Positions 1-64,000 of a DNA stretch of 64,000 bases are shown piece by piece. The DNA comes from Selenomonas sp. AE3005. Its GTDB lineage: Bacteria > Bacillota > Negativicutes > Selenomonadales > Selenomonadaceae. The notes under the pieces were generated by a model, which did no database searches, was not told where the DNA came from, and worked only from the letters and a program-made list of their open reading frames with translations. Position 1 is the first letter of the stretch. Every line of letters begins with the position of its first letter. Location: assembly GCF_000686945.1 (NCBI RefSeq), contig NZ_JMME01000002.1, positions 1-64,000 on the forward strand. Direction: 5' to 3'. Position numbers and translations under genes: made by a program.

Positions 1-121
1 ATTGGAGGCAGTTAATTTTGTGTAGATTTCGTAGACTGTGTAGACGAAAATGCACTATATTATATAAGGAAGTAAATTGTTATGATAGAGCTCGTGTAAT
101 TTCATATTACGGCAATTTAAA

Positions 122-151
122 AGTCCTGGCCGGATGGCCAGGGCTTTTTTT
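122..151 (+). terminator. Rho-independent terminator of a gene upstream of the window
   Basis: A 10-bp perfect stem (AGTCCTGGCC / GGCCAGGGCT) with a GGAT loop is followed by seven T. It ends transcription from a gene lying before the window. The first 120 bases show no supportable coding region. Confidence 0.85.
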
Positions 152-211
152 GTATATGAGGGTATGATAGAATAAGACAAAAGCTGTAAGCTGCGAAAGG
201 AGCGTTCACAC

Positions 212-574
212 ATGAGAGAAATTACTTTTGTCTGCTATCCGCGCTGTACGACGTGCAAGAAGGCGGAGAAATGGCTGGCGGATAAGGATATCGCCGTGAA
301 GGTACGGGATATCAAGGAGGATAATCCGAGCTGCGCTGAATTGCGTTTATGGCATGAGAAAAGCGGTCTGCCGTTGAAAAGATTCTTTAATACCAGTGGC
401 CTTAAGTACAAGGAACTGGGTTTGAAGGACAAGCTGGCAGGCATGAGTGCTGATGAACAGTATGAGCTGCTCAGCACGGACGGCATGCTGGTCAAACGGC
501 CGTTACTGGTTATGGAAGATAAAGTCCTGGTGGGATTCAAGGAGCAGGAATGGCAGGATTGTTTTCAGGGCTGA
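212..574 (+). CDS. ArsC/Spx-family thioredoxin-fold reductase-like protein
   Basis: This 120-residue protein belongs to the ArsC/Spx/YffB thioredoxin-fold family. The N-terminal strand is followed by YPRCTTCKKA (about residues 9-18), giving a CxxC redox pair typical of Spx and MgsR-like members; true arsenate reductases usually keep only the first cysteine. The C-terminal part 'LVKRPLLVMEDKVLVGF' contains the conserved cis-proline region (RPLL) of the family. An AAGGAG site lies 8 bases before the ATG. It is a single gene that overlaps the 3' end of the opposing glycosylase gene by 38 bp. Whether it reduces a substrate or binds RNA polymerase like Spx cannot be decided from sequence; no arsenic genes are nearby, which argues against arsenate detoxification. 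Confidence 0.8.
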   Translation: MREITFVCYPRCTTCKKAEKWLADKDIAVKVRDIKEDNPSCAELRLWHEKSGLPLKRFFNTSGLKYKELGLKDKLAGMSADEQYELLSTDGMLVKRPLLVMEDKVLVGFKEQEWQDCFQG

Positions 575-1073
575 AGGCTTTTTTCCAGGCATCTTCTAAC
601 ATAGCCATCGTCCAGCGGGCATTGGCCGGGCTGGTGGAAGGCAGCTGATAGAATTGAATGTCTGTGCGCCCGAGCAGCTGCTTATTATACTTCTTGAAAC
701 ATTGGAATGATTTACCGCCGTTAAAGCAGATGGTATGCAGATGAGGATATTTTTCGAGCAGGGCAGCAAAGTCGTTGCCCTGATCATTTTTTATAGCTGA
801 ATCCAGACTGCCTTCTCGTTCGCAGACGGCTATGGAATCCCATAGGGCAATATGATGACGCAGCAGCATTTGCAGGCGTTCGGTATAGCTGACAGGGGCG
901 GCCGTATTTTCCAGAATGTGCGCCAACAGGGGCCAAAAACGGTTTTGGGGATGGGCATAGTATTGATTTGCCCCAAGGGACGCCACGCTGGGCATGGAAC
1001 CAAGGATAATATGTGTGCAGTTTTCGTCAATACTCGGAGCAAAGCCTGTACAATAGGAGCTGACTGTAGACAA
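537..1073 (-). CDS. DNA-deoxyinosine / mismatch uracil DNA glycosylase family protein
   Basis: This 178-residue protein has the uracil-DNA-glycosylase superfamily fold signature of the small hypoxanthine/deoxyinosine glycosylase group. Motif I 'ILGSMPSVASLGANQYYAHP' leads into 'NRFWPLL', and the C-terminal motif 'STSPANARW' forms the second half of the active site. These enzymes excise deaminated bases (hypoxanthine or uracil in mismatches) as the first step of base excision repair. The start is a TTG with GGTG about 7 bases upstream. The gene is convergent with and overlaps the ArsC-like gene, so the two share 38 bp at their 3' ends and no terminator separates them. Confidence 0.8.
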   Translation of the reverse strand: MSTVSSYCTGFAPSIDENCTHIILGSMPSVASLGANQYYAHPQNRFWPLLAHILENTAAPVSYTERLQMLLRHHIALWDSIAVCEREGSLDSAIKNDQGNDFAALLEKYPHLHTICFNGGKSFQCFKKYNKQLLGRTDIQFYQLPSTSPANARWTMAMLEDAWKKAFSPENNPAIPAP

Positions 1074-1159
1074 TTTATCACCGCCTTAAATGTTTGTTTT
1101 TATCATATCACGCCCGGCGTAAAAGTTATAGGACTTTTCTTGCCAAGAGAGCGGATTCC

Positions 1160-1188
1160 TTGTTTTTTTCACCTTTAATCTGTACAAT
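1160..1188 (+). promoter_or_regulatory. Candidate sigma-A promoter for desulfoferrodoxin
   Basis: TTGTTT (1160-1165) and TACAAT (1183-1188) are separated by 17 bp, about 45 bp upstream of the desulfoferrodoxin start. Confidence 0.6.
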
Positions 1189-1233
1189 AAAGCTGTGAAA
1201 TGTTTTGTGTATTATGAATATGGAGGGAAAGGT

Positions 1234-1623
1234 ATGGCAAGCAGATTTTATCGTTGTAATGTTTGTGGCAACCTTATAGGCCTGATTCATGATGGCAAAG
1301 GCGAGCTCGTGTGTTGTGGCCAGGGTATGCAGGAATTGACAGCTAATACTACTGACGCCGCTCAGGAAAAACACGTACCGGTGGTGGCATACGACCAGGC
1401 AGCCGGCGTACTGAAAGTTACGGTAGGTTCAGTGGAGCATCCCATGACACAGGAGCATTTTATTGAGTGGATTCATGTGCAGACGAAACAGGGAGGCTTG
1501 ATGCGGCATCTGACACCGGAGGATAAACCGATGGCGGTGTTCAGACTAGCCGAAGGTGATGAACCCGTGGCTGTATTTGAGTATTGCAATCTGCACGGTT
1601 TGTGGAAAAAAGATATGTGCTGA
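1234..1623 (+). CDS. dfx: Desulfoferrodoxin (superoxide reductase)
   Basis: This 129-residue protein detoxifies superoxide in anaerobes by one-electron reduction to peroxide, without releasing oxygen. Two iron centres are visible. The N-terminal rubredoxin-like Fe(Cys)4 site uses C8, C11, C27 and C28 (YRCNVCGN ... LVCCGQ). The catalytic Fe(His)4Cys site uses histidines in 'KHVPVV', 'HPMTQEHFIEW' and the C-terminal 'CNLHGLW'. It is therefore the two-centre (2Fe) form. The ATG at 1234 is chosen because ATGGAGGG lies just upstream and the protein then begins directly at the rubredoxin-like motif; an in-frame upstream start lacks such a site. It is monocistronic, with its own promoter and terminator. 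It supports the view of an anaerobe exposed to occasional oxygen. Confidence 0.93.
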   Translation: MASRFYRCNVCGNLIGLIHDGKGELVCCGQGMQELTANTTDAAQEKHVPVVAYDQAAGVLKVTVGSVEHPMTQEHFIEWIHVQTKQGGLMRHLTPEDKPMAVFRLAEGDEPVAVFEYCNLHGLWKKDMC

Positions 1624-1626
1624 AAG

Positions 1627-1667
1627 AACCCCTGACAGCTGTAAGCAAGCAGTCTGTCAGGGGTTTA
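1627..1667 (+). terminator. Terminator of desulfoferrodoxin gene
   Basis: A 12-bp inverted repeat (AACCCCTGACAG / CTGTCAGGGGTT) starts 3 bases after the stop codon and is followed by a short T-rich tract. Confidence 0.85.
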
Positions 1668-1691
1668 TTATTCTAAGTTATGGAATCAAAA

Positions 1692-1812
1692 TGTCCCACG
1701 CCGCATAGGCGGGGGACAAATATCAAAACAGGCGGCGAGCATGGCTGCTGACTCGCTGCAACGCCAAGAGGAAGTTTTGCCTATGGCAAAACTGGGGCAA
1801 CGGCGTTATAAT
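1692..1812 (+). promoter_or_regulatory. Structured leader/promoter region before the ECF transporter operon
   Basis: Two inverted repeats lie here. One is TGTCCC...GGGACA (1692-1718) with an inner GCC/GGC. The other is a nested hairpin at 1760-1807 with outer arms AACGCC/GGCGTT and a perfect inner stem AGTTTTGCC/GGCAAAACT. A TATAAT (1807-1812) overlaps the end of the second hairpin. I do not recognise a known riboswitch class. It could be a regulatory hairpin or a member of the palindromic repeat family seen elsewhere in this window. Confidence 0.45.
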
Positions 1813-1849
1813 GTGATTGTTTGCATTTAATAATATAAGAGGTTTTGGA

Positions 1850-2692
1850 ATGGCATTTATTGAGATAAAAAATCTTTCACATATATATCACCGGGGGACG
1901 GAGCAGGAATTATGCGCCCTTGATAACGTTAACCTGACGGTGGAGGAAGGCGAGTTTGTTGCTGTGCTCGGGGCCAATGGTTCCGGGAAATCAACGCTGG
2001 CCCGGCATATCAACGGCCTCCTGCTGCCCGATAAGGGGCAATGTCTGGTGGCCGGGCTGAATACAACCAATGCTGAGGAATTATGGCAGATTCGTCAGCA
2101 GGTGGGTATGGTCTTTCAAAATCCGGATAATCAGCTCATTGCCGGGCTGGTCGAGGACGATGTGGCTTTTGGGCCGGAAAATCTGGGTATGAAACCGGCG
2201 GAAATCCGCCGCCGGGTGAGCCGCGCTTTGGCTGCTGTAGGCATGGAGGATTTCCGCCAGTTTGCCCCGCATTTGCTCTCAGGCGGTCAAAAACAGCGGG
2301 TGGCCATTGCCGGGGCTTTGGCCATGAATACGAAATGCCTGATTTTGGACGAGGCTACCGCGATGCTGGACCCTGAAGGCCGTCAGGAGGTCATGGCGGC
2401 CGTGCAGCGCCTGCATGAGGAAAAGGGACTGACGGTTATTTGTATCACTCATTTCATGGATGAGGCGGCCCAGGCAGATAATGTATTTGTCATGCAGGCC
2501 GGGCATATAGTACAGACGGGGACGCCGCAACAGGTGTTTGCCAAGGCCGAACCCTTGCGCAAATTGGGACTAGCTGTGCCCCTGGCTGTAGAACTTACCT
2601 GGAAACTGCGGCAGCATGGCCTTAATTTGCCGCAGGATATACTGACGGAAGATGATTTGGTAACAGCGCTGGAGGCAGCTTATGTCCATTGA
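1850..2692 (+). CDS. ecfA1: Energy-coupling factor transporter ATPase EcfA1
   Basis: This is one of the two ATPases of the ECF vitamin/metal uptake machine, in which EcfA1, EcfA2 and EcfT energise interchangeable substrate-binding S proteins. The 280-residue protein shows Walker A GANGSGKS (residues 41-48), a Q-loop in 'VFQNPDNQ', the ABC signature LSGGQ and Walker B CLILDEA followed by MLDP. The 'FQNPDNQL' form is typical of the CbiO/EcfA family. The ATG at 1850 has AGAGG 8 bases upstream; a TTG further upstream would add eleven unrelated residues. The stop overlaps the ecfA2 start by 11 bp, so translation is coupled. No S component lies next to it, so this is probably the shared group II module serving S proteins encoded elsewhere. 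Confidence 0.93.
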   Translation: MAFIEIKNLSHIYHRGTEQELCALDNVNLTVEEGEFVAVLGANGSGKSTLARHINGLLLPDKGQCLVAGLNTTNAEELWQIRQQVGMVFQNPDNQLIAGLVEDDVAFGPENLGMKPAEIRRRVSRALAAVGMEDFRQFAPHLLSGGQKQRVAIAGALAMNTKCLILDEATAMLDPEGRQEVMAAVQRLHEEKGLTVICITHFMDEAAQADNVFVMQAGHIVQTGTPQQVFAKAEPLRKLGLAVPLAVELTWKLRQHGLNLPQDILTEDDLVTALEAAYVH

Positions 2693-3548
2693 AGTAAAAA
2701 ACGTAACTTATATATATATGCCCAAAACACCCTTTGAACGGGTGGCGCTGGCCGATGTAAGCCTTACCATTCCGGAGGGGAGTTTTACGGCTATTGCCGG
2801 TCATACCGGTTCGGGCAAGTCTACGCTGGTACAGCATTTGAACGGCCTGCTTACGCCGACCAGTGGGGCGGTGCTTGTGGATGGCGTGAATATCGGCGAT
2901 AAGAGCAAGACGGGACGTCAGCAGGCGCAAACAGCCCGGCAGCAGGTGGGCATGGTCTTTCAGTATGCAGAACATCAGCTGTTTGAGGAAAGCATTGCAG
3001 CGGATATCGCCTTTGGTCCGGCTAATCAGGAATTATCCGCAGAAGAAATAGACCAGCGCGTCCGGGAGGCTATGGGCATTGTCGGTCTTGATTATGATAC
3101 ATATCATGACCGCTCGCCGTTTTCACTCAGCGGCGGCCAAATGCGCCGGGCAGCCATTGCCGGCGTGCTGGCCATGAGGCCTAAGTATCTGGTACTCGAT
3201 GAACCGGCGGCCGGTCTGGATCCGTCCGGCCGGGAGGAACTGCTGCAGCAGATTAAACGGCTGCACAAGGAACAGAACATGACCATAGTGATGGTTTCCC
3301 ATAGCATGGAGGATATTGCAAAATTGGCGGATAATGTCATTATTATGGCGCAGGGGAAAGTGGCTGCACAGGGAACGCCCCGGGAAGTTTTTGCCCAGGA
3401 CAACTTATTAAGACAGGCTGGACTGCGGCCGCCGCAGATTGCTGTCATGATGCAGCGGCTGTCTGCTGCCGGCCTGCCCGTCAATGCTCATGTACTGACA
3501 CCGGAAGAGGGGCTGCAGTCCCTGTTGGAGGTTTTTCATGTTAAATAA
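2682..3548 (+). CDS. ecfA2: Energy-coupling factor transporter ATPase EcfA2
   Basis: This is the second ECF ATPase, 288 residues. It has Walker A GHTGSGKS (residues 40-47), 'MVFQYAEHQLFEES' at the Q-loop (the YAEHQLFE form is characteristic of EcfA2), signature LSGGQMRR, and Walker B YLVLDEPAAGLDP. It pairs with EcfA1 to form the nucleotide-binding heterodimer that grips the coupling helices of EcfT. It overlaps both its neighbours in the operon (11 bp with ecfA1, 11 bp with ecfT), which suggests equimolar, coupled synthesis. Confidence 0.93.
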   Translation: MSIEVKNVTYIYMPKTPFERVALADVSLTIPEGSFTAIAGHTGSGKSTLVQHLNGLLTPTSGAVLVDGVNIGDKSKTGRQQAQTARQQVGMVFQYAEHQLFEESIAADIAFGPANQELSAEEIDQRVREAMGIVGLDYDTYHDRSPFSLSGGQMRRAAIAGVLAMRPKYLVLDEPAAGLDPSGREELLQQIKRLHKEQNMTIVMVSHSMEDIAKLADNVIIMAQGKVAAQGTPREVFAQDNLLRQAGLRPPQIAVMMQRLSAAGLPVNAHVLTPEEGLQSLLEVFHVK

Positions 3549-4335
3549 TATTATGCTGGGCCAGTATTTCCCGGGGGATTCCGTCCTGCACAGGCTTGAC
3601 GCCCGGGTTAAGCTGGTACTGCTATTGTTAATGCTTATAGAAGTCTTTGTTTTCACCAGTGGCCCGGCCTATGGTTTTATAACCGTGGTGACAGGGCTGC
3701 TTATTTTTCTGTCCGGCGTGCCGGTGCGGCTCGTACTGCGTTCTTTAAAGCCGCTGTGGTGGATTGTCATATTTACGTTTGTCATTCATTTATTCAGTCA
3801 TCCCGGACAGGAACTGGCACGTGTGTGGCATTTTGCTATTACGCAGGAAGGTGTGGTGCAGGGGACGCTGATCAGCCTGCGCCTGCTGCTGCTGATACTG
3901 CTGTCCACCCTGCTGACCTTTACGACCAGTCCCCTGCAGCTGACAGACGCCCTGGAGAGCCTGCTGGCTCCCGGTAAATGTGTCGGCATGCCGGCGCATG
4001 AGCTGGCGATGATGATGACCATCGCCCTGCGGTTTATCCCTACGCTTATCAGCGAAACGGACAAAATCATGAAAGCGCAGCAATCACGGGGTGCTGACTT
4101 TACGACCGGTAATATTCTGAAACGGTTGAAAAACATGGTGCCGATTCTCGTGCCCCTGTTTTTGTCGGCTTTCCGCCGGGCTGATGAACTGGCCCTGGCC
4201 ATGGAGGCCCGGTGTTATCGTGGCGGTCAGGGACGTACCAGGATGAAGGAATTGCGGATCAGACGTGTGGATTACTGGGCCATGGCGGCCTTTGTGGTAT
4301 TTAGTATGGTGATGGGAGTCAGCCTTTATATATGA
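3538..4335 (+). CDS. ecfT: ECF transporter transmembrane protein EcfT
   Basis: This is the integral membrane coupling subunit, 265 residues. It starts with the family-typical 'GQYFPGDSVLHRLDARVK' before the first membrane segments, and has hydrophobic helices around residues 25-70, 105-125 and at the C-terminus. The cytoplasmic coupling helices contain 'QQSRGADF' and 'LAMEARCYRGG', matching the two Ala-Arg-Gly type motifs (A-x-x-x-R-G / A-R-x-Y-R-G) that contact the ATPases. It is the third gene of the operon, with an ATGA stop-start overlap with truA. Confidence 0.92.
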   Translation: MLNNIMLGQYFPGDSVLHRLDARVKLVLLLLMLIEVFVFTSGPAYGFITVVTGLLIFLSGVPVRLVLRSLKPLWWIVIFTFVIHLFSHPGQELARVWHFAITQEGVVQGTLISLRLLLLILLSTLLTFTTSPLQLTDALESLLAPGKCVGMPAHELAMMMTIALRFIPTLISETDKIMKAQQSRGADFTTGNILKRLKNMVPILVPLFLSAFRRADELALAMEARCYRGGQGRTRMKELRIRRVDYWAMAAFVVFSMVMGVSLYI

Positions 4336-5108
4336 AACCAGAGCATAAAGCAGAAATGAAAGCACGGCGGCGTAATGTTGCCCTGACGGTAGCTTATGAT
4401 GGCACGGCCTATCATGGCTTTCAGCGGCAGTCGCCGCCGATTACAGCTGTGCAAAACGTGCTGGAGGAAAAACTGGCCATGGTGTTTGGCGACAGCATTG
4501 AACTGGCCGCCTCGGGCCGCACAGACGCCGGGGTGCATGCCTACGGGCAGGTGGTGAATTTCTTTACCAATGGGCGTATTCCCATAGAGAGAGTTGCCCG
4601 GGCAGTCAACAGCCTGCTGCCGCCGGATATTACGGTGAAGGAGGCCTGGGAGGCGGCTGGGGACTTCAGTGCCCGGCACAGTGCCAAGGCCAAAACCTAT
4701 ATTTACCGCATTCAGCAGGGAGAGACGCCTAATCCCCTGACGGCCCGTTATGCCTGGTATGAACGCCGGCCTTTGGACATAGCCCAAATGCAGGCGGCTT
4801 TGCACCTGCTCGAAGGGGAGCATGATTTTAGCGCGTTTCGGGCGGCCGGGGGCGCACCGATGAGCCCCATACGCACCATTTATGAGGCTAAAGTCGAAGA
4901 ATGCCCCGGGGATATACTGGAGTTTACCCTGTACGGCAATGGCTTTCTCTATCACATGGTGCGTAATATTATCGGCACCGTGGCTAATGTGGGCCTGGGG
5001 CGCATAAGTGTGGAGCGCTTTGGGCAGATTCTGGCCAGCCTGGACAGACAGCAGGCCAGTGCGACGGCGCCGGCCTGCGGCCTTTATTTGTATAAGGTTG
5101 AGTACTGA
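4332..5108 (+). CDS. truA: tRNA pseudouridine(38-40) synthase TruA
   Basis: TruA isomerises uridines 38, 39 and 40 in the anticodon arm of many tRNAs. The 258-residue protein carries the catalytic aspartate (D65) in 'GRTDAGVHA', the substrate-binding 'YDGTAYHGFQRQ' near the N-terminus and 'FLYHMVRNIIGT' in the C-terminal half, all invariant in the family. It overlaps ecfT by four bases (ATGA). The order ecfA1-ecfA2-ecfT-truA is the usual tail of the Firmicutes ribosomal-protein region; here the flanking rplM/rpsI and rplQ genes are absent, so the block has been moved or split off. Confidence 0.95.
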   Translation: MKPEHKAEMKARRRNVALTVAYDGTAYHGFQRQSPPITAVQNVLEEKLAMVFGDSIELAASGRTDAGVHAYGQVVNFFTNGRIPIERVARAVNSLLPPDITVKEAWEAAGDFSARHSAKAKTYIYRIQQGETPNPLTARYAWYERRPLDIAQMQAALHLLEGEHDFSAFRAAGGAPMSPIRTIYEAKVEECPGDILEFTLYGNGFLYHMVRNIIGTVANVGLGRISVERFGQILASLDRQQASATAPACGLYLYKVEY

Positions 5109-5146
5109 CTGGCAATGCCGAAAGGGGACAATTGTGACAATTTAAC

Positions 5147-5175
5147 TTGCGTCTAATCTTTGAATCGAGTAAAAT
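5147..5175 (+). promoter_or_regulatory. Candidate promoter for the double-activase gene
   Basis: TTGCGT (5147-5152) and TAAAAT (5170-5175) are 17 bp apart, about 50 bp upstream of the ATG at 5228. Confidence 0.55.
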
Positions 5176-5227
5176 ATGTAAGGAACCTGTAAAAGGTTTA
5201 TTTGGAAACATTTCAGGTGGTGAAACA

Positions 5228-8200
5228 ATGAAGTCCCTTTTAAATGTGGGTATAGATGTGGGCTCTACGACCATCAAGCTGGTTGTTCTGGACCATGAAA
5301 AGAACATCCTGTATAAAAACTACGCGCGCCATTTCTCGGAAATCGGCAGTGCCCTGCAGGAGAATCTAACCCAGTTAAAATCTATTGTGGGTGAGCGCAA
5401 ATTCACTTTTGCCTTGACGGGGTCGGCTGGTATGGGTATTGCCCAGCGTATTGGCCTGCCTTTTGTGCAGGAGGTTATCGCCTGTGCAGCGGCTGTGAAG
5501 AATCTCATTCCGCAGACTGATACGGTAGTGGAACTAGGCGGCGAGGACGCCAAAATCACATATTTTGGTGAGGCGCCGGAGCAGCGCATGAATGGCGTTT
5601 GTGCCGGCGGTACGGGCTCTTTTATCGACCACATGGCCTCCTTGCTGTCCACGGACGCTGCCGGCCTTAATGCTCTGGCAGAAAAGGGCCAGCAGATTTA
5701 TACTATTGCCTCCCGGTGTGGTGTGTTTGCCAAAACGGACATTCAGGCTCTGATGAATGACGGGGCCGCAAAAGCTGATATCGCGCTGTCAATTTTCCAG
5801 GCAGTCGTCAATCAGACCATTGGCAACCTGGCACAGGGGCGTCCCATTGATGGACATGTAGCCTTTTTGGGCGGCCCACTGCACTTCCTGCCGGAACTGC
5901 GCCAGCGGTTCATCAAGACGTTGAACCTCGACGCAGAACATGTGGTAAATGTCGATTACGGCAATTACTTTGTGGCCATGGGGGCGGCGTTGTCGGAAGA
6001 GGCGCAAGTCATCGATGTGGCCAGACTCGAACAGGGGATTGCTGAGGCTAAATCAGCCGCAGCCAGCGAAACGCGTAAAGCGGACTTTACGCTTTTTGCC
6101 GATGAGGCAGAATATCGGGAATTTAAGGAACGGCATGACCGGGATAAGGTAAAACGCGGTGAACTCAGCACATATGAGGGGCCGGTGTACGTGGGTATTG
6201 ATGCCGGTTCCACCACCACAAAGATAACGGCTATCGGCCGGGATAAGGAAATACTCTACACTTCCTACGGCAGCAATCAGGGCTCACCTCTGGCCACGGT
6301 GGTAAAGGAGATTCAGGCTCTGTATGCGGCTATGCCGGCGCAGGCCTATGTGGCCAGCACCATGACCACGGGTTATGGTGAGGCCATTGTCAAGGCGGCT
6401 CTGCATGCCGATGGCGGTGAGGTAGAAACCTTTGCGCATTTGCGGGCAGCGCAGGAATTTTGCCCGGAAGTGACTTTTGTGCTGGATATCGGCGGTCAGG
6501 ACATGAAGTGTTTCTTTGTCAAAGACGGCAGTATCGGCAATATCACTTTGAATGAGGCCTGCTCGGCCGGCTGCGGCTCCTTTATCCAGAACTTTGCCGA
6601 AGGCCTGTCGATGACGCCGGCAGAATTTGCGCAGAAAGCACTGACCTCCAAGGCACCCGTGGATTTGGGCACACGTTGTACGGTGTTCATGAATTCCAAG
6701 GTCAAACAGGCGCAAAAAGAAGGCGCTGAAGTAGCGGATATTTCCGCCGGTATCGCGTTCTCGGTCATCAAGAACGCCCTGTTCAAGGTTATGCAGCTCA
6801 AAGACGTACGTGAGCTGGGCGGCCATATTGTCGTACAGGGCGGTACATTCTATAATGACGCTGTGCTGCGCTGCCTGGAAAAGCTGCTCGACCGGGAGGT
6901 TATACGGCCCGATATCGCCGGCCTGATGGGCGCTTACGGTGCGGCCATTCTGGCGCTGGAAAGCGGTCAGGAGAAATCTGAGCTGCTGCCGGCAGACAAA
7001 CTCGCAGACTTCAAGGTGGAGACCAGTTCCTACCGCTGCAAGGGCTGTGGCAACAGCTGCCTTATTACCATGCAGAAATTCCCCGATGGCGGCAAGTACT
7101 TCACCGGCAACCGCTGCGAACGGGGCATTGGCGGCAGCAGGCAGACGGAAGAGGAAACACCGAATATCTACGCTTATAAATACAAGCGTGTGTTTAAATA
7201 TTACCGGCCCCTGGAACATCCCAGCCGTGGCACTATCGGTATCCCCCGGGTACTGAATATGTACGAGGATTATCCCTTCTGGTTTACCTTCCTGACCTTC
7301 TTAGGCTATCGGGTGGAGCTGTCGGGCAAATCCAGCGCTAAGATGTACTATAAGGGCATGGCTACCGTGCCCTCGGACTCCTTGTGCTATCCGGCCAAGA
7401 TTACGCATGGTCATATCATGGACCTGGTGGAAAAGGGCGTAAAAAAGATTTTCTACCCCTGCGCTCCTTACAATATGGAGGACACGGTTCATGAGTCGGA
7501 TAACCATTTCAACTGCCCCATTGTGGCGTCCTATGCGGAAAATATTCGTGGCAATATGGACGTTCTGCGTGAACAGGATATCGACTTTATTCAGCCCTTC
7601 CTGCCTATTCATGACAAAAAAGGCCTGACACAGCGCCTGTTTGAGGAAATGGGGAAGAAGGAAGGCATTAGCAGACAGGAAATCTCTGCTGCCGTGGAAG
7701 CGGCCTATATTGAAATCGAGCATTATCGTGAAGATGTGCGTGCTTACGGCCAGAGAATCCTGGAGCGTATAGAAACGACAGGGGAGCAGGCCATCATGCT
7801 GGTCGGCAGACCATATCATGTGGACCCGGAAATCAATCATGGTATTCCTGAGATGATTCAGTCCTACAAACTGCCGATTCTTTCCGAGGACGCGGTTTAT
7901 CATATGCCGGTTAAGTCACGGAAACTCAAAGTGGTCAACCAGTGGAGCTATCATGCCCGGTTGTATCATGCCGCGCAGTTTGTGGCCGAACATCCGAATC
8001 TCACCCTGATTCAGTTCAGCTCCTTCGGCTGCGGTCTGGACGCCCTGACCACCGAGCAGGTCAAGGACATTCTGGAACGTCACCAGCGTATTTACACCAT
8101 GATTAAGCTGGACGAAGTGTCCAATCTCGGCGCGGCCAGAATCCGCCTGCGCTCGCTGATGGCAGCGCTGGCCCGCAAAAAGCCCTTCCCGTATCGGGAA

Positions 8201-9484
8201 GTTGCGGAAATCGAGCGGCCGCACTTTACGGAGGAATGCAAAAAGACGCATACGGTACTGGCACCGCAGATGGCGCCCATACATTTTGAGCTCTTTAAGA
8301 CAGTACTTAACAAGCACGGCCTGCGTGCCGTAATTCCGCCTATGCCGGACAAGAAGGCCATTGATACCGGCTTGCGGTATGTACATAATGATATGTGCTA
8401 TCCGGCCATTGTGGTTATCGGCCAGCTTATTTCCGCTTTAAAGGACGGTCTGTGCGACCCCGACCATACCAGCATTATGCTGTTCCAGACCTGTGGTGCC
8501 TGCCGCGCCACCAACTATCTGAGCGTGCTGCGTCAGGCGCTGAAACACGCCGGATTCCCTCAGGTGCCGGTCTTTGCGGTACATGGTCTGAAGGAGGAAA
8601 CAGATTCCTTCCACATGGGAAGAAACATGCTGGTTGATGCCATCAAGGCTGCGGTTTATGGTGATACGCTGATGAATGTCCGCAACCGTACCATGCCTTA
8701 TGAAATCACCAAAGGTTCGACCAAAGCGCTCTTTAACAAGTGGATGGAACGGGCCAAGGAGGAACTGGTCAAGGGGAATTACTTCCGTTTCCAGCGTAAT
8801 ATCAAAGCGATGGTCAAGGACTTTGACAACTTGCCGGTGGATGAAAATCTGTGGAAACCCAAGGTGGGTATTGTCGGGGAAATTCTCGTTAAATATCACC
8901 CGGTGGCCAACAATCATATCGAAAAGGTACTGATGGACGAAGGCGCCGAAGTGGTTATGCCGGACTTTGTGGATTTCTTCCTGTACTCGGCCTATGACCC
9001 CATTGCCAGACATGATTTGCTGGCCGGGTCTTATCGGGATGAGTTCTTCGGCAAGATGTTTATCAAGATGATTGAGTTCTTCCGCCGGCCGATGAAAAAA
9101 GCATTGGCGGACAGCCGTCACTTCCAGCCACCGCATTCTATTTACCAGACAGCACAGCTGGCGTCCCGGCATGTGAGCCTGGGGAATATGGCTGGCGAAG
9201 GCTGGTTCCTCACCGGTGAAATGGTGAAACTCATCGACTCTGGTGTGCCCAATGTGGTATGTCTGCAGCCCTTTGGCTGTCTGCCAAACCATATTACCGG
9301 CAAGGGTGTTATGCATGAACTCAGAAATGCCTACAAGGGGGCAAACATCACAGCCATTGACTGCGATGCCGGTTCGAGTGAAGTTAATCAGCTGAACCGC
9401 CTGAAACTCATGCTCGCCGTAGCCAAAGAACGCGGCCCGCAGCAGGAGAAAAAAGAAGATAAGGATTTGGCGATAAATCGCTGA
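5228..9484 (+). CDS. Giant 2-hydroxyacyl-CoA dehydratase activase-like protein (two activase domains + DUF2229 + HgdB-like)
   Basis: This 1,418-residue protein joins several units of the 2-hydroxyacyl-CoA dehydratase system. Residues ~5-290 form an ASKHA-type BadF/BcrA/HgdC activase-like ATPase ('GIDVGSTTIKLV', 'GGEDAKI', 'AGGTGSFIDHMA'). Residues ~320-610 form a second one ('GIDAGSTTTKIT', 'DIGGQDMK', 'CSAGCGSFI', 'GTRCTVF'). A cysteine cluster 'CKGCGNSC' follows near 650, then a DUF2229-type region ('PRVLNMYEDYPFW', 'DSLCYPAKITHGH'), and then a long C-terminal HgdB/dehydratase-like part with several conserved Cys ('SSFGCGLD', 'MCYPAIVVIGQ', 'TCGACRATNY'). Activases hydrolyse ATP to inject low-potential electrons into a dehydratase. 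Such ~1,400-residue fusions are known in anaerobes but their substrate is, to my knowledge, not assigned. Start chosen at ATG 5228 because GGTGG precedes it. It has its own promoter and terminator. Confidence 0.85.
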   Translation: MKSLLNVGIDVGSTTIKLVVLDHEKNILYKNYARHFSEIGSALQENLTQLKSIVGERKFTFALTGSAGMGIAQRIGLPFVQEVIACAAAVKNLIPQTDTVVELGGEDAKITYFGEAPEQRMNGVCAGGTGSFIDHMASLLSTDAAGLNALAEKGQQIYTIASRCGVFAKTDIQALMNDGAAKADIALSIFQAVVNQTIGNLAQGRPIDGHVAFLGGPLHFLPELRQRFIKTLNLDAEHVVNVDYGNYFVAMGAALSEEAQVIDVARLEQGIAEAKSAAASETRKADFTLFADEAEYREFKERHDRDKVKRGELSTYEGPVYVGIDAGSTTTKITAIGRDKEILYTSYGSNQGSPLATVVKEIQALYAAMPAQAYVASTMTTGYGEAIVKAALHADGGEVETFAHLRAAQEFCPEVTFVLDIGGQDMKCFFVKDGSIGNITLNEACSAGCGSFIQNFAEGLSMTPAEFAQKALTSKAPVDLGTRCTVFMNSKVKQAQKEGAEVADISAGIAFSVIKNALFKVMQLKDVRELGGHIVVQGGTFYNDAVLRCLEKLLDREVIRPDIAGLMGAYGAAILALESGQEKSELLPADKLADFKVETSSYRCKGCGNSCLITMQKFPDGGKYFTGNRCERGIGGSRQTEEETPNIYAYKYKRVFKYYRPLEHPSRGTIGIPRVLNMYEDYPFWFTFLTFLGYRVELSGKSSAKMYYKGMATVPSDSLCYPAKITHGHIMDLVEKGVKKIFYPCAPYNMEDTVHESDNHFNCPIVASYAENIRGNMDVLREQDIDFIQPFLPIHDKKGLTQRLFEEMGKKEGISRQEISAAVEAAYIEIEHYREDVRAYGQRILERIETTGEQAIMLVGRPYHVDPEINHGIPEMIQSYKLPILSEDAVYHMPVKSRKLKVVNQWSYHARLYHAAQFVAEHPNLTLIQFSSFGCGLDALTTEQVKDILERHQRIYTMIKLDEVSNLGAARIRLRSLMAALARKKPFPYREVAEIERPHFTEECKKTHTVLAPQMAPIHFELFKTVLNKHGLRAVIPPMPDKKAIDTGLRYVHNDMCYPAIVVIGQLISALKDGLCDPDHTSIMLFQTCGACRATNYLSVLRQALKHAGFPQVPVFAVHGLKEETDSFHMGRNMLVDAIKAAVYGDTLMNVRNRTMPYEITKGSTKALFNKWMERAKEELVKGNYFRFQRNIKAMVKDFDNLPVDENLWKPKVGIVGEILVKYHPVANNHIEKVLMDEGAEVVMPDFVDFFLYSAYDPIARHDLLAGSYRDEFFGKMFIKMIEFFRRPMKKALADSRHFQPPHSIYQTAQLASRHVSLGNMAGEGWFLTGEMVKLIDSGVPNVVCLQPFGCLPNHITGKGVMHELRNAYKGANITAIDCDAGSSEVNQLNRLKLMLAVAKERGPQQEKKEDKDLAINR

Positions 9485-9500
9485 ATAAATGCAGATAAAA

Positions 9501-9536
9501 GTTCCGTTGACATTTTCTTGTCAACGGAACTTTTTT
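9501..9536 (+). terminator. Strong terminator after the double-activase gene
   Basis: A 12-bp perfect stem (GTTCCGTTGACA / TGTCAACGGAAC) with a six-base loop is followed by six T. It ends 2 bases before the long palindromic element. Confidence 0.9.
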
Positions 9537-9537
9537 G

Positions 9538-10147
9538 TAAATTACAGTTTGATTGTCAGTGCGTGCTTACTTTTATTTGTTACAGCTCAGTTGGGTGGAG
9601 GTGGTAATACTTTTCGCTGTTTCACTAAATGTCCCACCAGCAGACGACTGGGCTTTTTAGCGGCCTTGCGCCGGGCAGGCCAGCGGCGCGATTGTTCATC
9701 TCAGTATCCAGGGACTGTTGTTTGTGGGCCAGTCCTCACTGTGTTCGGACAGTCGTTCCACTGCGAAAAGCATCACCACCTCCGCCCTAAGCGATGTCCG
9801 TTTAAAATGAGTATTTCGCTGTGACAGGGAACAAGCACATCGATGTTCCTGTTACGGGAGCAACGGGTTCGTAACAATTGTAAATATCGTTGCTGGGGGC
9901 GAACGGGGGAGTGATTTTTATGCGAGGAGCGACCGCCTGAGCACAGCGAAGGCCGGCACACTATAGTACGCAACTAAGCAAATACGCTGAAAGGAGCGCC
10001 GTTGGCCTGCCCGGCGCAGGTAACTGGACAATGATTTTTTACGAGGTGTGTCGTTTAGCGGGGGCAGAAAAATTACTCCCCCGTGAACCCCGTGCACGTA
10101 TGAACGGGATACTTTTTAGCACGAACTAACCGTCAAACTGTAATTTA
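9538..10147. repeat. 610-bp non-coding imperfect palindrome with 15-bp perfect terminal inverted repeats
   Basis: This stretch holds no credible gene. Its outermost 15 bases, TAAATTACAGTTTGA (9538-9552), recur exactly inverted at 10133-10147. The centre is the palindrome ACATCGATGT (9837-9846), which sits at the midpoint of the two ends. Between ends and centre the arms match in inverted orientation with gaps. For example, TGCGCCGGGCAGGCC at about 9666-9680 is matched by the reverse complement at about 10004-10018, and AGGGAACA pairs with TGTTCCT beside the centre. The arms are visibly diverged but remain alignable by eye. It could be a non-autonomous mobile element (the ends are flanked by TA), or a locus for a very long structured RNA. 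Confidence 0.75.
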
Positions 10148-10272
10148 TAAAGCAGTAATAGCATTTAATTTGCAGATATTAAATGATTGGGGAAGGAAAA
10201 CAAATATGCAGCGAAGAATTATTTAGGAAAACCAATATCGATTTAATGTTGTCACTTTATGGAGGCGATATC

Positions 10273-11391
10273 ATGCTGATTGGTGTACCCAAGGAAATCA
10301 AAAACAATGAGAACCGTATTGGACTTACGCCTGCGGGGGCGGAGGCGCTGGTGAAAGCCGGACATAAGGTTTTCATTGAACAGGGCGGCGGTCTGGGCAG
10401 CGGTTTTACTGATGACGATTATACTGCTGTCGGAGCTGCTATCGTAGCCGATAAAGCAAAGCTGTTTGCTGACTCCGATATGATTATCAAGGTTAAGGAA
10501 CCTTTGGCAGAGGAATATGACCTCTTCCATGAAGGACAGATTCTGTTTACCTACCTGCATTTGGCACCGGAGCCGGAACTTACGGCAGCTCTGCTTAAGC
10601 ATAAAGTGACGGGTATTGCCTATGAAACGGTCGTGGGCAGGGACGGCAGGTCTCTTCCCCTGCTGGCACCTATGAGTGAAATTGCCGGACGTATGTCTGT
10701 ACAAATTGGTGCCCAGTTCCTGGAGAGCCGTTATGGCGGTGCTGGCGTCCTCTTAGGCGGTGTCAGCGGTGTAGCACCGGGGCAGGTGGTAATCATCGGC
10801 GGTGGTGTCGTTGGCACCAATGCGGCTAAGGTGGCTGTGGGGCTCGGGGCCAGAGTGACGATGATTGACCTGTCCATTGACCGCCTGCGCTATTTGGACG
10901 ATGTCTTTGGTGGACGTGTGTCCACCGTGATGTCGAACAGCTATAACATTGCGGAATGGGTAGCGAAAGCAGACCTGCTCATTGGCGCTGTGCTGGTGCC
11001 TGGCGCCAAGACGCCGCAGCTCGTGACGGAGGATATGGTCAAGACCATGCGCAAGGGTTCTGTTATCGTCGATGTGGCTATAGACCAGGGCGGCAGTATT
11101 GCCACCTGTGACCGGGTGACGACGCATGATAATCCGACCTTTACCAAACATGGTGTCGTTCATTATTCCGTAGCCAATATCCCCGGCGCTGTTTCCAGAA
11201 CATCTACCCTGGCTCTGACAAATGCGACTTTGCCCTATGCCCTGCGCATTGCCGGCAAGGGCTGGAAAACCGCCTGCCAGGAAGATGCTGGCCTGGCAGA
11301 GGGCCTTAATACCGTTGCTGGGAAACTGGTAAACCGCCCGGTGGCAGACGCCCTGGGACTGGAATATACCGACAAGGCAGAATTTATTTAA
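10273..11391 (+). CDS. ald: Alanine dehydrogenase
   Basis: This enzyme interconverts L-alanine and pyruvate plus ammonia with NAD(H). The 372-residue protein starts '[20 protein letters not shown]', the N-terminal catalytic-domain signature with the substrate-binding Arg and Lys. It contains the Rossmann motif '[18 protein letters not shown]' around residues 170-190 and 'DVAIDQGG' near residue 270, which carries the catalytic aspartate. The ATG at 10273 follows GGAGG by 7 bases; an earlier in-frame ATG would add 30 residues not seen in the family. The gene stands alone between the long palindrome and a shared bidirectional terminator. In a fermenting anaerobe it would serve alanine catabolism or nitrogen balance. 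Confidence 0.96.
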
Positions 11392-11416
11392 GCAGTGACA
11401 ATATTTTTGCTAACTT

Positions 11417-11461
11417 AAAGGCCCTGAGCAGTCAATATTTTGCTGACTGCTCAGGGCCTTT
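11417..11461. terminator. Bidirectional terminator between ald and tmcAL
   Basis: An 18-bp stem (AAAGGCCCTGAGCAGTCA / TGACTGCTCAGGGCCTTT) lies between two convergent genes; the A-rich side serves the minus strand and the T side the plus strand. Confidence 0.85.
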
Positions 11462-11470
11462 GCTGTTTGT

Positions 11471-12697
11471 TTATGCGAGAAATAGTGGTGACTGTTGGAA
11501 GTCATTGCGCGCAGTACCGGCCGGGCAGGTGAGGGCGCGCAGGTCGGTGGCGAGGGTGTCATAGCGCAGCATGGCGGCCAGTGGCGGGAGGTCAGCTGGA
11601 TTTTGACAGCGTTTTTGACTTGTCAGGTACTGGCTGGTTTTTGTCAGCAGGGGAATACTGCTATGTATTTTGATACTGTGCAGCATTTCCTTCCCCCGGG
11701 GGCTGGCGGCCAGCAGACGGGCGTATAAGGGGCCTTGGCCGGAAAATGCGGCCATTTCGGCAGAGCTCAGGCCCAGCAGCAGGTACATAAGCGTCCGGGC
11801 AATGCGGCTGGAGGGATAGCGCTTGGTGGTGACAGCCTTTATCAGGCTGGTCCAGTCAGCAGCCTGCCGGGCACAGTCGCAAATGCGGTTTTCCAATCCT
11901 TCGTTGACACCATAGCAGGCCTGCAGGTCAGCTATTTGACTGGTCAATAGTTTTGTTTTTAGCGGGAGCAGCAGACGGTTCATTTGCGGCAGCTCGGTAG
12001 CAGTTATATTACGTAGGCGTTCGTAGACAGCTGGCGGCAGGGAAGGCTGTAATTCTTCCACGGCGCCGCTGTTGTAGAGGTGACGGCGGATTGCCGTGGC
12101 ACTGGCAAGAGTTCCTGCCAGTTTTGGCTCATGGTAGCCTGCGCCCTGACGGGCAATGAGCAGGGGCTTTAGGGGCGAGGACAGCAGCTGCAGGCTGCGC
12201 AGGTATTCCAAAGCCAAAATATTGTTGGGCTGGTGGAGAATGCAGGTGGTATCATTGTCAGTTCCCAATATATCCGTAATGGCCTGGGCATAGGAACGCC
12301 CCTGGCCGACAGTCTGATGGAGCCTGGCCTGTACGGCTGGTTTGTCAAGCTCTGCGGCCAGCTCGGTCAAAGCTGTTATATCATCATGTTCGGCACCGAA
12401 GGCCAGCGTGTCTACAATGCCCAGCCGGGAAAGCAGGGCGACACCGCCACGGGCGAAATCCTGCGCACTGCGGCAGGCAAAGACAAAGGGCAGTTCCAAG
12501 ACAAGGTCACAGCCACAGAGCACAGCCAGCCGGGCCCTTTCCCACTTATCGAGCAGTGTGGCCTCGCCGCGCTGGGTAAAACTGCCGCTCATGACGGCGA
12601 TAATCCGTGCGTCACTTTGCGTGCGTATTTTATTTATCTGGTAAAGATGTCCGTTATGAAATGGATTGTACTCAGCGATAATTCCCGTAACCTGCAT
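11471..12697 (-). CDS. tmcAL: tRNA(Met) cytidine acetate ligase
   Basis: TmcAL (formerly YlbM) uses acetate and ATP to make N4-acetylcytidine at the wobble base of elongator tRNA-Met. The 408-residue protein opens with 'GIIAEYNPFHNGHLYQI', holding the nucleotidyltransferase HxGH motif, followed by 'MSGSFTQRGE', 'LLDKWERARLA' and 'LELPFVFA', all characteristic of the family. The central region 'AGYHEPK' and 'ASATAIR' matches the ATP/tRNA-binding part. A clear ribosome site (AGGGAGG read on the minus strand) precedes the ATG. It is a single gene. Confidence 0.93.
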   Translation of the reverse strand: MQVTGIIAEYNPFHNGHLYQINKIRTQSDARIIAVMSGSFTQRGEATLLDKWERARLAVLCGCDLVLELPFVFACRSAQDFARGGVALLSRLGIVDTLAFGAEHDDITALTELAAELDKPAVQARLHQTVGQGRSYAQAITDILGTDNDTTCILHQPNNILALEYLRSLQLLSSPLKPLLIARQGAGYHEPKLAGTLASATAIRRHLYNSGAVEELQPSLPPAVYERLRNITATELPQMNRLLLPLKTKLLTSQIADLQACYGVNEGLENRICDCARQAADWTSLIKAVTTKRYPSSRIARTLMYLLLGLSSAEMAAFSGQGPLYARLLAASPRGKEMLHSIKIHSSIPLLTKTSQYLTSQKRCQNPADLPPLAAMLRYDTLATDLRALTCPAGTARNDFQQSPLFLA

Positions 12698-12887
12698 AAT
12701 TAGGCCTCCCTGAAAATGTCATGCTTTCAATTTAGCAGAAAGCCCACGGGATTTCAACCTTGGGCTTGCCTGGCGAAAGAAGATGGTGTGCGTTAGAATT
12801 GACAAACTTCCTTATAAAGGTTAAAGTAATATTAGATGTAGATTAGAATTATTGCAAATTTGTATTTCTTGGTGAAGAGGGATAGCC

Positions 12888-13238
12888 ATGGCACAACACA
12901 AAGATAATATGTCCAGGCATAGTGATAAAAAACTGACATTACTGGCGGTATTTGTGCTGTTGCTGACGGTAAGCTGCTTGATATGGACTATGTGGGCGCA
13001 GGACAGCAGTTATCAGGAAGAACAACCTGTCGCTGTGGTAGCTGCGGCTGACAGTGGCAGCGGCCCCCGGGTGGTGGGCGGTTTTGTGCCGGAAAAATAT
13101 CATGGACCGCCGGCTGTCAGATGGGAAGGAAACCTCCTGAGCTGGGAATTTATCAATGGCCTGTTTGCCTTGATTTTTGCCCTGGAATTTTTGATTTTCC
13201 CGGTGCTGTTCTGGCTGTGGTTTGGCAAGGAGAAATGA
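12888..13238 (+). CDS. Small two-helix membrane protein of unknown function
   Basis: I do not recognise this 116-residue protein. It has a charged, His/Lys-rich N-terminus, a hydrophobic segment around residues 17-37, a ~55-residue loop with Gly/Pro and 'GGFVPEKYHGPPAVRWEG', and a second hydrophobic segment around 85-110 rich in Phe, Leu and Trp, ending GKEK. This predicts a protein anchored at both ends with an extracytoplasmic loop. GAAGAGGG precedes the ATG. A TTGACA (12799-12804) with a weak -10 lies upstream. It is 12 bp upstream of the TRIC-like gene, so the two are probably cotranscribed. Confidence 0.7.
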   Translation: MAQHKDNMSRHSDKKLTLLAVFVLLLTVSCLIWTMWAQDSSYQEEQPVAVVAAADSGSGPRVVGGFVPEKYHGPPAVRWEGNLLSWEFINGLFALIFALEFLIFPVLFWLWFGKEK

Positions 13239-13250
13239 GTTTATATTTTT

Positions 13251-13907
13251 ATGGATAGTTTGACTTGGGTTATCTTTGATATCATGGGGACGATTGCCTT
13301 TGCGATATCGGGAGCCATGGTGGCCATACACCGGCGCATGGATATCTTTGGCATTATCGTGCTGGCCTCGCTGACAGCTGTGGGCGGCGGCATGGTGCGT
13401 GACGTGCTGGCAGGCATTACACCGCCGGTAGCGTTATGCAATGTCACGGATTTCATGCTGGCGATAGTCACCGCCATTATTGTGTCGCTGGCGTATAGCT
13501 TTTGGCCCTATGCTGCGCCGAATAAAGCGTTTATGCTGTGGCTGTATAATATGTTTGATACGGTGGGGCTGGCCGCTTTTACCATTACGGGCATGCTGAC
13601 CGGACTGGCCTGCCATGCCGGCAATCCCTACGTGCTGCCAGTGCTGCTGGGCGTGATTACCGCGGTGGGCGGCGGTATTCTGCGTGACCTGATGGCCAAC
13701 CGCATGCCGGCGGTGCTCTACAAGGATATCTATGCGACGGCCTCGCTGGTGGGAGCGGTTTTTGCCTGCCTGCTGCAGACTGTGGCTGATACAGTTACCA
13801 TGGCCTGGGTGTGTTTTGTGCTGGTCATCGGCCTGCGGTTTGGGGCCCTGCATTATGGCTGGCATTTATTCCATCCCCGGAGCAGTGAACGAAAATACGA
13901 TAATTAA
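13251..13907 (+). CDS. TRIC/UPF0126 family cation-channel-like membrane protein
   Basis: This 218-residue polytopic protein consists of two similar halves of three helices, each with a glycine-rich 'AVGGG' motif: 'LTAVGGGMVRDVLAG' near residue 45 and 'ITAVGGGILRDLMAN' near residue 135. These repeats define the UPF0126/YadS family, the prokaryotic relatives of trimeric intracellular cation (TRIC) channels. Seven membrane segments are expected. The physiological ion in bacteria is uncertain. The start has only a distant GGAG within the preceding gene, suggesting translational coupling to it. Confidence 0.85.
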   Translation: MDSLTWVIFDIMGTIAFAISGAMVAIHRRMDIFGIIVLASLTAVGGGMVRDVLAGITPPVALCNVTDFMLAIVTAIIVSLAYSFWPYAAPNKAFMLWLYNMFDTVGLAAFTITGMLTGLACHAGNPYVLPVLLGVITAVGGGILRDLMANRMPAVLYKDIYATASLVGAVFACLLQTVADTVTMAWVCFVLVIGLRFGALHYGWHLFHPRSSERKYDN

Positions 13908-13944
13908 AAAATAGGAACGACTTTTGGCGGTCGTTCCTATTTTT
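13907..13944. terminator. Bidirectional terminator
   Basis: A 15-bp stem (AAAAATAGGAACGAC / GTCGTTCCTATTTTT) lies between two convergent genes, with A and T runs on both sides. Confidence 0.9.
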
Positions 13945-13950
13945 GTGCAA

Positions 13951-15792
13951 TTATTCTTCCGGGCCGCCGTCGGCGTCCTCGGTGAGCTTGCGCTGCCCCA
14001 GCATAGTGGTCAGGTCATTGCGCGTGAAACTGTAGGTGAAACTGGCAAAGTCCTGCTCAGGATTGTAACGGCTGGAGGGAGCATTCAGCAGACCGCAGAT
14101 GGTATCGTAGAGCATATCGTTGGTGAAGTAGCGGTGCTGATGGTCGTAGAGCGCCTGTGTATGGCGCGGCATGGCCTCGTGGTACGCAGGTGACAGGTAC
14201 ATCCAAAACGGGATACGCACCATGTCAAAGCTGAACACATCGGGATTATGGGAAATCTCCAGATTTTCCCCGTGGTCGGAGAAGTAGACCATTGCCTGCA
14301 GGTTCAAATGTTTCTGGGCGTAGTCAAAAATCTGGCTGACAACATAATCTGTGTAGAGGATACTGTTGGCATAGGAAGGTGTAGAAGTAGCAGAAGAATC
14401 TTCCTCTGTGGTCTGGAACTTGTTGAACGTACCAGGATAGCGGTTGTTGTAGTAGATATGGCTGCCCATGATATGCAGCACGACAAAATTGTTTTTTGAC
14501 GGGTCAAGCTGGGAAAGATAGGGGAGCAGTGACTCGTCATATTTGTCCGAGAACGTGTAGGAATCATCGGTCCAGGTTGCGTGGTCGGCTGTCTTGGCCA
14601 CGAGCGTGATGGCGCTGTCATACTGGCCGTAACGGCCCTGATTGCTGAACCACCAGGTTTCATAGCCGGATTTCTTGGCGACGTCCACAATGGAGGCGGA
14701 CTCAAAGAATTCCTTGCCGTTATACTGGCTCTGCTCGGTCAAGGCCCGCTGCAGCACCGGCACGGTCTGGGACCAGGACGCATAGGCGTTGGTAAAATTG
14801 ATAAAGCCAGGTTCGCCGCTGTTGAGCTTTTCGCTGAGCCAGGGCGTATCAGCATAAGGGAAAGACGGCGTATAGGCCTGCATGTAGTTACGGGAGGCCG
14901 ACTCACCGATGATGACGATGACCGTACCCGGGGCTTTGGCCGCCAGAGTGTTGCGGTCGTCGATTATCAGACTGTCAAAGCGCTCGTCATGGCCGGTGCT
15001 GTATTCCTGCGTCTGCTCCACATAGGTGGTCACATCATTCCAGAGCTCGGCAAAAGAGGTCTGGGGCAGGTAAAAGCTGTGCGCCCAAAGTGAGCAGAAT
15101 ACCAGCAGGCCGAGTGTGGTAAGCCGGGCTGCACTGGCGTCTTCATCAATGGTGAGCCGCGCAAAGTGGAGATGGGCCCGATAGCACAGGTAGATAAAGA
15201 GGCCAAAGCTGGCAAAGATGAGCAGTGCCGGGACAAGTCCCAGATTGGACTGGATAAAGTCAATGCTTTCGTTGTAATTGGTCAGATACAGAGCCATCAA
15301 GGAGGCCGGTGTCAGGCAGTGCCAAAAGAGGCAGTAATAAACCCACTGGATAAACGGAATGGCCAGCCCGGCAAAATTCAGGAGAGCCATAAACAGGGAA
15401 CTGATTTTTATATGTCCCAGACGGGCCAGCACGCTTTCCAGACTCATCATGAGAATGAACGCGGCGACACCCACCACGAAATCAAAACAGATTTTGGACT
15501 GATACCAGCCGGTGTTATAGGTCCACGTATAGAGCAAAGGAAAGGTCATGCTCCAGCCCAGACTGGTGATGAGATTCGGCAGGGCCGCTCGGCAGAAGAT
15601 GGACAGCCGGGTGGCATACTGCATAAGCACCAGGGCGATGATGACGGGCAGCAGTATGGGCATAAAGTACTTGGCACCCATATCCTGGCCAATGTCGATA
15701 TAAAAGGCAATCAGACAGCAAAAGTAGCTGGCGGCAGCTGCTAAACGACGAATCAAAGCGTCCTGCTGTGCGGTATTCATAAGCATAAACAT
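13951..15792 (-). CDS. Sulfatase-fold membrane transferase (phosphoethanolamine transferase-like)
   Basis: This ~613-residue protein has about five N-terminal membrane helices (residues ~20-240) and a C-terminal alkaline-phosphatase-fold domain outside the cytoplasm. Visible motifs are 'VIVIIGESASRNYMQAY' with the nucleophile position, 'WSQTVPVLQRALT', 'DVAKKSGYETWWFSNQG', 'FVVLHIMGSHIYY' and 'YFSDHGENL', the last two providing metal-binding His and Asp. This architecture is that of the EptA/CptA/LtaS-like enzymes that move phosphoethanolamine or related groups to lipid A, heptose or glycans. The position that is Thr in typical EptA (GET) reads GES here. Three closely spaced ATGs follow AAAGGA; I take the first at 15792, though those at 15786 and 15780 are also possible. 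It is divergent from the OhrR-type gene. Confidence 0.82.
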   Translation of the reverse strand: MFMLMNTAQQDALIRRLAAAASYFCCLIAFYIDIGQDMGAKYFMPILLPVIIALVLMQYATRLSIFCRAALPNLITSLGWSMTFPLLYTWTYNTGWYQSKICFDFVVGVAAFILMMSLESVLARLGHIKISSLFMALLNFAGLAIPFIQWVYYCLFWHCLTPASLMALYLTNYNESIDFIQSNLGLVPALLIFASFGLFIYLCYRAHLHFARLTIDEDASAARLTTLGLLVFCSLWAHSFYLPQTSFAELWNDVTTYVEQTQEYSTGHDERFDSLIIDDRNTLAAKAPGTVIVIIGESASRNYMQAYTPSFPYADTPWLSEKLNSGEPGFINFTNAYASWSQTVPVLQRALTEQSQYNGKEFFESASIVDVAKKSGYETWWFSNQGRYGQYDSAITLVAKTADHATWTDDSYTFSDKYDESLLPYLSQLDPSKNNFVVLHIMGSHIYYNNRYPGTFNKFQTTEEDSSATSTPSYANSILYTDYVVSQIFDYAQKHLNLQAMVYFSDHGENLEISHNPDVFSFDMVRIPFWMYLSPAYHEAMPRHTQALYDHQHRYFTNDMLYDTICGLLNAPSSRYNPEQDFASFTYSFTRNDLTTMLGQRKLTEDADGGPEE

Positions 15793-15909
15793 TCTTCCTT
15801 TATATATATTGAAAAACACACCGACAATTCTACACGAAATAAGCGGTCACGTCAATTGTACGGCGGACAGGAAGTAAAATACTAGGTAAACAAAAAATTA
15901 TGAATATGT

Positions 15910-15925
15910 TGACAAAAATTTGTCA
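15910..15925. promoter_or_regulatory. Candidate operator: TGACAAA-AA-TTTGTCA
   Basis: A perfect 7-bp inverted repeat with a two-base spacer lies in the divergent intergenic region between the sulfatase-fold gene and the OhrR-type regulator. It is a plausible binding site for the neighbouring MarR/OhrR dimer, which normally represses its own gene. This is inference; the site was found by symmetry only. Confidence 0.45.
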
Positions 15926-16007
15926 CAAACGGCCTGAGTCCTTGACTTTTAAGGCAATAGAGGCGTAAGATATAATTGTGAAAAATTTTAGAAGTGGGGG
16001 TTATTTT

Positions 16008-16478
16008 ATGGACAAGAAAGATTCATTGCGTCTGGAAAATCAACTCTGTTTTCCCTTGTATGCCTGCGCTAGGGATGTAGTGAAGGCATATCGTCCGCAT
16101 TTGGAAGTTTTGGGATTGACCTACACACAGTACATTTCCATGATGGTCCTTTGGGAAGAAGGACGTGTCAGTGTACGTGATTTAGGTAAGAAACTCCATT
16201 TGGATTCGGGCACGCTCACGCCGCTGCTCAAAAAACTGGAAAGCCGTGGCTATTTAAAGCGTGAACGTTCTACGCAGGATGAACGCGTGGTTATTGCCTG
16301 TATTACCGATGAGGGCCGCAAGTTAAAACGGGCGGCAGCCAAGATTCCGCAGGCTATGGCCAGTGAGCTTTCGGCATTCCCGGAGGACGAGGCCAAAGAG
16401 CTGTACAGACTGCTCTACAAGCTGATGGACATATTGCAGGAATGCAATGACAAACAGGAACTGACGGGCAAAAAATAA
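16008..16478 (+). CDS. OhrR-type MarR family peroxide-sensing repressor
   Basis: This 156-residue winged-helix regulator resembles OhrR, the organic hydroperoxide sensor. The N-terminus 'LENQLCFPLYACARDVVKAY' places a cysteine at residue 14, the redox-sensing position, and the tyrosine pair in 'LGLTYTQYISMMVLWE' corresponds to the residues that hydrogen-bond to it. The recognition part reads 'LDSGTLTPLLKKLESRGYL' followed by the wing 'RERSTQDERVV'. Oxidation of the cysteine would release DNA. GGGGG precedes the ATG at 16008; an upstream TTG/GTG-type start would add ten residues. No ohr peroxidase gene is adjacent, so the target lies elsewhere or is the divergent sulfatase-fold gene. Confidence 0.88.
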   Translation: MDKKDSLRLENQLCFPLYACARDVVKAYRPHLEVLGLTYTQYISMMVLWEEGRVSVRDLGKKLHLDSGTLTPLLKKLESRGYLKRERSTQDERVVIACITDEGRKLKRAAAKIPQAMASELSAFPEDEAKELYRLLYKLMDILQECNDKQELTGKK

Positions 16479-16493
16479 TTTACTGATAGCAGA

Positions 16494-16526
16494 AACGGCA
16501 GAATCAAAGGGATTCTGCCGTTTTTT
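16494..16526 (+). terminator. Terminator of the OhrR-type gene
   Basis: A 12-bp stem (AACGGCAGAATC / GATTCTGCCGTT) is followed by a run of T. Confidence 0.9.
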
Positions 16527-16561
16527 GGGTGAGAAAATAAGACCAGTGATGATTTTGGTCA

Positions 16562-16590
16562 TTGCGCAAGAGGGCGTTATTTGCTACAAT
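16562..16590 (+). promoter_or_regulatory. Candidate promoter for nrdD
   Basis: TTGCGC (16562-16567) and TACAAT (16585-16590) are 17 bp apart, about 65 bp before the nrdD start. Confidence 0.6.
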
Positions 16591-16654
16591 ATATACCGTT
16601 ATGGGAATTAACACATACTACATATAGAGGGAGGCGTGAGGAGATATCACATAT

Positions 16655-18937
16655 ATGGTGATATCCATAAGCAGCATGAATTTAAAAACTGTGACAAAGC
16701 GCTCTGGCCATACTGTGCCATATAACCGTGAAAAGATTTACAACGCCATTGTCGGTGCCAACAATGACAGCGGCAAAAAAATGACACCGAAGGATATCGA
16801 CGAAGTCACCAGTCAGGTGGAATGGGATATTCAGGACCGGGAAAATGTCAGTGTAGAAGAAATACAGGACGTCGTAGAACAGGAACTCATGAAATATGAT
16901 TTCTACGATATTGCCAAGAAATACATCACTTATCGTCAGAAACACGCCGAACGCCGTACGGCACAGAAACATCTCATGTCGTCCTATCGGGATATTTTCT
17001 TTGCTGACGCTGTGGATGTGGACTCCAAGCGCGACAATGCCAATATCAATACCGACGCCTCCATGGGTATCATGCTGAAACTCGGTGCCGAAGGGGCCAA
17101 GCACTTCGTGGATAACTATGTGCTTACCGACGAATTCCGTGAGGCTGACAAGGAAAACTGGATTCATATCCATGATAAGGATTTTTCCCTTATCACTTTC
17201 AACTGCTGTCAGATTGACCTCTTAAAACTCTTTAGGGGCGGTTTTTCCACGGGGCATGGTTTCCTGCGTGAACCTAATTCCATTCGTTCCTATGCGTCCC
17301 TGGCGGCTATTGCCATTCAGTCCAATCAGAACGATATGTTTGGCGGCCAGTCCATCAACGCTTTTGACTATGCCATGGCTGACGGCGTGCGCAAATCCTT
17401 CCATAAGGCTGTTATTTCCGAGGCGCACAAGGCTTTGATGTATCAGTTTGATGACCATGACTTCGGGACGGAGCAGGAATTCAAGGCTGTATTCAAGCCG
17501 GTTATGGACTTTGACGCCTGCAGTTATACGGAAAACAGTGATGACACCCGGGCTGTAGAATCCACAGCTGCGATTAAGACGGCTTTGGAAAAGGTGCTGA
17601 CGGACACCTATCAGCTGCCCACCACGGAGGCCGGCCGTCTGGCCCGCAATGTTTACCGCTTGTCCTGCGCTGACGTGGTTGAGGAAACCCATCAGGCCAT
17701 GGAGGCGATGATTCATAACTTCAATACTCTCCATAGCCGTGCTGGTGCGCAGGTACCGTTCAGCTCGCTGAACTACGGTATGGATACTTCGCCGGAAGGC
17801 CGTCTGGCCACCCGTGAGGTGCTTAACGCCATCTGGTCTGGTCTGGGCAACGGCGAAACGCCGATTTTCCCGATTTCCGTGTTCCAGTTAAAGGCCGGCG
17901 TCAACTACAACCCCGAGGACCCCAACTACGACCTGTTCCAGAAGGCCTGCAGAGTCAGTGCTAAGCGTCTGTTCCCGAACTTTGTGAACATCGACGCACC
18001 GTACAACCTGCAGTACTACAAGCCGGGTGATTACAACTCCACTGTGGCTACGATGGGCTGCCGTACGCGCGTTATGGGCAACATCAACGGCCCGGAAGAA
18101 TCCGGCAGCCGCGGCAACTTTGCCTTTACGACCATCAACCTGCCCAAGCTGGCGTTAGAGGCCAAGGGCGATATGGACAAGTTCTGGCAGCTGTTTGACA
18201 AGTACATCAAAATCAGCCATGACTATATTCTGGCACGCCTGGCCGTTATTCAGGAAAAGCACGTATACAACTATCCGTTCCTCATGGGACAGGGTGTGTG
18301 GATGGACAGCGAAAAGCTGCGTGCTGATGACAGCATTAAGGACGTGCTGAAACATGCATCCTTCTCCATTGGTTTCTGCGGCCTGGCCGAGTGCCTTAAA
18401 GCCCTTATCGGCAAGCACCACGGCGAAAGCGAAGAGGCCCAGCAGCTCGGACTTAAGATTGTCGGCCATCTGCGTGAGGCTACGGATAAATACACCGAGG
18501 AAGAGCATATGAACTGGTCCTGCTTTGGTACGCCGGCTGAGTCTACGGCCGGTCAGTTCCAGCGCTCCAACCGCAAGAAGTACGGTGTTATCGAAGGTGT
18601 AACCGACAGAGGCTATATGACCAACAGCTCCCATGTGCCGGTCTATTACAAGATTAAGGCCATCGACAAGATTCGCATTGAGGCGCCGTACCATGCGCTG
18701 GAAAATGCCGGCCATATCGCTTATATCGAAATGGATGGCGACCCCACGAAGAACGTCAAGGCCTTTGAACGTCTGGTACGGGCCATGCATGATGCCGATA
18801 TGGGCTACTTCTCCATCAACCACCCTGTAGACCGTGACCCGGTCTGCGGCTATACGGGCCTCATTGAAAATGAATGCCCTCACTGTCACCGCAAGGAAGT
18901 AGAGAGCGGCCGTTTCACCATCAACCGCATGAAGTAA
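16655..18937 (+). CDS. nrdD: Anaerobic ribonucleoside-triphosphate reductase (class III), atypical C-terminus
   Basis: NrdD makes deoxynucleotides without oxygen, using a glycyl radical. The 760-residue protein has an N-terminal ATP-cone (residues ~8-100, 'KTVTKRSGHTVPYNREKI'), then the ten-stranded barrel with 'FNCCQIDL' (first active-site cysteine), 'NGETPIFPISVF', 'ATMGCRTRVMGN' (second cysteine) and 'RGNFAFTTINLP'. It ends 'NHPVDRDPVCGYTG', 'ENECPHCHRKE' and 'GRFTINRMK'. The usual C-terminal arginine-led glycyl-radical segment after the zinc module (R-x-T-G-Y-L-like) is not seen, and nothing similar follows the stop in any frame. Either VCGYTG serves as the radical loop or the loop is missing. 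No nrdG activase gene is adjacent. ATG 16655 follows GAGGAG by 12 bases; ATG 16676 is an alternative without a ribosome site. Confidence 0.9.
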   Translation: MVISISSMNLKTVTKRSGHTVPYNREKIYNAIVGANNDSGKKMTPKDIDEVTSQVEWDIQDRENVSVEEIQDVVEQELMKYDFYDIAKKYITYRQKHAERRTAQKHLMSSYRDIFFADAVDVDSKRDNANINTDASMGIMLKLGAEGAKHFVDNYVLTDEFREADKENWIHIHDKDFSLITFNCCQIDLLKLFRGGFSTGHGFLREPNSIRSYASLAAIAIQSNQNDMFGGQSINAFDYAMADGVRKSFHKAVISEAHKALMYQFDDHDFGTEQEFKAVFKPVMDFDACSYTENSDDTRAVESTAAIKTALEKVLTDTYQLPTTEAGRLARNVYRLSCADVVEETHQAMEAMIHNFNTLHSRAGAQVPFSSLNYGMDTSPEGRLATREVLNAIWSGLGNGETPIFPISVFQLKAGVNYNPEDPNYDLFQKACRVSAKRLFPNFVNIDAPYNLQYYKPGDYNSTVATMGCRTRVMGNINGPEESGSRGNFAFTTINLPKLALEAKGDMDKFWQLFDKYIKISHDYILARLAVIQEKHVYNYPFLMGQGVWMDSEKLRADDSIKDVLKHASFSIGFCGLAECLKALIGKHHGESEEAQQLGLKIVGHLREATDKYTEEEHMNWSCFGTPAESTAGQFQRSNRKKYGVIEGVTDRGYMTNSSHVPVYYKIKAIDKIRIEAPYHALENAGHIAYIEMDGDPTKNVKAFERLVRAMHDADMGYFSINHPVDRDPVCGYTGLIENECPHCHRKEVESGRFTINRMK

Positions 18938-18955
18938 GTTAATAAGGTGAGATAG

Positions 18956-18986
18956 CAGGGGCTGTGTCAGGCAGTCCCTGTTCTTT
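18956..18986 (+). terminator. Probable terminator after nrdD
   Basis: CAGGGGCTG and CAGTCCCTG form a stem with one mismatch around TGTCAGG, followed by TTCTTTT. Confidence 0.65.
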
Positions 18987-18998
18987 TACAGAGGACTA

Positions 18999-19028
18999 TT
19001 GTCAAAACTTTAGTATAAGAGTTATAAT
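18999..19028 (+). promoter_or_regulatory. Candidate recA promoter
   Basis: TTGTCA (18999-19004) and TATAAT (19023-19028) are 18 bp apart. No Firmicutes-type LexA box (GAAC-N4-GTTC) is visible between the nrdD stop and recA, so SOS control is not evident from this stretch. Confidence 0.7.
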
Positions 19029-19065
19029 ATAATTGATTGATACAGACAGAAAGGAAGCGGATAAA

Positions 19066-20154
19066 ATGGCAGCAGACAAGAAAGACAAAGTAGAGCGCAA
19101 AACAGAGCTGGACAGCAAAAAAGAAGCTCTGGCCAGTGCCCTGAAGAAAATTGAAAAGGACTTTGGCAAGGGCTCTATTATGCGGCTCGGAGACGCCCAG
19201 GCCCGGATGAATGTGGAAGTTATCCCCACGGGCATTCTGCCGCTGGATATCGCCTTAGGCATTGGCGGTGTTCCGCGTGGCCGTATTATCGAAATCTACG
19301 GCCCGGAATCTTCCGGTAAAACCACCGTTACCCTGCACATGATTGCGGAGGCTCAGAAGAACGGCGGTATTGCCGCCTTCATCGACGCCGAGCATGCTTT
19401 GGACCCGGTTTACGCCAAAAAACTTGGCGTAGACATTGACGAGCTGCTTGTTTCCCAGCCGGATACCGGTGAACAGGCCCTGGACATCGTCGACGCCCTG
19501 GTACACAGCGGCGCTGTGGATATCATCGTCGTTGACTCCGTAGCTGCGCTCGTGCCGAAAGCCGAAATCGACGGTGAAATGGGCGACAGCCATGTCGGCC
19601 TGCATGCCCGTCTGATGAGCCAGGCCATGCGCAAACTGACCGGTGTTATCAACAAATCCCAGACTGTGGCCATCTTTATCAACCAGATTCGTGAAAAGGT
19701 CGGCGTAACCTATGGCAACCCCGAAGTGACCACCGGCGGCCGGGCACTGAAGTTCTACTCCTCGGTACGCATGGAAGTCCGCAAGGGCGAAAAGATTACC
19801 CAGGGTTCTGACCTCGTCGGCAACCGCACGAAGGTGAAGATTGTCAAGAATAAAATCGCGCCGCCGTTCAAGACCGCAGAATTTGATATCATGTTCGGCG
19901 AAGGTGTATCGCGCCTGGGCACGCTTATTGATATCGGCGTGTCGCTCGACATCGTGGAAAAGAGCGGTGCCTGGTTCTCCTACGAAGGCACGCGCTTAGG
20001 CCAGGGCAAGGAAAAAGCCAAGCAGGCCCTGGAAGAGCAGCCGCAGCTGGCTGAGGAAATCGAGGCCAAGGTACGGGCCAAGCTCATGAGCGATGAAGAC
20101 GCTGCCGCTGCCGCCACACCTGTAGACGCTTATGAGGACGATGATGAAGTCTAA
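19066..20154 (+). CDS. recA: Recombinase RecA
   Basis: RecA forms filaments on single-stranded DNA for homologous recombination and SOS induction. The 362-residue protein carries Walker [10 protein letters not shown] (residues 79-87), '[10 protein letters not shown]', the Walker B region '[13 protein letters not shown]', the L1/L2 DNA-binding loops near '[18 protein letters not shown]' and '[15 protein letters not shown]', and the C-terminal '[11 protein letters not shown]'. The N-terminus has a Lys/Glu-rich extension of about 20 residues before the conserved '[16 protein letters not shown]'. ATG 19066 has AAGGA 9 bases upstream. The C-terminal tail is acidic (DAYEDDDEV), which modulates filament formation. 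recX overlaps its 3' end. Confidence 0.98.
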
Positions 20155-20620
20155 GCGCCCTTTAAAGCCGGCGCTGGTCTATGCCGTGGACCTGCTGGCC
20201 CGGCAGGACTACAGTGAAAACCGCCTGCGCGAAAAGCTGACGGCCAAAGGCTATGAGGACGAGGAAATCGAGGCGGCTGTTCTGCGCCTGCAGGAAAAGC
20301 ATTACTTAAATGATGAAGAATCCTGTGGCCGCCGTTTCCGTTACTTGTATACGGAAAGCAGCTACTCCGTGCGCCAGATTTGCGTTAAGCTCATGGAGCG
20401 CGGCTATGCCTCACGGCTGGTGAAAAGCTGTATTCCCGAGGACAGGGAAGAGGTCAGCCAGCGCGAGTACACTGCCGCCCTGCGTGTGCTTGAAAGCAAA
20501 TACCGGCGCAGCCAGGACAAGCAAAAACTCCTGGCCGCCATGTTCCGCCGCGGCTTTCCCAGCAGCTCCGTTTATCAGGCCGTAAATGATTTCTTAACGG
20601 ACGACGAAGAAGAATATTAA
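20144..20620 (+). CDS. recX: Regulatory protein RecX
   Basis: RecX caps or disassembles RecA filaments. This ~158-residue protein is built of three-helix tandem repeats: '[23 protein letters not shown]' opens the first, with '[25 protein letters not shown]' following, and later repeats contain '[18 protein letters not shown]' and '[18 protein letters not shown]'. The gene overlaps recA by 11 bp. The ATG at 20144 has GAGG 6 bases upstream; in-frame ATGs at 20132 and 20141 are alternatives. The recA-recX overlap keeps the inhibitor at a fixed ratio to RecA. Confidence 0.9.
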
Positions 20621-20704
20621 AAAAAGCCCTCACCGGGGATGCTTTCCTGCGTTTTGACGCTGGGAAAACCATCCTAGGTGAGGGCTTTTTTTAATATAAA
20701 TTTT
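20621..20704 (+). terminator. Long-stem terminator of recA-recX
   Basis: A near-continuous hairpin of about 80 bases runs from AAAAAGCCCTCACC to GGTGAGGGCTTTTTTT, with inner pairings GGATG/CATCC and TTTCC/GGGAAA. It is much longer than usual terminators. Confidence 0.85.
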
Positions 20705-20772
20705 TTTATATTAAGTTGTAATACATTTTCTTCTGGGACGTATGTATCTATGTAAAAGGAGGGCTGATTATT

Positions 20773-21093
20773 ATGTTATTAGAACGAGCTGTTAAAATGG
20801 TAATGGAACGGAAGGGTTATTATATCAGCCCGACTATAAGTATTATCATCAAAGCCGATAAAGCGTCCTTGACGGCGGTGGCTGCTGAGGCGCAGGGGCG
20901 GGGGCAGGAGCATAACAGCTGGGTGACCTGCAAGCGCCGCAAGGGTACCGATGAAGTGGTGGGCTATGTCCATGTATCGCCGGCCGCAGTGGCTAAGGAC
21001 GGCAAGGAATACTTTGTCATAAATGAGATAGGCTGCTGTATGGATATTAAGCTGGCAGAGTTCTGTGATATGATTAAAGCATCGGCCATGTGA
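20773..21093 (+). CDS. Hypothetical protein, 106 residues
   Basis: I do not recognise this protein. It is soluble in appearance with no signal peptide or membrane helix. The N-terminus 'ERAVKMVMERKGYYISP' looks helical and is followed by alternating hydrophobic strands ('TISIIIKAD', 'NSWVTCKRR', 'VVGYVHVSP', 'EYFVINEIG') and a C-terminal helix. Two adjacent cysteines occur in 'IGCCMDI'. AAAGGAGGG lies 10 bases before the ATG, so translation is likely. It stands between the recX terminator and a bidirectional terminator and is thus a monocistronic gene. Confidence 0.65.
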   Translation: MLLERAVKMVMERKGYYISPTISIIIKADKASLTAVAAEAQGRGQEHNSWVTCKRRKGTDEVVGYVHVSPAAVAKDGKEYFVINEIGCCMDIKLAEFCDMIKASAM

Positions 21094-21180
21094 TTGTCGC
21101 CGAAGATGTGCATAAAGGCCTGATTGAAGTGGCAGCCGCCTGAGGGGGCTGATTTATATAAATAGTGTTCATACATAGAC

Positions 21181-21218
21181 AAAAGCTGACAGGTCAAATA
21201 ATTGACTTGTCAGCTTTT
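21181..21218. terminator. Bidirectional terminator
   Basis: An inverted repeat of about 17 bp (AAAAGCTGACAGGTCAA / TTGACTTGTCAGCTTTT, one mismatch) lies between convergent genes. Confidence 0.85.
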
Positions 21219-21234
21219 GCTATGCATAAGATAT

Positions 21235-22617
21235 TTATTTCTGGCAGCGTTCGATAATCTGGCGTGCTACGTATACGCCGCTGGCACCAGCCTGAGAGAG
21301 GCCACGGGTTACGCCGGCACCGTCACCAATGGCAAAGACGTTTTTGAGTTCCGTTTCCAGCTGGTTGGTGAGTTTTACGCGGGAGCTGTAGAACTTGACT
21401 TCGACACCATAGAGCAGGGTGTCGTCATTGGTCATGCCGGGCGCAACGTTGTCGAGGGCCTGAATCATTTCGATGAGGTTGTCCACATGACGTTTTGGCA
21501 GAACCAGGGAGAGGTCACCGGGAGTAGCCTGCAGCGTCGGCCGGGTAAAGCTCTTGCTCATGCGGTGGGCATTACTGCGGCGGCCTTTCATCAAATCTCC
21601 GAAACGCTGTACGATGATACCGCCGCCCAGCAGGTTCGAGAAGGAGGCAATGCGCTTGCCGTACTGGTGGGGGGAGTGGAAAGGTTCGGTGAAACGGTTG
21701 CTGACAAGCAGGGCAAAGTTGGTGTTTTTGCTCTGGAGTTTCGGGTCGCTGTAGGAGTGGCCGTTTACCGTCATAATGCCATCGGTGTTTTCCATGACCA
21801 CATGGCCGTGGGGGTTCATGCAGAAGGTACGCACCTGGTCGCCGTAGCGTTTCGTGCGGTAAACCAGCTTGGCCTCATAAACCTGACTGGTGATGGGGTT
21901 CCAGATTTCATCAGGAACTTCCACGCGGACGCCAACGTCAACGCGGTTGTTTTCCTGCTGGAGGCCCAAAGTGTCGCATTCGTTGGAGAACCATTCGGCA
22001 CCGGCACGGCCCGGCGCTACAATCAGGTATTCAGCGGTGAGGCGCTGACCGTCAGATAACTCCACCTCATTGCTGCCCTTACCATCAGAATGAATGTGAG
22101 CCACGGGGCATTCGAAACGGAATTCGACTTTGTCCTTCAGATATTCATAGGTAGCTTTAAGCATTTCCAGATTGTTTTCCGTGCCGAGATGGCGGACACT
22201 GGCGGAAAGCAGGTGCAGGTCATGCTGCAGGGCACGGTAGCCGATATCACTGTTTTCGGTGCTGAATACCTGCGCCGGAGCACCGTGTTTCATGTTGATT
22301 TTATCTACATAATATATTAAGTCCATAACTTCTTCGTCGGACAGGTACTCGTTGAGCCAGCCGCCGAACTGGGTGGTGAAGTTGTATTTGCCGTCGGAGA
22401 AGGCACCGGCGCCGCCGAACCCGCGCATGATGCTGCATGGCTTGCAGCCGATACAATTTTTTACCTTGCCGGCAGAAATGGGGCAGACACGGGTATAGAT
22501 ATCCTTGCCGCTTTCAAGCAGCAGTACTTTTAAAGCAGGGCTTTTTTCTGCCAGTTCATAGGCTGCGAAAACACCTGCAGGGCCGCCGCCGACAATTACA
22601 ACATCATACTTATTCAT
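21235..22617 (-). CDS. FAD-dependent oxidoreductase (NAD(P)/FAD-binding)
   Basis: This 460-residue flavoprotein begins with the dinucleotide-binding motif 'VVIVGGGPAGVFAAYELAE' and contains 'CIGCKPCSIMRGFGGAGAFSDGKYN' with three closely spaced cysteines. A second nucleotide-binding segment 'YLIVAPGRAGAEWFSNE' follows in the middle, and the C-terminal flavin-closing motif is 'NVFAIGDGAGVTRGLSQAGASGVYVAR'. This combination is that of a widespread family of 'FAD-dependent dehydrogenases' of uncertain substrate. The start is at 22617, where AGGAGG lies 9 bases before the ATG on the minus strand. A cluster of hairpins occupies its upstream region. Confidence 0.85.
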   Translation of the reverse strand: MNKYDVVIVGGGPAGVFAAYELAEKSPALKVLLLESGKDIYTRVCPISAGKVKNCIGCKPCSIMRGFGGAGAFSDGKYNFTTQFGGWLNEYLSDEEVMDLIYYVDKINMKHGAPAQVFSTENSDIGYRALQHDLHLLSASVRHLGTENNLEMLKATYEYLKDKVEFRFECPVAHIHSDGKGSNEVELSDGQRLTAEYLIVAPGRAGAEWFSNECDTLGLQQENNRVDVGVRVEVPDEIWNPITSQVYEAKLVYRTKRYGDQVRTFCMNPHGHVVMENTDGIMTVNGHSYSDPKLQSKNTNFALLVSNRFTEPFHSPHQYGKRIASFSNLLGGGIIVQRFGDLMKGRRSNAHRMSKSFTRPTLQATPGDLSLVLPKRHVDNLIEMIQALDNVAPGMTNDDTLLYGVEVKFYSSRVKLTNQLETELKNVFAIGDGAGVTRGLSQAGASGVYVARQIIERCQK

Positions 22618-22661
22618 GGATACTTTCCTCCTAAAATATCGTACAATTTTATTTTTGCACG

Positions 22662-22825
22662 CACGAAAAGAGCGCAGATTATGCCTGTACCGGGATAGAC
22701 TAAGGCCATCTGCGTTTAAATTTGGAGCTTTTCGAAAAACCTTAGCTATTATACGGGAAGGTTTTCGAGAATGCAAGTGTTTTTTCCTGCTTAAGCGAAT
22801 TTTTTCCGCGAAAATACGCGAAAAA
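22662..22825. repeat. Cluster of three hairpins between the flavoprotein and putP
   Basis: The 327-bp divergent intergenic region (22618-22944) holds three inverted repeats. The first is nested, CGAAAAG ... CTTTTCG with inner CGCAGAT / ATCTGCG (about 22665-22735). The second is CGAAAAaCCTT / AAGGTTTTCG (22733-22767). The third is TTTTTCCGCG / CGCGAAAAA (about 22800-22825). They may include leader or attenuator structures for the flavoprotein gene. No gene is visible here. Confidence 0.5.
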
Positions 22826-22869
22826 GTGTCCGCTATGACAATAAAGATATAGTTACTATAAAAATAAAG

Positions 22870-22899
22870 TTGCCAAACGAGGGATAATCACAGTATAAT
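22870..22899 (+). promoter_or_regulatory. Candidate promoter for the sodium symporter gene
   Basis: TTGCCA (22870-22875) and TATAAT (22894-22899) are 18 bp apart, 45 bp before the start. Confidence 0.65.
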
Positions 22900-22944
22900 T
22901 TAATCTGTTGTTGTAAATATGTAAATAAAAGAGGAGGACTTTTT

Positions 22945-24423
22945 TTGACACATCAGTTAGCGATTATCAATACGTTTATTCTTTATATTGGCCTGATGAT
23001 GGCTATTGGCGTTTATTATTACCGCCGTACAAGAAACATGAGTGATTACTTTTTGGGCAACCGCAAGCTGGGGGCCTGGGTGACGTCCATGAGCGCCGAG
23101 GCGTCGGACATGAGCGGCTGGATGCTCATGGGGGTGCCGGGCTTTGCTTACCTGGCCGGTCTTAATGCCGGCTGGATTGCAGTGGGCATTGCCCTGGGCA
23201 CCTGGGCCAACTGGCACTTTGTGGCGGCCCGGCTGCGCAAGTACACTGAGCTGGCGAAAAATTCCCTGACGGTGCCGCAGTTTCTGGAAAACCGCTTTGA
23301 GGATAACAGCGGCCTGCTGCGCACTATTCCAGCCGTATTTATTTTGATTTTCTTTACTATATATACTTCTTCAGGATTTGTGTCCTCGGGGCGTTTGTTT
23401 GAAACGGTCTTTGGCCTTCCTTATGAGTATGCTATTTTCATCGGTGCCGGTTCCGTGGTGTTCTATACCTTGGTGGGCGGTTTTTTGGCGGTGTCCCGTA
23501 CGGATTTTATCCAGGGTGTAATGATGTTCTTTGCCATTCTGATCGTGCCGATAACTGCCGGTATGGAAATGGGCGGCTATACGGCTGTGGTTACGGCCAT
23601 TGACGGTGTCAGCCATTCGATGCTGGAGCCGTTCACCAAGCCGGACGGCACGACTTTGGGCGCGATTGAACTGCTCTCCCTGCTGGCCTGGGGTATCGGC
23701 TACTTTGGCCAGCCGCATATTTTGGTACGCTTTATGGCAATTTCCAGTTCCAAGGAAATCAAGCAGGCCACTCGTATTGCCATGACCTGGGTGGTGTTGT
23801 CACTGGCTGCGGCTGTAGCTGTCGGCATGGTGGGACGTGTGTATCTGACTGACTCCTTGATGGGAACGGAGGCAGAAACCGTCTTTTTGGTAATGACGAA
23901 CCAGCTCTTCCCGCCGATTATCGCCGGCCTGATTCTTTCCGCCGTACTGGCGGCTATTATGAGTACCGCGTCCGCGCAGCTTTTGGTGGCAGCGTCAGCC
24001 TTTGCCCAGGATTTTTACCGCACTTTGCTGCGTAAAGAGGCTGAACAGACAGAACTCATTTGGATCAGCCGGGCATCGGTACTGATTATTGCCTCGCTGG
24101 CTATTTTTATCGGTCTTAATCCGTCAAGTTTCATTTTGGATATGGTGGCCTACGCCTGGGCAGGTTTTGGCGCAGCGTTTGGTCCGGCACTGCTCTGTTC
24201 GCTGTTCTGGCGCCGGACGACGCGCAATGGTGTTCTGGCCGGCATTATTGTCGGCGGTGTCACGGTTTTGGTCTGGAAACAGATTGACTGGCTCGGACTG
24301 TACGAAATCGTGCCCGGTTTTGTCCTGTCCCTGCTGGCTGTTTACATCGTGAGCAAAATGGATAAGGAACCGGCAGAGTCGATTACCAAAACTTTTGACG
24401 CAGTAGGAAACAGCAAAATTTAA
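22945..24423 (+). CDS. putP: Sodium/proline-type symporter (SSS family, PutP-like)
   Basis: This 492-residue membrane protein of the sodium:solute symporter family has about 13 helices. The N-terminal 'YRRTRNMSDYFLGNRKLGAWVTSMSAEASDMSGWMLMGVPGFAYLAG' region contains the sodium- and proline-binding SxxASDMSGW-type motif diagnostic of PutP. Further landmarks are 'KYTELAKNSLTVPQFLENRF' and 'ILSAVLAAIMSTASAQLLVAASAFAQDFYR', which matches the second sodium site. Proline is the likeliest substrate, though related amino acids cannot be excluded. The start is a TTG with GAGGAGG 8 bases upstream. No proline catabolic gene is adjacent. Confidence 0.9.
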   Translation: MTHQLAIINTFILYIGLMMAIGVYYYRRTRNMSDYFLGNRKLGAWVTSMSAEASDMSGWMLMGVPGFAYLAGLNAGWIAVGIALGTWANWHFVAARLRKYTELAKNSLTVPQFLENRFEDNSGLLRTIPAVFILIFFTIYTSSGFVSSGRLFETVFGLPYEYAIFIGAGSVVFYTLVGGFLAVSRTDFIQGVMMFFAILIVPITAGMEMGGYTAVVTAIDGVSHSMLEPFTKPDGTTLGAIELLSLLAWGIGYFGQPHILVRFMAISSSKEIKQATRIAMTWVVLSLAAAVAVGMVGRVYLTDSLMGTEAETVFLVMTNQLFPPIIAGLILSAVLAAIMSTASAQLLVAASAFAQDFYRTLLRKEAEQTELIWISRASVLIIASLAIFIGLNPSSFILDMVAYAWAGFGAAFGPALLCSLFWRRTTRNGVLAGIIVGGVTVLVWKQIDWLGLYEIVPGFVLSLLAVYIVSKMDKEPAESITKTFDAVGNSKI

Positions 24424-24546
24424 AATAATTTTTATAATTAGCAGGGATTTTATCACAGCATAGCGAAAAACTAGTTATTGAGATTCATGTATCACTTAGA
24501 TGGTAAGATAATGTAAGGAAAAAACTAGAGAAGCAGGTGAGCATTT

Positions 24547-25410
24547 GTGGAGAAAGTCAAAGTATTGATCGTCGATGATTCGAAGGTCAGCCGTGCAATG
24601 CTCGAAGGAAATTTGGCCAAAACCAACTTCGAGGTATGTGCGCAAGCCAAAAATGCTGCTGAGGCGGTGGAGCTTTACGAGCAGACAAAGCCGGCTGTGG
24701 TAACCATGGACATGAACCTTCCCGATGCCGACGGCATAGAGTGTAGCCGGAGAATTCGTGCTATTGATCCTGACGCTAAGATCGTTATGATCAGCGCCAT
24801 GAAAGACGCCAGCCTGGTAGCCAAGGGGCGTGAAGTAGGAATCAGTGCCTTTTTGCAGAAACCTGTCAGTGTAAATGAGCTTATCGATACGCTGATGATT
24901 CTTTGCCAGAATAAGGTTGGCAAGGTAGCTGTCCTGCGTGAGTCCTATGCCAAACCGTTTGTCCGTGCTTTGCAGCAGGGCATTTTCAGCATGACCGGGA
25001 TTCACAGTGAGGTTGAGCTGGAGGAGGACAGCCGTGCATTCCTGGAGGTAAGCGGTATTGCCGTTATTGTCGGTCTTACAGGCTTGCCCAATGGACGGGC
25101 AATCGTTTATATGGATTCAGATACCATGCATAAGTTCTCGATGATTATGCTGGACAAGGAAAGTGTAGAAGATATTACGGAAGATGAGGCCAGCGAATCT
25201 GTAGAAGAGGCTGTGAATATCATCGTGGGACGTGGGGTGTCCAATATCAATGATGTGTTCAAAGATAAGGAAATGCGTATTACGCCGCCGGGCACTATTG
25301 TGGGCAGCAAGATACGTATAGCCAGTCCGAAACTGACAACCTTCCGTATAAGCGCCAAAACACGCGTTGGTGAGATTAACATGAGTGTAGGATTTGCGGA
25401 AGGAGAATGA
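24547..25410 (+). CDS. Response regulator with CheX-like C-terminal domain (REC-CheX fusion)
   Basis: This 287-residue protein fuses a receiver to a CheC/CheX-type phosphatase fold. Receiver (residues ~4-120): acidic pair in 'LIVDDSKVSR', phospho-acceptor Asp in 'VTMDMNLPDADG', the switch 'MISA' and the conserved Lys in 'LQKPVS'. Residues ~125-287: 'YAKPFVRALQQGIFSMTGI', then 'EEAVNIIVGRGVSNIND' with the E-x2-N pattern of CheX/CheC active sites, and a C-terminal strand pair ending 'EINMSVGFAEGE'. The CheX domain could dephosphorylate CheY or the attached receiver. It starts with GTG after GCAGGTGAG and lies directly before a stand-alone CheX and a chemoreceptor, so a role in chemotaxis adaptation is likely. 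Confidence 0.88.
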   Translation: MEKVKVLIVDDSKVSRAMLEGNLAKTNFEVCAQAKNAAEAVELYEQTKPAVVTMDMNLPDADGIECSRRIRAIDPDAKIVMISAMKDASLVAKGREVGISAFLQKPVSVNELIDTLMILCQNKVGKVAVLRESYAKPFVRALQQGIFSMTGIHSEVELEEDSRAFLEVSGIAVIVGLTGLPNGRAIVYMDSDTMHKFSMIMLDKESVEDITEDEASESVEEAVNIIVGRGVSNINDVFKDKEMRITPPGTIVGSKIRIASPKLTTFRISAKTRVGEINMSVGFAEGE

Positions 25411-25414
25411 TAAG

Positions 25415-25879
25415 ATGGATGCAAAATTAGTTAATCCGTTCGTCGATGCATTCACAACCGTAATGCCGCAGCTGGGGTTCGCTGAGCCTAAGCGGGCAAA
25501 GATGGGGGTAAAAACGAAGAATGCGGTGAGCCTGGGCGTATCCGTTATTGTAGGGTTCACCAAGCAGATTCGTGGTAATGTTGTTTATAATATGTCTGAG
25601 GATACGGCGAAATTTATCGCATCGACTATGATGATGGGAATGCCTGTGGCAGAATTTGATGCCATGGCGCAAAGTGCTATTTCGGAAATGAGCAATATGC
25701 TCACCGCCAATGCCGCAACCAATCTCACGGGTATGGGGCTGGAAGTTGATATTTCCACGCCGTCCCTGTCGATTGGGGAAAATTTCCAGGTGAAGATAAG
25801 CGATGACAACTATCTTACGGTGGAAATGGATTTGGCTGGTCATATGGTAGAACTTGATATTGCAGTTGAACAGCAGTAA
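25415..25879 (+). CDS. cheX: Chemotaxis phosphatase CheX
   Basis: This 154-residue single-domain protein begins 'AKLVNPFVDAFTTVMPQLGF' and carries the catalytic pattern S-x3-E-x2-N in 'SAISEMSNMLTANAATNL', as expected for CheX/CheC phosphatases that remove phosphate from CheY-P. The C-terminal half is the family's alternating strands ('FQVKISDDNYLTVEMDLAG'). ATG 25415 follows GGAG by 9 bases and lies 4 bases after the stop of the REC-CheX gene, so the two are cotranscribed. A terminator separates it from the receptor gene. Confidence 0.9.
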   Translation: MDAKLVNPFVDAFTTVMPQLGFAEPKRAKMGVKTKNAVSLGVSVIVGFTKQIRGNVVYNMSEDTAKFIASTMMMGMPVAEFDAMAQSAISEMSNMLTANAATNLTGMGLEVDISTPSLSIGENFQVKISDDNYLTVEMDLAGHMVELDIAVEQQ

Positions 25880-25894
25880 AGACACACTAAGTTG

Positions 25895-25938
25895 AAAAAA
25901 GCATTGTATGCAAGACCTATGCGTACAATGCTTTTTTC
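25895..25938 (+). terminator. Terminator after cheX
   Basis: Stem AAAAAAGCATTGTATGC / GCGTACAATGCTTTTTT with a nine-base loop, within the gap before the chemoreceptor gene. Confidence 0.85.
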
Positions 25939-25981
25939 AGACGTGCTTTATTTATGGGAATATTTTTACAAGGAGGACAAC

Positions 25982-27988
25982 ATGAAATTTAACAGTTTGC
26001 GGTTCAAATTTCTGGCTGGGTTTATTCCCCTGTTTGTGGGCAGTTTTGCGGTGTTCTTTGCTATAAGTTACTATATGTCCAGTTCGGCATTGACGCGTAA
26101 TGCAGATTTAATTGCCCAGGAAATTGGCAGCGGGACCGCCAAGCAGCTCGAAAAAATCTATCAGGAACGGGAACTCACGGTGGAGTCACTGACCACGAAT
26201 CCCATCATAATGAGGGGCACGCGGGAAGAACGTGTCAAGGTGCTGGCTGATACGTTGGCCAAGCGGAAAAATTTCACCATGCTGGCGTATTCTGATGTTG
26301 AAGGTCATGCTGTAAGCGATAAGAACAAGGATATGGACCGCACGACACGGGCTTATATCAAGCAGGTGCGTGAGACGAAAAAACCGGTGATGACGGGGCC
26401 GTCCGTGTCGGGGACCAGCGGCAAGCTCATTACCATTATGGCCTATCCGGTACTTGATAACGGCGTGCTGACTGGTATTGTTTACGGTACTATTGAGCTC
26501 GATGATATCACTAAGATTGTCGGTGAGATTAAGTACATGGAACATGGCCGCGTTTATATCGCGGACCAGGACGGTCTTTGCATTGCCTATGCCCAGCTGC
26601 CGGAAGAAGTGGGCAAGATGGACTTGTCCAAGGAAGTCTCCAGCAAGAAAATCGATATCGCGCTTGTGAACGGCTTTACCAGCGCTGTGCAGCAGGATAA
26701 GCAGATTTCTACAGAATATACAACGTCCCAGGGCGTGCCGTCACAGGCTGTATTTACGCCGGTGCACCTCGGGTATCGTACCTGGATTGCCGTATCGGTA
26801 GCTCCCATTTCTGAAGTACGGGCCGATGCGTATAATCTGATAAAGATTATGGGACTGGTGGCTGTGTTAATGGTGCTGGCTATCAGCGCTGTTATCTGGG
26901 TGGCATCGAAAAAGATGTGCGAACCCATCGTGGCCCTGCGCGGGGAATGTATTGCCATCAATGACGGTGACCTGCGTTCCCGTCCGCTGGCTGTAGATAC
27001 GAATGATGAACTGGGGGATTTGGCCCGGGGATTTAAGCAGATGCGCGAAACCATCAGGGAACTTATCGGTCACCTGCAGAGAAATGCAGAGAAGGTGTCG
27101 GCGTCGGCGCAGGAACTGACGGCTGCCTCCCATCAGTCGGCTGAGTCAGCCACGCAGGCCGCACAGCAGATTGCTGATATTGCATCTGGTATCGCCCACC
27201 AGTCTGACCTGGCTGCTGGCGCAGACAATACGGCAGAGGATATTGCAGAGCGTACGGAATCTGTGGCACAAAATGCCGACGCTATAACGGCTGTTACGGA
27301 ATTGACTGTAAACAGCGTAACTTCCGGCCGCGATTCTATCAATAACGTAGTGAAGGCTATGGATAGTATCAATGCCAGTGCTACCACGGTTAAAGCCTCC
27401 ATTAGTGAGCTGGCCACCCGTTCGGAAGAAATCAGCAAGATTGTCGAGCTGATTTCCGGGATTGCCGAGCAGACCAATCTGCTGGCGCTGAATGCGGCAA
27501 TTGAGGCTGCCCGGGCTGGTGAGGCAGGGCGCGGATTTGCCGTAGTGGCTGACGAAGTGCGTAAGCTGGCTGAAGAATCCGCCAGCTCCACCAAGCAGAT
27601 TGGCGATTTGGTAAATCAGATTCAGCTGGATATGAAAAAAGCCGTGGCTGCCAGTGAACAGAGCGCAGCCAGCGTGGCCAACAGTATGGATTTTGTTAGA
27701 GATGCCGATGCTGTGTTTGAGTCAATTAAGATTGCTATTGACGCACTGGCTGGCGGCATCAGAGAAGTTTCCGGCAATATCAAGAGTGTAGCCAGCGGCA
27801 CGAAGTCCATGAAGGAGGCCGTCAAGGAGATTGCCGAGGTCAGCAACGTCAACGCCGCTCATACGGAGTCCGTATCGGCAGCTACTGAGGAACAGTCAGC
27901 CTCGGCTGAGGAAATTGCAGCGGCCACCCGCAGTATGGCCGAGCAGGCTGAAGAACTGGCACATGAGATTGAAAGATTTAAAGTTTGA
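25982..27988 (+). CDS. Methyl-accepting chemotaxis protein with dCache sensor
   Basis: This 668-residue receptor has a first membrane helix (~residues 8-32), an extracytoplasmic double-Cache sensor (~35-300, with '[16 protein letters not shown]', '[13 protein letters not shown]' and '[13 protein letters not shown]'), a second helix (~300-325), a HAMP domain and a long coiled-coil signalling domain. The hairpin tip reads '[38 protein letters not shown]', written here only as a landmark region: its core is [19 protein letters not shown]. The sensor lacks the R-x-W-Y amino-acid signature seen in the SpoIIE receptor downstream, so it probably binds another ligand. ATG 25982 follows AAGGAGG; upstream in-frame starts overlap the terminator. 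It closes the chemotaxis group. Confidence 0.94.
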
Positions 27989-28036
27989 TTCATAAGTCAG
28001 TGTGTGCTGACGCAGGAAAAATTTGACATATTATTT

Positions 28037-28096
28037 AGCGTGAAAAGCCATAGAATCGCTTTGCCCAGGCAAAAGGCTTTTCACGCTAATTTTTTA
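28037..28096 (+). terminator. Terminator after the chemoreceptor gene
   Basis: Stem AGCGTGAAAAGCC / GGCTTTTCACGCT with a 25-base loop and then a T-run. The stem sequence GCGTGAAAAG recurs in the centre of the palindrome at 32415-32640. Confidence 0.8.
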
Positions 28097-28221
28097 TGTT
28101 GGGAAAATTTATTACTGTACGCTGGTGGGGAAAAACGCTGTGAGGTCAGGGCGCAGGAGGCAGCTTTTTCGGAGAGGGCAGTGGCTTGCTTTACGGGGAG
28201 TGTAAAAAAAGAAAAAAACTG

Positions 28222-28250
28222 TTGGCAAGGTTTGGAGTTTGGTTTATAAT
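28222..28250 (+). promoter_or_regulatory. Candidate promoter for the DUF1934-argS-rpoE-pyrG operon
   Basis: TTGGCA (28222-28227) and TATAAT (28245-28250) are 17 bp apart, 31 bp before the first start codon. No T-box leader is visible before argS. Confidence 0.7.
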
Positions 28251-28281
28251 GGTGTACAGTATGTTTTAAAGAGGTGGCTAT

Positions 28282-28713
28282 ATGACGGACACGCTGGCAG
28301 TCGAGGTGACTGTGGAAGGTGTGCAGGTAGATACAACGGGGGAAAAGACCGTGTTGAAAACCGCTGCACAAGGTAAGTATACAGCCCGCGCAGGCAAACA
28401 TTATGTGCGTTATGAGGACGCCTCTCTTCACGATACGGTGGTGCCCACGGTGCTGAAATTTTCCGCTGAGGGTGTGACGCTTATCCGTCGTGGAGCAGTG
28501 GATATGCAGCTGGAGTTTCGGCTGGGCAACAGAACCCGTAGTGTGTATAGAACGCCCTACGGTAATTTTGATTTACTGGTTGATACGAAAAAGCTGGATA
28601 TTATATTTGACGGCGGACAGGGCAGAATCGTGGCGGAATATGATTTATTTCTCAACGATGCCCTGCAGGGACATAACACCCTGAATGTAGTTGTAAATGC
28701 TTTGCCGGACTGA
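28282..28713 (+). CDS. DUF1934 (YwiB-like) beta-barrel protein
   Basis: This 143-residue protein belongs to the DUF1934 family (YwiB of Bacillus), small calycin-like beta-barrels of unknown function. Strand-rich sequence with 'AGKHYVRYEDAS', 'FSAEGVTLIRRGAVDMQLEF', 'YRTPYGNFDLLVDTKKLDI' and 'GRIVAEYDLFLNDAL' matches the family pattern, in which a small molecule may bind in the barrel. Its place directly upstream of argS and rpoE is the same as in Bacillus and supports the assignment. An AGAGG site precedes the ATG. Confidence 0.85.
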   Translation: MTDTLAVEVTVEGVQVDTTGEKTVLKTAAQGKYTARAGKHYVRYEDASLHDTVVPTVLKFSAEGVTLIRRGAVDMQLEFRLGNRTRSVYRTPYGNFDLLVDTKKLDIIFDGGQGRIVAEYDLFLNDALQGHNTLNVVVNALPD

Positions 28714-28764
28714 TACCCTTGGGGGAAAGCCGGCAGAGGATAAATAAATTAGGAGGATTTTGGA

Positions 28765-30420
28765 TTGGATATTAAAGACACACTGACAGAAGCCATTGTT
28801 GCGGCTGCGAAAAGTGCCATTGCTGATGGCGTGTTTCCGGAAGGCGAACTGCCTAAGGTAGTGCTCGAAGTACCGCCCCAGAAGGAATTCGGTGATTTTG
28901 CCACTAACTTTGCCATGCAGTCGGCACGCGTGTTCCACAAGGCTCCCCGGCAGATTGCGGAGGAACTGGTAAAACGCATAGAGGGCGATTGGCTGGACCA
29001 TGCGCAGATTGCCGGCCCCGGTTTCCTGAACTTCTATTTAAAGGGCAATGTGCTCTATGATTCCTTCCAGAAAATCCTGGCCGCCGGGGAAAGCTATGGT
29101 CAGCTGCCGAAAAAGGACGCGCCGAAAATTCAGGTGGAATACGTCAGCGCTAATCCCACAGGCCTGCTGCATGTAGGTCATGGCCGTGGTGCTGCTGCCG
29201 GTTCTGCGCTTGTGAATCTGCTGCGGGCGGCTGGTTACCCCGTGGAAAGCGAGTATTACATCAATGATGCCGGCAATCAGATGAACAATCTGGCCCGTTC
29301 CGTTAATGCCCGTTATCTGGAACTCCTGGGCCAGGACGTAGAGTTCCCCGAAGATGGCTATCATGGTCAGGATATCATTGACACCGCGCAGCGTATCATC
29401 GACAAGGAAGGGGACAAATACCTGTCCATGAGCGATGAGGAGCGTCTGGAAATCTTTAAGGACCTGGCCTATGTGGAAAAGCTGGCTACCCTCAAAGAGG
29501 ACCTGGAATCCTTTAATGTAACGTTTGACAACTGGTTCAGTGAACGCACGCTCCACCCGGAGGCTGTTAAAGCGGCAGTAAAAATCCTGCAGGACAATGG
29601 CAATATTTATGAGCAGGACGGCGCCCTGTGGCTGAAATCCACGGCTTATGGCGATGATAAGGACCGTGTGGTTATTCGCGACAATGGTGTGCCTACCTAT
29701 CTGGCAGCCGATATTGCGTACCATCACAACAAGTACGAACGCGGTTTTGACCGGCTTATCAATATCTGGGGCGCTGACCATCATGGTTATGTGTGCCGTG
29801 TAAAGGCTGCTATGGACGCTCTCGGCCATGATTCCGAAAAACTCACGGTACTGCTCCTGCAGATGGTAGCCCTTTATCGTGGCGGCGAGCTCGTGAAGAT
29901 GAGCAAGCGTACCGGCCAGAGTGTTACGCTGAATGAACTGATGGAAGAAGTTGGCACCGACGCTGCCCGTTATTTCTTCCTGATGCGTTCGCTGGACAGC
30001 CAGCTGGATTTTGATTTGGATTTGGCCAAGAAAAAATCCAATGATAACCCGGTATATTACATTCAGTATGCGCATGCGCGTATCTGCAGCATTTTCCGTC
30101 AGGCTGAGGAAAATAAGTTGGCAGTCGGCGCACAGCCGGAACTGTCCCTGCTCACTGATGAATCGGAGCTGGACCTCATCAAGAAGATTGAGGAGTATCC
30201 GGAGGAAATCGAACGGGCGGCCCGTGATTACGCCCCCCAGCGTATTGCCCGTTACAGCTATGACCTGGCCAGTGCCTTCCATAGCTTTTATAACCGCTGC
30301 CGCATCGTAGGGGTAGAGCCCAAGCTGGCTGAGGCCCGTTTGGCTCTGGTGCAGGTGACGGCGCATGTTATTCGTCATTCCCTTGGTATCCTCGGTGTAT
30401 CGGCACCGGAACAGATGTAA
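28765..30420 (+). CDS. argS: Arginyl-tRNA synthetase
   Basis: This 551-residue class I synthetase charges tRNA-Arg. The N-terminal Add1 domain (~1-110) is followed by the HIGH-type motif 'GLLHVGHGRG', the catalytic core with 'EYYINDAGNQMNNLARS', the KMSKS-type loop 'VKMSKRTG', and the alpha-helical anticodon-binding domain with 'YYIQYAHARICSI' and 'SFYNRCRIV'. The start is a TTG with AGGAGG 9 bases before it. It is the second gene of the operon; no tRNA-responsive leader is seen. Confidence 0.97.
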   Translation: MDIKDTLTEAIVAAAKSAIADGVFPEGELPKVVLEVPPQKEFGDFATNFAMQSARVFHKAPRQIAEELVKRIEGDWLDHAQIAGPGFLNFYLKGNVLYDSFQKILAAGESYGQLPKKDAPKIQVEYVSANPTGLLHVGHGRGAAAGSALVNLLRAAGYPVESEYYINDAGNQMNNLARSVNARYLELLGQDVEFPEDGYHGQDIIDTAQRIIDKEGDKYLSMSDEERLEIFKDLAYVEKLATLKEDLESFNVTFDNWFSERTLHPEAVKAAVKILQDNGNIYEQDGALWLKSTAYGDDKDRVVIRDNGVPTYLAADIAYHHNKYERGFDRLINIWGADHHGYVCRVKAAMDALGHDSEKLTVLLLQMVALYRGGELVKMSKRTGQSVTLNELMEEVGTDAARYFFLMRSLDSQLDFDLDLAKKKSNDNPVYYIQYAHARICSIFRQAEENKLAVGAQPELSLLTDESELDLIKKIEEYPEEIERAARDYAPQRIARYSYDLASAFHSFYNRCRIVGVEPKLAEARLALVQVTAHVIRHSLGILGVSAPEQM

Positions 30421-30450
30421 TTTTTGGATTTGGAAGGAGACCCTTAGATT

Positions 30451-30780
30451 ATGGATTTTATCAATAGCTCGGAAGTGGATATTGCTTATCATGTGCTGAC
30501 GGAAAAAGCACAGACGATGTATTATAAGGATTTGGTTCTCGATGTTATCGAGAAAAAGCATAAACCGGTGCAGTCGCTGTCTGCGGCCATTTCAGAAGTG
30601 TACACTCTCATCAACATGGACAGCCGTTTCCAGTATGAGGGGGACGGCCAGTGGGGCCTGACGGAATGGAATCCGCCTGAAGTTAAGCGTCATTCCAGCC
30701 GTTCCAGCGCCACCCGTTCCAAGGCAGCTAACAAAGAGAGCAATAATCGCCAGAAAAAGCTGGAAAGCATTCAGGAATAA
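30451..30780 (+). CDS. rpoE: RNA polymerase delta-like factor (RpoE, HARE-HTH) with basic tail
   Basis: This 109-residue protein has the HARE-HTH domain of the Firmicutes RNA polymerase delta subunit at residues ~8-75 ('AYHVLTEKAQTMYYKDLVLDVI', 'AAISEVYTLINMDSRFQYEGDGQWGLTEW'). In Bacillus, delta continues into a long strongly acidic tail that displaces nucleic acid from the enzyme. Here the tail (~76-109) is short and rich in Arg, Lys, Ser and Asn ('KRHSSRSSATRSKAANK'), so the charge is reversed. The position between argS and pyrG is the classical one for rpoE. Confidence 0.85.
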   Translation: MDFINSSEVDIAYHVLTEKAQTMYYKDLVLDVIEKKHKPVQSLSAAISEVYTLINMDSRFQYEGDGQWGLTEWNPPEVKRHSSRSSATRSKAANKESNNRQKKLESIQE

Positions 30781-30783
30781 TAA

Positions 30784-32400
<1,617 letters not shown>

Positions 32401-32414
32401 TTTTTATACTTGAT

Positions 32415-32640
32415 ATAGAGATAGCCTGGCGGCTTAGGGAGGTTTGACACGCTCCGCTTAGCCGTCAGGCTAAAACTATTTTTGCCTTTTATATCCGCGT
32501 GAAAAGTCAAAACTCGCTGCGCTCAGACAGTAGACTTTTCCCGCGGATTTTTTATAGTGGGCAAAAAATAGTTTCTTAACGCCTGCCGGCAAACGCTGCG
32601 CTTTGCCAAACCTCCCTAAGCCGCCAGAAGTTACTATTCT
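32415..32640. repeat. 226-bp imperfect palindrome downstream of pyrG
   Basis: The arms match in inverted orientation. GGCGGCTTAGGGAGGTTT (about 32430-32447) pairs with AAACCTCCCTAAGCCGCC (about 32607-32624). AAACTATTTTTGCC pairs with GGCAAAAAATAGTTT. ATCCGCGTGAAAAGTC pairs with GACTTTTCCCGCGGAT. The central unpaired part contains ACTCGCTGCGCTC. The inner hairpin followed by TTTTTT may terminate pyrG. The whole gap 32401-33097 contains no gene. Confidence 0.75.
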
Positions 32641-32724
32641 GGCAATTGCTACGATAAAAATCGCCTTAACCATTAGGACTGTGCAATTGGCAAGAATTAT
32701 ACATTAACAAATATTACGTAGTGA

Positions 32725-32921
32725 GGCCGGGAATGGGGGAGTATTCTAAGCGACGCGTTAGGTGATGGGCGTAAAGAACTTATTTTTTTCTCAAAAGGAA
32801 GTGGACAAAGGTTTTGTTTGAGCGCAGCGAGTTTAACCTTTGTCCACTTCCTTGATTAAGAGAAAAAAATAAGTTTAGCCCATAACCGTAGCAGAGCGTG
32901 AATACTCCCCCAGTCACGGCC
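32725..32921. repeat. 197-bp imperfect palindrome
   Basis: The outer arms GGGGGAGTATTC / GAATACTCCCCC and the inner arms GGAAGTGGACAAAGGTT / AACCTTTGTCCACTTCC are inverted. Between them AACTTATTTTTTTCTC pairs with GAGAAAAAAATAAGTT. The loop carries GAGCGCAGCGAGT, the reverse complement of the loop motif in the palindrome at 32415-32640. No coding capacity was recognised. Confidence 0.75.
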
Positions 32922-33097
32922 GTTCTGTAGGAATGTGTATAATCAACTGTTAAACGGTCTTTTTTTAATGAAAAATCTTTGCAACAGGCAGGATAAGCCA
33001 CTGCACTCGTAGAAATACTGTATTATCAAAGGTGATACAGTCAGTTGTAAGGAAATGACTGCAAACTGGGATTTTGTTAAGGAAAGGAGGATTTTCA

Positions 33098-33733
33098 ATG
33101 CTTATCGATACGGCCTGTTCTTTGGCGTTCTACTGCCAGCGCTGCGGCCGAATCCAACTGCAGGATGTACCACTCTTTAGCGGGCAGATGCATTTCGTTA
33201 TGGAGTGTGGGAACTGTGGACACGAGATGGGCAAAATTACCTTGCGGCCGCGCAAAGGACTGGAACTGAAAACGGAATGCGGTGTGTGCAACGGCAAAAA
33301 CCGCCAGACTATTTCCTGGCGACAGCTAAAAAGACTCAGGTTTGCCAGACTTTACTGTCAGCACGATAATTTTGAACTAGGCTACATTGGCAGATGGCAG
33401 GATATTGCCGAATTTCTGGATTTTAATACAGCAGAATACGATGCCCTGCATCCGTCTGATGGCGATGGGTTCATCGAACATCAGCAGACGCTGCTGGAGG
33501 CACTCAATCGCATTCACGATTTAGCCGCCAGTGGTGAGCTGGAATGTACCTGTGGCAGTGCCGACATAAAGGCAGCACTGCAGCGTGATTCGGTTCGCCT
33601 TGATTGCCGCTTTTGTGGCAATTACTGCGAACTCCCGGCGAAAACAGCGGCAGATTTACAGGCACTTAAGCCTGGCCAGGGGACAAAATTTACCTGGCGC
33701 ATGCGCCCGTGGCTTGACGTAAGGGAGAAATAG
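33098..33733 (+). CDS. Multi-zinc-ribbon protein of unknown function
   Basis: I do not recognise this 211-residue protein. It contains five Cys clusters: 'CQRCG' (~13-17), 'CGNCG' (~41-45), 'CGVCNG' (~64-68), 'CTCGS' and 'CRFCGNYC' near the C-terminus, which form two or three zinc-ribbon-like knuckles. The middle part is acidic and helical ('EFLDFNTAEYDALHP', 'FIEHQQTLLEALNRIHDLA'). There is no signal peptide. AAAGGAGG lies 8 bases before the ATG at 33098. It lies just upstream of mfd, with a hairpin between, so it is probably a separate transcript. A nucleic-acid-binding or assembly role is possible but unsupported. Confidence 0.7.
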   Translation: MLIDTACSLAFYCQRCGRIQLQDVPLFSGQMHFVMECGNCGHEMGKITLRPRKGLELKTECGVCNGKNRQTISWRQLKRLRFARLYCQHDNFELGYIGRWQDIAEFLDFNTAEYDALHPSDGDGFIEHQQTLLEALNRIHDLAASGELECTCGSADIKAALQRDSVRLDCRFCGNYCELPAKTAADLQALKPGQGTKFTWRMRPWLDVREK

Positions 33734-33766
33734 GATTATTATAAATAAATATCGATATATTTACGA

Positions 33767-33798
33767 GGGACTATCGGCGTGAACCGACAGTCCCATTT
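33767..33798 (+). terminator. Hairpin, probable weak terminator before mfd
   Basis: GGGACTATCGG / CCGACAGTCCC (one mismatch) around CGTGAA, followed by ATTTTC. Confidence 0.6.
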
Positions 33799-33852
33799 TC
33801 GCGTAATATATCCGGGATGTAAGGAAACGGTACGGGTTATTGAGGTGTGATG

Positions 33853-36800
33853 ATGAATTCTTTGTTTGCTGTCTTGAACAGCAATTCCGGCATAAAAAAA
33901 CTACAGGACAGTTTGGCAGGAAAGCCCCAGGAAACATTGGTCTACGGTCTTTCCAACTCGCAAAAGCATGTGGCCTTTGCCGCAGCTTACAAAGCCGCAC
34001 CACAGCCGCTGGTCATTCTTGTACATAGCAGTGAGGCCCTGCAGGACTGGCGTGAAAATCTCCTTTCCCTGCTGCCGGACACGGAAGTTTTGGAACTGCC
34101 GGAACTGGATATAATGACAGTGCAGGCCGAGGCCCGCAGTATGGAACGGGCGGCCAGGCGCATGGATGTATTGGTACGCCTGATGCGCAAGGACCAGGTA
34201 ATCGTGCTGGCCAAAACCACGGCGGCCGTGCAGAAGGGCATGAGCCGGCAGGACTTTGCCCGGCTCAGTGTCAGCGTTAGTCTGGGCGAAGAAATGAGTC
34301 TGGAAAAATTCCTGCAGCGCCTCGTACAGCTGGGTTATGAACACGCCGACGAGGTGGAGCGTATTGGTCAGTTCAGCTCCCGGGGCGGTATTGTGGACGT
34401 TTATCCCATCAATGGCGAAAATCCCCTGCGCGTGGAATTTTTTGGCGATGAAATAGATTCTTTGCGTGAATATGCGCTTGATACCAAACGCTCCATCAGA
34501 AATATCAACAGTGCCTCCATTATGCCGCTGGCGCAGACGGATAGCGCCGGACAGGCGGAAGTATTCCTGTCATTTTTGGAAGGACAGGGGACGGTTCTCT
34601 TTGACGAGCCTATGCGCCTGCGTGAGCAGATTCGCACGATGGTCAGGGAGAACCCCGATATCAAGGGCAAGGTATTTTCCTGGGAAAATCTGCAGGAGGC
34701 GGCCCGGGAGAACCGTGTGCTGTATTCCGCTATGCTCCTGCAGCAGGTTCATGGGGCTGAGGCTGCTAAGACCATCAGCTTTACGGCTCCCAACGTGGCG
34801 ACCTTCCATCGGCAGATGGATTTGCTGCAAAATGAAATCGGCCGCTGGCTCGGACAGAAACAAAAAATACTGATTCTGCTCGGGGATAAAAGCAAGGCAG
34901 ATTCCCTGCGCGAAATGCTGGCCCGTAACCGTTATCCCGCGCTCGTGATGGAGGATGGCGCAGAGCTTAGGTCTGATTGCGTCAACATTCAGGTGGGCAT
35001 GCTGATAAACGGCTTTGAAATGGCCAGTGCCAGCCTTGTGGTGGTGACGGAGAAGGATATTTTTGGCCATGCCAAGCGCCGGGCAGTCCGCCGTCAGAGC
35101 AATGGTGAAAAACTCGCGCATTTCCGGGATATCAAGCCCGGTGATTATGTCGTGCATGCCGCACATGGTATCGGTAAATATGTTGGTGTAGTCACTTTGG
35201 AAGTGGCCGGGATACATAAGGACTATCTTCATATCAAATACGGCGGTGATGACAAGCTCTATGTGCCTACGGAACAGGTTAACCTGCTGCAGAAATACAT
35301 TGGCGCCGAAGGCGAAGTGCCGCGCCTGCACCGCATGGGCGGTACGGAATGGGCCAAGGCCAAGGCGCGAGCGAAAAAATCCGTTGAGGATATTGCCAAG
35401 CAGCTGATTGAAATTTACGCCAAAAGACGGCAGGCCAAGGGCTTTGCTTTTTCGCCTGACGACAGCAGCCAGCATGACTTTGAGGACGCTTTCCCCTATC
35501 AGGAAACGGACGACCAGTTAAAGGCCATCGAAGAAATCAAGACGGATATGGAACGCGCCAAGCCCATGGACAGACTTTTGTGCGGCGACGTGGGCTTTGG
35601 CAAGACAGAGGTGGCCATTCGGGCGGCTTATAAGGCAGCTATGGACGGCAAGCAGGTCGCGGTGCTGGTGCCGACGACGGTACTGGCTCAGCAGCATTTC
35701 CAGACCTTTAATGCCCGGTTTATGGATTTTGGTCCGGAAGTGGACGTTATCTGCCGGTTCCGTACGGCCAAGGAACAAAAACACACCATTGAACGAGTCA
35801 GGGAAGGCAAGGTTGATATCCTTATCGGCACACATGCTATCCTCAATCAAAACAAGGTGCAGTTTAAAAACTTAGGCCTGCTTATCGTCGATGAGGAGCA
35901 GCGGTTCGGCGTCAAGCAAAAGGACAAAATCCGCAAGCTGGCCGCCGGGATTGACGTGCTGACACTATCGGCTACGCCGATACCCCGTACCCTGCATATG
36001 TCACTGGTGGGTGCCCGGGACATGAGTATTATTGAAACACCTCCGGCAGACCGTTTTCCCGTACAGACTTATGTGGTGGAAAACAACGATGCGGTCATTG
36101 CCGGGGCCATTAAGCGTGAGCTCAAACGCGGCGGCCAGGTCTACTTTGTCTACAACCGTGTGGATACCATTGACCGCATGCGCGAAAAACTCGAGGCTAT
36201 GGTGCCGGACGCGCGGATTCAGACAGCCCACGGGCAAATGCCCGAGGAAATGCTCGAACGGGTGATGATGGACTTCTACGAAGGCGAGTACGATATTCTG
36301 CTGGCGACCAGTATCGTGGAAAACGGCCTTGATGTTGCTAATGCCAACACGATTATCGTCTACAATGCCGACCATTTTGGCCTGTCACAGCTTTATCAGA
36401 TGCGTGGCCGTGTCGGACGCTCTCATCACATGGCCTTTGCTTATTTCGTCTATCAGGCCGACAAGATTCTCACGGAAACAGCGGAAAAACGCCTGCAGGC
36501 GATGAAGGAATTTGCCGAGCTGGGAGCCGGCTTTAAAATCGCCATGCGCGACCTGGAAATCCGCGGTGCCGGCAATCTGCTGGGCTCGCAGCAGCATGGG
36601 CACATTGCCAGCGTCGGTTTTGAAATGTACTGCAAACTGCTCGAAGAGGCTGTGGATAAACTGCAGCATGGGGAAAAGGAAGTGGCTGAAGTACAGCCGG
36701 ACCCCATTATCGATTTGCAGGTGGAGGCCTATATCGATGGCGGCTATGTCAGCGACGCCATGCATAAAATCGAGATTTACCAGCGCATTGCCGGGATTCG

Positions 36801-37200
36801 TAATAACGAGGAAATCCGCAGCCTGCTCGATGAACTCATTGACCGTTTCGGTGAACCGACACCGGCGGTAATGAAATTGCTGGAAGTGGCGCGGATAAAA
36901 AATTACGCCCGCAGCTTGAAACTGCGCACCATCAGCGAACTGCCCAAGGCTTTGGATATTTACCTGCTGCCGGGGCACCGCCTGCCGGCCAAGGGTATGC
37001 TGGCCATCAGCAAGGTTTTGGGGCGCAGTATGCGCTCCCTGCCAGGGAAAAACGGTTATCGTTTCACCCTGCATGACAGTCAAAAGAAGAACATAACGAA
37101 TTTTGTCCTGCGGCTGCTGCTCCTGGCTGCCGGTGAGGAAGACGCGGCGCTGCAGACAGCAGGACAAAAGGCTAAAGCAAAGATAACAACGAGGAACTGA
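33853..37200 (+). CDS. mfd: Transcription-repair coupling factor Mfd
   Basis: Mfd pushes stalled RNA polymerase off damaged DNA and recruits UvrA. The ~1,115-residue protein shows the UvrB-like N-terminal domains ('[13 protein letters not shown]', '[21 protein letters not shown]'), the RNA-polymerase-interacting Tudor-like domain ('[20 protein letters not shown]', '[13 protein letters not shown]'), the helicase core with Walker A '[15 protein letters not shown]', '[16 protein letters not shown]', '[14 protein letters not shown]' and '[17 protein letters not shown]', the TRG motif region '[15 protein letters not shown]', and a C-terminal regulatory domain. Three start codons lie in tandem; the third (33853) is best spaced from GAGG. 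The next gene starts 7 bp after its stop. Confidence 0.97.
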
Positions 37201-37207
37201 GGAAGAT

Positions 37208-37885
37208 ATGGCAAAGATAACGGTATTAGGTTTGGGACCCGGCCATGAGGGGCTTATCACCCGGGAGAGCTGGCGGCTTATGGAGGCGGCAGAACATCTT
37301 ATCCTGCGCACGAAAATCCATCCGACGGTGGCGGCTTTGGATGAGGCCGGCATAAAATATACGACTTATGACGGCTATTATGAAGAGGCCACGGATTTTG
37401 AAACCCTCTATCGCAGCATTGCCGAGGATCTGCTGCAAAAAGCTGCGGACTTGGGTGAGCTGGTCTATGTAGTACCGGGCAGTCCGTTGGTGGCAGAGCG
37501 CACAGTGGTACTGCTGCGTGACTTGTCAAAAGCAACGGCGGTGGAAGTAGATATCCGTCCCGGCATGAGCTTTGTGGAAGTCATGTATACGCGGCTGGGC
37601 ATTGACCCGGTGGAAGGACTGACCATTCTTGACGCCTTGGATATTGAAACGCTCAAGGAGGCCCCGGCCCAGTCCCTGATTATCACGCAGGTGTACAGTC
37701 AGCCTATTGCCTCGGACGCTAAGCTCATGCTTATGGAACTTTATCCCGATGAATATGAGATAACCTATATTCACAACCTGGCAATGACAGATGAAAGCAT
37801 TAGGCAGATTCCGCTGTATGAGTTGGACAGACAGCCGGATTTAGACCATCTGACCAGCTTATACATCCGCCCACTTAAGGGCTGA
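37208..37885 (+). CDS. YabN-type SAM-dependent tetrapyrrole methylase-fold protein without MazG domain
   Basis: This 225-residue protein has the tetrapyrrole (corrin/porphyrin) methylase fold: 'ITVLGLGPGHEGLITRESWRLM' is the N-terminal SAM-binding loop, 'LVYVVPGSPLVAERTV' the second, and 'PGMSFVEVMYTRLGIDP' the third. In Bacillus and many Firmicutes the homologous gene after mfd (yabN) fuses this domain to a MazG nucleotide pyrophosphohydrolase. Here the protein stops after the methylase-like domain. The physiological substrate of the YabN methylase domain is not known to me. It is cotranscribed with mfd. Confidence 0.85.
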   Translation: MAKITVLGLGPGHEGLITRESWRLMEAAEHLILRTKIHPTVAALDEAGIKYTTYDGYYEEATDFETLYRSIAEDLLQKAADLGELVYVVPGSPLVAERTVVLLRDLSKATAVEVDIRPGMSFVEVMYTRLGIDPVEGLTILDALDIETLKEAPAQSLIITQVYSQPIASDAKLMLMELYPDEYEITYIHNLAMTDESIRQIPLYELDRQPDLDHLTSLYIRPLKG

Positions 37886-37952
37886 ATCCTCCCCAAAAAC
37901 AGGAAAAATGCGTTGTTTTAAGGGGGCAGGCGGTGTTTTTCCCGGAAAACCC

Positions 37953-37981
37953 TTGATTTTTCGGGATGTTTCTGTTAAATT
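37953..37981 (+). promoter_or_regulatory. Candidate promoter for the HU gene
   Basis: TTGATT (37953-37958) and TAAATT (37976-37981) are 17 bp apart. A perfect 8-bp hairpin GGCTGCCG / CGGCAGCC (38005-38028) follows in the leader before the HU ribosome site. Confidence 0.5.
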
Positions 37982-38059
37982 CTCTTATAGCGGATTATTC
38001 CGTGGGCTGCCGACCATGGCCGGCAGCCAGTTTAATCTTCTTTAAGGAGGCTACGATAC

Positions 38060-38335
38060 ATGAATAAAACTGAATTGGTAGCTAATGTTGCAGAAAAAGC
38101 AGGTCTGACGAAAAAAGACGCTGAAAAAGCTCTGACCGCTGTACTGGAAAGCGTACAGCAGGCACTTATCGAGGGCGACCGTGTACAGCTTATCGGCTTT
38201 GGCACTTTCGAGGTTAAAGCACGGGCAGCACGCATGGGCCGTAATCCCCAGACGGGCAAGGATATGGAAATTCCTGCCTCCAAGGCACCGGTATTCAAGG
38301 CTGGCAAGGCTTTGAAAGACGCTGTCAACGGCTGA
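38060..38335 (+). CDS. hup: HU family DNA-binding protein
   Basis: This 91-residue protein is a full-length HU: '[25 protein letters not shown]' forms the dimerising helices, '[26 protein letters not shown]' the strand and the start of the DNA-binding arm, with the intercalating proline in 'GRNPQTG', and '[17 protein letters not shown]' the C-terminal end. It bends and compacts DNA as a dimer. AAGGAGG precedes the ATG. It has its own promoter and terminator. hup after mfd-yabN is a familiar Firmicutes order. Confidence 0.97.
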
Positions 38336-38351
38336 TATAAGCAATATACAG

Positions 38352-38383
38352 GACCGTGTCCCCTAGGGGGCACGGTCTTTTTT
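38352..38383 (+). terminator. Terminator of hup
   Basis: Stem GACCGTGTCCCC / GGGGGCACGGTC with a tight loop and six T. Confidence 0.9.
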
Positions 38384-38400
38384 GAAATAAGGAGAATGAT

Positions 38401-39147
38401 ATGCAAGGGAAGAGTGTCTTAATATCCGGCGGCACGTCAGGCATTGGCCTGGCTGCTGCCCGACAATTTCTCGTGGCCGGTGCGCGTGTGGTCATTTTAG
38501 GCCGCAGTGCAGAACGGGGACAGGCGGCTGTCGCGGCGCTGGGCGGCGGTGCAAACCTGCGCTATGTTCGCTGTGACGTGTCAAAGGCAGCGGAATGCCG
38601 GCAGGCCGTGGCCGAAACAGTACAGGCCTATGGCTCACTGGATGTGCTGGTAAACTCCGCCGGAATTTACGTGGAGGGTGCCATAGAAGATATGCAGCCG
38701 GAACAGCTGGAGGCGGTATGGGATATAAACGTCAAGGGGACGTATTATCTTACGCAGGCAGCCGTGCCGGCGCTCAAAGAATCACGGGGCAATATTGTTA
38801 ATGTGGCCTCTGATGCCGGTGTGCATGGCAATTACTACTGTACTGCCTATTGTGCGAGCAAGGGGGCAGTGGTGATGTTTACGAGGGCACTGGCTTTGGA
38901 ACTGGCCGGCTTTGGCGTACGGGTGAATGCCATCGCCCCCGGTGATATCCTGACACCGCTGACCGAAAAACAGCTGCAGGCAACAGCAGACCGCGAACAG
39001 GCTTTGGCCGACATGGCCTCTGTCTATCCGCTGCGGCGTATTGGTACCCCGGAGGAGGCGGCTGCTGCTATAAAATTTTTGGCCTCGCCGGCAGCGGCTT
39101 TTATCACCGGAACGATTTTAAACGTCGACGGAGGCCTGTGTGCGTAA
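38401..39147 (+). CDS. Short-chain dehydrogenase/reductase
   Basis: This 248-residue classical SDR has the cofactor motif 'LISGGTSGIGLAAARQF', the 'VNSAGIYVEG' strand, catalytic Ser in 'NIVNVASDAG', the Y-x3-K pair in 'YCASKGAVVMF', and 'APGDILTPL'. The C-terminal 'FITGTILNVDGG' resembles the FabG-like group. The Arg in 'VVILGRS' after strand 2 suggests NADP(H). The substrate cannot be told from sequence. AAGGAG is 7 bases before the ATG. The glycosyltransferase gene follows after 66 bp, and envelope lipid or sugar metabolism is one possible setting. Confidence 0.88.
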   Translation: MQGKSVLISGGTSGIGLAAARQFLVAGARVVILGRSAERGQAAVAALGGGANLRYVRCDVSKAAECRQAVAETVQAYGSLDVLVNSAGIYVEGAIEDMQPEQLEAVWDINVKGTYYLTQAAVPALKESRGNIVNVASDAGVHGNYYCTAYCASKGAVVMFTRALALELAGFGVRVNAIAPGDILTPLTEKQLQATADREQALADMASVYPLRRIGTPEEAAAAIKFLASPAAAFITGTILNVDGGLCA

Positions 39148-39213
39148 TTTTATTTTCCGCGGCAGGTTGTTTTGTGATACAATAGGCAAGTGTGTAGGAG
39201 AGGAGGTGCAGGC

Positions 39214-40326
39214 ATGAGCGCAAAAAAAATCCTGATATTGACGGCGTCTATCGGTTCGGGGCATATAAAGGCTGCGGAGGCTGTAGCCCGGGAACTGGCC
39301 AGTCAGGACCCGGAGGCCCAAATTGCGGCCGTGGACTTTATGGCCCGTTCGACGGCCTGGGGACACTGGCTGATAAAACGTGTCTATCTGGAAATGCTGC
39401 GCTTTGTCCCTAACCTCTACGACGTGTTTTACAAGGTATCCGGCGGTGAGGCTGGCGGCAGCCTGGCACAAAAGAGTGTGGCTTGTTTCATGCTGCCGGT
39501 GTTTGCCCGGTTGTATAAAAAGTATACGCCGGATATCGTCATTTGCACCCATCCGTTTCCGGCAGCGGCTGCGTCCCTGTGGAAGGAGCAGAACAACAGT
39601 TCCCTGCCGTTGGCGGTGGTGATGACTGATTATTCCCTGCATCAGGTGTGGCTCTGCCCTCGCGTTGACAGTTATTTTATGGCTACGGACAGCATGCGGC
39701 AGGCGATGGAGCGGCAGGGCTTTGCGGATAAGGAACTGCAGGTTACGGGCATTCCAGTCAGCAGCCAGCTGCAGCAACTGCCGGATAAGGAAAGTATGCG
39801 GCAGGAGCTGGGAATAAACCTAAAAGATAAAGTTATTCTGTTGATGGGCGGCGGCCTGGGGCTGGGCGGAATTGAGCATACATTGGAGGCGCTGGAAACC
39901 ATCGAAGAAACGCTGACGCTCCTGGTCATTACCGGGCGCAATGCCGACCTGCTGAATCGGGCGTCAGCGTTTGCCGAAACTTCCCATCACCGCCTGCATA
40001 TCTGGGGCTATACGGATGAGGCGCATAAACTCATGCGCGTGGCGGATATGCTTATCACCAAGCCGGGAGCACTTACCATCAGCGAGGCTTTTGTTCTGGG
40101 ACTGCCCATGCTGCTGCATGACCCCATTCCAGGGCCGGAAACGGAAAATGCGGTGTACGCTACCAAGAATGGCGCGGCCTTGTGGCTGCATCCCGGGGAA
40201 AAGCTGGCACCGGCCGTGCTCGAAATGCTTAATGATGACACGCTGGCCCGTATGGGCAGCCAGGCACTGGCTTGTGCCAAACCACAGGCCAGCAGCCAGA
40301 TAGCAGCAGCGTTATTACGTATGTGA
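39214..40326 (+). CDS. Diacylglycerol/glycolipid glycosyltransferase-like protein (GT28, MGDG synthase family)
   Basis: This 370-residue protein has the MGDG-synthase/UgtP-type N-terminal domain 'ILILTASIGSGHIKAAEAVARELA' with the glycine-rich G-S-G-H loop, 'DIVICTHPFPAAA', 'VVMTDYSLHQVW', and a GT-B C-terminal domain with 'ILLMGGGLGLGG', 'HIWGYTDEAHKLMRVADMLITKPGALTISEA', where K-P-G-x-L-T and the E bind the sugar nucleotide. Such enzymes transfer sugars onto lipid acceptors at the membrane surface. The ATG at 39214 follows GAGGAGGT. It is the last gene before a new promoter. Confidence 0.85.
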   Translation: MSAKKILILTASIGSGHIKAAEAVARELASQDPEAQIAAVDFMARSTAWGHWLIKRVYLEMLRFVPNLYDVFYKVSGGEAGGSLAQKSVACFMLPVFARLYKKYTPDIVICTHPFPAAAASLWKEQNNSSLPLAVVMTDYSLHQVWLCPRVDSYFMATDSMRQAMERQGFADKELQVTGIPVSSQLQQLPDKESMRQELGINLKDKVILLMGGGLGLGGIEHTLEALETIEETLTLLVITGRNADLLNRASAFAETSHHRLHIWGYTDEAHKLMRVADMLITKPGALTISEAFVLGLPMLLHDPIPGPETENAVYATKNGAALWLHPGEKLAPAVLEMLNDDTLARMGSQALACAKPQASSQIAAALLRM

Positions 40327-40353
40327 TAAAATTATTTTTCCGGCAGCAGGTTT

Positions 40354-40381
40354 TTGACCGTTGAACGGGGAATAATATAAA
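40354..40381 (+). promoter_or_regulatory. Candidate promoter before the tandem zinc-ribbon gene
   Basis: TTGACC (40354-40359) and TATAAA (40376-40381) are 16 bp apart. Confidence 0.55.
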
Positions 40382-40431
40382 ATGCAGATTCTCTATAACT
40401 CGTAAATTGTGGGGAAGATTGGTGAGAAAAT

Positions 40432-40908
40432 ATGGCTGTATTTCAATTACAGAAAGATACGACCAATAACTTTATATGCCCGAAATGCGGAAAGCCGCTG
40501 CACTTTGTTGACGGCCAGGCGGTGCAGATAGTACAGGGCCGGGCTGATATGTCTGCGGTGCTGCCCAAGTACGAGTGTTATGATTGCGGAATATATTTTC
40601 AGGAACTGCTGGGTTCCGGCTTTTATGATGAGCATGATTTGCCCAAGACAGCCTGTCCGCCGCAGAAAGCGAAAAAAGTCGTAAATACCGGTGACCTGCC
40701 GCCGATGATTTTGCAGCGTGATGCCAATAATCAATGTGTCTGTCCCCGTTGCGGCGAAATGATGGATTACATCGAAGGCCGGGCTGTGCAGCTGGTGGAT
40801 GGCCGTCCGGATATGGAAAATGTAAAGGGGCATTTTCGCTGTAAGAGCTGTTCTTCGTATTTTCGTCCCATTGCCTCTACCCAGTATTATCAATGGTCGG
40901 AAAAATAG
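40432..40908 (+). CDS. Tandem zinc-ribbon protein of unknown function
   Basis: I do not recognise this 158-residue protein. It is an internal duplication: residues ~14-60 ('NNFICPKCGKPLHFVDGQAV', then 'KYECYDCGIYF') and ~98-148 ('NQCVCPRCGEMMDYIEGRAV', then 'HFRCKSCSSYF') each give a C-x2-C ... C-x2-C zinc ribbon, with the shared wording 'G-R-A/P-D-M' between the knuckles. No signal or membrane segment is seen. It starts with ATG after GGTGAG. Its place between a glycosyltransferase gene and divIC inside a conserved housekeeping run suggests a lineage-specific insertion. Confidence 0.7.
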   Translation: MAVFQLQKDTTNNFICPKCGKPLHFVDGQAVQIVQGRADMSAVLPKYECYDCGIYFQELLGSGFYDEHDLPKTACPPQKAKKVVNTGDLPPMILQRDANNQCVCPRCGEMMDYIEGRAVQLVDGRPDMENVKGHFRCKSCSSYFRPIASTQYYQWSEK

Positions 40909-40988
40909 AAAAATCTTGCCAGATAGTTGATTTAAGTTTATTATAAGGTTTGGACTTAATTTTTGTGTAAAGGGAAGGAGGTATGATG

Positions 40989-41276
40989 ATGGAATCGAGA
41001 GGTAGACAAAGGAATATCAACTGGTTTGCTGTGGTCATGGTTGTCATCATCATGTACTTTGCTTCTATCCTGGTATCGCAGCAGATTTATCTGAGCCAGG
41101 CGGCCGATGATTATGCTGCAGCCAAGTCACGTCTGGCCGCTGCGGAAAAGGAAAATGAGGCTCTGAAAGCAGAGCAGCAGCAGCTTAATGAACTGGGCTA
41201 TATTGAAAAGGTTGCCAGAGAGGATCTGGGTATGACCAGAGCCGGCGAACTGCCCTATAGTACTGGTCATAAATAA
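40989..41276 (+). CDS. divIC: DivIC/FtsL-type septum formation initiator
   Basis: This 95-residue bitopic protein has a short basic cytoplasmic N-terminus, one membrane helix (~13-33), a coiled coil (~36-70, 'AADDYAAAKSRLAAAEKENEALKAEQQQL') described here by its heptad pattern, and the family motif 'GYIEKVAREDLGM' at the end. DivIC/FtsB proteins scaffold the divisome with FtsL and FtsQ/DivIB. Three tandem ATGs exist; 40989 is best spaced (7 bases) from GGAGG. The position upstream of the S1-domain gene matches yabQ-divIC-yabR of Bacillus. Confidence 0.88.
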   Translation: MESRGRQRNINWFAVVMVVIIMYFASILVSQQIYLSQAADDYAAAKSRLAAAEKENEALKAEQQQLNELGYIEKVAREDLGMTRAGELPYSTGHK

Positions 41277-41286
41277 GCCTTGTGCT

Positions 41287-41318
41287 CCTTGACACTAATT
41301 AGTTGTCAAGGGTATAAT
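41287..41318 (+). promoter_or_regulatory. Promoter embedded in a 25-bp palindrome (candidate operator)
   Basis: CCTTGACA (41287-41294) and TGTCAAGG (41304-41311) are perfect inverted arms around CTAATTAGT, itself nearly symmetric. The left arm contains the -35 TTGACA (41289-41294), and TATAAT (41313-41318) lies 18 bp on, directly after the right arm. A dimeric repressor bound here would occlude the promoter. The regulator is unknown. Confidence 0.6.
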
Positions 41319-41358
41319 AAATCCTGTATTTTCAAATACCTAAGGAGGAAGTATTAAT

Positions 41359-41826
41359 TTGTCCATTGAAGTTGGCAGCGTGGTTGAGGGTGTAGTATCA
41401 GGTATCACCAATTTTGGTGCATTTATCGAATTGCCCGAAGGTAAAACAGGTCTTATCCATATTTCAGAAGTCGCAGATGAGTATGTCAAGGATGTGCATG
41501 ACTTCCTGACAGAAAAAGACAAGGTCAAGGTAAAGGTTGTAGCAATTGATGAAAAGGGCAAAATCGGTCTCTCCATCAAACAGCTTCAGGAGAAAAAGGC
41601 AGACGAGCCGGCAGCAGCCGAGCGTGAAAGCCGTCCTTCCTTCCGTGCACCGCGGTCTAATTTTGGCGGCCGTGATTTTCGTAAGCCCGGTCGTTATGGA
41701 GCATCTTCTGCATCCTTTGAGGATAAACTTTCCAAGTTCCTCAAGGACAGCGATGAGCGTCTGACGGACTTGCGTCGTAAGACTGATTCTAAACGTGGCG
41801 GCCGTGGTTCGCGTCGTTTTGACTAA
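41359..41826 (+). CDS. S1-domain RNA-binding protein (YabR-like)
   Basis: This 155-residue protein carries one S1 OB-fold domain at residues ~1-70: 'IEVGSVVEGVVSGITNFGAFIEL' followed by 'KTGLIHISEVADEYV' and 'KVKVVAIDEKGKIGLSIKQL'. The remainder is a basic, low-complexity tail rich in Arg, Gly and Ser ('RGGRGSRRFD' at the end), likely to bind RNA non-specifically. It starts with TTG after AAGGAGG. It matches YabR, which lies after divIC in Bacillus. Confidence 0.9.
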   Translation: MSIEVGSVVEGVVSGITNFGAFIELPEGKTGLIHISEVADEYVKDVHDFLTEKDKVKVKVVAIDEKGKIGLSIKQLQEKKADEPAAAERESRPSFRAPRSNFGGRDFRKPGRYGASSASFEDKLSKFLKDSDERLTDLRRKTDSKRGGRGSRRFD

Positions 41827-41831
41827 TTAAA

Positions 41832-41860
41832 AAAAGCACTCTGAAAAAGGGTGCTTTTGT
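41832..41860 (+). terminator. Terminator between the S1-domain gene and tilS
   Basis: Stem AAAAGCAC / GTGCTTTT with an 11-base loop. It ends 20 bases before the tilS start, so tilS needs read-through or its own promoter. Confidence 0.7.
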
Positions 41861-41879
41861 ACTTTATGACAGACAGAAA

Positions 41880-43280
41880 ATGCTGGAAATAGTCGAACAA
41901 TTTTGCCGGAAAAACCGCATATTGCCGCCAGGGGCCAGGATACTGGTTGCTTGTTCCGGCGGGGCCGATTCTGTGGCCCTGCTGTATATCCTGTGGCGAC
42001 TGCGCTCCCGGTACGGCTGGCAGGTGGCGGCCGCTCATTATGAGCATGGTATAAGGGGGCGGCAGTCGGAGGAAGATGCGGCCTTTGTCAGGGAGTTATG
42101 TGCCCGGTGGCAGATACCCTGTTTTGTGGAGAACGGTGACGTACCGGCCTTTGCACGTGAACAGGGGTATAGTCTGGAACAGGCGGCCCGGATAAAGCGC
42201 TATGAGTTTTTGCAGCGTATCTGCAAGGAGCAGGGGCTGGAAGTTATAGCCCTGGGACATCATGCTGATGACCAGGCGGAAACAGTGCTGATGCGTATCC
42301 TGCGCGGAACGGGGATAACAGGACTGGCGGCTATGCGGCCGGTCAGCGGCCAGCTGGTGCGTCCGTTACTGGGCGTTACCAAGGAGCAAATTCTGAGCTT
42401 TTGCCAGCAGGAGGGGCTGCCCTTCCGGCTGGACGCCACAAATTTTGTGGCTGATTGTACCCGTAACCGGCTCCGGCTGGAGCTCATTCCCCTGCTAAGG
42501 CAGGGATATAATCCGGAAGTGGAACGGGGGCTTTGTCAGCTGGCAGCCGTGGCGGCTGAGGCCGATGATTTTATCAGCGGTGAAGTGGCGCGCCTTTGGG
42601 CCGACAGCAGTATTGTACGTCCTCATGATTATGCCCTGCGGCAGGAGGCGCTGCAGAATCTGCACCCGGCACTGGTGCGCGGCATTATTCGCCGTTGGTG
42701 GGAGCAGGTCACAGGCAGCAGCCTTGACCTCAGTTATCGGCAGACGGAACTTTTGCGTGACTTATTGCAGGCTGGCACTACCGGCAGTCAGCAGGAACTA
42801 AGTCACGGGTATGTGGCGCGTTTGCAGTATGGTTTTTTACTGCTGCAGCGGGGTGCGGCTGAGCCGGCTGTGGCAAGGCCTGTGCTGCCGCTGCTTTGCC
42901 CCGGCAGTGCTGAGGTGGGCGGTTATACTGTTCATGCCCGATGGGTAGAGCCTGAGGCTGTTAATAAAAGCACAGGGCCGGGAGAATTATATCTGGCCCC
43001 GGAGGTTTTCTCCGGGCAGCTCGTATGGCGTTCCCGTATGCCCGGGGACTTTATGGAACTGCCACAGGGGCATAAAAAACTTAAGAAACTGCTCATTGAC
43101 GACAAAGTGCCGCAGCACGAGCGCGACAACCTGCTGTTACTGGCAGCAGGTAAGGAAGTAGTATGGGTGGTTGGCCGGCGGCGCAGTGCAAAATGTCTGC
43201 CGGATGATTATGCTTATAAAGAAAGCCAAAAAATATTATACATAAAGCTAGAGAAGAGAGGATTTTATCATGTTACATGA
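41880..43280 (+). CDS. tilS: tRNA(Ile)-lysidine synthetase TilS
   Basis: TilS changes the wobble cytidine of tRNA-Ile(CAU) to lysidine so that it reads AUA. The 466-residue protein has the N-type PP-loop 'VACSGGADSVALLYIL' near residue 22, 'AAHYEHGIRG' and 'ALGHHADDQAETVLMRILRGTG', and C-terminal tRNA-binding domains with 'FSGQLVWRSRMPGDFM'. No ribosome site is evident before the ATG (GACAGACAGAAA), which is unusual in this window. It overlaps hpt by 11 bp. Confidence 0.95.
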   Translation: MLEIVEQFCRKNRILPPGARILVACSGGADSVALLYILWRLRSRYGWQVAAAHYEHGIRGRQSEEDAAFVRELCARWQIPCFVENGDVPAFAREQGYSLEQAARIKRYEFLQRICKEQGLEVIALGHHADDQAETVLMRILRGTGITGLAAMRPVSGQLVRPLLGVTKEQILSFCQQEGLPFRLDATNFVADCTRNRLRLELIPLLRQGYNPEVERGLCQLAAVAAEADDFISGEVARLWADSSIVRPHDYALRQEALQNLHPALVRGIIRRWWEQVTGSSLDLSYRQTELLRDLLQAGTTGSQQELSHGYVARLQYGFLLLQRGAAEPAVARPVLPLLCPGSAEVGGYTVHARWVEPEAVNKSTGPGELYLAPEVFSGQLVWRSRMPGDFMELPQGHKKLKKLLIDDKVPQHERDNLLLLAAGKEVVWVVGRRRSAKCLPDDYAYKESQKILYIKLEKRGFYHVT

Positions 43281-43815
43281 AGATATCGAAAAAGTAGTGT
43301 TTACCGAGGAACAGATTCAGACCCGTATTGCTGAATTGGCCAAAGAAATCACTAACGACTACAAAGACGCCAAGGAAGATATTTACTGTGTAGGCATTTT
43401 AAAGGGTGCTGTGATGTTTTACACGGACCTGCTCCGCAAGCTGGAACTGCCGGTACGCATGGATTTCATGATTGCCTCCAGCTATGGTAATGGTACTTCC
43501 ACCACGGGTTCGGTAAAGATTTTGAAGGATTTGGACTACGATATAGAAGGAAAACATCTTATCGTTATCGAAGATATTATTGATACGGGGACGACGATGA
43601 ATTACCTTTCCAAGTATTTCAAGGAGCGCAAACCCAAGTCGGTAAAGCTCTGCTCCCTGTTGTCTAAGCCGTCGCGCCGTTTGGTTGATGTGAACATCGA
43701 CTACTGTGGGTTCACGGTTCCTGATGAGTTCCTGGTAGGTTATGGTCTTGACTATGCCGAGATTTATCGTAACCTGCCTTATATCGGCGTACTTAAACCT
43801 GAAATTTACGCCTGA
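43270..43815 (+). CDS. hpt: Hypoxanthine phosphoribosyltransferase
   Basis: Hpt salvages hypoxanthine and guanine using PRPP. The 181-residue protein has the PRPP motif 'HLIVIEDIIDTGTTMNYL', the flexible loop 'MIASSYGNGTSTTGSVKI', and 'DEFLVGYGLDYAEIYRNLPYIGVL' with the purine-contacting region. It is translationally coupled to tilS (11-bp overlap) with GAGAGG before its ATG; tilS-hpt-ftsH is a conserved Firmicutes order. Confidence 0.96.
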   Translation: MLHEDIEKVVFTEEQIQTRIAELAKEITNDYKDAKEDIYCVGILKGAVMFYTDLLRKLELPVRMDFMIASSYGNGTSTTGSVKILKDLDYDIEGKHLIVIEDIIDTGTTMNYLSKYFKERKPKSVKLCSLLSKPSRRLVDVNIDYCGFTVPDEFLVGYGLDYAEIYRNLPYIGVLKPEIYA

Positions 43816-43864
43816 TAACAGATAAAATCCTGAGGGGGGAACCTCTCGGAAGGAGGGCAATGGA

Positions 43865-45883
43865 TTGAATAAGTTTCTACGCAATGTAGGTTTTTACTTG
43901 TTGATAATATTGGTGGCCATTTCCATAATTGACTACTTTTCGACAAGGAACACAACAAAGCAGGAAGTGGGGTATACGCAGTTCCTGCAGCAGGTGGATG
44001 AAGGCAAAGTAGCTAAGGTTGTCCTCATTCAAAACACCATTCGCGGTACGTTGTCCGATGGTACGGAGTTTACGACCATCACCCCGGACAATCCCAACCG
44101 TGACCCGAAACTCTTTGACAAGTTGTCGGCTAAAGGTGTGGAGATAAATGCGGAAAATCCGCCGGAACCGCCCTGGTGGTCGACGATGTTCTCGTCCCTG
44201 TTGCCGATTCTCCTGCTGGTGGGTGTATGGTTCTTCATCATGCAGCAGACACAGGGCGGCGGCGGCCGGGTAATGTCCTTTGGCAAGAGCCGGGCCCGTA
44301 TGAGCGGTGCTGACAAAATCAAGGTCAACTTTAAGGACGTGGCTGGTGCTGATGAGGCCAAGCAGGAACTCGAGGAAGTTGTAGAATTCCTGAAACATCC
44401 GAAGAAGTACAATGACCTGGGGGCACGTATTCCGAAAGGTGTACTGCTCTTTGGCCCTCCGGGTACAGGTAAAACCCTGTTGGCCCGTGCTGTGGCCGGT
44501 GAGGCCGGTGTACCGTTCTTCTCCATTTCTGGTTCGGACTTTGTGGAGATGTTTGTCGGTGTCGGTGCCTCCCGTGTGCGTGACCTGTTCGACCAGGCCA
44601 AGAAAAATGCTCCCTGTATTGTCTTTATCGATGAAATTGACGCCGTGGGTCGCCAGCGTGGTGCTGGTGTAGGCGGCGGTCATGATGAACGCGAACAGAC
44701 GCTTAACCAGCTGCTTGTTGAGATGGACGGCTTTGCGGCTAATGAAGGTATTATCATCATCGCCGCTACCAACCGCCCTGATATCCTTGACCCGGCGCTC
44801 CTGCGTCCCGGCCGTTTTGACCGTCAGATTGTGGTTGACAAACCGGATGTACGCGGCCGTCTGGCCATTCTTAAGGTTCATACCTCCGGCAAGCCGGTGG
44901 ATGAAAAGGCTGACCTGGATATCCTGGCACGCAGAACGCCGGGCTTTACCGGTGCTGACCTCAGCAATCTGGTCAACGAGGCTGCCCTGCTGGCTGCCCG
45001 TCGTGACAAGAAAAAGATTTACATGCAGGAACTGGAAGAGGCCATTGAACGTGTTATGGCCGGCCCTGAGCGTAAGTCTCATATCATGAATGATGAAGAA
45101 AAACGCCTGACGGCTTACCACGAAGGTGGTCATACGCTCGTGGGCATGATGCTTAAGCATGCTGACCCGGTACATAAGGTTACGATTATTCCGCGTGGCC
45201 GCGCCGGCGGTTATACGCTGATGCTGCCCAAGGAAGACCGTAATTACGCTACCAAGTCAGAACTGCTTGATAAGCTGAAAGTGGCTATGGGCGGCCGCGT
45301 GGCTGAAGAAATCGTCCTTAAGGAAATCAGCACGGGGGCCTCGCAGGATATTCAGCAGGCAACGCGCATGGTCCGCGGCATGATTATGCAGTACGGCATG
45401 AGCGATGTGCTGGGCCCCGTAGCTTATGGTGAAAGCCAGAACCATCAGGTGTTCCTTGGACGTGACTTCCATCAGGAACGCAACTACTCCGAAGAAGTGG
45501 CCAGCGAAATCGATAAGGAAGTCCGCAAGTATCTGGAGGCTGCCTACGAGGCCTGCCGTCAGATTATCACTGACAACCGGGATAAGCTGGAGCTTATCGC
45601 TCAGGCGCTGATGGAACGTGAAACCCTCACGGCCAAGCAGTTGGAAGAGTTGCTGGAAACGGGTAAAATTGCCGATGATGAAAATCAGGAACCGCCGAAA
45701 GACGACAACGACGGTCCGAAAGACGGCGATCCGGCCCTGATTCCTCCCACGACTTTGACGCAGCAGGCACAGAATGATGCTTTGGATGCTGAGGCAGCCA
45801 AGGAAAAAGAAACCGTGCCCGTAGGCGGAGTAGCGGAAAATTCACGTGAACCTAAGTTCAATGTGACGCATTACGATAAGTAA
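43865..45883 (+). CDS. ftsH: ATP-dependent zinc metalloprotease FtsH
   Basis: FtsH degrades misassembled membrane proteins and regulators. The 672-residue protein has two N-terminal membrane helices (~5-23 and ~110-128) flanking a ~85-residue extracytoplasmic domain, an AAA module with Walker A 'GPPGTGKT', Walker B '[16 protein letters not shown]', the second region of homology '[21 protein letters not shown]', and the protease motif '[10 protein letters not shown]' (H-E-x-x-H zinc site). The C-terminal ~60 residues are acidic, Pro- and Asp-rich and unstructured. It starts with TTG after GGAGGG; the ATG just upstream is out of frame. It closes the mfd-ftsH run. Confidence 0.97.
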
Positions 45884-45892
45884 ACATATTTA

Positions 45893-45927
45893 ATAAGTGG
45901 CTTTAACAGGCCACTTATTTTTTTTGT
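45893..45927 (+). terminator. Terminator of ftsH
   Basis: Stem AATAAGTGGC / GCCACTTATT with eight T. Confidence 0.9.
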
Positions 45928-46002
45928 CTGTTCGTATACAATATAACAAACATGCTAAGGCGTTTGTATGCGGTACGGGAACTTAAATATTACTGGTGAT
46001 AA

Positions 46003-46031
46003 TTGTCACGTCGTATAAAATAATATATAAT
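46003..46031 (+). promoter_or_regulatory. Candidate promoter for the dcuC operon
   Basis: TTGTCA (46003-46008) and TATAAT (46026-46031) are 17 bp apart, 45 bp before the dcuC start. Confidence 0.6.
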
Positions 46032-46076
46032 TATGGATGTATAAATAATAAGCAATAAACATTGGAGGTAGAGTTT

Positions 46077-47351
46077 ATGTTACTTGCTGGAGGATTGATT
46101 GTGGTCCTTACCTTTGCGCTGATTATCAAGAAGATTGAGGCGCGTCTGGTCCTGTTCCTGGCCGGTGTCATCATGTGTCTGATTGGCGGCCTGCCGGGAG
46201 ATATCATGAAGGCCTTTATGAAGGCCATGACCAACAACTCTTTGGTACCGACAATTTGTACGGTAATGGGTTTTTCCTATGTCATGAAACTGACGGAATG
46301 TGACCAGCACCTGGTGCAGTCAATTTCCGGCGTGTTGAAAAAAGGCCGTATGGTTTTAATTCCCTTGTCTTTCTTTTTGACCTGGTGGATTAGTCTGGCC
46401 ATTCCGTCTGCTGCTGGCTGCTCGGCTGCCGTAGGCAGTATTCTGATTCCGACACTGATTGCCGCCGGTGTCCATCCAGCTATGGCGGCAGCAACGGTAC
46501 TGGCTGGTACCTGGGGCAGTGCCATCAGCCCGGGCAATGCGCACAATCCCTTTGTGGCTGACCTGGCTGGTACGGATATGATGACGGTAATCATCAATGA
46601 AACGCCGGCCTCGGTTATCGCCTCGGTAGCCTGTGTCGTGGTAATGACCATTTATGCCGTTTTATTCAAGGAAGGGGCGTCGGAAGAACGCCGCGAGGCA
46701 TATCTGGCTAATATCGCAAACGAACAGCATCACGATATGCATAACTTCACGGTAAACCCGTTGAAGGCCATTGTACCGCTCGTGCCGCTGGTGCTGCTGA
46801 TTCTTGGTTCCAAGCAGGTAGCTGTCCTGCCGGAAATGAGCGTGGCGCTCTCTATGATTATCGGTGTTGTTTTGGGGTTCCTGGTTACCTGGTCTAACGC
46901 GCAGGAAGTCTGCAGGAATTTCTTTGATGGTATGGGCAGTGCTTATGCCAACGTTATCGGCCTGATTGTCTGTGCCAGCGTGTTCACCACGGGTATGGCA
47001 GCTGTAGGCCTTACCGGTGCCCTGACGGAAGTGATGAAGGGTTCACAGTCGGCCGCAGCGGCTGCCGGTACTTTTGGTCCGTTCTTTATCGCTGTGATTT
47101 CCGGTTCCGGCGATGCCGCAGCCTTTGCCTTTAATGGCGCAGTAACGCCCTTTGCTGAACAGTTTGGTCTGTCCATTATGGATTTGGGTTCCCTGGCGCA
47201 GATTGCCGGAGCCATGGGTCGTTCCATGTCGCCGGTGGCTGGTGCAGCTATTATCTGTGCCGGCCTGGCCAAGGTCAACCCCATGGAAGTGTCCAAGCGC
47301 AATGCTTTGCCCTGTCTGGCAGCCGCATTGGTATTGATGTTGTTCCTATAA
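46077..47351 (+). CDS. dcuC: Anaerobic C4-dicarboxylate transporter, DcuC family
   Basis: This ~424-residue membrane protein has about 12 hydrophobic helices and DcuC-type landmarks: 'TICTVMGFSYVMKLTECDQHLVQSI', 'SLAIPSAAGCSAAVGSILIPTLI', 'LAGTWGSAISPGNAHNPFV' and 'FIAVISGSGDAAAFAFNGAVTPFAE'. DcuC moves fumarate, succinate and related acids across the membrane during anaerobic growth, often as succinate exporter. ATG 46077 follows GGAGG by 8 bases. The next gene, a peptidase, starts 30 bp downstream, so the two form an operon; import of dipeptide-like or amino dicarboxylate substrates is another possible reading. Confidence 0.87.
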   Translation: MLLAGGLIVVLTFALIIKKIEARLVLFLAGVIMCLIGGLPGDIMKAFMKAMTNNSLVPTICTVMGFSYVMKLTECDQHLVQSISGVLKKGRMVLIPLSFFLTWWISLAIPSAAGCSAAVGSILIPTLIAAGVHPAMAAATVLAGTWGSAISPGNAHNPFVADLAGTDMMTVIINETPASVIASVACVVVMTIYAVLFKEGASEERREAYLANIANEQHHDMHNFTVNPLKAIVPLVPLVLLILGSKQVAVLPEMSVALSMIIGVVLGFLVTWSNAQEVCRNFFDGMGSAYANVIGLIVCASVFTTGMAAVGLTGALTEVMKGSQSAAAAAGTFGPFFIAVISGSGDAAAFAFNGAVTPFAEQFGLSIMDLGSLAQIAGAMGRSMSPVAGAAIICAGLAKVNPMEVSKRNALPCLAAALVLMLFL

Positions 47352-47381
47352 GATTTTTATGATGAAAGGAAGTCTTGAACA

Positions 47382-48503
47382 ATGATTGATGAAAAACGCG
47401 TATTGGCAGAATTTCTGGAGCTGGTACAGATTCGCTGCTCCACACATGATGAACGCGAAGTCGCAGATTTGCTGACCAAGCGGCTGCAAGCCCTGGGAGG
47501 AACCGTTCACGAGGATAACGCCGGGGAAAAACTCGGCGGCAATACCGGAAATCTGGTAGCTGATTTTGCCGGCACAGTGGACGCGCCTACGGTTATGCTG
47601 ACGGCGCACATGGACTGCGTGGAACCCTGCGGCGGTGTAAAGCCCATTGTCAAGGACGGTATCATTCGTTCCGATGGGACTACCATTTTGGGCGGTGATG
47701 ATAAAGCCGGTGTAGTGGCTATTTTAGAAACCCTGCGTCAGCTGAAGGAAAAGAATATTCCGCATGGCCCCCTGCAGGTGGTGTTCACTGTAGCTGAGGA
47801 AAACGGCGTACACGGCTCGCAAAATCTGGATAAGAGTCTGCTGCATGCAGATTTCGGCTTTACGCTCGATACGCATAATCATCCCGGTCATGTTACGTTC
47901 ATGGCTCCCGGCAAGAATCAGATAAAGATTCATATTGAGGGCAAGGCCAGTCATGCCGGTGTAGCGCCGGAGGCCGGTATCAACGCCATCTGTGCGGCCG
48001 GGCTGCTCATTGCTGATGCACCGCAGGGACGTATTGACGAAGAAACCACCTGTAATCTGGGGAAAATCTGTGGCGGTTCGGCCACTAATGTGGTAGCAGA
48101 GAGCTGTGATGTATTCTATGAAAGCCGCAGCCGTGATAAGGCCAAGCTGGATAAGATTACGCAGGAAATCTGTGACCATTTCACCAAGGGGGCTGAGAAA
48201 ACGGGCTGCAAGATTACGGCAGAGGTCAGCCCGGACTATGGGCCGTATCTGCTCTCTAAGGAATCCCCGGCTATTCAGACAGCTATCAAAGCTGCTGAAA
48301 AATTGGGGCTGCCCGTGGAACTCGAAGAGTCCGGCGGCGGCTCAGATGCCAACCATTTCAATACCTATGGCGTGCCTACGGTTGTGCTGGCCGTCGGCAT
48401 GGAAAAAGCCCATACGAAAGAGGAATACATTGAGGAAAAAGACCTGTATGATTCCGCACGCTGGGCATTGGCTATCGTGCAGGAAACGGCTGCCGGGAAG
48501 TAA
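47382..48503 (+). CDS. M20-family metallopeptidase (peptidase T-like)
   Basis: This 373-residue zinc peptidase has the M20 metal ligands: 'VMLTAHMDCVEPC' (H, with catalytic D two residues on), 'TILGGDDKAGVVAILE' (bridging D), 'FTVAEENGVHGS' (catalytic and metal E pair), 'FTLDTHNHPG' (D) and 'GSDANHFN' (final H). The dimerisation domain lies in the middle ('IHIEGKASHAGVAPEAG'). Overall wording is of the peptidase-T-like (PepT2) group of M20. It is probably cotranscribed with dcuC and cytoplasmic. Confidence 0.9.
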   Translation: MIDEKRVLAEFLELVQIRCSTHDEREVADLLTKRLQALGGTVHEDNAGEKLGGNTGNLVADFAGTVDAPTVMLTAHMDCVEPCGGVKPIVKDGIIRSDGTTILGGDDKAGVVAILETLRQLKEKNIPHGPLQVVFTVAEENGVHGSQNLDKSLLHADFGFTLDTHNHPGHVTFMAPGKNQIKIHIEGKASHAGVAPEAGINAICAAGLLIADAPQGRIDEETTCNLGKICGGSATNVVAESCDVFYESRSRDKAKLDKITQEICDHFTKGAEKTGCKITAEVSPDYGPYLLSKESPAIQTAIKAAEKLGLPVELEESGGGSDANHFNTYGVPTVVLAVGMEKAHTKEEYIEEKDLYDSARWALAIVQETAAGK

Positions 48504-48542
48504 GCAGGAAAACTTAAAGGGATTGCTCGCACAGTTATAATG

Positions 48543-48579
48543 AGTCCGTTGACGCTTTTGGGTGTCAACGGGCTTTTTG
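48543..48579 (+). terminator. Terminator of dcuC-peptidase operon
   Basis: Stem AGTCCGTTGAC / GTCAACGGGCT with a ten-base loop and T-run. The sequence resembles the terminator at 9501-9536 (CCGTTGAC). Confidence 0.85.
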
Positions 48580-48697
48580 CAATATCTATGTAATTGTATG
48601 CTGAGCAGCGTGTTTATTTACCGGCAAAAGGATTTTCGCCGCCGGCACCGAACATTAAAATATGATGAATGTATGTAGATTAAGAGGAGTTTTTGTT

Positions 48698-50224
48698 ATG
48701 TGGAAAAAGAAGATTGCAGCGGCGGTTTTGAGTTTGAGTCTGGTTTTGCCGCTGCCGGCGTATGCCTCTGTACAAAAAGATGGTGTGCATATCACAATCA
48801 TGCATACCAACGATATGCATGCCCGGGTAAAAAGTACTGATGATGAGGGCAAGACAATTGGACTGGACTGGATTGCCGGGGCTATATGGCAGCAAAAAGC
48901 AGCTGATGAGGACACCCTGGCCTTAGATGCCGGCGATACCTTACACGGGGTTACGCTCGTGAATGTAAGCCAGGGCAGCAATATGGCTATGTTTATGAAT
49001 CTGGCCGGTTATGATGCCATGACACCGGGTAATCATGATTTTAGCTATGGCACCAGACGGCTGCTGGAACTGGCTAAAATGCTTAATTTCCCCCTGCTCA
49101 GTGCCAACATTTTGGATAAGGAACAGAAACAGTATATTTTTCTCCCGTATAAGAGTTTTGCGTACAACGGCGTGAAGGTGGCTGTCGTGGGGCTGACTAC
49201 GCCGGAAGTGCCAATAAAGACAAATCCATTAAATGTGACGGACCTTGTCTTTGCTGACCCGGTGGCTGCCGCCAAAGACTTAGTGCCCAAATTACGTGCT
49301 ACCCATGATGTGGTAATCGGCCTTATGCACATGGGCCTGGATAAAAGTTCGGCGGTAACTTCGGAGTCGGTTGCCAAAGCTGTGCCGGGGTTTGACATTA
49401 TAATTGACGGCCATAGTCATACAACTCTGCCTCATGGTAAGAAAGTAGGGAAAACGCTTATATGTCAGACTGGTCATTATGGCCATAATCTGGGCAAGGT
49501 AGAGCTGGTAGTAAAAGACCATAAACTGCGTAAAGTCAAGGCCTCGCTGCTCGACCGCAAAGCTGTGGAAAAAGCTGCCAAGACGCCTGATGAAGGTGTG
49601 GCGGCTGCGATACAGGAAATTGACACGCAGGTGAATAATGAGCTGGGTGTAGTCGTGGCCGAATCTCCTCGGGGACTCACCGCTCAGAAGGAAATCGTGC
49701 GTACGCAGGAATCTGAACTGGGCAATCTCCTGGCCGATGCTCTGCGTAATGTGACCGGCGCTGATATTGGCATGGTAAACGGCGGCAGTATAAGGGCCGG
49801 CCTGCCGCAGGGCAGTATCACCAAGTCAGCTGTGCTGAATATCTTACCGTTCAACAACCGGGCAATAAAGCTGGAAGTTACCGGGGCTGAAGTAAAAGCT
49901 GTTTTGGAGCATTCCGTGGAGCATTTGCCGGACGCTTTCGGCGGTTTCTTAAATGTCAGTGGCCTGATTTTCGACTTGCACGAAAAAGCAGCAGTTGGTC
50001 AGCGCGTCAGCAATGTGCTGGTCAATGGCGAACCCTTGGACAACAGCAAAAAATATACGCTGGCGCTTAATGACTTCACGGCCGCCGGCGGTGATGGATA
50101 CGATATGCTGAAAGGTGCCCAAATTGCAGGCGATTATGGCAGCCTGGAAAATATTTTTATCGAATATCTGCAGCATAATGGTCTGGAGGGGATAGAGACA
50201 GGCCGCATTAACGTGGTGAAATAA
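48698..50224 (+). CDS. Secreted 5'-nucleotidase / metallophosphatase (UshA-like)
   Basis: This 508-residue protein has a signal peptide (residues 1-~24, cleaved after 'LPAYA') and the two-domain UshA layout. The dinuclear metal phosphatase domain carries 'ITIMHTNDMHARV', 'LALDAGDTLHG', 'TPGNHDFSYG', 'VVIGLMHMGLD' and 'IIDGHSHTTLPHG'. The C-terminal substrate domain carries 'MVNGGSIRAGLPQG', 'LPFNNRAIKLEVTG' and 'ALNDFTAAGGDGY'. Such enzymes hydrolyse nucleotides or UDP-sugars in the periplasm for nucleoside recovery. GAGGAG lies 8 bases before the ATG. The amrS gene starts 16 bp after the stop. Confidence 0.9.
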   Translation: MWKKKIAAAVLSLSLVLPLPAYASVQKDGVHITIMHTNDMHARVKSTDDEGKTIGLDWIAGAIWQQKAADEDTLALDAGDTLHGVTLVNVSQGSNMAMFMNLAGYDAMTPGNHDFSYGTRRLLELAKMLNFPLLSANILDKEQKQYIFLPYKSFAYNGVKVAVVGLTTPEVPIKTNPLNVTDLVFADPVAAAKDLVPKLRATHDVVIGLMHMGLDKSSAVTSESVAKAVPGFDIIIDGHSHTTLPHGKKVGKTLICQTGHYGHNLGKVELVVKDHKLRKVKASLLDRKAVEKAAKTPDEGVAAAIQEIDTQVNNELGVVVAESPRGLTAQKEIVRTQESELGNLLADALRNVTGADIGMVNGGSIRAGLPQGSITKSAVLNILPFNNRAIKLEVTGAEVKAVLEHSVEHLPDAFGGFLNVSGLIFDLHEKAAVGQRVSNVLVNGEPLDNSKKYTLALNDFTAAGGDGYDMLKGAQIAGDYGSLENIFIEYLQHNGLEGIETGRINVVK

Positions 50225-50240
50225 GTAGGGAGTGTCGGCT

Positions 50241-51062
50241 ATGGTTGTATGTGACTTTTGTCCGCATCACTGCCAGCTGGCGGAAGGACAGACAGGCTTT
50301 TGCCGGACCAGGCGCAATGACGGGGGGACGCTGGTCAGCCTAAACTATGGGCAGGTGACGTCCCTGGCCCTTGACCCTGTCGAAAAAAAGCCCCTGTATC
50401 ATTTTTTCCCCGGCAGTTATATTTTGTCTGTGGGCAGTTTTGGCTGTAATATGCGCTGCCCCTTCTGCCAAAATTATACTATCTCTCAGCATGGCGCCGA
50501 AGAAGTGCAGGGGTATCTGGCGCCGGAAAAGCTGGTGGAACTGGCAGTTAAGTATCAAAAGCAGGGGAGTATCGGTGTGGCGTTCACTTATAATGAACCT
50601 CTGCTCAGCTATGAGTATATTATGGATACAGCGCCGCTCTTACGGGCGGCCGGCCAAAAGGTGGTACTGGTCAGCAATGGTCAGATTAGTGCCCGGCCCT
50701 GGAAAAATTTACTTACCTGGGTCGATGCTGTTAATATTGACCTGAAGGCTTTTGCATCAGACGTATACACATGGATGGGCGGCGACCTGGAAACAGCCAA
50801 ACAGACTATTGCCATGGCTGTGGCTGCAGGTGTACATACCGAGGTGACAACACTGGTGATTCCCGGGAAAAACGATGACCGGGAAATATTTACGGCAGAG
50901 GTACAGTGGCTGGCAGGACTCAGCCCTGAGATTCCGCTGCACCTGTCACGTTATTTTCCGCGGTATAAATGGACAGCGGCAAGCACGCCCCGGCAAACAC
51001 TTATAGATTTACAGGCCATTGCCATACAGCATTTGCACCATGTGTATTTAGGAAATGTATAG
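50241..51062 (+). CDS. amrS: AmmeMemoRadiSam-system radical SAM enzyme AmrS
   Basis: This 273-residue radical SAM protein has an N-terminal Cys-rich segment 'CDFCPHHCQLAEGQTGFCRTR', the 4Fe-4S cluster motif 'FGCNMRCPFCQNYTIS' (C-x3-C-x2-C), 'GVAFTYNEPLLSYEYIMD', 'NIDLKAF' and 'LHLSRYFPRY'. This is the AmrS family (also described as pyruvate-formate-lyase-activase-like). It usually occurs beside AmrA and AmrB, with an unknown joint function; neither is present here. ATG 50241 follows GGGAG; a GTG nine bases earlier is less likely. Confidence 0.9.
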   Translation: MVVCDFCPHHCQLAEGQTGFCRTRRNDGGTLVSLNYGQVTSLALDPVEKKPLYHFFPGSYILSVGSFGCNMRCPFCQNYTISQHGAEEVQGYLAPEKLVELAVKYQKQGSIGVAFTYNEPLLSYEYIMDTAPLLRAAGQKVVLVSNGQISARPWKNLLTWVDAVNIDLKAFASDVYTWMGGDLETAKQTIAMAVAAGVHTEVTTLVIPGKNDDREIFTAEVQWLAGLSPEIPLHLSRYFPRYKWTAASTPRQTLIDLQAIAIQHLHHVYLGNV

Positions 51063-51168
51063 CCAGGCAAGGAGGATTTTTGTAATACAGGAAAAACTAC
51101 CCTGGCACCGGATATTTGAGGCAGAATTTTTCTGGTAAAAAAATCATGCAGAAAACTTAAGAACGTGT

Positions 51169-51209
51169 TATACTAAAAAGGCTTTTCCAGGGGAAAAGCC
51201 TTTTACTAT
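51169..51209 (+). terminator. Hairpin behind amrS, overlapping the dacF promoter region
   Basis: A TATACT (51169-51174) is followed at once by a perfect 13-bp stem AAAAGGCTTTTCC / GGAAAAGCCTTTT with a three-base loop (51177-51205). It may terminate amrS transcripts, and it would also sit at the 5' end of a dacF message started from TATACT. Confidence 0.65.
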
Positions 51210-51236
51210 TGGTAAATTAAAAAGGAGATATGGAAA

Positions 51237-52391
51237 TTGAAGTTCTGGCAAAAGTTTTCTGCGGTTTTTGTAGTGCTGTGTATGCTGACCATACATTTGC
51301 CGGTAGCAGCCGGTGAGGGCGGCGAGCCAGAGGTAACTGCTGAGGCAGCCATTATAATAGAGAGCACCACCGGACGGGTGATATGGGAAAAAAATGCTGA
51401 TGCGCATTTGTACCCGGCCAGTATGACCAAAATGATGACAGGGATTCTGGCCCTGGAAAAAATGGATATGAAGTCTGCGGTTACCTATTCGCAGTACGCG
51501 GCATATACTGAGTCCAGTCCCTTGGGGGCCCGGCCAGGTGAGTCGCTGGTGGCCAAGGATTTGGTGACCGGCCTGCTGCTCGAATCGGATAACGGTGCCG
51601 CCATTGCCCTGGCCGAGAAAATGGCCGGTGATGTAACGAGCTTTGCGGCGGAGATGAACAGCAAAGCCCAGCAGCTGGGTATGCATGATACTAACTTTGT
51701 CAATCCCAACGGCCTGACCGATAAAGATCATTATTCCACGGCCCGTGATATGGCAAAGCTGGCCAGATATGTGATGAAAAACAATGACTTCCGCAAGATT
51801 GTCGGCACCTCTGCCCGTGACATTTACTGGCGCAATCCGGTGGGAAAAATGTACAGGGCTGAGAATACCAACAAACTGTTGGGCAAGTATGACGGCATAA
51901 CAGGTATTAAAACCGGCTGGACAAGGGCTGCCGGCGGCTGTCTGGCCGTGTCAGCCAAGCGTGACGGCGTGGAGCTTATCGTGGTGCTGATGAAAGCTGA
52001 TACGCCCGATGACAGATTCACGGACGGGGCTAAACTGCTGGATTATGGATTTGAACACGTGAAGATGGCCAAAGGGCCGGCCAAGGAAAAGGTACGCCAT
52101 AAGGTATGGGTAAAAGGCGGCGAACAGGCTACTGCCTATGTATATCCGTCCCAGGATATTGATTATCCCTTGATTAACGGTGAAGATACAGGCAAGTACA
52201 CCCTGACCTACGATGTGCCCAACGTAGTGGATGCACCCCTGCAGGCAGGCGAGCCGGTAGGACAGCTTGTTCTGCGCTATGACGGCCAGGCTGTTGAAGA
52301 AGTGCCTATGATATCGGATAAAGTGCCGGGCGGCTTTAGCGTCGGCTCCTGGCTGGTAGGTGTCTTTGAAGGCGTATTAAAACATATATAA
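51237..52391 (+). CDS. dacF: D-alanyl-D-alanine carboxypeptidase (S11, DacF/PBP5-like)
   Basis: This 384-residue penicillin-binding protein trims the terminal D-Ala of peptidoglycan pentapeptides. It has a signal peptide (1-~25), the serine motif 'YPASMTKMMTG' (S-x2-K), 'LLESDNGAAIALA' (S-x-N), 'GITGIKTGWTRAAGGCL' (K-T-G), and a C-terminal beta domain followed by a short hydrophobic/amphipathic end ('GSWLVGVFEGVLKHI') that likely anchors it to the membrane. It starts with TTG after AAGGAG. It stands alone between two hairpins. Confidence 0.94.
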   Translation: MKFWQKFSAVFVVLCMLTIHLPVAAGEGGEPEVTAEAAIIIESTTGRVIWEKNADAHLYPASMTKMMTGILALEKMDMKSAVTYSQYAAYTESSPLGARPGESLVAKDLVTGLLLESDNGAAIALAEKMAGDVTSFAAEMNSKAQQLGMHDTNFVNPNGLTDKDHYSTARDMAKLARYVMKNNDFRKIVGTSARDIYWRNPVGKMYRAENTNKLLGKYDGITGIKTGWTRAAGGCLAVSAKRDGVELIVVLMKADTPDDRFTDGAKLLDYGFEHVKMAKGPAKEKVRHKVWVKGGEQATAYVYPSQDIDYPLINGEDTGKYTLTYDVPNVVDAPLQAGEPVGQLVLRYDGQAVEEVPMISDKVPGGFSVGSWLVGVFEGVLKHI

Positions 52392-52392
52392 G

Positions 52393-52434
52393 AAAAAGCA
52401 TTCCAAGTCTTTACTGAACCTGGAATGCTTTTTT
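52393..52434. terminator. Bidirectional terminator
   Basis: Stem AAAAAGCATTCCA / TGGAATGCTTTTT between the convergent dacF and CNNM/CBS genes. Confidence 0.9.
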
Positions 52435-52438
52435 AGTG

Positions 52439-53758
52439 TCAGTTGGCAGCCACGGCTTTGGCGGGGCTGTCCTTTTTCGTAATCATAATTTTATCGATAC
52501 GGGCACCGTCCATATCCACAACTTCAAAGGTCAAATCCTGCCAGTCAATTCTTTCACCGGCTTTGGGAATATAACCGAAATAGGAAGTGAGGAATCCGCC
52601 CATGGTCTGATAGTGATCGTGGTCCTCGTCCGGCAGCTCATCAATGGAGAATCGGGCTTTAAAGTCGTCAATGTCATAGAGGCCGTCCACCAGCCAGCTG
52701 TTTTCGTCCCGGGCGGTAAGCTGGGCGGTATCTTCCTCGTGGGGCGTGAATGACTCACCGACGATTTCCTGCAGAATATCGTCCATGGTCAAAAAGCCGA
52801 TAACGCCGCCGTATTCGTCAAGCACCATGGCCTCGTGAATCCCCGTAGTGCGGAATTGTTTCAGCACCCGGAAAGTTTCCATGGAGCGGGGGATAAAGAG
52901 GGGCTTACGTATGAACTGGGATAAATCCTGTACTTCATGGGCCAACGTGGCATTGAGTAAATCCTTGGCGTAGAGCACGCCGCAGAAATCGTCCAGACTG
53001 TCCCGGCCCACCGGGAAAATATCCTGCGGTGTTTCCCGAATCAGGCGCATATTTTCCCACAGGGAGTCTGATAAATCCAGCCATAACATCTGCGTCCGGG
53101 GTGTCATCAGGGCATAAGCTGTTTGGTCGCTGAGATGGAAAATCCTGTCAACCATGGCTTGCTCTGTTTTTTCAAAAGTGCCATCTTCTGTGCCCTGCTC
53201 GATGAGGTCCTTGACTTCGTCCTCGGTGACAGTATCAGCAGCATAGGGATTGATACCGAAGATGAGCAGAATGACATTGGCGGAGCCGGACAGCAGGGAG
53301 ATAAAAGGTCTGGTCAGCCGGGCCAGGGCCTTTATTATGCCATGATAGCGCATGAGAATCTTTTCTGGATTATGTACGGCTGTTTTTTTGGGAATGAATT
53401 CTCCGAGCAGCAGGGAGAGGTAAGTAACGAGCAGGATACTGATAACCATGGATACAGGGACAGCCTGTGGCATGTCCTGCAACAACCCGGCCAATAACGG
53501 TGCCAGCAGCACACCCGTGCATACGCCTGTGAGAATACTGCTGAGGGTAATGCCGCTCTGGGCAAGCGTCAGGATTCTGTCGCTTTGCTCCAATAGTGCC
53601 AAAGCGCCTGCCGCGTCCTTATGACCATCTTCGGCCATCTTTTCCAGTTTACTGCGATGACTTTCGCCCAAAGCCGTTTCCACCAACGAGAAAAAGCCGC
53701 TGGTAATCAGAAAGGCGATTAGTAAAATAAGTAATAAACCCACGTCAGAACTATCCAA
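52439..53758 (-). CDS. CNNM/CBS-domain membrane protein (hemolysin C/CorC family)
   Basis: This 439-residue protein has an N-terminal DUF21/CNNM membrane domain (~5-190, 'GFFSLVETALGESHRSKL', 'TLAQSGITLSSILTGV', 'GEFIPKKTAV'), a pair of CBS domains (~205-330, 'DRIFHLSDQTAYALMTPRTQMLWLD' and 'MVLDEYGGVIGFLTMDDILQEIVG'), and a C-terminal CorC_HlyC domain (~350-430, 'LVDGLYDIDDFKARF'). Proteins of this family are linked to magnesium/cobalt efflux and are often misnamed hemolysins. The start is a TTG on the minus strand. It is monocistronic. Confidence 0.9.
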   Translation of the reverse strand: MDSSDVGLLLILLIAFLITSGFFSLVETALGESHRSKLEKMAEDGHKDAAGALALLEQSDRILTLAQSGITLSSILTGVCTGVLLAPLLAGLLQDMPQAVPVSMVISILLVTYLSLLLGEFIPKKTAVHNPEKILMRYHGIIKALARLTRPFISLLSGSANVILLIFGINPYAADTVTEDEVKDLIEQGTEDGTFEKTEQAMVDRIFHLSDQTAYALMTPRTQMLWLDLSDSLWENMRLIRETPQDIFPVGRDSLDDFCGVLYAKDLLNATLAHEVQDLSQFIRKPLFIPRSMETFRVLKQFRTTGIHEAMVLDEYGGVIGFLTMDDILQEIVGESFTPHEEDTAQLTARDENSWLVDGLYDIDDFKARFSIDELPDEDHDHYQTMGGFLTSYFGYIPKAGERIDWQDLTFEVVDMDGARIDKIMITKKDSPAKAVAAN

Positions 53759-53863
53759 CGAAAAGTCACATCCTTTTTTAAAATAGTTTAATTAGTTCCA
53801 TTCTACTATATTAAAGAAGAAAAAACAATTGCCTGGATGGGAGGGTACTGCAAAGCAGGATGA

Positions 53864-54064
53864 CTTGTCAATTGCCTATACGCTATGGGCAGCAGGCAGG
53901 AGGTTCATGATGTTTGTCGAACTTGTAAGGAAATAGATAAATCAAGCATAAGTAAACGGAGGTCACTATATGAATGGGGCGGGGATTGGCCAGACCGTAA
54001 GGACTATCAGCATTTTGAAATATCGACAGCCATAACGGAAATTCTATATCCGAATAATAAATAA
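53864..54064 (+). pseudogene. C-terminal fragment of an M15-type D-Ala peptidase
   Basis: This frame is open from a TGA at 53861 to TAA 54064 but has no proper gene beginning. Its last ~35 codons read 'SLYEWGGDWPDRKDYQHFE' and 'ISTAITEILYPNNK', which fits the C-terminus of M15 D-Ala-D-Ala carboxypeptidase/endolysin proteins, where W-G-G-D-W-x(5)-D-x-x-H-F carries the last zinc histidine. The part before it overlaps the 59-bp duplicated sequence. I take it as the tail of a deleted gene. A 21-codon reading frame with a GGAGG site lies in another frame at 53970-54035. The gap 53759-54120 holds nothing else recognisable. Confidence 0.5.
53892..53950. repeat. 59-bp direct repeat, copy 1
   Basis: It matches 55069-55127 in the same orientation with 53 of 59 bases identical, beginning GCAGGCAGGA and ending AGCATA. 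The two copies flank the PheC-like gene. Confidence 0.85.
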
Positions 54065-54120
54065 AGTTGTCCGCGCATTCGGATAGTGGAGCCATAAAAA
54101 CGTGAAGGGGGAGTATAGTT

Positions 54121-54915
54121 ATGCAAAGAAAGATTTTACCAGTTGGCCTGATAGGTCTGCTGCTGATGGCAGTGCTGATGCTGCCTGTGATACGTGCGGA
54201 GGCTGGGCATCTTGAGGATATTTCTGCCAGAGGTGTGATTCGGATTGGTACCACCGGAGATTACATTCCCATGTCATACTTAAACCCGCAAACCGGAGAA
54301 TACGAAGGAATTGATGCTGAGCTGTCACAGCTTATTGCCGATTCCCTGGGGGTAAAAATCCAGTATGTGCCAACTACATGGCCGACGCTTGCCGCTGATA
54401 TGCAGGCCGGGAAATTTGACATTGCCCTTTGCGGCATTTCGCGCAATTATAACCGGGCAAGAACCATGGCTATGTCGGATGCCTATGGGGAAGGACTTTT
54501 TGGCAAGACCATACTCTGCCGTGCCAAGGATGCAAAACGTTTCCAAAGCCTGGCAGATATTGACAGACCGGAAGTGCGTGTGATGATAAATCCGGGCGGT
54601 ACAAATGAAAAGTTTGCCCGGGCAAATCTCAAACAAGCTAAGATTATCGTCTATAATGACAATGCGGATATCCCTCGTCAAATTGCAGAGGGTAAGGCAG
54701 ATATCATGATTACAGAAACGGTAGAGGCTGCTCACTATGTTCGCATGGACAAGCGGCTGGCCGCACCTCTAAAGGATAGTCCATTTACCCGTCATTCCTG
54801 TGGCATTCTGATGAAAAAAGGCGATCAGGAATGGCTGAATTACATCAATTTTGTACTGGCAGAACTGAAGATGGACGGCACTCTGGGGAAATTGGAAAAA
54901 AAGTATCTGAAATAG
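54121..54915 (+). CDS. Secreted PheC-like cyclohexadienyl dehydratase / family 3 solute-binding protein
   Basis: This 264-residue protein has a signal peptide (1-~26, 'RAEA') and the periplasmic-binding-protein family 3 fold: 'RGVIRIGTTGDYIPMSYLN', 'YEGIDAELSQLIADSLGV', 'GKFDIALCGIS'. The region 'MINPGGTNEKFARANLKQAK' and 'IAEGKADIMITETVEA' is strikingly like PheC, the periplasmic cyclohexadienyl dehydratase that makes phenylpyruvate or phenylalanine from prephenate or arogenate, including the T-x-x-x-E-A stretch with its catalytic Glu. No ABC permease or ATPase is adjacent, which fits an enzyme or a stand-alone sensor ligand-binding protein better than a transporter subunit. GGGGGAG precedes the ATG. 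Its terminator appears broken. Confidence 0.8.
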   Translation: MQRKILPVGLIGLLLMAVLMLPVIRAEAGHLEDISARGVIRIGTTGDYIPMSYLNPQTGEYEGIDAELSQLIADSLGVKIQYVPTTWPTLAADMQAGKFDIALCGISRNYNRARTMAMSDAYGEGLFGKTILCRAKDAKRFQSLADIDRPEVRVMINPGGTNEKFARANLKQAKIIVYNDNADIPRQIAEGKADIMITETVEAAHYVRMDKRLAAPLKDSPFTRHSCGILMKKGDQEWLNYINFVLAELKMDGTLGKLEKKYLK

Positions 54916-54917
54916 AA

Positions 54918-54936
54918 ATAAGCCGCTGAATTAACG
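54918..54936 (+). other. Orphan left arm of a terminator (duplicate of 63298-63316)
   Basis: ATAAGCCGCTGAATTAACG follows the PheC-like stop and is identical to the left arm of the intact terminator at 63300-63346, but its right arm is missing here. Confidence 0.7.
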
Positions 54937-54951
54937 AAATGTAGAGACCCC

Positions 54952-55050
54952 CATAAGTTAGATTTCTTTGTCTAACTTATGAACACGGCTCGCTAAGATA
55001 TATTCTGCTGTGTCAGGGAAAACGCCTGCGTACTTGGAGACGCAGGCGTT
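54952..55050. repeat. Two perfect 11-bp hairpins without T-runs
   Basis: CATAAGTTAGA / TCTAACTTATG (54952-54981) and AACGCCTGCGT / ACGCAGGCGTT (55021-55050). Neither is followed by T, so they are not typical terminators. They lie where the PheC-like terminator is interrupted and just before copy 2 of the 59-bp repeat. The gap 54916-55449 otherwise holds the repeat and one doubtful small gene. Confidence 0.7.
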
Positions 55051-55068
55051 CTGTCATGATTAGCCGTT

Positions 55069-55127
55069 GCAGGCAGGATGTTCACGATGTTTGTCGAATT
55101 TGTAAAGAAATAGATAAATTTAGCATA
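55069..55127. repeat. 59-bp direct repeat, copy 2
   Basis: Matches 53892-53950 at 53 of 59 positions. After the repeat the two sequences diverge completely. Confidence 0.85.
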
Positions 55128-55222
55128 TTCCTTTATAGAAGGGGCAGATGATATGGCAAGTGAGGTTGTACATAACCATGCACCAATCACTCGATGAACT
55201 TTGAGTTCAACAGACTGGGAGT

Positions 55223-55441
55223 GTGGGGACAAAAGGGGGGGAGGAGGCTCTGCTTCGTTGCCAACAGCATTTTGGTCAGGATTATCAATTTACTTTCCAG
55301 ATTCAAAAGTGGTTTGGAGTACTTAAAGGCATTGTCGGTGAGTTAAATAAGCTGATTGTTAAGATGATGGACATCAGGGATTGTGAACTCATTGACATTG
55401 CAAGCGAGATAGGGAAACGAGGGACATCGTTAAAGGAGTAG
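55223..55441 (+). CDS. Doubtful small ORF or gene fragment before the SpoIIE gene
   Basis: A 72-codon frame starts at GTG 55223 and is open from 55205. It reads partly helical, e.g. 'QKWFGVLKGIVGELNKLIV' and 'CELIDIASEIGKRG'. No ribosome site fits the GTG; a GGAGGAGG at about 55239-55246 is inside the frame and not followed by an in-frame start at proper distance. I do not recognise it. It ends 8 bp before the SpoIIE gene. It may be a small coupled gene or the tail of a lost one. Confidence 0.35.
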   Translation: MGTKGGEEALLRCQQHFGQDYQFTFQIQKWFGVLKGIVGELNKLIVKMMDIRDCELIDIASEIGKRGTSLKE

Positions 55442-55449
55442 TTTAAGGT

Positions 55450-57669
55450 ATGGGCGATTACTGGCGGATGGTACGGAAAATATTGCGCAGACGGCTGAGC
55501 ATCAGGGGCCGGTTACTGCTGCTCCTGCTTATAAGCAGCTTGTTGTCGGCCCTGGTGTTTGCAGGCTTGTCCTTTTATGGCGTTACTTTCGTGCAAAAAG
55601 ATATAGCAGATTTTGGGGGGCAGCTTTCGCAGGAGGGAGCTGCATACACCCAGGAATATATAAATAAAACCAGTAAGGAGACGATAGCAGACTTAGCCAG
55701 GTCGAAAGCTAACTTTATTGACTATGAGTTGGCACATATGGAGCATGATGTGACCATTTTAGCAGATGCTTTGACTTGGATACATAAGCACCCGTCCAAT
55801 TATTTGCCAGCTGCTGTTCTTGACCCGTATAATGGGAAAGTTCCGCCGGCTGCGCCCTGTATTATTTATAGTCCTGAGGTGCGAAAACGTGGGATTGAAA
55901 CGGTACGGCAAGAAGTTGAGCTGGCTGCCAATATAACGGGTACGATGGTGCCGATGGAAAAAAACTATGATTATTTTAGTTATTCCGCAACCTATTTTGG
56001 TAGTAAATCCGGGTTTTTAATTTGCAGCAGCGTCTTTGTTGGGGATAAGTACAGTCCGATATCTGATGACCCGGCTTTTAGTTATGACCCTTGTGTCCGC
56101 CCGTGGTATCAAAATGCCATCAAGGCCAATAGGGCGGTATTTTCTTTGCCTTATCTCACAATTTTGACGGCGGAACATAGTGACGTTGAAGTTATAAGCT
56201 GCTCAGCGCCATATTATGACGCTGAGGGAATTGCCGGCGTAGCAAGTCTTGATATAGCGACTAAAGAGCTGCGTCAATATATTACGAATACGGCCATTGG
56301 TGATAAGGGCATTAACTTTATCATGAACAATGATGGCAAGGTCATTTTTTCACCGGTACACGAGGGCGTGCTGGCCGAGACAGATAAACAGCAGGATTTA
56401 CGGAAAAGTGAGTCGGCGGAGTTTGCCAGGGCAGCTTATTATATGACTAACGGCGAAAGTGGTGTATTGCCTGTTGAGCTGTATGGCGAAAAATACATGC
56501 TGGCGTTTGCGCCACTCCCTACGATGAAATGGAGTCTGGGGATTCTGGTGTCACAGGACGAACTTTCATCTTCCCTGCAGGAAAGCCATAACTATTTCAT
56601 GGGGCAGATGGAATCATTCAGTGATAATTTGCAGCGTGAGTCGATTTTATTATTGCAGATGGCTGTGTTGGCGTTTTTTATCATGGTGGTTATTATGATA
56701 TTTACGTCGAAGGCGCTTTCTGACCGGTTTGTAAAGCCGATAAAGCAAATGGCTGATGGCGTGCGTGAAATTGCCAGTGGCAATCTTGACAAGAAACTTG
56801 ATATAACTACCGGCGACGAAATCGAACATTTAGCCATATGCTTTAATTCTATGACTGATGAGCTGAAAGCCTATATTGATAACTTGTCTAAGGCAACAGC
56901 TGAGAGGGAAAAGGCGGCAGCGGAGCTTTCGGTGGCCCGTAATATTCAGCTGGGCGCATTGCCGCAGGATTTTTTGACCGCTTACCAGGAATTTCAAATA
57001 AATGCGGCCATGGATGCAGCCAAAGGGGTAGGCGGAGATTTTTATGATTTTTATATGACGGATGAAAATCATCTGGTTATAACGATTGCTGACGTGTCAG
57101 GGAAAGGGATTCCGGCAGCCCTTTATATGATGCGCGCCAAAACTACGTTAAAGAATATGGTCTTAAGGGCGAAAAATGCTGCTGATTTTGCCGATTGTAT
57201 GAAGATGGCGAATCGAGAACTTTGCCGGGAAAATGAAGAAATGATGTTTGTGACGGCGTTTATGGCCAGGCTGGATTTAACAACAGGAGAATTGGTTTAT
57301 GTAAATGGCGGTCATAATCCACCGCTGGTGCATGCGGATGGCAAGTTCTGTTATTTGCAGCAGGCCAGAAAACATATGATGCTGGGCATAAACGAGGACG
57401 AAATATATGAGGCGCATAGTTTGGTTATGCAGCCGGGGGATATTATTTTCCTGTATACAGATGGCGTGACAGAGGCTATGAATGAGGCCGAAGAACTATA
57501 TTCCGAAGAGCGTTTGCAGGCAACATTAAATAGGCAGACGTCAAAAGATGTAAAGGAAATACTCGCAGCTGTTCGTCAGGATGTTAATACCTATGCGGGG
57601 GACGCGGAGCAATCCGATGACATAACCATGCTGGGGCTGAAATTTTGTGGCAGCTTGGCTGATGTGTAG
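55450..57669 (+). CDS. Membrane receptor phosphatase: dCache-HAMP-SpoIIE (PP2C)
   Basis: This 739-residue protein has a basic N-terminus, a membrane helix (~21-45), an extracytoplasmic double-Cache domain (~50-390), a second helix (~396-420), a HAMP linker (~420-475) and a C-terminal SpoIIE-type PP2C phosphatase (~490-735). The sensor shows the residues of the amino-acid-binding dCache signature: Y212, R217-x-W219-Y220, Y235 and D268. The phosphatase retains all metal Asp motifs: 'GVGGDFYDF', 'IADVSGKGIPAALY', 'VNGGHNPP', 'LYTDGVTEAMNEA' and 'EQSDDITML'. PP2C phosphatases of this type dephosphorylate STAS-domain anti-anti-sigma factors or related Ser/Thr phosphoproteins. No STAS gene is adjacent. 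The symporter fusion follows directly. Confidence 0.92.
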   Translation: MGDYWRMVRKILRRRLSIRGRLLLLLLISSLLSALVFAGLSFYGVTFVQKDIADFGGQLSQEGAAYTQEYINKTSKETIADLARSKANFIDYELAHMEHDVTILADALTWIHKHPSNYLPAAVLDPYNGKVPPAAPCIIYSPEVRKRGIETVRQEVELAANITGTMVPMEKNYDYFSYSATYFGSKSGFLICSSVFVGDKYSPISDDPAFSYDPCVRPWYQNAIKANRAVFSLPYLTILTAEHSDVEVISCSAPYYDAEGIAGVASLDIATKELRQYITNTAIGDKGINFIMNNDGKVIFSPVHEGVLAETDKQQDLRKSESAEFARAAYYMTNGESGVLPVELYGEKYMLAFAPLPTMKWSLGILVSQDELSSSLQESHNYFMGQMESFSDNLQRESILLLQMAVLAFFIMVVIMIFTSKALSDRFVKPIKQMADGVREIASGNLDKKLDITTGDEIEHLAICFNSMTDELKAYIDNLSKATAEREKAAAELSVARNIQLGALPQDFLTAYQEFQINAAMDAAKGVGGDFYDFYMTDENHLVITIADVSGKGIPAALYMMRAKTTLKNMVLRAKNAADFADCMKMANRELCRENEEMMFVTAFMARLDLTTGELVYVNGGHNPPLVHADGKFCYLQQARKHMMLGINEDEIYEAHSLVMQPGDIIFLYTDGVTEAMNEAEELYSEERLQATLNRQTSKDVKEILAAVRQDVNTYAGDAEQSDDITMLGLKFCGSLADV

Positions 57670-57776
57670 AACTGCTTAGTAAAAGAGTTCCATGCATGGA
57701 GTGCCACCGTTATGGACATCACCCTTCAAATCTCAGCGTGAATATGCAGCCTACAATATATGGAGAAGATAAATAT

Positions 57777-59393
57777 ATGCGAACACCAATATATACTGTT
57801 TCTGAAGAAAATTATCACCAAATAGTAGAGTGGCTAGAAAAAACTTTTTCCGAACTGGGACTATCCCGAGAAGAAATATATAATGGCGAATTATTGCTAG
57901 AGGAGAATTTCTTTCACTTTGCCACAGCTTCTGGTGATGAAAATAAATTTCAAGCAAAAGTAGAGGTTACAAAGCACTTTGGTGAGGTCAGCCTTCGACT
58001 GATTGCCCCAGGAAAAGCCTATAATCCACTCAACGACATAGAGGAAATTCCAGACGATGAGCAAAAACAATACAGCTTGGGTATATTAAAAGCGCATAAG
58101 GATGACATAAGTTATGCACGAAAAAATGATGTAAATATTATTTCTATCCGTGTACATCGTTCAGGCAATAAAATTGCCATTTATACACTTATTGGCCTTG
58201 TGGTGGGCCTCGTTGTAGGGATAGGAGCTAAAAGTGTACTTGCTCCGGATATACTTATATGGTTGGTTGACAACATATTTGATACGATTGAAAAATTGTT
58301 CATGAGTGCGTTGATGATGGTCATAGCACCATTGGTTTTTTTCTCGGTTATCGAGGGCATAACGAGTATGTCGGATGCAGCAGATATCGGGCGTATGGGT
58401 GGAAAACTTATACTTTTATCTATTGTTAAATTATCTGTAATTCTGGTCATGTCAATGGGATTAGGCTTTTGGTTAGGCGCTATGCCGGACCTTATTTCAA
58501 TGCTGAATGAGGAAAGCAATTCCGCGGTAATCATGTCTTTAAAGGACGTAATGATAAGCATTGTTCCACCCAATATTATTGCTCCTTTTTTTAACAATAA
58601 TCTTCTACAAGTACTGTTCCTAGCTTGCTTTTTGGGCTTTATTTTAGCTAAGTCAGGTGACAGAGGGCTGCCTGTTCGCGAGGTAATCGTATTTGGTAAG
58701 CGCTTTGCTATGGATGCTGTGAGGGCAATTATGCCGGCTATGCCTATTGTAGTTGCAGCTTCTATGGCAAAAATGATGATAATTGTCGATATTTCGGTCT
58801 TTTGGCCGTTTAGCAAAATTGTCATTTCTGCGTTTATCGAATTTTTAATAATCATTTTGAGCGAAGCCGTTTTTTTGGCAATTATTGGTAGGGTTTCGCC
58901 GTTGCCGTTTGTAAAAAAATTTCTTAGCTTTAGTGTTTTACCATTTTCTGTCCGCAGTTCGAATGTATGTTTGCCTGCTACGCTGGAATATTGTTCCGAT
59001 AAGCTGGGTATTGATGAAAAATTAGCACTTTTTTCTGTTCCTATCGGCATTCAATTTAATATGCTAGGAGGCTGTGCTTATGTAACAGCTATTGCTATTT
59101 TATTACGGGTAACAATAGGGTTGCCATTTGATTTTGAATTTTTAATCACCTTCTTCTTTGCAGCGCTTATGATGTCGTTTACTTTTCCTAGCGTACCAGG
59201 TGCAACGGTTATTGTTATGACTTCAATTTTTGGTATGGCTGGAGTGCCAACAGCAGCAGTTACCTTATTTTTTGGCATTGACCCTTTGGTAGATGGCATT
59301 AGAACAGTAAGTAATATGGTCGGAAATTTATCCTCATCATTTCTTTTGGCACGATTGGAAGGAAAGCTGGATAAACATATTTATTATGAATAA
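57777..59393 (+). CDS. Fusion of RsbW-like ATPase-fold domain and dicarboxylate/amino acid:cation symporter
   Basis: This 538-residue protein has two parts. Residues ~1-128 resemble the GHKL fold of RsbW/SpoIIAB anti-sigma kinases: 'GELLLEENFFHFA' at the N-box position, 'LRLIAPGKAYNPL' at the D-x-G position and 'YSLGILKAHKDDISYARKNDVNIISI' in place of G-G-L-G-I...D-x-x-S-Y. The usual Asn, Asp and double Gly are replaced, so ATP catalysis is doubtful. Residues ~133-538 form a DAACS (GltP/DctA-like) transporter with HP1 'VRSSNVCLPATLEYC', 'PIGIQFNMLGG' in place of N-M-D-G-T, and 'DPLVDGIRTVSNMVGN' keeping D506, R509, T510 and N513, the acidic-substrate site. Its codons are visibly more A/T-rich than the neighbours. 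ATG 57777 follows GGAG by 11 bases. Confidence 0.85.
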   Translation: MRTPIYTVSEENYHQIVEWLEKTFSELGLSREEIYNGELLLEENFFHFATASGDENKFQAKVEVTKHFGEVSLRLIAPGKAYNPLNDIEEIPDDEQKQYSLGILKAHKDDISYARKNDVNIISIRVHRSGNKIAIYTLIGLVVGLVVGIGAKSVLAPDILIWLVDNIFDTIEKLFMSALMMVIAPLVFFSVIEGITSMSDAADIGRMGGKLILLSIVKLSVILVMSMGLGFWLGAMPDLISMLNEESNSAVIMSLKDVMISIVPPNIIAPFFNNNLLQVLFLACFLGFILAKSGDRGLPVREVIVFGKRFAMDAVRAIMPAMPIVVAASMAKMMIIVDISVFWPFSKIVISAFIEFLIIILSEAVFLAIIGRVSPLPFVKKFLSFSVLPFSVRSSNVCLPATLEYCSDKLGIDEKLALFSVPIGIQFNMLGGCAYVTAIAILLRVTIGLPFDFEFLITFFFAALMMSFTFPSVPGATVIVMTSIFGMAGVPTAAVTLFFGIDPLVDGIRTVSNMVGNLSSSFLLARLEGKLDKHIYYE

Positions 59394-59468
59394 TAATGTA
59401 ACTGTGAAATAATGCGTTGAATATCCCTAGCGAATAATCACCGTGGTTACGGATTTATTCAATCCTTC

Positions 59469-59575
59469 GTGGAGGAAATTCTTGCAGAAGAGCGAAAAAG
59501 ATATAGATGTTCATGCAGAAGGTGCAGAGCAATCCGATGACCTTACCATGCTGGGGGTGAGATTCCTGGGCAAAA
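59469..59575 (+). pseudogene. Frameshifted remnant of a second SpoIIE phosphatase C-terminus
   Basis: One frame reads 'VEEILAEE' (from 59469) and the next frame continues 'KDIDVHAEGAEQSDDLTML' and 'GVRF'. This parallels 'VKEILAAVRQDVNTYAGDAEQSDDITMLGLKF' of the intact phosphatase (given by its landmarks V-K-E-I-L-A and E-Q-S-D-D-I-T-M-L). A one-frame shift separates the two parts, and no upstream phosphatase sequence remains. It lies right after the symporter fusion. Confidence 0.8.
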
Positions 59576-59625
59576 TTAGGTTGGAACAAGCAATAAGCTT
59601 GGAGTTAGGAAGGTTGGGGAGTAGA

Positions 59626-60750
59626 ATGACATTGAAGATGAAACTGGCAGCCGGTGTGTTTTGCGCGCTGGCTTGCATGCCTATGGTGGCGGAAACTGCC
59701 CCAAAATCGGATACTATGCACCGGTGGGAAGTGACTTCCAAGGACACAGGCGGCACCCTGCTGTTTTCCGATAGCCCGGAGTATGTGGACAGACCGGGGA
59801 TCCTTTATCAGGACACCGTGAATGGCGAGGTGAGGGTGCTTTTCTATCATCTGAACAACACCAAGGTGCCCCAGAAAGTGGCAGTGGTGCTGGAAAATGC
59901 CAACTCCGAGGAGCAGTACAACATAGTACAAGTGACCCGTGGCGGTACAGCCAAGCCCAGCGAATACTATCTTTGGGTGGGCAAGAATACACAGCGCCAG
60001 TATTTTGGTGAAAAAGAGCTAGATCTCGTTTTGTTGTTGAAGAATAGGAAGCGCCTGCTGCAGTCCGGCATGGATGAAATTATCCTGCAGCCTGGAGAAC
60101 TGGTGTATGGAGTCTACGATTTCAAAGTGGATCATCCTGTGAAGACCTCCGTCATCATGTATCCTGCCAAGGCGGACCCTGTGGAGTTCATTGAAAAGGC
60201 CAAAGTGCTGCCCAGGGACTCCGTGGCCCTTCGTGGTACTTATAAGGGCATGGACAGGGTGATTACCTCTGAGCGGGAATATGACCCGGAACGGGATGGC
60301 ATTGTCTACATCATGCTGGCGGATAATAAATTAGACAAATACAAGGCAGGGGTGGATGCCACCGATGGGAGCCAGACGATGAATTGTGGCAATTATGGTG
60401 TGCTCTATAAGATTGCTATACCTGTCAAAAAAGGGGCTCCCAAGGTACAGTACTACTTGTCACCTTTAGGTGGCGTCTATGCCGGCATTATGACTGTGCG
60501 CCGGGGGCGCAGTCAACATACGAAACTGATTGAGACGCCAGAAGGCCCCGGCTATTTTGGGGATCAGACTGCCCCGGAACCGGAGAGTGTATCCAAAGCT
60601 CGTGAAGAGGGGACAGCCCTTTTTGGCAACAACATGGAGCTGGCTGATTTAGGCTGTTATGACAACTCTGTACCCAACTACTTCGAATTCTCCCCACCGG
60701 GGGCTTCGAATCTTCCTGCCTGCCTGATACTCATGCCGGCCGGTGAATGA
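59626..60750 (+). CDS. Secreted protein of unknown function, 374 residues
   Basis: I do not recognise this protein. It has a signal peptide (1-~23, 'MPMVAETA') and a long strand-rich body: 'GILYQDTVNGEVRVLFYHLNN', 'QKVAVVLENANSEEQYNIVQ', 'GELVYGVYDFKVDHPVKTSVIMYPA', 'GVLYKIAIPV', ending 'NYFEFSPPGASNLPACLILMPAG'. No catalytic motif or membrane anchor is visible. GGGGAG is 5 bases before the ATG at 59626; the frame is open further upstream but that part is the SpoIIE remnant. The sequence suggests an all-beta exported protein, possibly carbohydrate- or wall-associated given the NamZ-like gene downstream. Confidence 0.7.
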   Translation: MTLKMKLAAGVFCALACMPMVAETAPKSDTMHRWEVTSKDTGGTLLFSDSPEYVDRPGILYQDTVNGEVRVLFYHLNNTKVPQKVAVVLENANSEEQYNIVQVTRGGTAKPSEYYLWVGKNTQRQYFGEKELDLVLLLKNRKRLLQSGMDEIILQPGELVYGVYDFKVDHPVKTSVIMYPAKADPVEFIEKAKVLPRDSVALRGTYKGMDRVITSEREYDPERDGIVYIMLADNKLDKYKAGVDATDGSQTMNCGNYGVLYKIAIPVKKGAPKVQYYLSPLGGVYAGIMTVRRGRSQHTKLIETPEGPGYFGDQTAPEPESVSKAREEGTALFGNNMELADLGCYDNSVPNYFEFSPPGASNLPACLILMPAGE

Positions 60751-60812
60751 GCAAGGGCCTGTTGCATGGGCAGATTAATAACAATGCCATTCATAGTAGA
60801 AAGCAAGGTAAT

Positions 60813-61084
60813 ATGAATAGGATAAAGACGATTGTCGCATTATTACTTGTGATTTGTGTTTTTACCGTTGCCTGCAATGGCAGCAGAAAAGGAGCAGAGA
60901 GAAATGAAGATTGGGATTATCGGAGCCATGAAGCCGGAAGTGGATACTTTGCAGGAAAACATGCAGGTCACGCGCCGGGAGACCAAGGCCGGAATGGAAT
61001 TCGCCCATCAGTTTTGAGGAATTTGCAAAGCAAGCAGCAAAAAATTCCGCCAGTCTGGTACAGTTCATGCTGGAGCATTGGTGA
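60813..61084 (+). pseudogene. Decayed secreted MTA/SAH nucleosidase (mtnN) with frameshift and internal deletion
   Basis: Three pieces of one gene remain in three frames. A signal-peptide-like start 'MNRIKTIVALLLVICVFTV' begins at 60813. The N-terminus of the nucleosidase, 'MKIGIIGAMKPEVDTLQENM' with 'TKAGMEFAHQF', begins at 60904 in another frame and stops at 61017. The C-terminus 'EEFAKQAAKNSASLVQFML' runs in a third frame from 61016 to TGA 61084. M-K-I-G-I-I-G-A-M-x-x-E-V and the final A-A-K-N-S-A pattern are MtnN landmarks. About 160 central codons with the active site are gone. Confidence 0.85.
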
Positions 61085-61141
61085 AATGGTTACGGTGGGT
61101 CTAGATGAAAAACATCCATTTGGATGCTATGAGGAGGGAAT

Positions 61142-62374
61142 ATGTTCATTCAAAAAAAACATTGCTTGTTTCTGTTGCTTACTATCGTATGTTTCTTGAT
61201 AGGCCATAATGCCTTGGCTGTCGGCGCTTCTGTTATTCCCGGGGATGCCCGAACGGAGGAATATTTGCCCATGCTCTCCGGGAAGCGGGTGGCTCTTTTT
61301 TGCAACCATACAGCCAGAATAGGCGAAGAACATCTTTTGGATGTGCTCTTGAAAAATGGCCAGCAGGTGACAGCCATCTTCTCTCCGGAGCATGGCATCA
61401 GGGGCGACGCTCCGGCGGGGGATTCTGTAGATAGCGGTACGGATGCAAAAACAGGGATTCCTATCCTGTCCCTTTACGATGGGGACACTGTTATGCCAGC
61501 TGAGAACGACATGGCCAAATTCGATGTGCTGGTCATTGACATCCAGGATGTGGGGCTGAGATATTACACCTATTATATCACCGTATGCGATCTCATCGAG
61601 GCTTGCTCGCTTTATGACAAGGCGGTCATTTTGCTGGACAGGCCTAACCCTAACGGACATTATGTAGATGGACCGATTTTGGATATGAGCCTGAGAAGTC
61701 ATGTCGGACGGCTCCCTATCCCGACGGTGCATGGCCTGACTTTGGGAGAACTTATGAACATGGCTATCGGCGAAGGTTGGCTGAACCTTAGCAATAAGCC
61801 AAAATTTACTGTGATTCCCTGCCTGAACTATAATCACCGGACAGCTTACACGCTGCCGGTGCCGCCCTCCCCGAACCTTCCCAATATGAAGTCCATCTAT
61901 CTCTACGCCTCACTTTGTCCCTTCGAGGGCACGACGGTAAGTGTCGGGCGGGGGACGGAGCATCCCTTCCAGTGTTTCGGCGCTCCGGAACTGCAGGGGA
62001 AATACGGCTATAGCTTTACGCCCACCAGCATTAAAGCAGCACATTCTCCCTTACGGGAGGGAGAAGTCTGTTACGGTGTAGATTTCAGTCAGGAAAACGA
62101 GCTGAAATTGCGGGCGAAAGGGATGGATCTATCCTATGTGGTGGAGGCATATAAAATCTTCCACAGGCAGGGAGCGGGAGAAAAGTTTTTTATGAAATTT
62201 AATTCCAAGAGGTTTGGCAGAGAGATGGTGTATTTTGATTTGCTCATGGGCCAAACCTATGTACGGGAGGCTATTCTGGCCGGAAAGAGTGCCCAGGAAA
62301 TCAGTGCTATGTGGCAGGACGATGTAAAGCGTTTCAAGGAACAGCGGCGTCCCTATCTATTGTACGCCGAATAA
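61142..62374 (+). CDS. namZ: Secreted DUF1343 protein, NamZ-like exo-beta-N-acetylmuramidase
   Basis: This 410-residue protein has a signal peptide (1-~27) and the DUF1343 body: 'KRVALFCNHTARIGEEHLLDVLL', 'IFSPEHGIRGDAPAGDSV', 'GIPILSLYDGD', 'DIQDVGLRYYTYYITV', 'LLDRPNPNGHYVDGPIL', 'GLTLGELMNMAIGEGWL', 'PSPNLPNMKSIYLYASLCPFEGT' and 'SVGRGTEHPFQCFGAP'. NamZ removes N-acetylmuramic acid from the non-reducing end of peptidoglycan fragments, so this enzyme would recycle or digest cell-wall material outside the cytoplasm. GAGGAGG precedes the ATG. The upstream mtnN remnant breaks any older operon. Confidence 0.9.
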   Translation: MFIQKKHCLFLLLTIVCFLIGHNALAVGASVIPGDARTEEYLPMLSGKRVALFCNHTARIGEEHLLDVLLKNGQQVTAIFSPEHGIRGDAPAGDSVDSGTDAKTGIPILSLYDGDTVMPAENDMAKFDVLVIDIQDVGLRYYTYYITVCDLIEACSLYDKAVILLDRPNPNGHYVDGPILDMSLRSHVGRLPIPTVHGLTLGELMNMAIGEGWLNLSNKPKFTVIPCLNYNHRTAYTLPVPPSPNLPNMKSIYLYASLCPFEGTTVSVGRGTEHPFQCFGAPELQGKYGYSFTPTSIKAAHSPLREGEVCYGVDFSQENELKLRAKGMDLSYVVEAYKIFHRQGAGEKFFMKFNSKRFGREMVYFDLLMGQTYVREAILAGKSAQEISAMWQDDVKRFKEQRRPYLLYAE

Positions 62375-62393
62375 AATCATCCCCACTTTTTTA

Positions 62394-62555
62394 TGTGGTT
62401 CGACCTTTATCTTCAACAACACCCAGAAATACAGCCTTTCCAGCCTTCGCTCTGCTGACCAAGCCGGATGGGAAAAAGCAGACGAGGCTTTTTTAGAAGA
62501 AGTTGCCCATAAGAGCTGCGAGAAAAATCCTGCTAACATAAAAAGGCAGGATTAA
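62394..62555 (+). other. Possible coding remnant between namZ and the esterase-like gene
   Basis: One frame is open to TAA 62555 and reads protein-like ('CGSTFIFNNTQKYSLSSL', 'GWEKADEAFLEEVAHKSC'), but it has no start codon or ribosome site of its own. It overlaps no other gene. It may be the tail of a deleted gene; I recognise no family. The rest of 62375-62627 holds only the ribosome site of the next gene. Confidence 0.35.
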
Positions 62556-62627
62556 AGTCATAAATAGCGAAATATACCAACAGGCGATTTATATAACAAG
62601 ACGTTAAAAGGCAAGGAGGATATTGGC

Positions 62628-63293
62628 ATGCAAAAGAAGATTATGATGGCGGCAACTATTGCAGCTTTGGGCTTTAGCTTTGGCTTTGGTGGTATGGCGC
62701 AGGCGGAGGTCAGTCAGGCTCCGCAGAGAGCTGTGCAAACAGCGGGACCCGGCGAGGATTCAAGCGAAGATAAAAAGCTGGCTTCGCAGCGTTTTGTCAG
62801 CTCAGAACTCATTCAGTCAAAACTTGACTATCAGATTTGCCTGCCGCGCTGGTATGATTCCGGCAAAAGCTATCCGCTGATTATTGTCATCAATGATGTG
62901 AATGGGGAAACCGACGGCAAGGCTTTACTGAAACAGCCGGATGGTGTCAGCGCCTGGGTGGATGAACTGGAAAATAAGCAGCAGTATGCTATCGTTCTGA
63001 CGGTTCAATCAACGAAAGACTTTGAGACGCGTGTCGGTCGTCTTTCCAATACTGAGGGCATGAATATTCTGCGCTCATTGCTGCAGGATGTGCGTCAGAA
63101 CTATGCGGTCAACAAGAATGCCATTTATGGCATTGGCGAGAATAGAGGGGCCTGGGCCATACAGCTTATTAGCGAGGAGCTGCCCGGCTATTTTAAGGCA
63201 ACCTATCTCGATGAGAAGACCGCCGACGGGAAGGCAGATAACAAGGCTATTCATGATTGGTTGATGAAAGAAATGGCAGCACAAGCCAAATAA
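62628..63293 (+). CDS. Secreted esterase-fold protein lacking the catalytic serine
   Basis: This 221-residue protein has a signal peptide (1-~26, 'GMAQA') and a body that follows the wording of secreted alpha/beta-hydrolase esterases: 'LDYQICLPRWYDSGKSYPLIIVIND' (usual ...Y-P-L-v-v-x-L-H-G), 'NYAVNKNAIYGIGENRGAWAIQLISEELPGYFKA' landmarks corresponding to D-x-x-R-I-Y-x-x-G-x-S-x-G-G. The nucleophile elbow G-x-S-x-G reads G-I-G-E-N-R-G, and H-G of the oxyanion loop reads N-D, so hydrolysis is unlikely. It may bind a ligand without cleaving it. AAGGAGG precedes the ATG. Length is short for the family. Confidence 0.6.
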   Translation: MQKKIMMAATIAALGFSFGFGGMAQAEVSQAPQRAVQTAGPGEDSSEDKKLASQRFVSSELIQSKLDYQICLPRWYDSGKSYPLIIVINDVNGETDGKALLKQPDGVSAWVDELENKQQYAIVLTVQSTKDFETRVGRLSNTEGMNILRSLLQDVRQNYAVNKNAIYGIGENRGAWAIQLISEELPGYFKATYLDEKTADGKADNKAIHDWLMKEMAAQAK

Positions 63294-63299
63294 GCAGAT

Positions 63300-63346
63300 A
63301 AGCCGCTGAATTAACGGGCTGTATGTCCGGTTAGTTCAGCGGTTTT
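63300..63346 (+). terminator. Terminator of the esterase-like gene
   Basis: Stem AAGCCGCTGAATTAAC / GTTAGTTCAGCGGTTT (one mismatch) with a T-rich end. Its left arm is duplicated at 54918-54936. Confidence 0.85.
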
Positions 63347-63470
63347 ACTTTGCCATCAGGGGATTTTTCCGGTTTACAAAAGGAAATGTATTAAACATAT
63401 CGAATTTATATAAATATACACTTTTTTATAGTGAACATATTGGGATATTGGGTGAACAGGGAGTAAAAAG

Positions 63471-64000
63471 ATGAAAAGGAAAAATTTCAAGCCAGAGGGG
63501 AAACTGGCATATTATATAGTCGCTGCTTTGCTTACGTCGGTATGCTTGGGGGTAAATGCGCCTGCTTATGCGGCCGAGGCTGATTTTCAGACAGATGAGT
63601 ATAAAGCCAGCAATGGGCTGGAGCTTATCAACGCCGCCACGGTGTACAACAAGGGTTATAGCGGCAAGGGAATTACTCTTGGCGTATGCGATTCACCGAC
63701 AAATTTTGCCCATCCGGAATTTTCTTCGAAAAATCTTGCCCGGATGATTCGGGATTCCTGGATGGTCGGGGGAAAGCCGGGCGTATATGATTGGGACGTC
63801 TTAAGACATGGCACCCATGTAGCGGGCATTGTGGGAGCGAGCAAGAACGGTATTAGCATGCATGGCGTAGCTTATAATGCCGACCTGGTCGGTGTGCCTG
63901 TAGGATATGACCTGACGGAAAGAGGGTCCACAGACTTCAGCGATCCTTTTGCGCCCTTCTACGCAAGAGATAATGTCAAAGTCATCAACAATTCCTGGAC
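63471..64000 (+). CDS. Secreted subtilisin-like (S8) serine protease, N-terminal part (cut by window end)
   Basis: The gene starts at ATG 63471 after AGGGAG and is still open at the window end (176 complete codons). A signal peptide spans ~1-34 ('VNAPAYAA'). The S8 catalytic Asp is D74 in 'ITLGVCDSPTNFAHPEF' and the His is H113 in 'RHGTHVAGIVGA'; 'VKVINNSW' at the end is the strand before the oxyanion Asn region, so the catalytic Ser lies beyond. The first residue after the Asp is S-P rather than the more usual S/T-G. In this class of diderm bacteria such proteases often carry a C-terminal autotransporter barrel, which cannot be checked here. Confidence 0.88.
   Translation, partial: MKRKNFKPEGKLAYYIVAALLTSVCLGVNAPAYAAEADFQTDEYKASNGLELINAATVYNKGYSGKGITLGVCDSPTNFAHPEFSSKNLARMIRDSWMVGGKPGVYDWDVLRHGTHVAGIVGASKNGISMHGVAYNADLVGVPVGYDLTERGSTDFSDPFAPFYARDNVKVINNSW

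Follow-up and report, generated by a model that had tools for sequence, protein, structure and literature searches.

A gene on the forward strand at positions 57777–59393 of the window (the whole 64,000-nucleotide stretch of Selenomonas sp. AE3005 DNA that was analysed) encodes a 538-amino-acid protein in which a degenerate RsbW/SpoIIAB-like domain is followed by a DAACS (SDF, SLC1) symporter. We consider it probable that this protein is a nutrient symporter whose catalytically dead RsbW/SpoIIAB-type domain lets a STAS (RsbV/SpoIIAA-like) switch protein dock, with transport as the output of the switch.

The fusion gene and its symporter half

The reading frame is open from position 57696, its likely start is the ATG at 57777, and its stop codon occupies positions 59391–59393. 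A Shine-Dalgarno-like GGAGAAG, read from the sequence, lies on the same strand at 57762–57768, 8 nt before the ATG. Promoter and terminator scans returned matches at chance level. The frame is uninterrupted and holds both parts that an earlier sequence-only reading had recognized, a domain of some 128 residues at the N-terminus and a complete DAACS transporter: the N-terminal GHKL pseudokinase domain, as we class it below, corresponds to 57777–58172 (forward strand; residues 1–132), and the SDF transporter domain to 58182–59354 (forward strand; residues 136–526). Both halves are under purifying selection, with dN/dS well below 1 for the N-terminal domain and the transporter alike in 8/8 pairs.

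The fusion is not confined to this strain but is shared by rumen Selenomonas and related bacteria. An intact copy with 99 per cent identity is found in a single-contig genome of the same genus (G010), about 85 diverged copies are known besides, and dozens of frames of ~540 amino acids occur across the class, so that the search for the same fusion in other Negativicutes, which the sequence-only reading had proposed, found it present. The window's own genome (G000, 2.8 Mb) carries two fused paralogues, one at C3:207228 (38 per cent identity over the whole length) and one at C2:73881 (25 per cent identity over residues 13–509). Matches to a profile of the N-terminal domain were found in 133 of the 381 genomes of the class, a count that is an upper bound for the fusion because the weakest matches include genuine RsbW kinases. 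Nearly all strong matches are frames of ~540 amino acids that belong to the window's own family or to a second family (f15), and the rest of the phylum has distant fusions as well (G512, G395, and G620). The closest named record in a single-sequence scan is a mere fragment in Selenomonas ruminantium ATCC 12561; plasmid records yielded ordinary SDF proteins, and one record spans most of the query at 26 per cent identity.

The symporter half is complete. Its match to the SDF family (PF00375) covers model positions 4–386 of 387 (229.7 bits against a cut-off of 27.9; E = 7.8e-68), and a structural model of the full-length fusion (pLDDT 82) consists of the N-terminal domain followed by a transporter that matches GltTk and GltPh. 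The window's SDF domain is about 24 per cent identical to GltPh over about 400 residues, and among NCBIfam families only DctA/GltP were named for the protein, far below cut-off. The window protein has the equivalents of the substrate-site residues Arg397 and Asp394, the SS of HP1, and the VPG of HP2, all of which vary across the fused family; the Arg397-equivalent, for example, is kept in 37/89 fused proteins. Because sodium-site and substrate residues differ between fused subfamilies, transport by some members may be unlike that by GltPh. At the position of Asp405, the window protein has Asn, which is one signature of proton-coupled members, M311L being another (PMC12668577); the M311L signature is absent from the window protein. 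Judged by its retained Arg397- and Asp394-equivalents and by this Asn, the window symporter probably takes an acidic substrate, and its coupling may be to an ion other than sodium.

A degenerate anti-sigma domain

The N-terminal domain is predicted with confidence to have a GHKL anti-sigma fold of the RsbW/SpoIIAB type, as the sequence-only reading had proposed. The Pfam model HATPase_c_2 reaches residues 10–125 below its curated cut-off (17.2 vs 27.4 bits; E = 0.005), and sequence searches of the PDB with the domain, including one with a profile of 16 N-terminal domains, recovered no GHKL protein; among PDB comparisons, only that of folds did so. Specifically, an AlphaFold2 model of the domain with 16 family members as input (pLDDT 91, pTM 0.84) was matched best by Foldseek to SpoIIAB in its complex with SpoIIAA (1tid; E = 1e-4, TM 0.70), followed by RsbW of the RsbV/RsbW complex (6m37), a SigF anti-sigma factor (8jzt), and SiaB (6kko). 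Additionally, hhalign aligned the domain with two genuine RsbW-type kinases of the window's genome over 115 columns (97.6 per cent probability; E = 4e-12), and a profile search of this genome with the domain picks up its genuine RsbW kinases (E = 7e-10 and 6e-8). Going by the known topology of SLC1 proteins, we take the N-terminus of the fusion to be cytoplasmic.

The ATP site of the domain is lost. The genuine kinases of this genome have the motifs EEIFVN, D-x-G-x-P-Y-[DN]-P, and GG-x-GIFLVKK, and their counterparts in the window protein are EENFFH (N-box), APGKAYNPL (the remnant of G1), and KQYSLGILKA, in which the G2 glycines are gone; the window protein thus has His at the position of the N-box Asn and Ala at that of the G1 Asp. 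We counted motifs over 89 fused frames, 87 of which were scored for the N-box and 88 for G1. The N-box Asn is present in 0/87 fused domains (68 have Arg and 12 have Gln) and the G1 Asp in 0/88, compared to 6/6 for each residue in genuine kinases of the same genome group. Most of the G2 glycines are also missing from the fused domains. The G1 glycine (85/88), the [YF]NP loop, and the catalytic-base Glu of the N-box (its second E; 74/87) are retained. On these motifs, the fused domain is best called a pseudokinase, catalytically degenerate, and the conserved Arg at the position of the N-box Asn is more suggestive of a specific function than of decay.

The sequence-only reading had envisaged a phospho-switch or ligand-binding module placed directly on an uptake protein. 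The fused GHKL fold on which that idea relied is there, but an active kinase on the transporter is unlikely because the fold has been kept and the ATP-binding residues have not, and we reject the active-kinase reading on the N-box and G1 counts. A docking or receiver function suits the fused domain better, and the phosphorylation chemistry would reside in the products of neighbouring genes: a SpoIIE phosphatase, a STAS protein, and also a genuine RsbW in certain genomes.

Switch genes near the fusions

In four relatives, a complete partner-switching set of SpoIIE PP2C, STAS, and RsbW accompanies the fusion in a one-strand operon with the order STAS, genuine RsbW, one or two fusions, and dCache-HAMP-SpoIIE (L039, L047, L060, and L191). 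A shorter order of STAS, fusion, and SpoIIE is found at four other loci (L058, L059, L061, and L177). The operon-encoded kinases are true HATPase_c_2 proteins (57–59 bits for the two tested), and the phosphorylatable Ser of the YISSAGLR-type motif is kept in 29/29 STAS ORFs of these loci. By gene order, the transporter of the full operons appears to occupy the place expected of a sigma factor gene. Of the 65 fusions that have at least 4 kb of flank on either side, 24 have a STAS, SpoIIE, or RsbW gene no more than 5 kb away on their own strand, compared to 0 of 20 unfused SDF genes in related genomes (Fisher P-value = 0.001, with the near-duplicate L037 left out, in a sample that is not independent by descent). 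The other 41 of the 65 fusions have no such gene nearby, and their partner would therefore need to be encoded elsewhere. At one locus, the SpoIIE and pseudokinase-symporter genes have between them a gene for an APH-type phosphotransferase with a fused STAS domain (L052 8281–9540; Pfam APH, E = 1.8e-17), and a STAS match at L174 7662–9341 has a similar position.

Within the window, the phosphatase is the only switch gene that is intact next to the fusion. This dCache-HAMP-SpoIIE membrane PP2C phosphatase (55450–57669, forward strand; 739 amino acids) ends 107 bp upstream of the fusion, matches the Pfam models SpoIIE (E = 9.5e-51), dCache_1 (E = 1.5e-16), and HAMP (E = 2.4e-11), and is presumed to be the input of the switch. 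The STAS gene of the operon survives as a remnant at about 55153–55204 (forward strand) with an internal deletion of ~280 bp, and is intact in G010 (L037 4535–4867). Directly before the phosphatase gene, what is left of another, divergent pseudokinase-SDF fusion gene of the L004/L057 type (55240–55443, forward strand) has two internal deletions. After the fusion, ORF 59443–60750 has at its start the remains of a SpoIIE C-terminus (59513–59564, forward strand). The remnants on both sides of the phosphatase and fusion genes (55153–55443 and 59513–59564) are signs of recent duplication and rearrangement. Further upstream, 54121–54915 (forward strand) encodes a solute-binding protein of the polar amino acid type (SBP_bac_3), whose gene lies downstream of the fusion in G010 (L037 9961–10788). 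A 59-bp direct repeat (90 per cent) at 53892–53950 and 55069–55127, upstream of the solute-binding protein gene and of the STAS remnant, also precedes STAS in L037 and L058 and is possibly a shared regulatory element.

An intact STAS gene and a second fusion are located about 16 kb away, at C2:73.4–75.4 kb. The genome as a whole encodes two genuine RsbW kinases and gives four STAS matches and six SpoIIE matches, at least four of the latter in long frames (730–760 amino acids), so that parts of a switch are available in trans; the two kinases are encoded on C1 and C8, unlinked to the fusion. A scan with sigma factor models, which covered this genome only, gave six Sigma70_r2 matches, none of them near the fusions, and an ECF-length sigma factor is encoded near another SpoIIE/STAS pair (C2:285800). 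Elsewhere in the genome, L071 1471–2889 (C1, about 270 kb) encodes a genuine RsbW, a STAS protein, and a 208-amino-acid protein resembling another degenerate GHKL; this partner switch, near which no sigma factor was seen, follows a gene whose sequence has condensation-domain-like and cNMP-binding-like parts. A 530-amino-acid condensation-like protein with an N-terminal STAS domain is encoded at L087 1483–3075 (C4, about 159 kb).

The same kind of degenerate domain is attached to an unrelated class of transport protein. In relatives, amino-acid-type ABC ATPases of 360–386 amino acids carry a degenerate RsbW-like domain at their C-terminus, in which the G1 Asp is also lost (L161 3996–5120, L162 11760–12920, L188 9858–10976, L202 7309–8415, and L230–L249). 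These ATPase-pseudokinase fusions are widespread in the class: a profile of the ABC-attached domain matched 147 of the 381 class genomes, a count that includes other GHKL proteins, its strongest matches are frames of ~370 amino acids, and the ABC part is present in 20/20 loci retrieved with it. At L188, the ABC fusion gene is clustered with genes for SpoIIE, STAS, and the SDF fusion, all of them in the same direction. Amino-acid ABC permease genes directly adjoin ATPase-pseudokinase fusions at L135 2–775, L124 2586–3284, and L139 2616–3299; apart from the extra domain, these loci resemble ordinary uptake operons.

A probable partner switch acting on transport

Partner switching is known mainly for freeing sigma factors, and a diguanylate cyclase is one of a few other outputs. 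In the mechanism that we favour, the dCache sensor of the SpoIIE phosphatase would read an extracellular nutrient, and the phosphatase would dephosphorylate the phosphorylated STAS protein, opposing a genuine RsbW kinase, whose gene some relatives have within the operon and this strain has at another site in its genome. The unphosphorylated STAS protein would then dock on the cytoplasmic pseudokinase domain and open or close the symporter. The transporter would thereby take the place that a sigma factor has in the classical switch, and control would be post-translational. The least certain elements are the sign of the effect (activation or inhibition), the ligand, and the kinase acting in this strain, in which only a remnant is left of the local STAS gene and the intact STAS gene and second fusion lie ~16 kb off. 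Separate precedents exist for a STAS protein that binds and supports an ABC ATPase (MlaB and MlaF; PMC7367683) and for partner switching with a non-sigma output (SiaABCD; PMC7647112, PMC8457831). The wider proposal, to which we give even chances, is of a general architecture in which pseudo-anti-sigma domains sit on unrelated transporters (SLC1 symporters and amino-acid ABC ATPases), such that one STAS/RsbW/SpoIIE switch would set several uptake systems post-translationally according to an extracellular nutrient.

RsbW and SpoIIAB are dimers. The pseudokinase might accordingly heterodimerize with a genuine RsbW, or else titrate STAS, and the transporter would be a membrane-bound sensor (a transceptor) that feeds its transport state to a downstream switch without itself being regulated. 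The replacement of substrate-site residues in some subfamilies would be expected if some members act as sensors instead of transporters. However, no sigma factor was seen in the operons (the sigma-model scan being that of G000), so this arrangement has no obvious output, and the window protein retains both its Arg397- and Asp394-equivalents; we regard it as unlikely. Slightly less likely still is that the GHKL domain is active, or binds a ligand, and controls the symporter in cis by sensing a nucleotide or metabolite. Such a role would fit the conserved fold, catalytic-base Glu, G1 glycine, and [YF]NP loop, but every scored member has lost the N-box Asn and G1 Asp, and most have lost the G2 glycines, all of which kinases of the same group keep, and the operons also encode a separate, genuine RsbW. 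The many copies without linked switch genes would suit a vestigial or structural appendage that contributes to membrane targeting or stability and has no part in a switch; this is improbable given the purifying selection on the domain, its constant spacing, the association with STAS, RsbW, and SpoIIE genes, and the independent attachment to ABC ATPases. That two separate genes were joined through a sequencing or assembly error, one of the two outcomes named by the sequence-only reading as refuting it, is practically excluded by the 99 per cent identical fusion in a single-contig genome and the diverged copies in dozens of others. The other such outcome, the lack of a structural match between the N-terminal domain and the GHKL fold, did not occur either.

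The sequence-only reading knew of no RsbW-like domain on a GltP/DctA-type symporter, and our literature search, which covered part of the freely accessible papers, likewise retrieved none that describes an SLC1 or ABC transporter with an RsbW-type domain. If the docking mechanism is true, the use of the RsbW half as a fixed receiver would extend partner switching to direct and fast control of nutrient uptake. It would mirror the long-known STAS domain on SLC26 proteins and offer a concrete test of STAS action on transporters, and, since ABC ATPases bear such a domain too, the idea is a general one that can be tested on small soluble domains.

Among known systems, the RsbU-RsbV-RsbW-SigB and SpoIIE-SpoIIAA-SpoIIAB-SigF switches of Bacillus share with these loci a SpoIIE-type PP2C, a STAS protein with a conserved Ser, an RsbW-type kinase, and a compact operon, but their target is a sigma factor, whereas here the gene in the target position encodes a pseudokinase-symporter fusion. 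SiaABCD of Pseudomonas aeruginosa likewise combines a membrane PP2C, a kinase, and the STAS-like SiaC with a non-sigma output, and the window's phosphatase resembles SiaA (E = 6.7e-31, below cut-off); SiaC, however, binds its diguanylate cyclase output directly, and that target has no GHKL domain. In MlaFEDB, a STAS protein controls a transporter through its cytoplasmic part, as is proposed here, but MlaB sits on the ABC ATPase directly, without an RsbW-like receiver domain, and phosphoregulation in that system is unproven. GltPh, GltTk, and DctA-type DAACS proteins have the same complete SDF domain, from which the window protein differs by its N-terminal pseudokinase and by altered sodium-site residues, including the Asn at the Asp405 position. 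Finally, SulP/SLC26 proteins with a C-terminal STAS domain also have a domain of a partner-switching module fused to an anion or carboxylate transporter; there it is the STAS half that is fused, whereas here it is the RsbW half, on the unrelated SLC1 fold.
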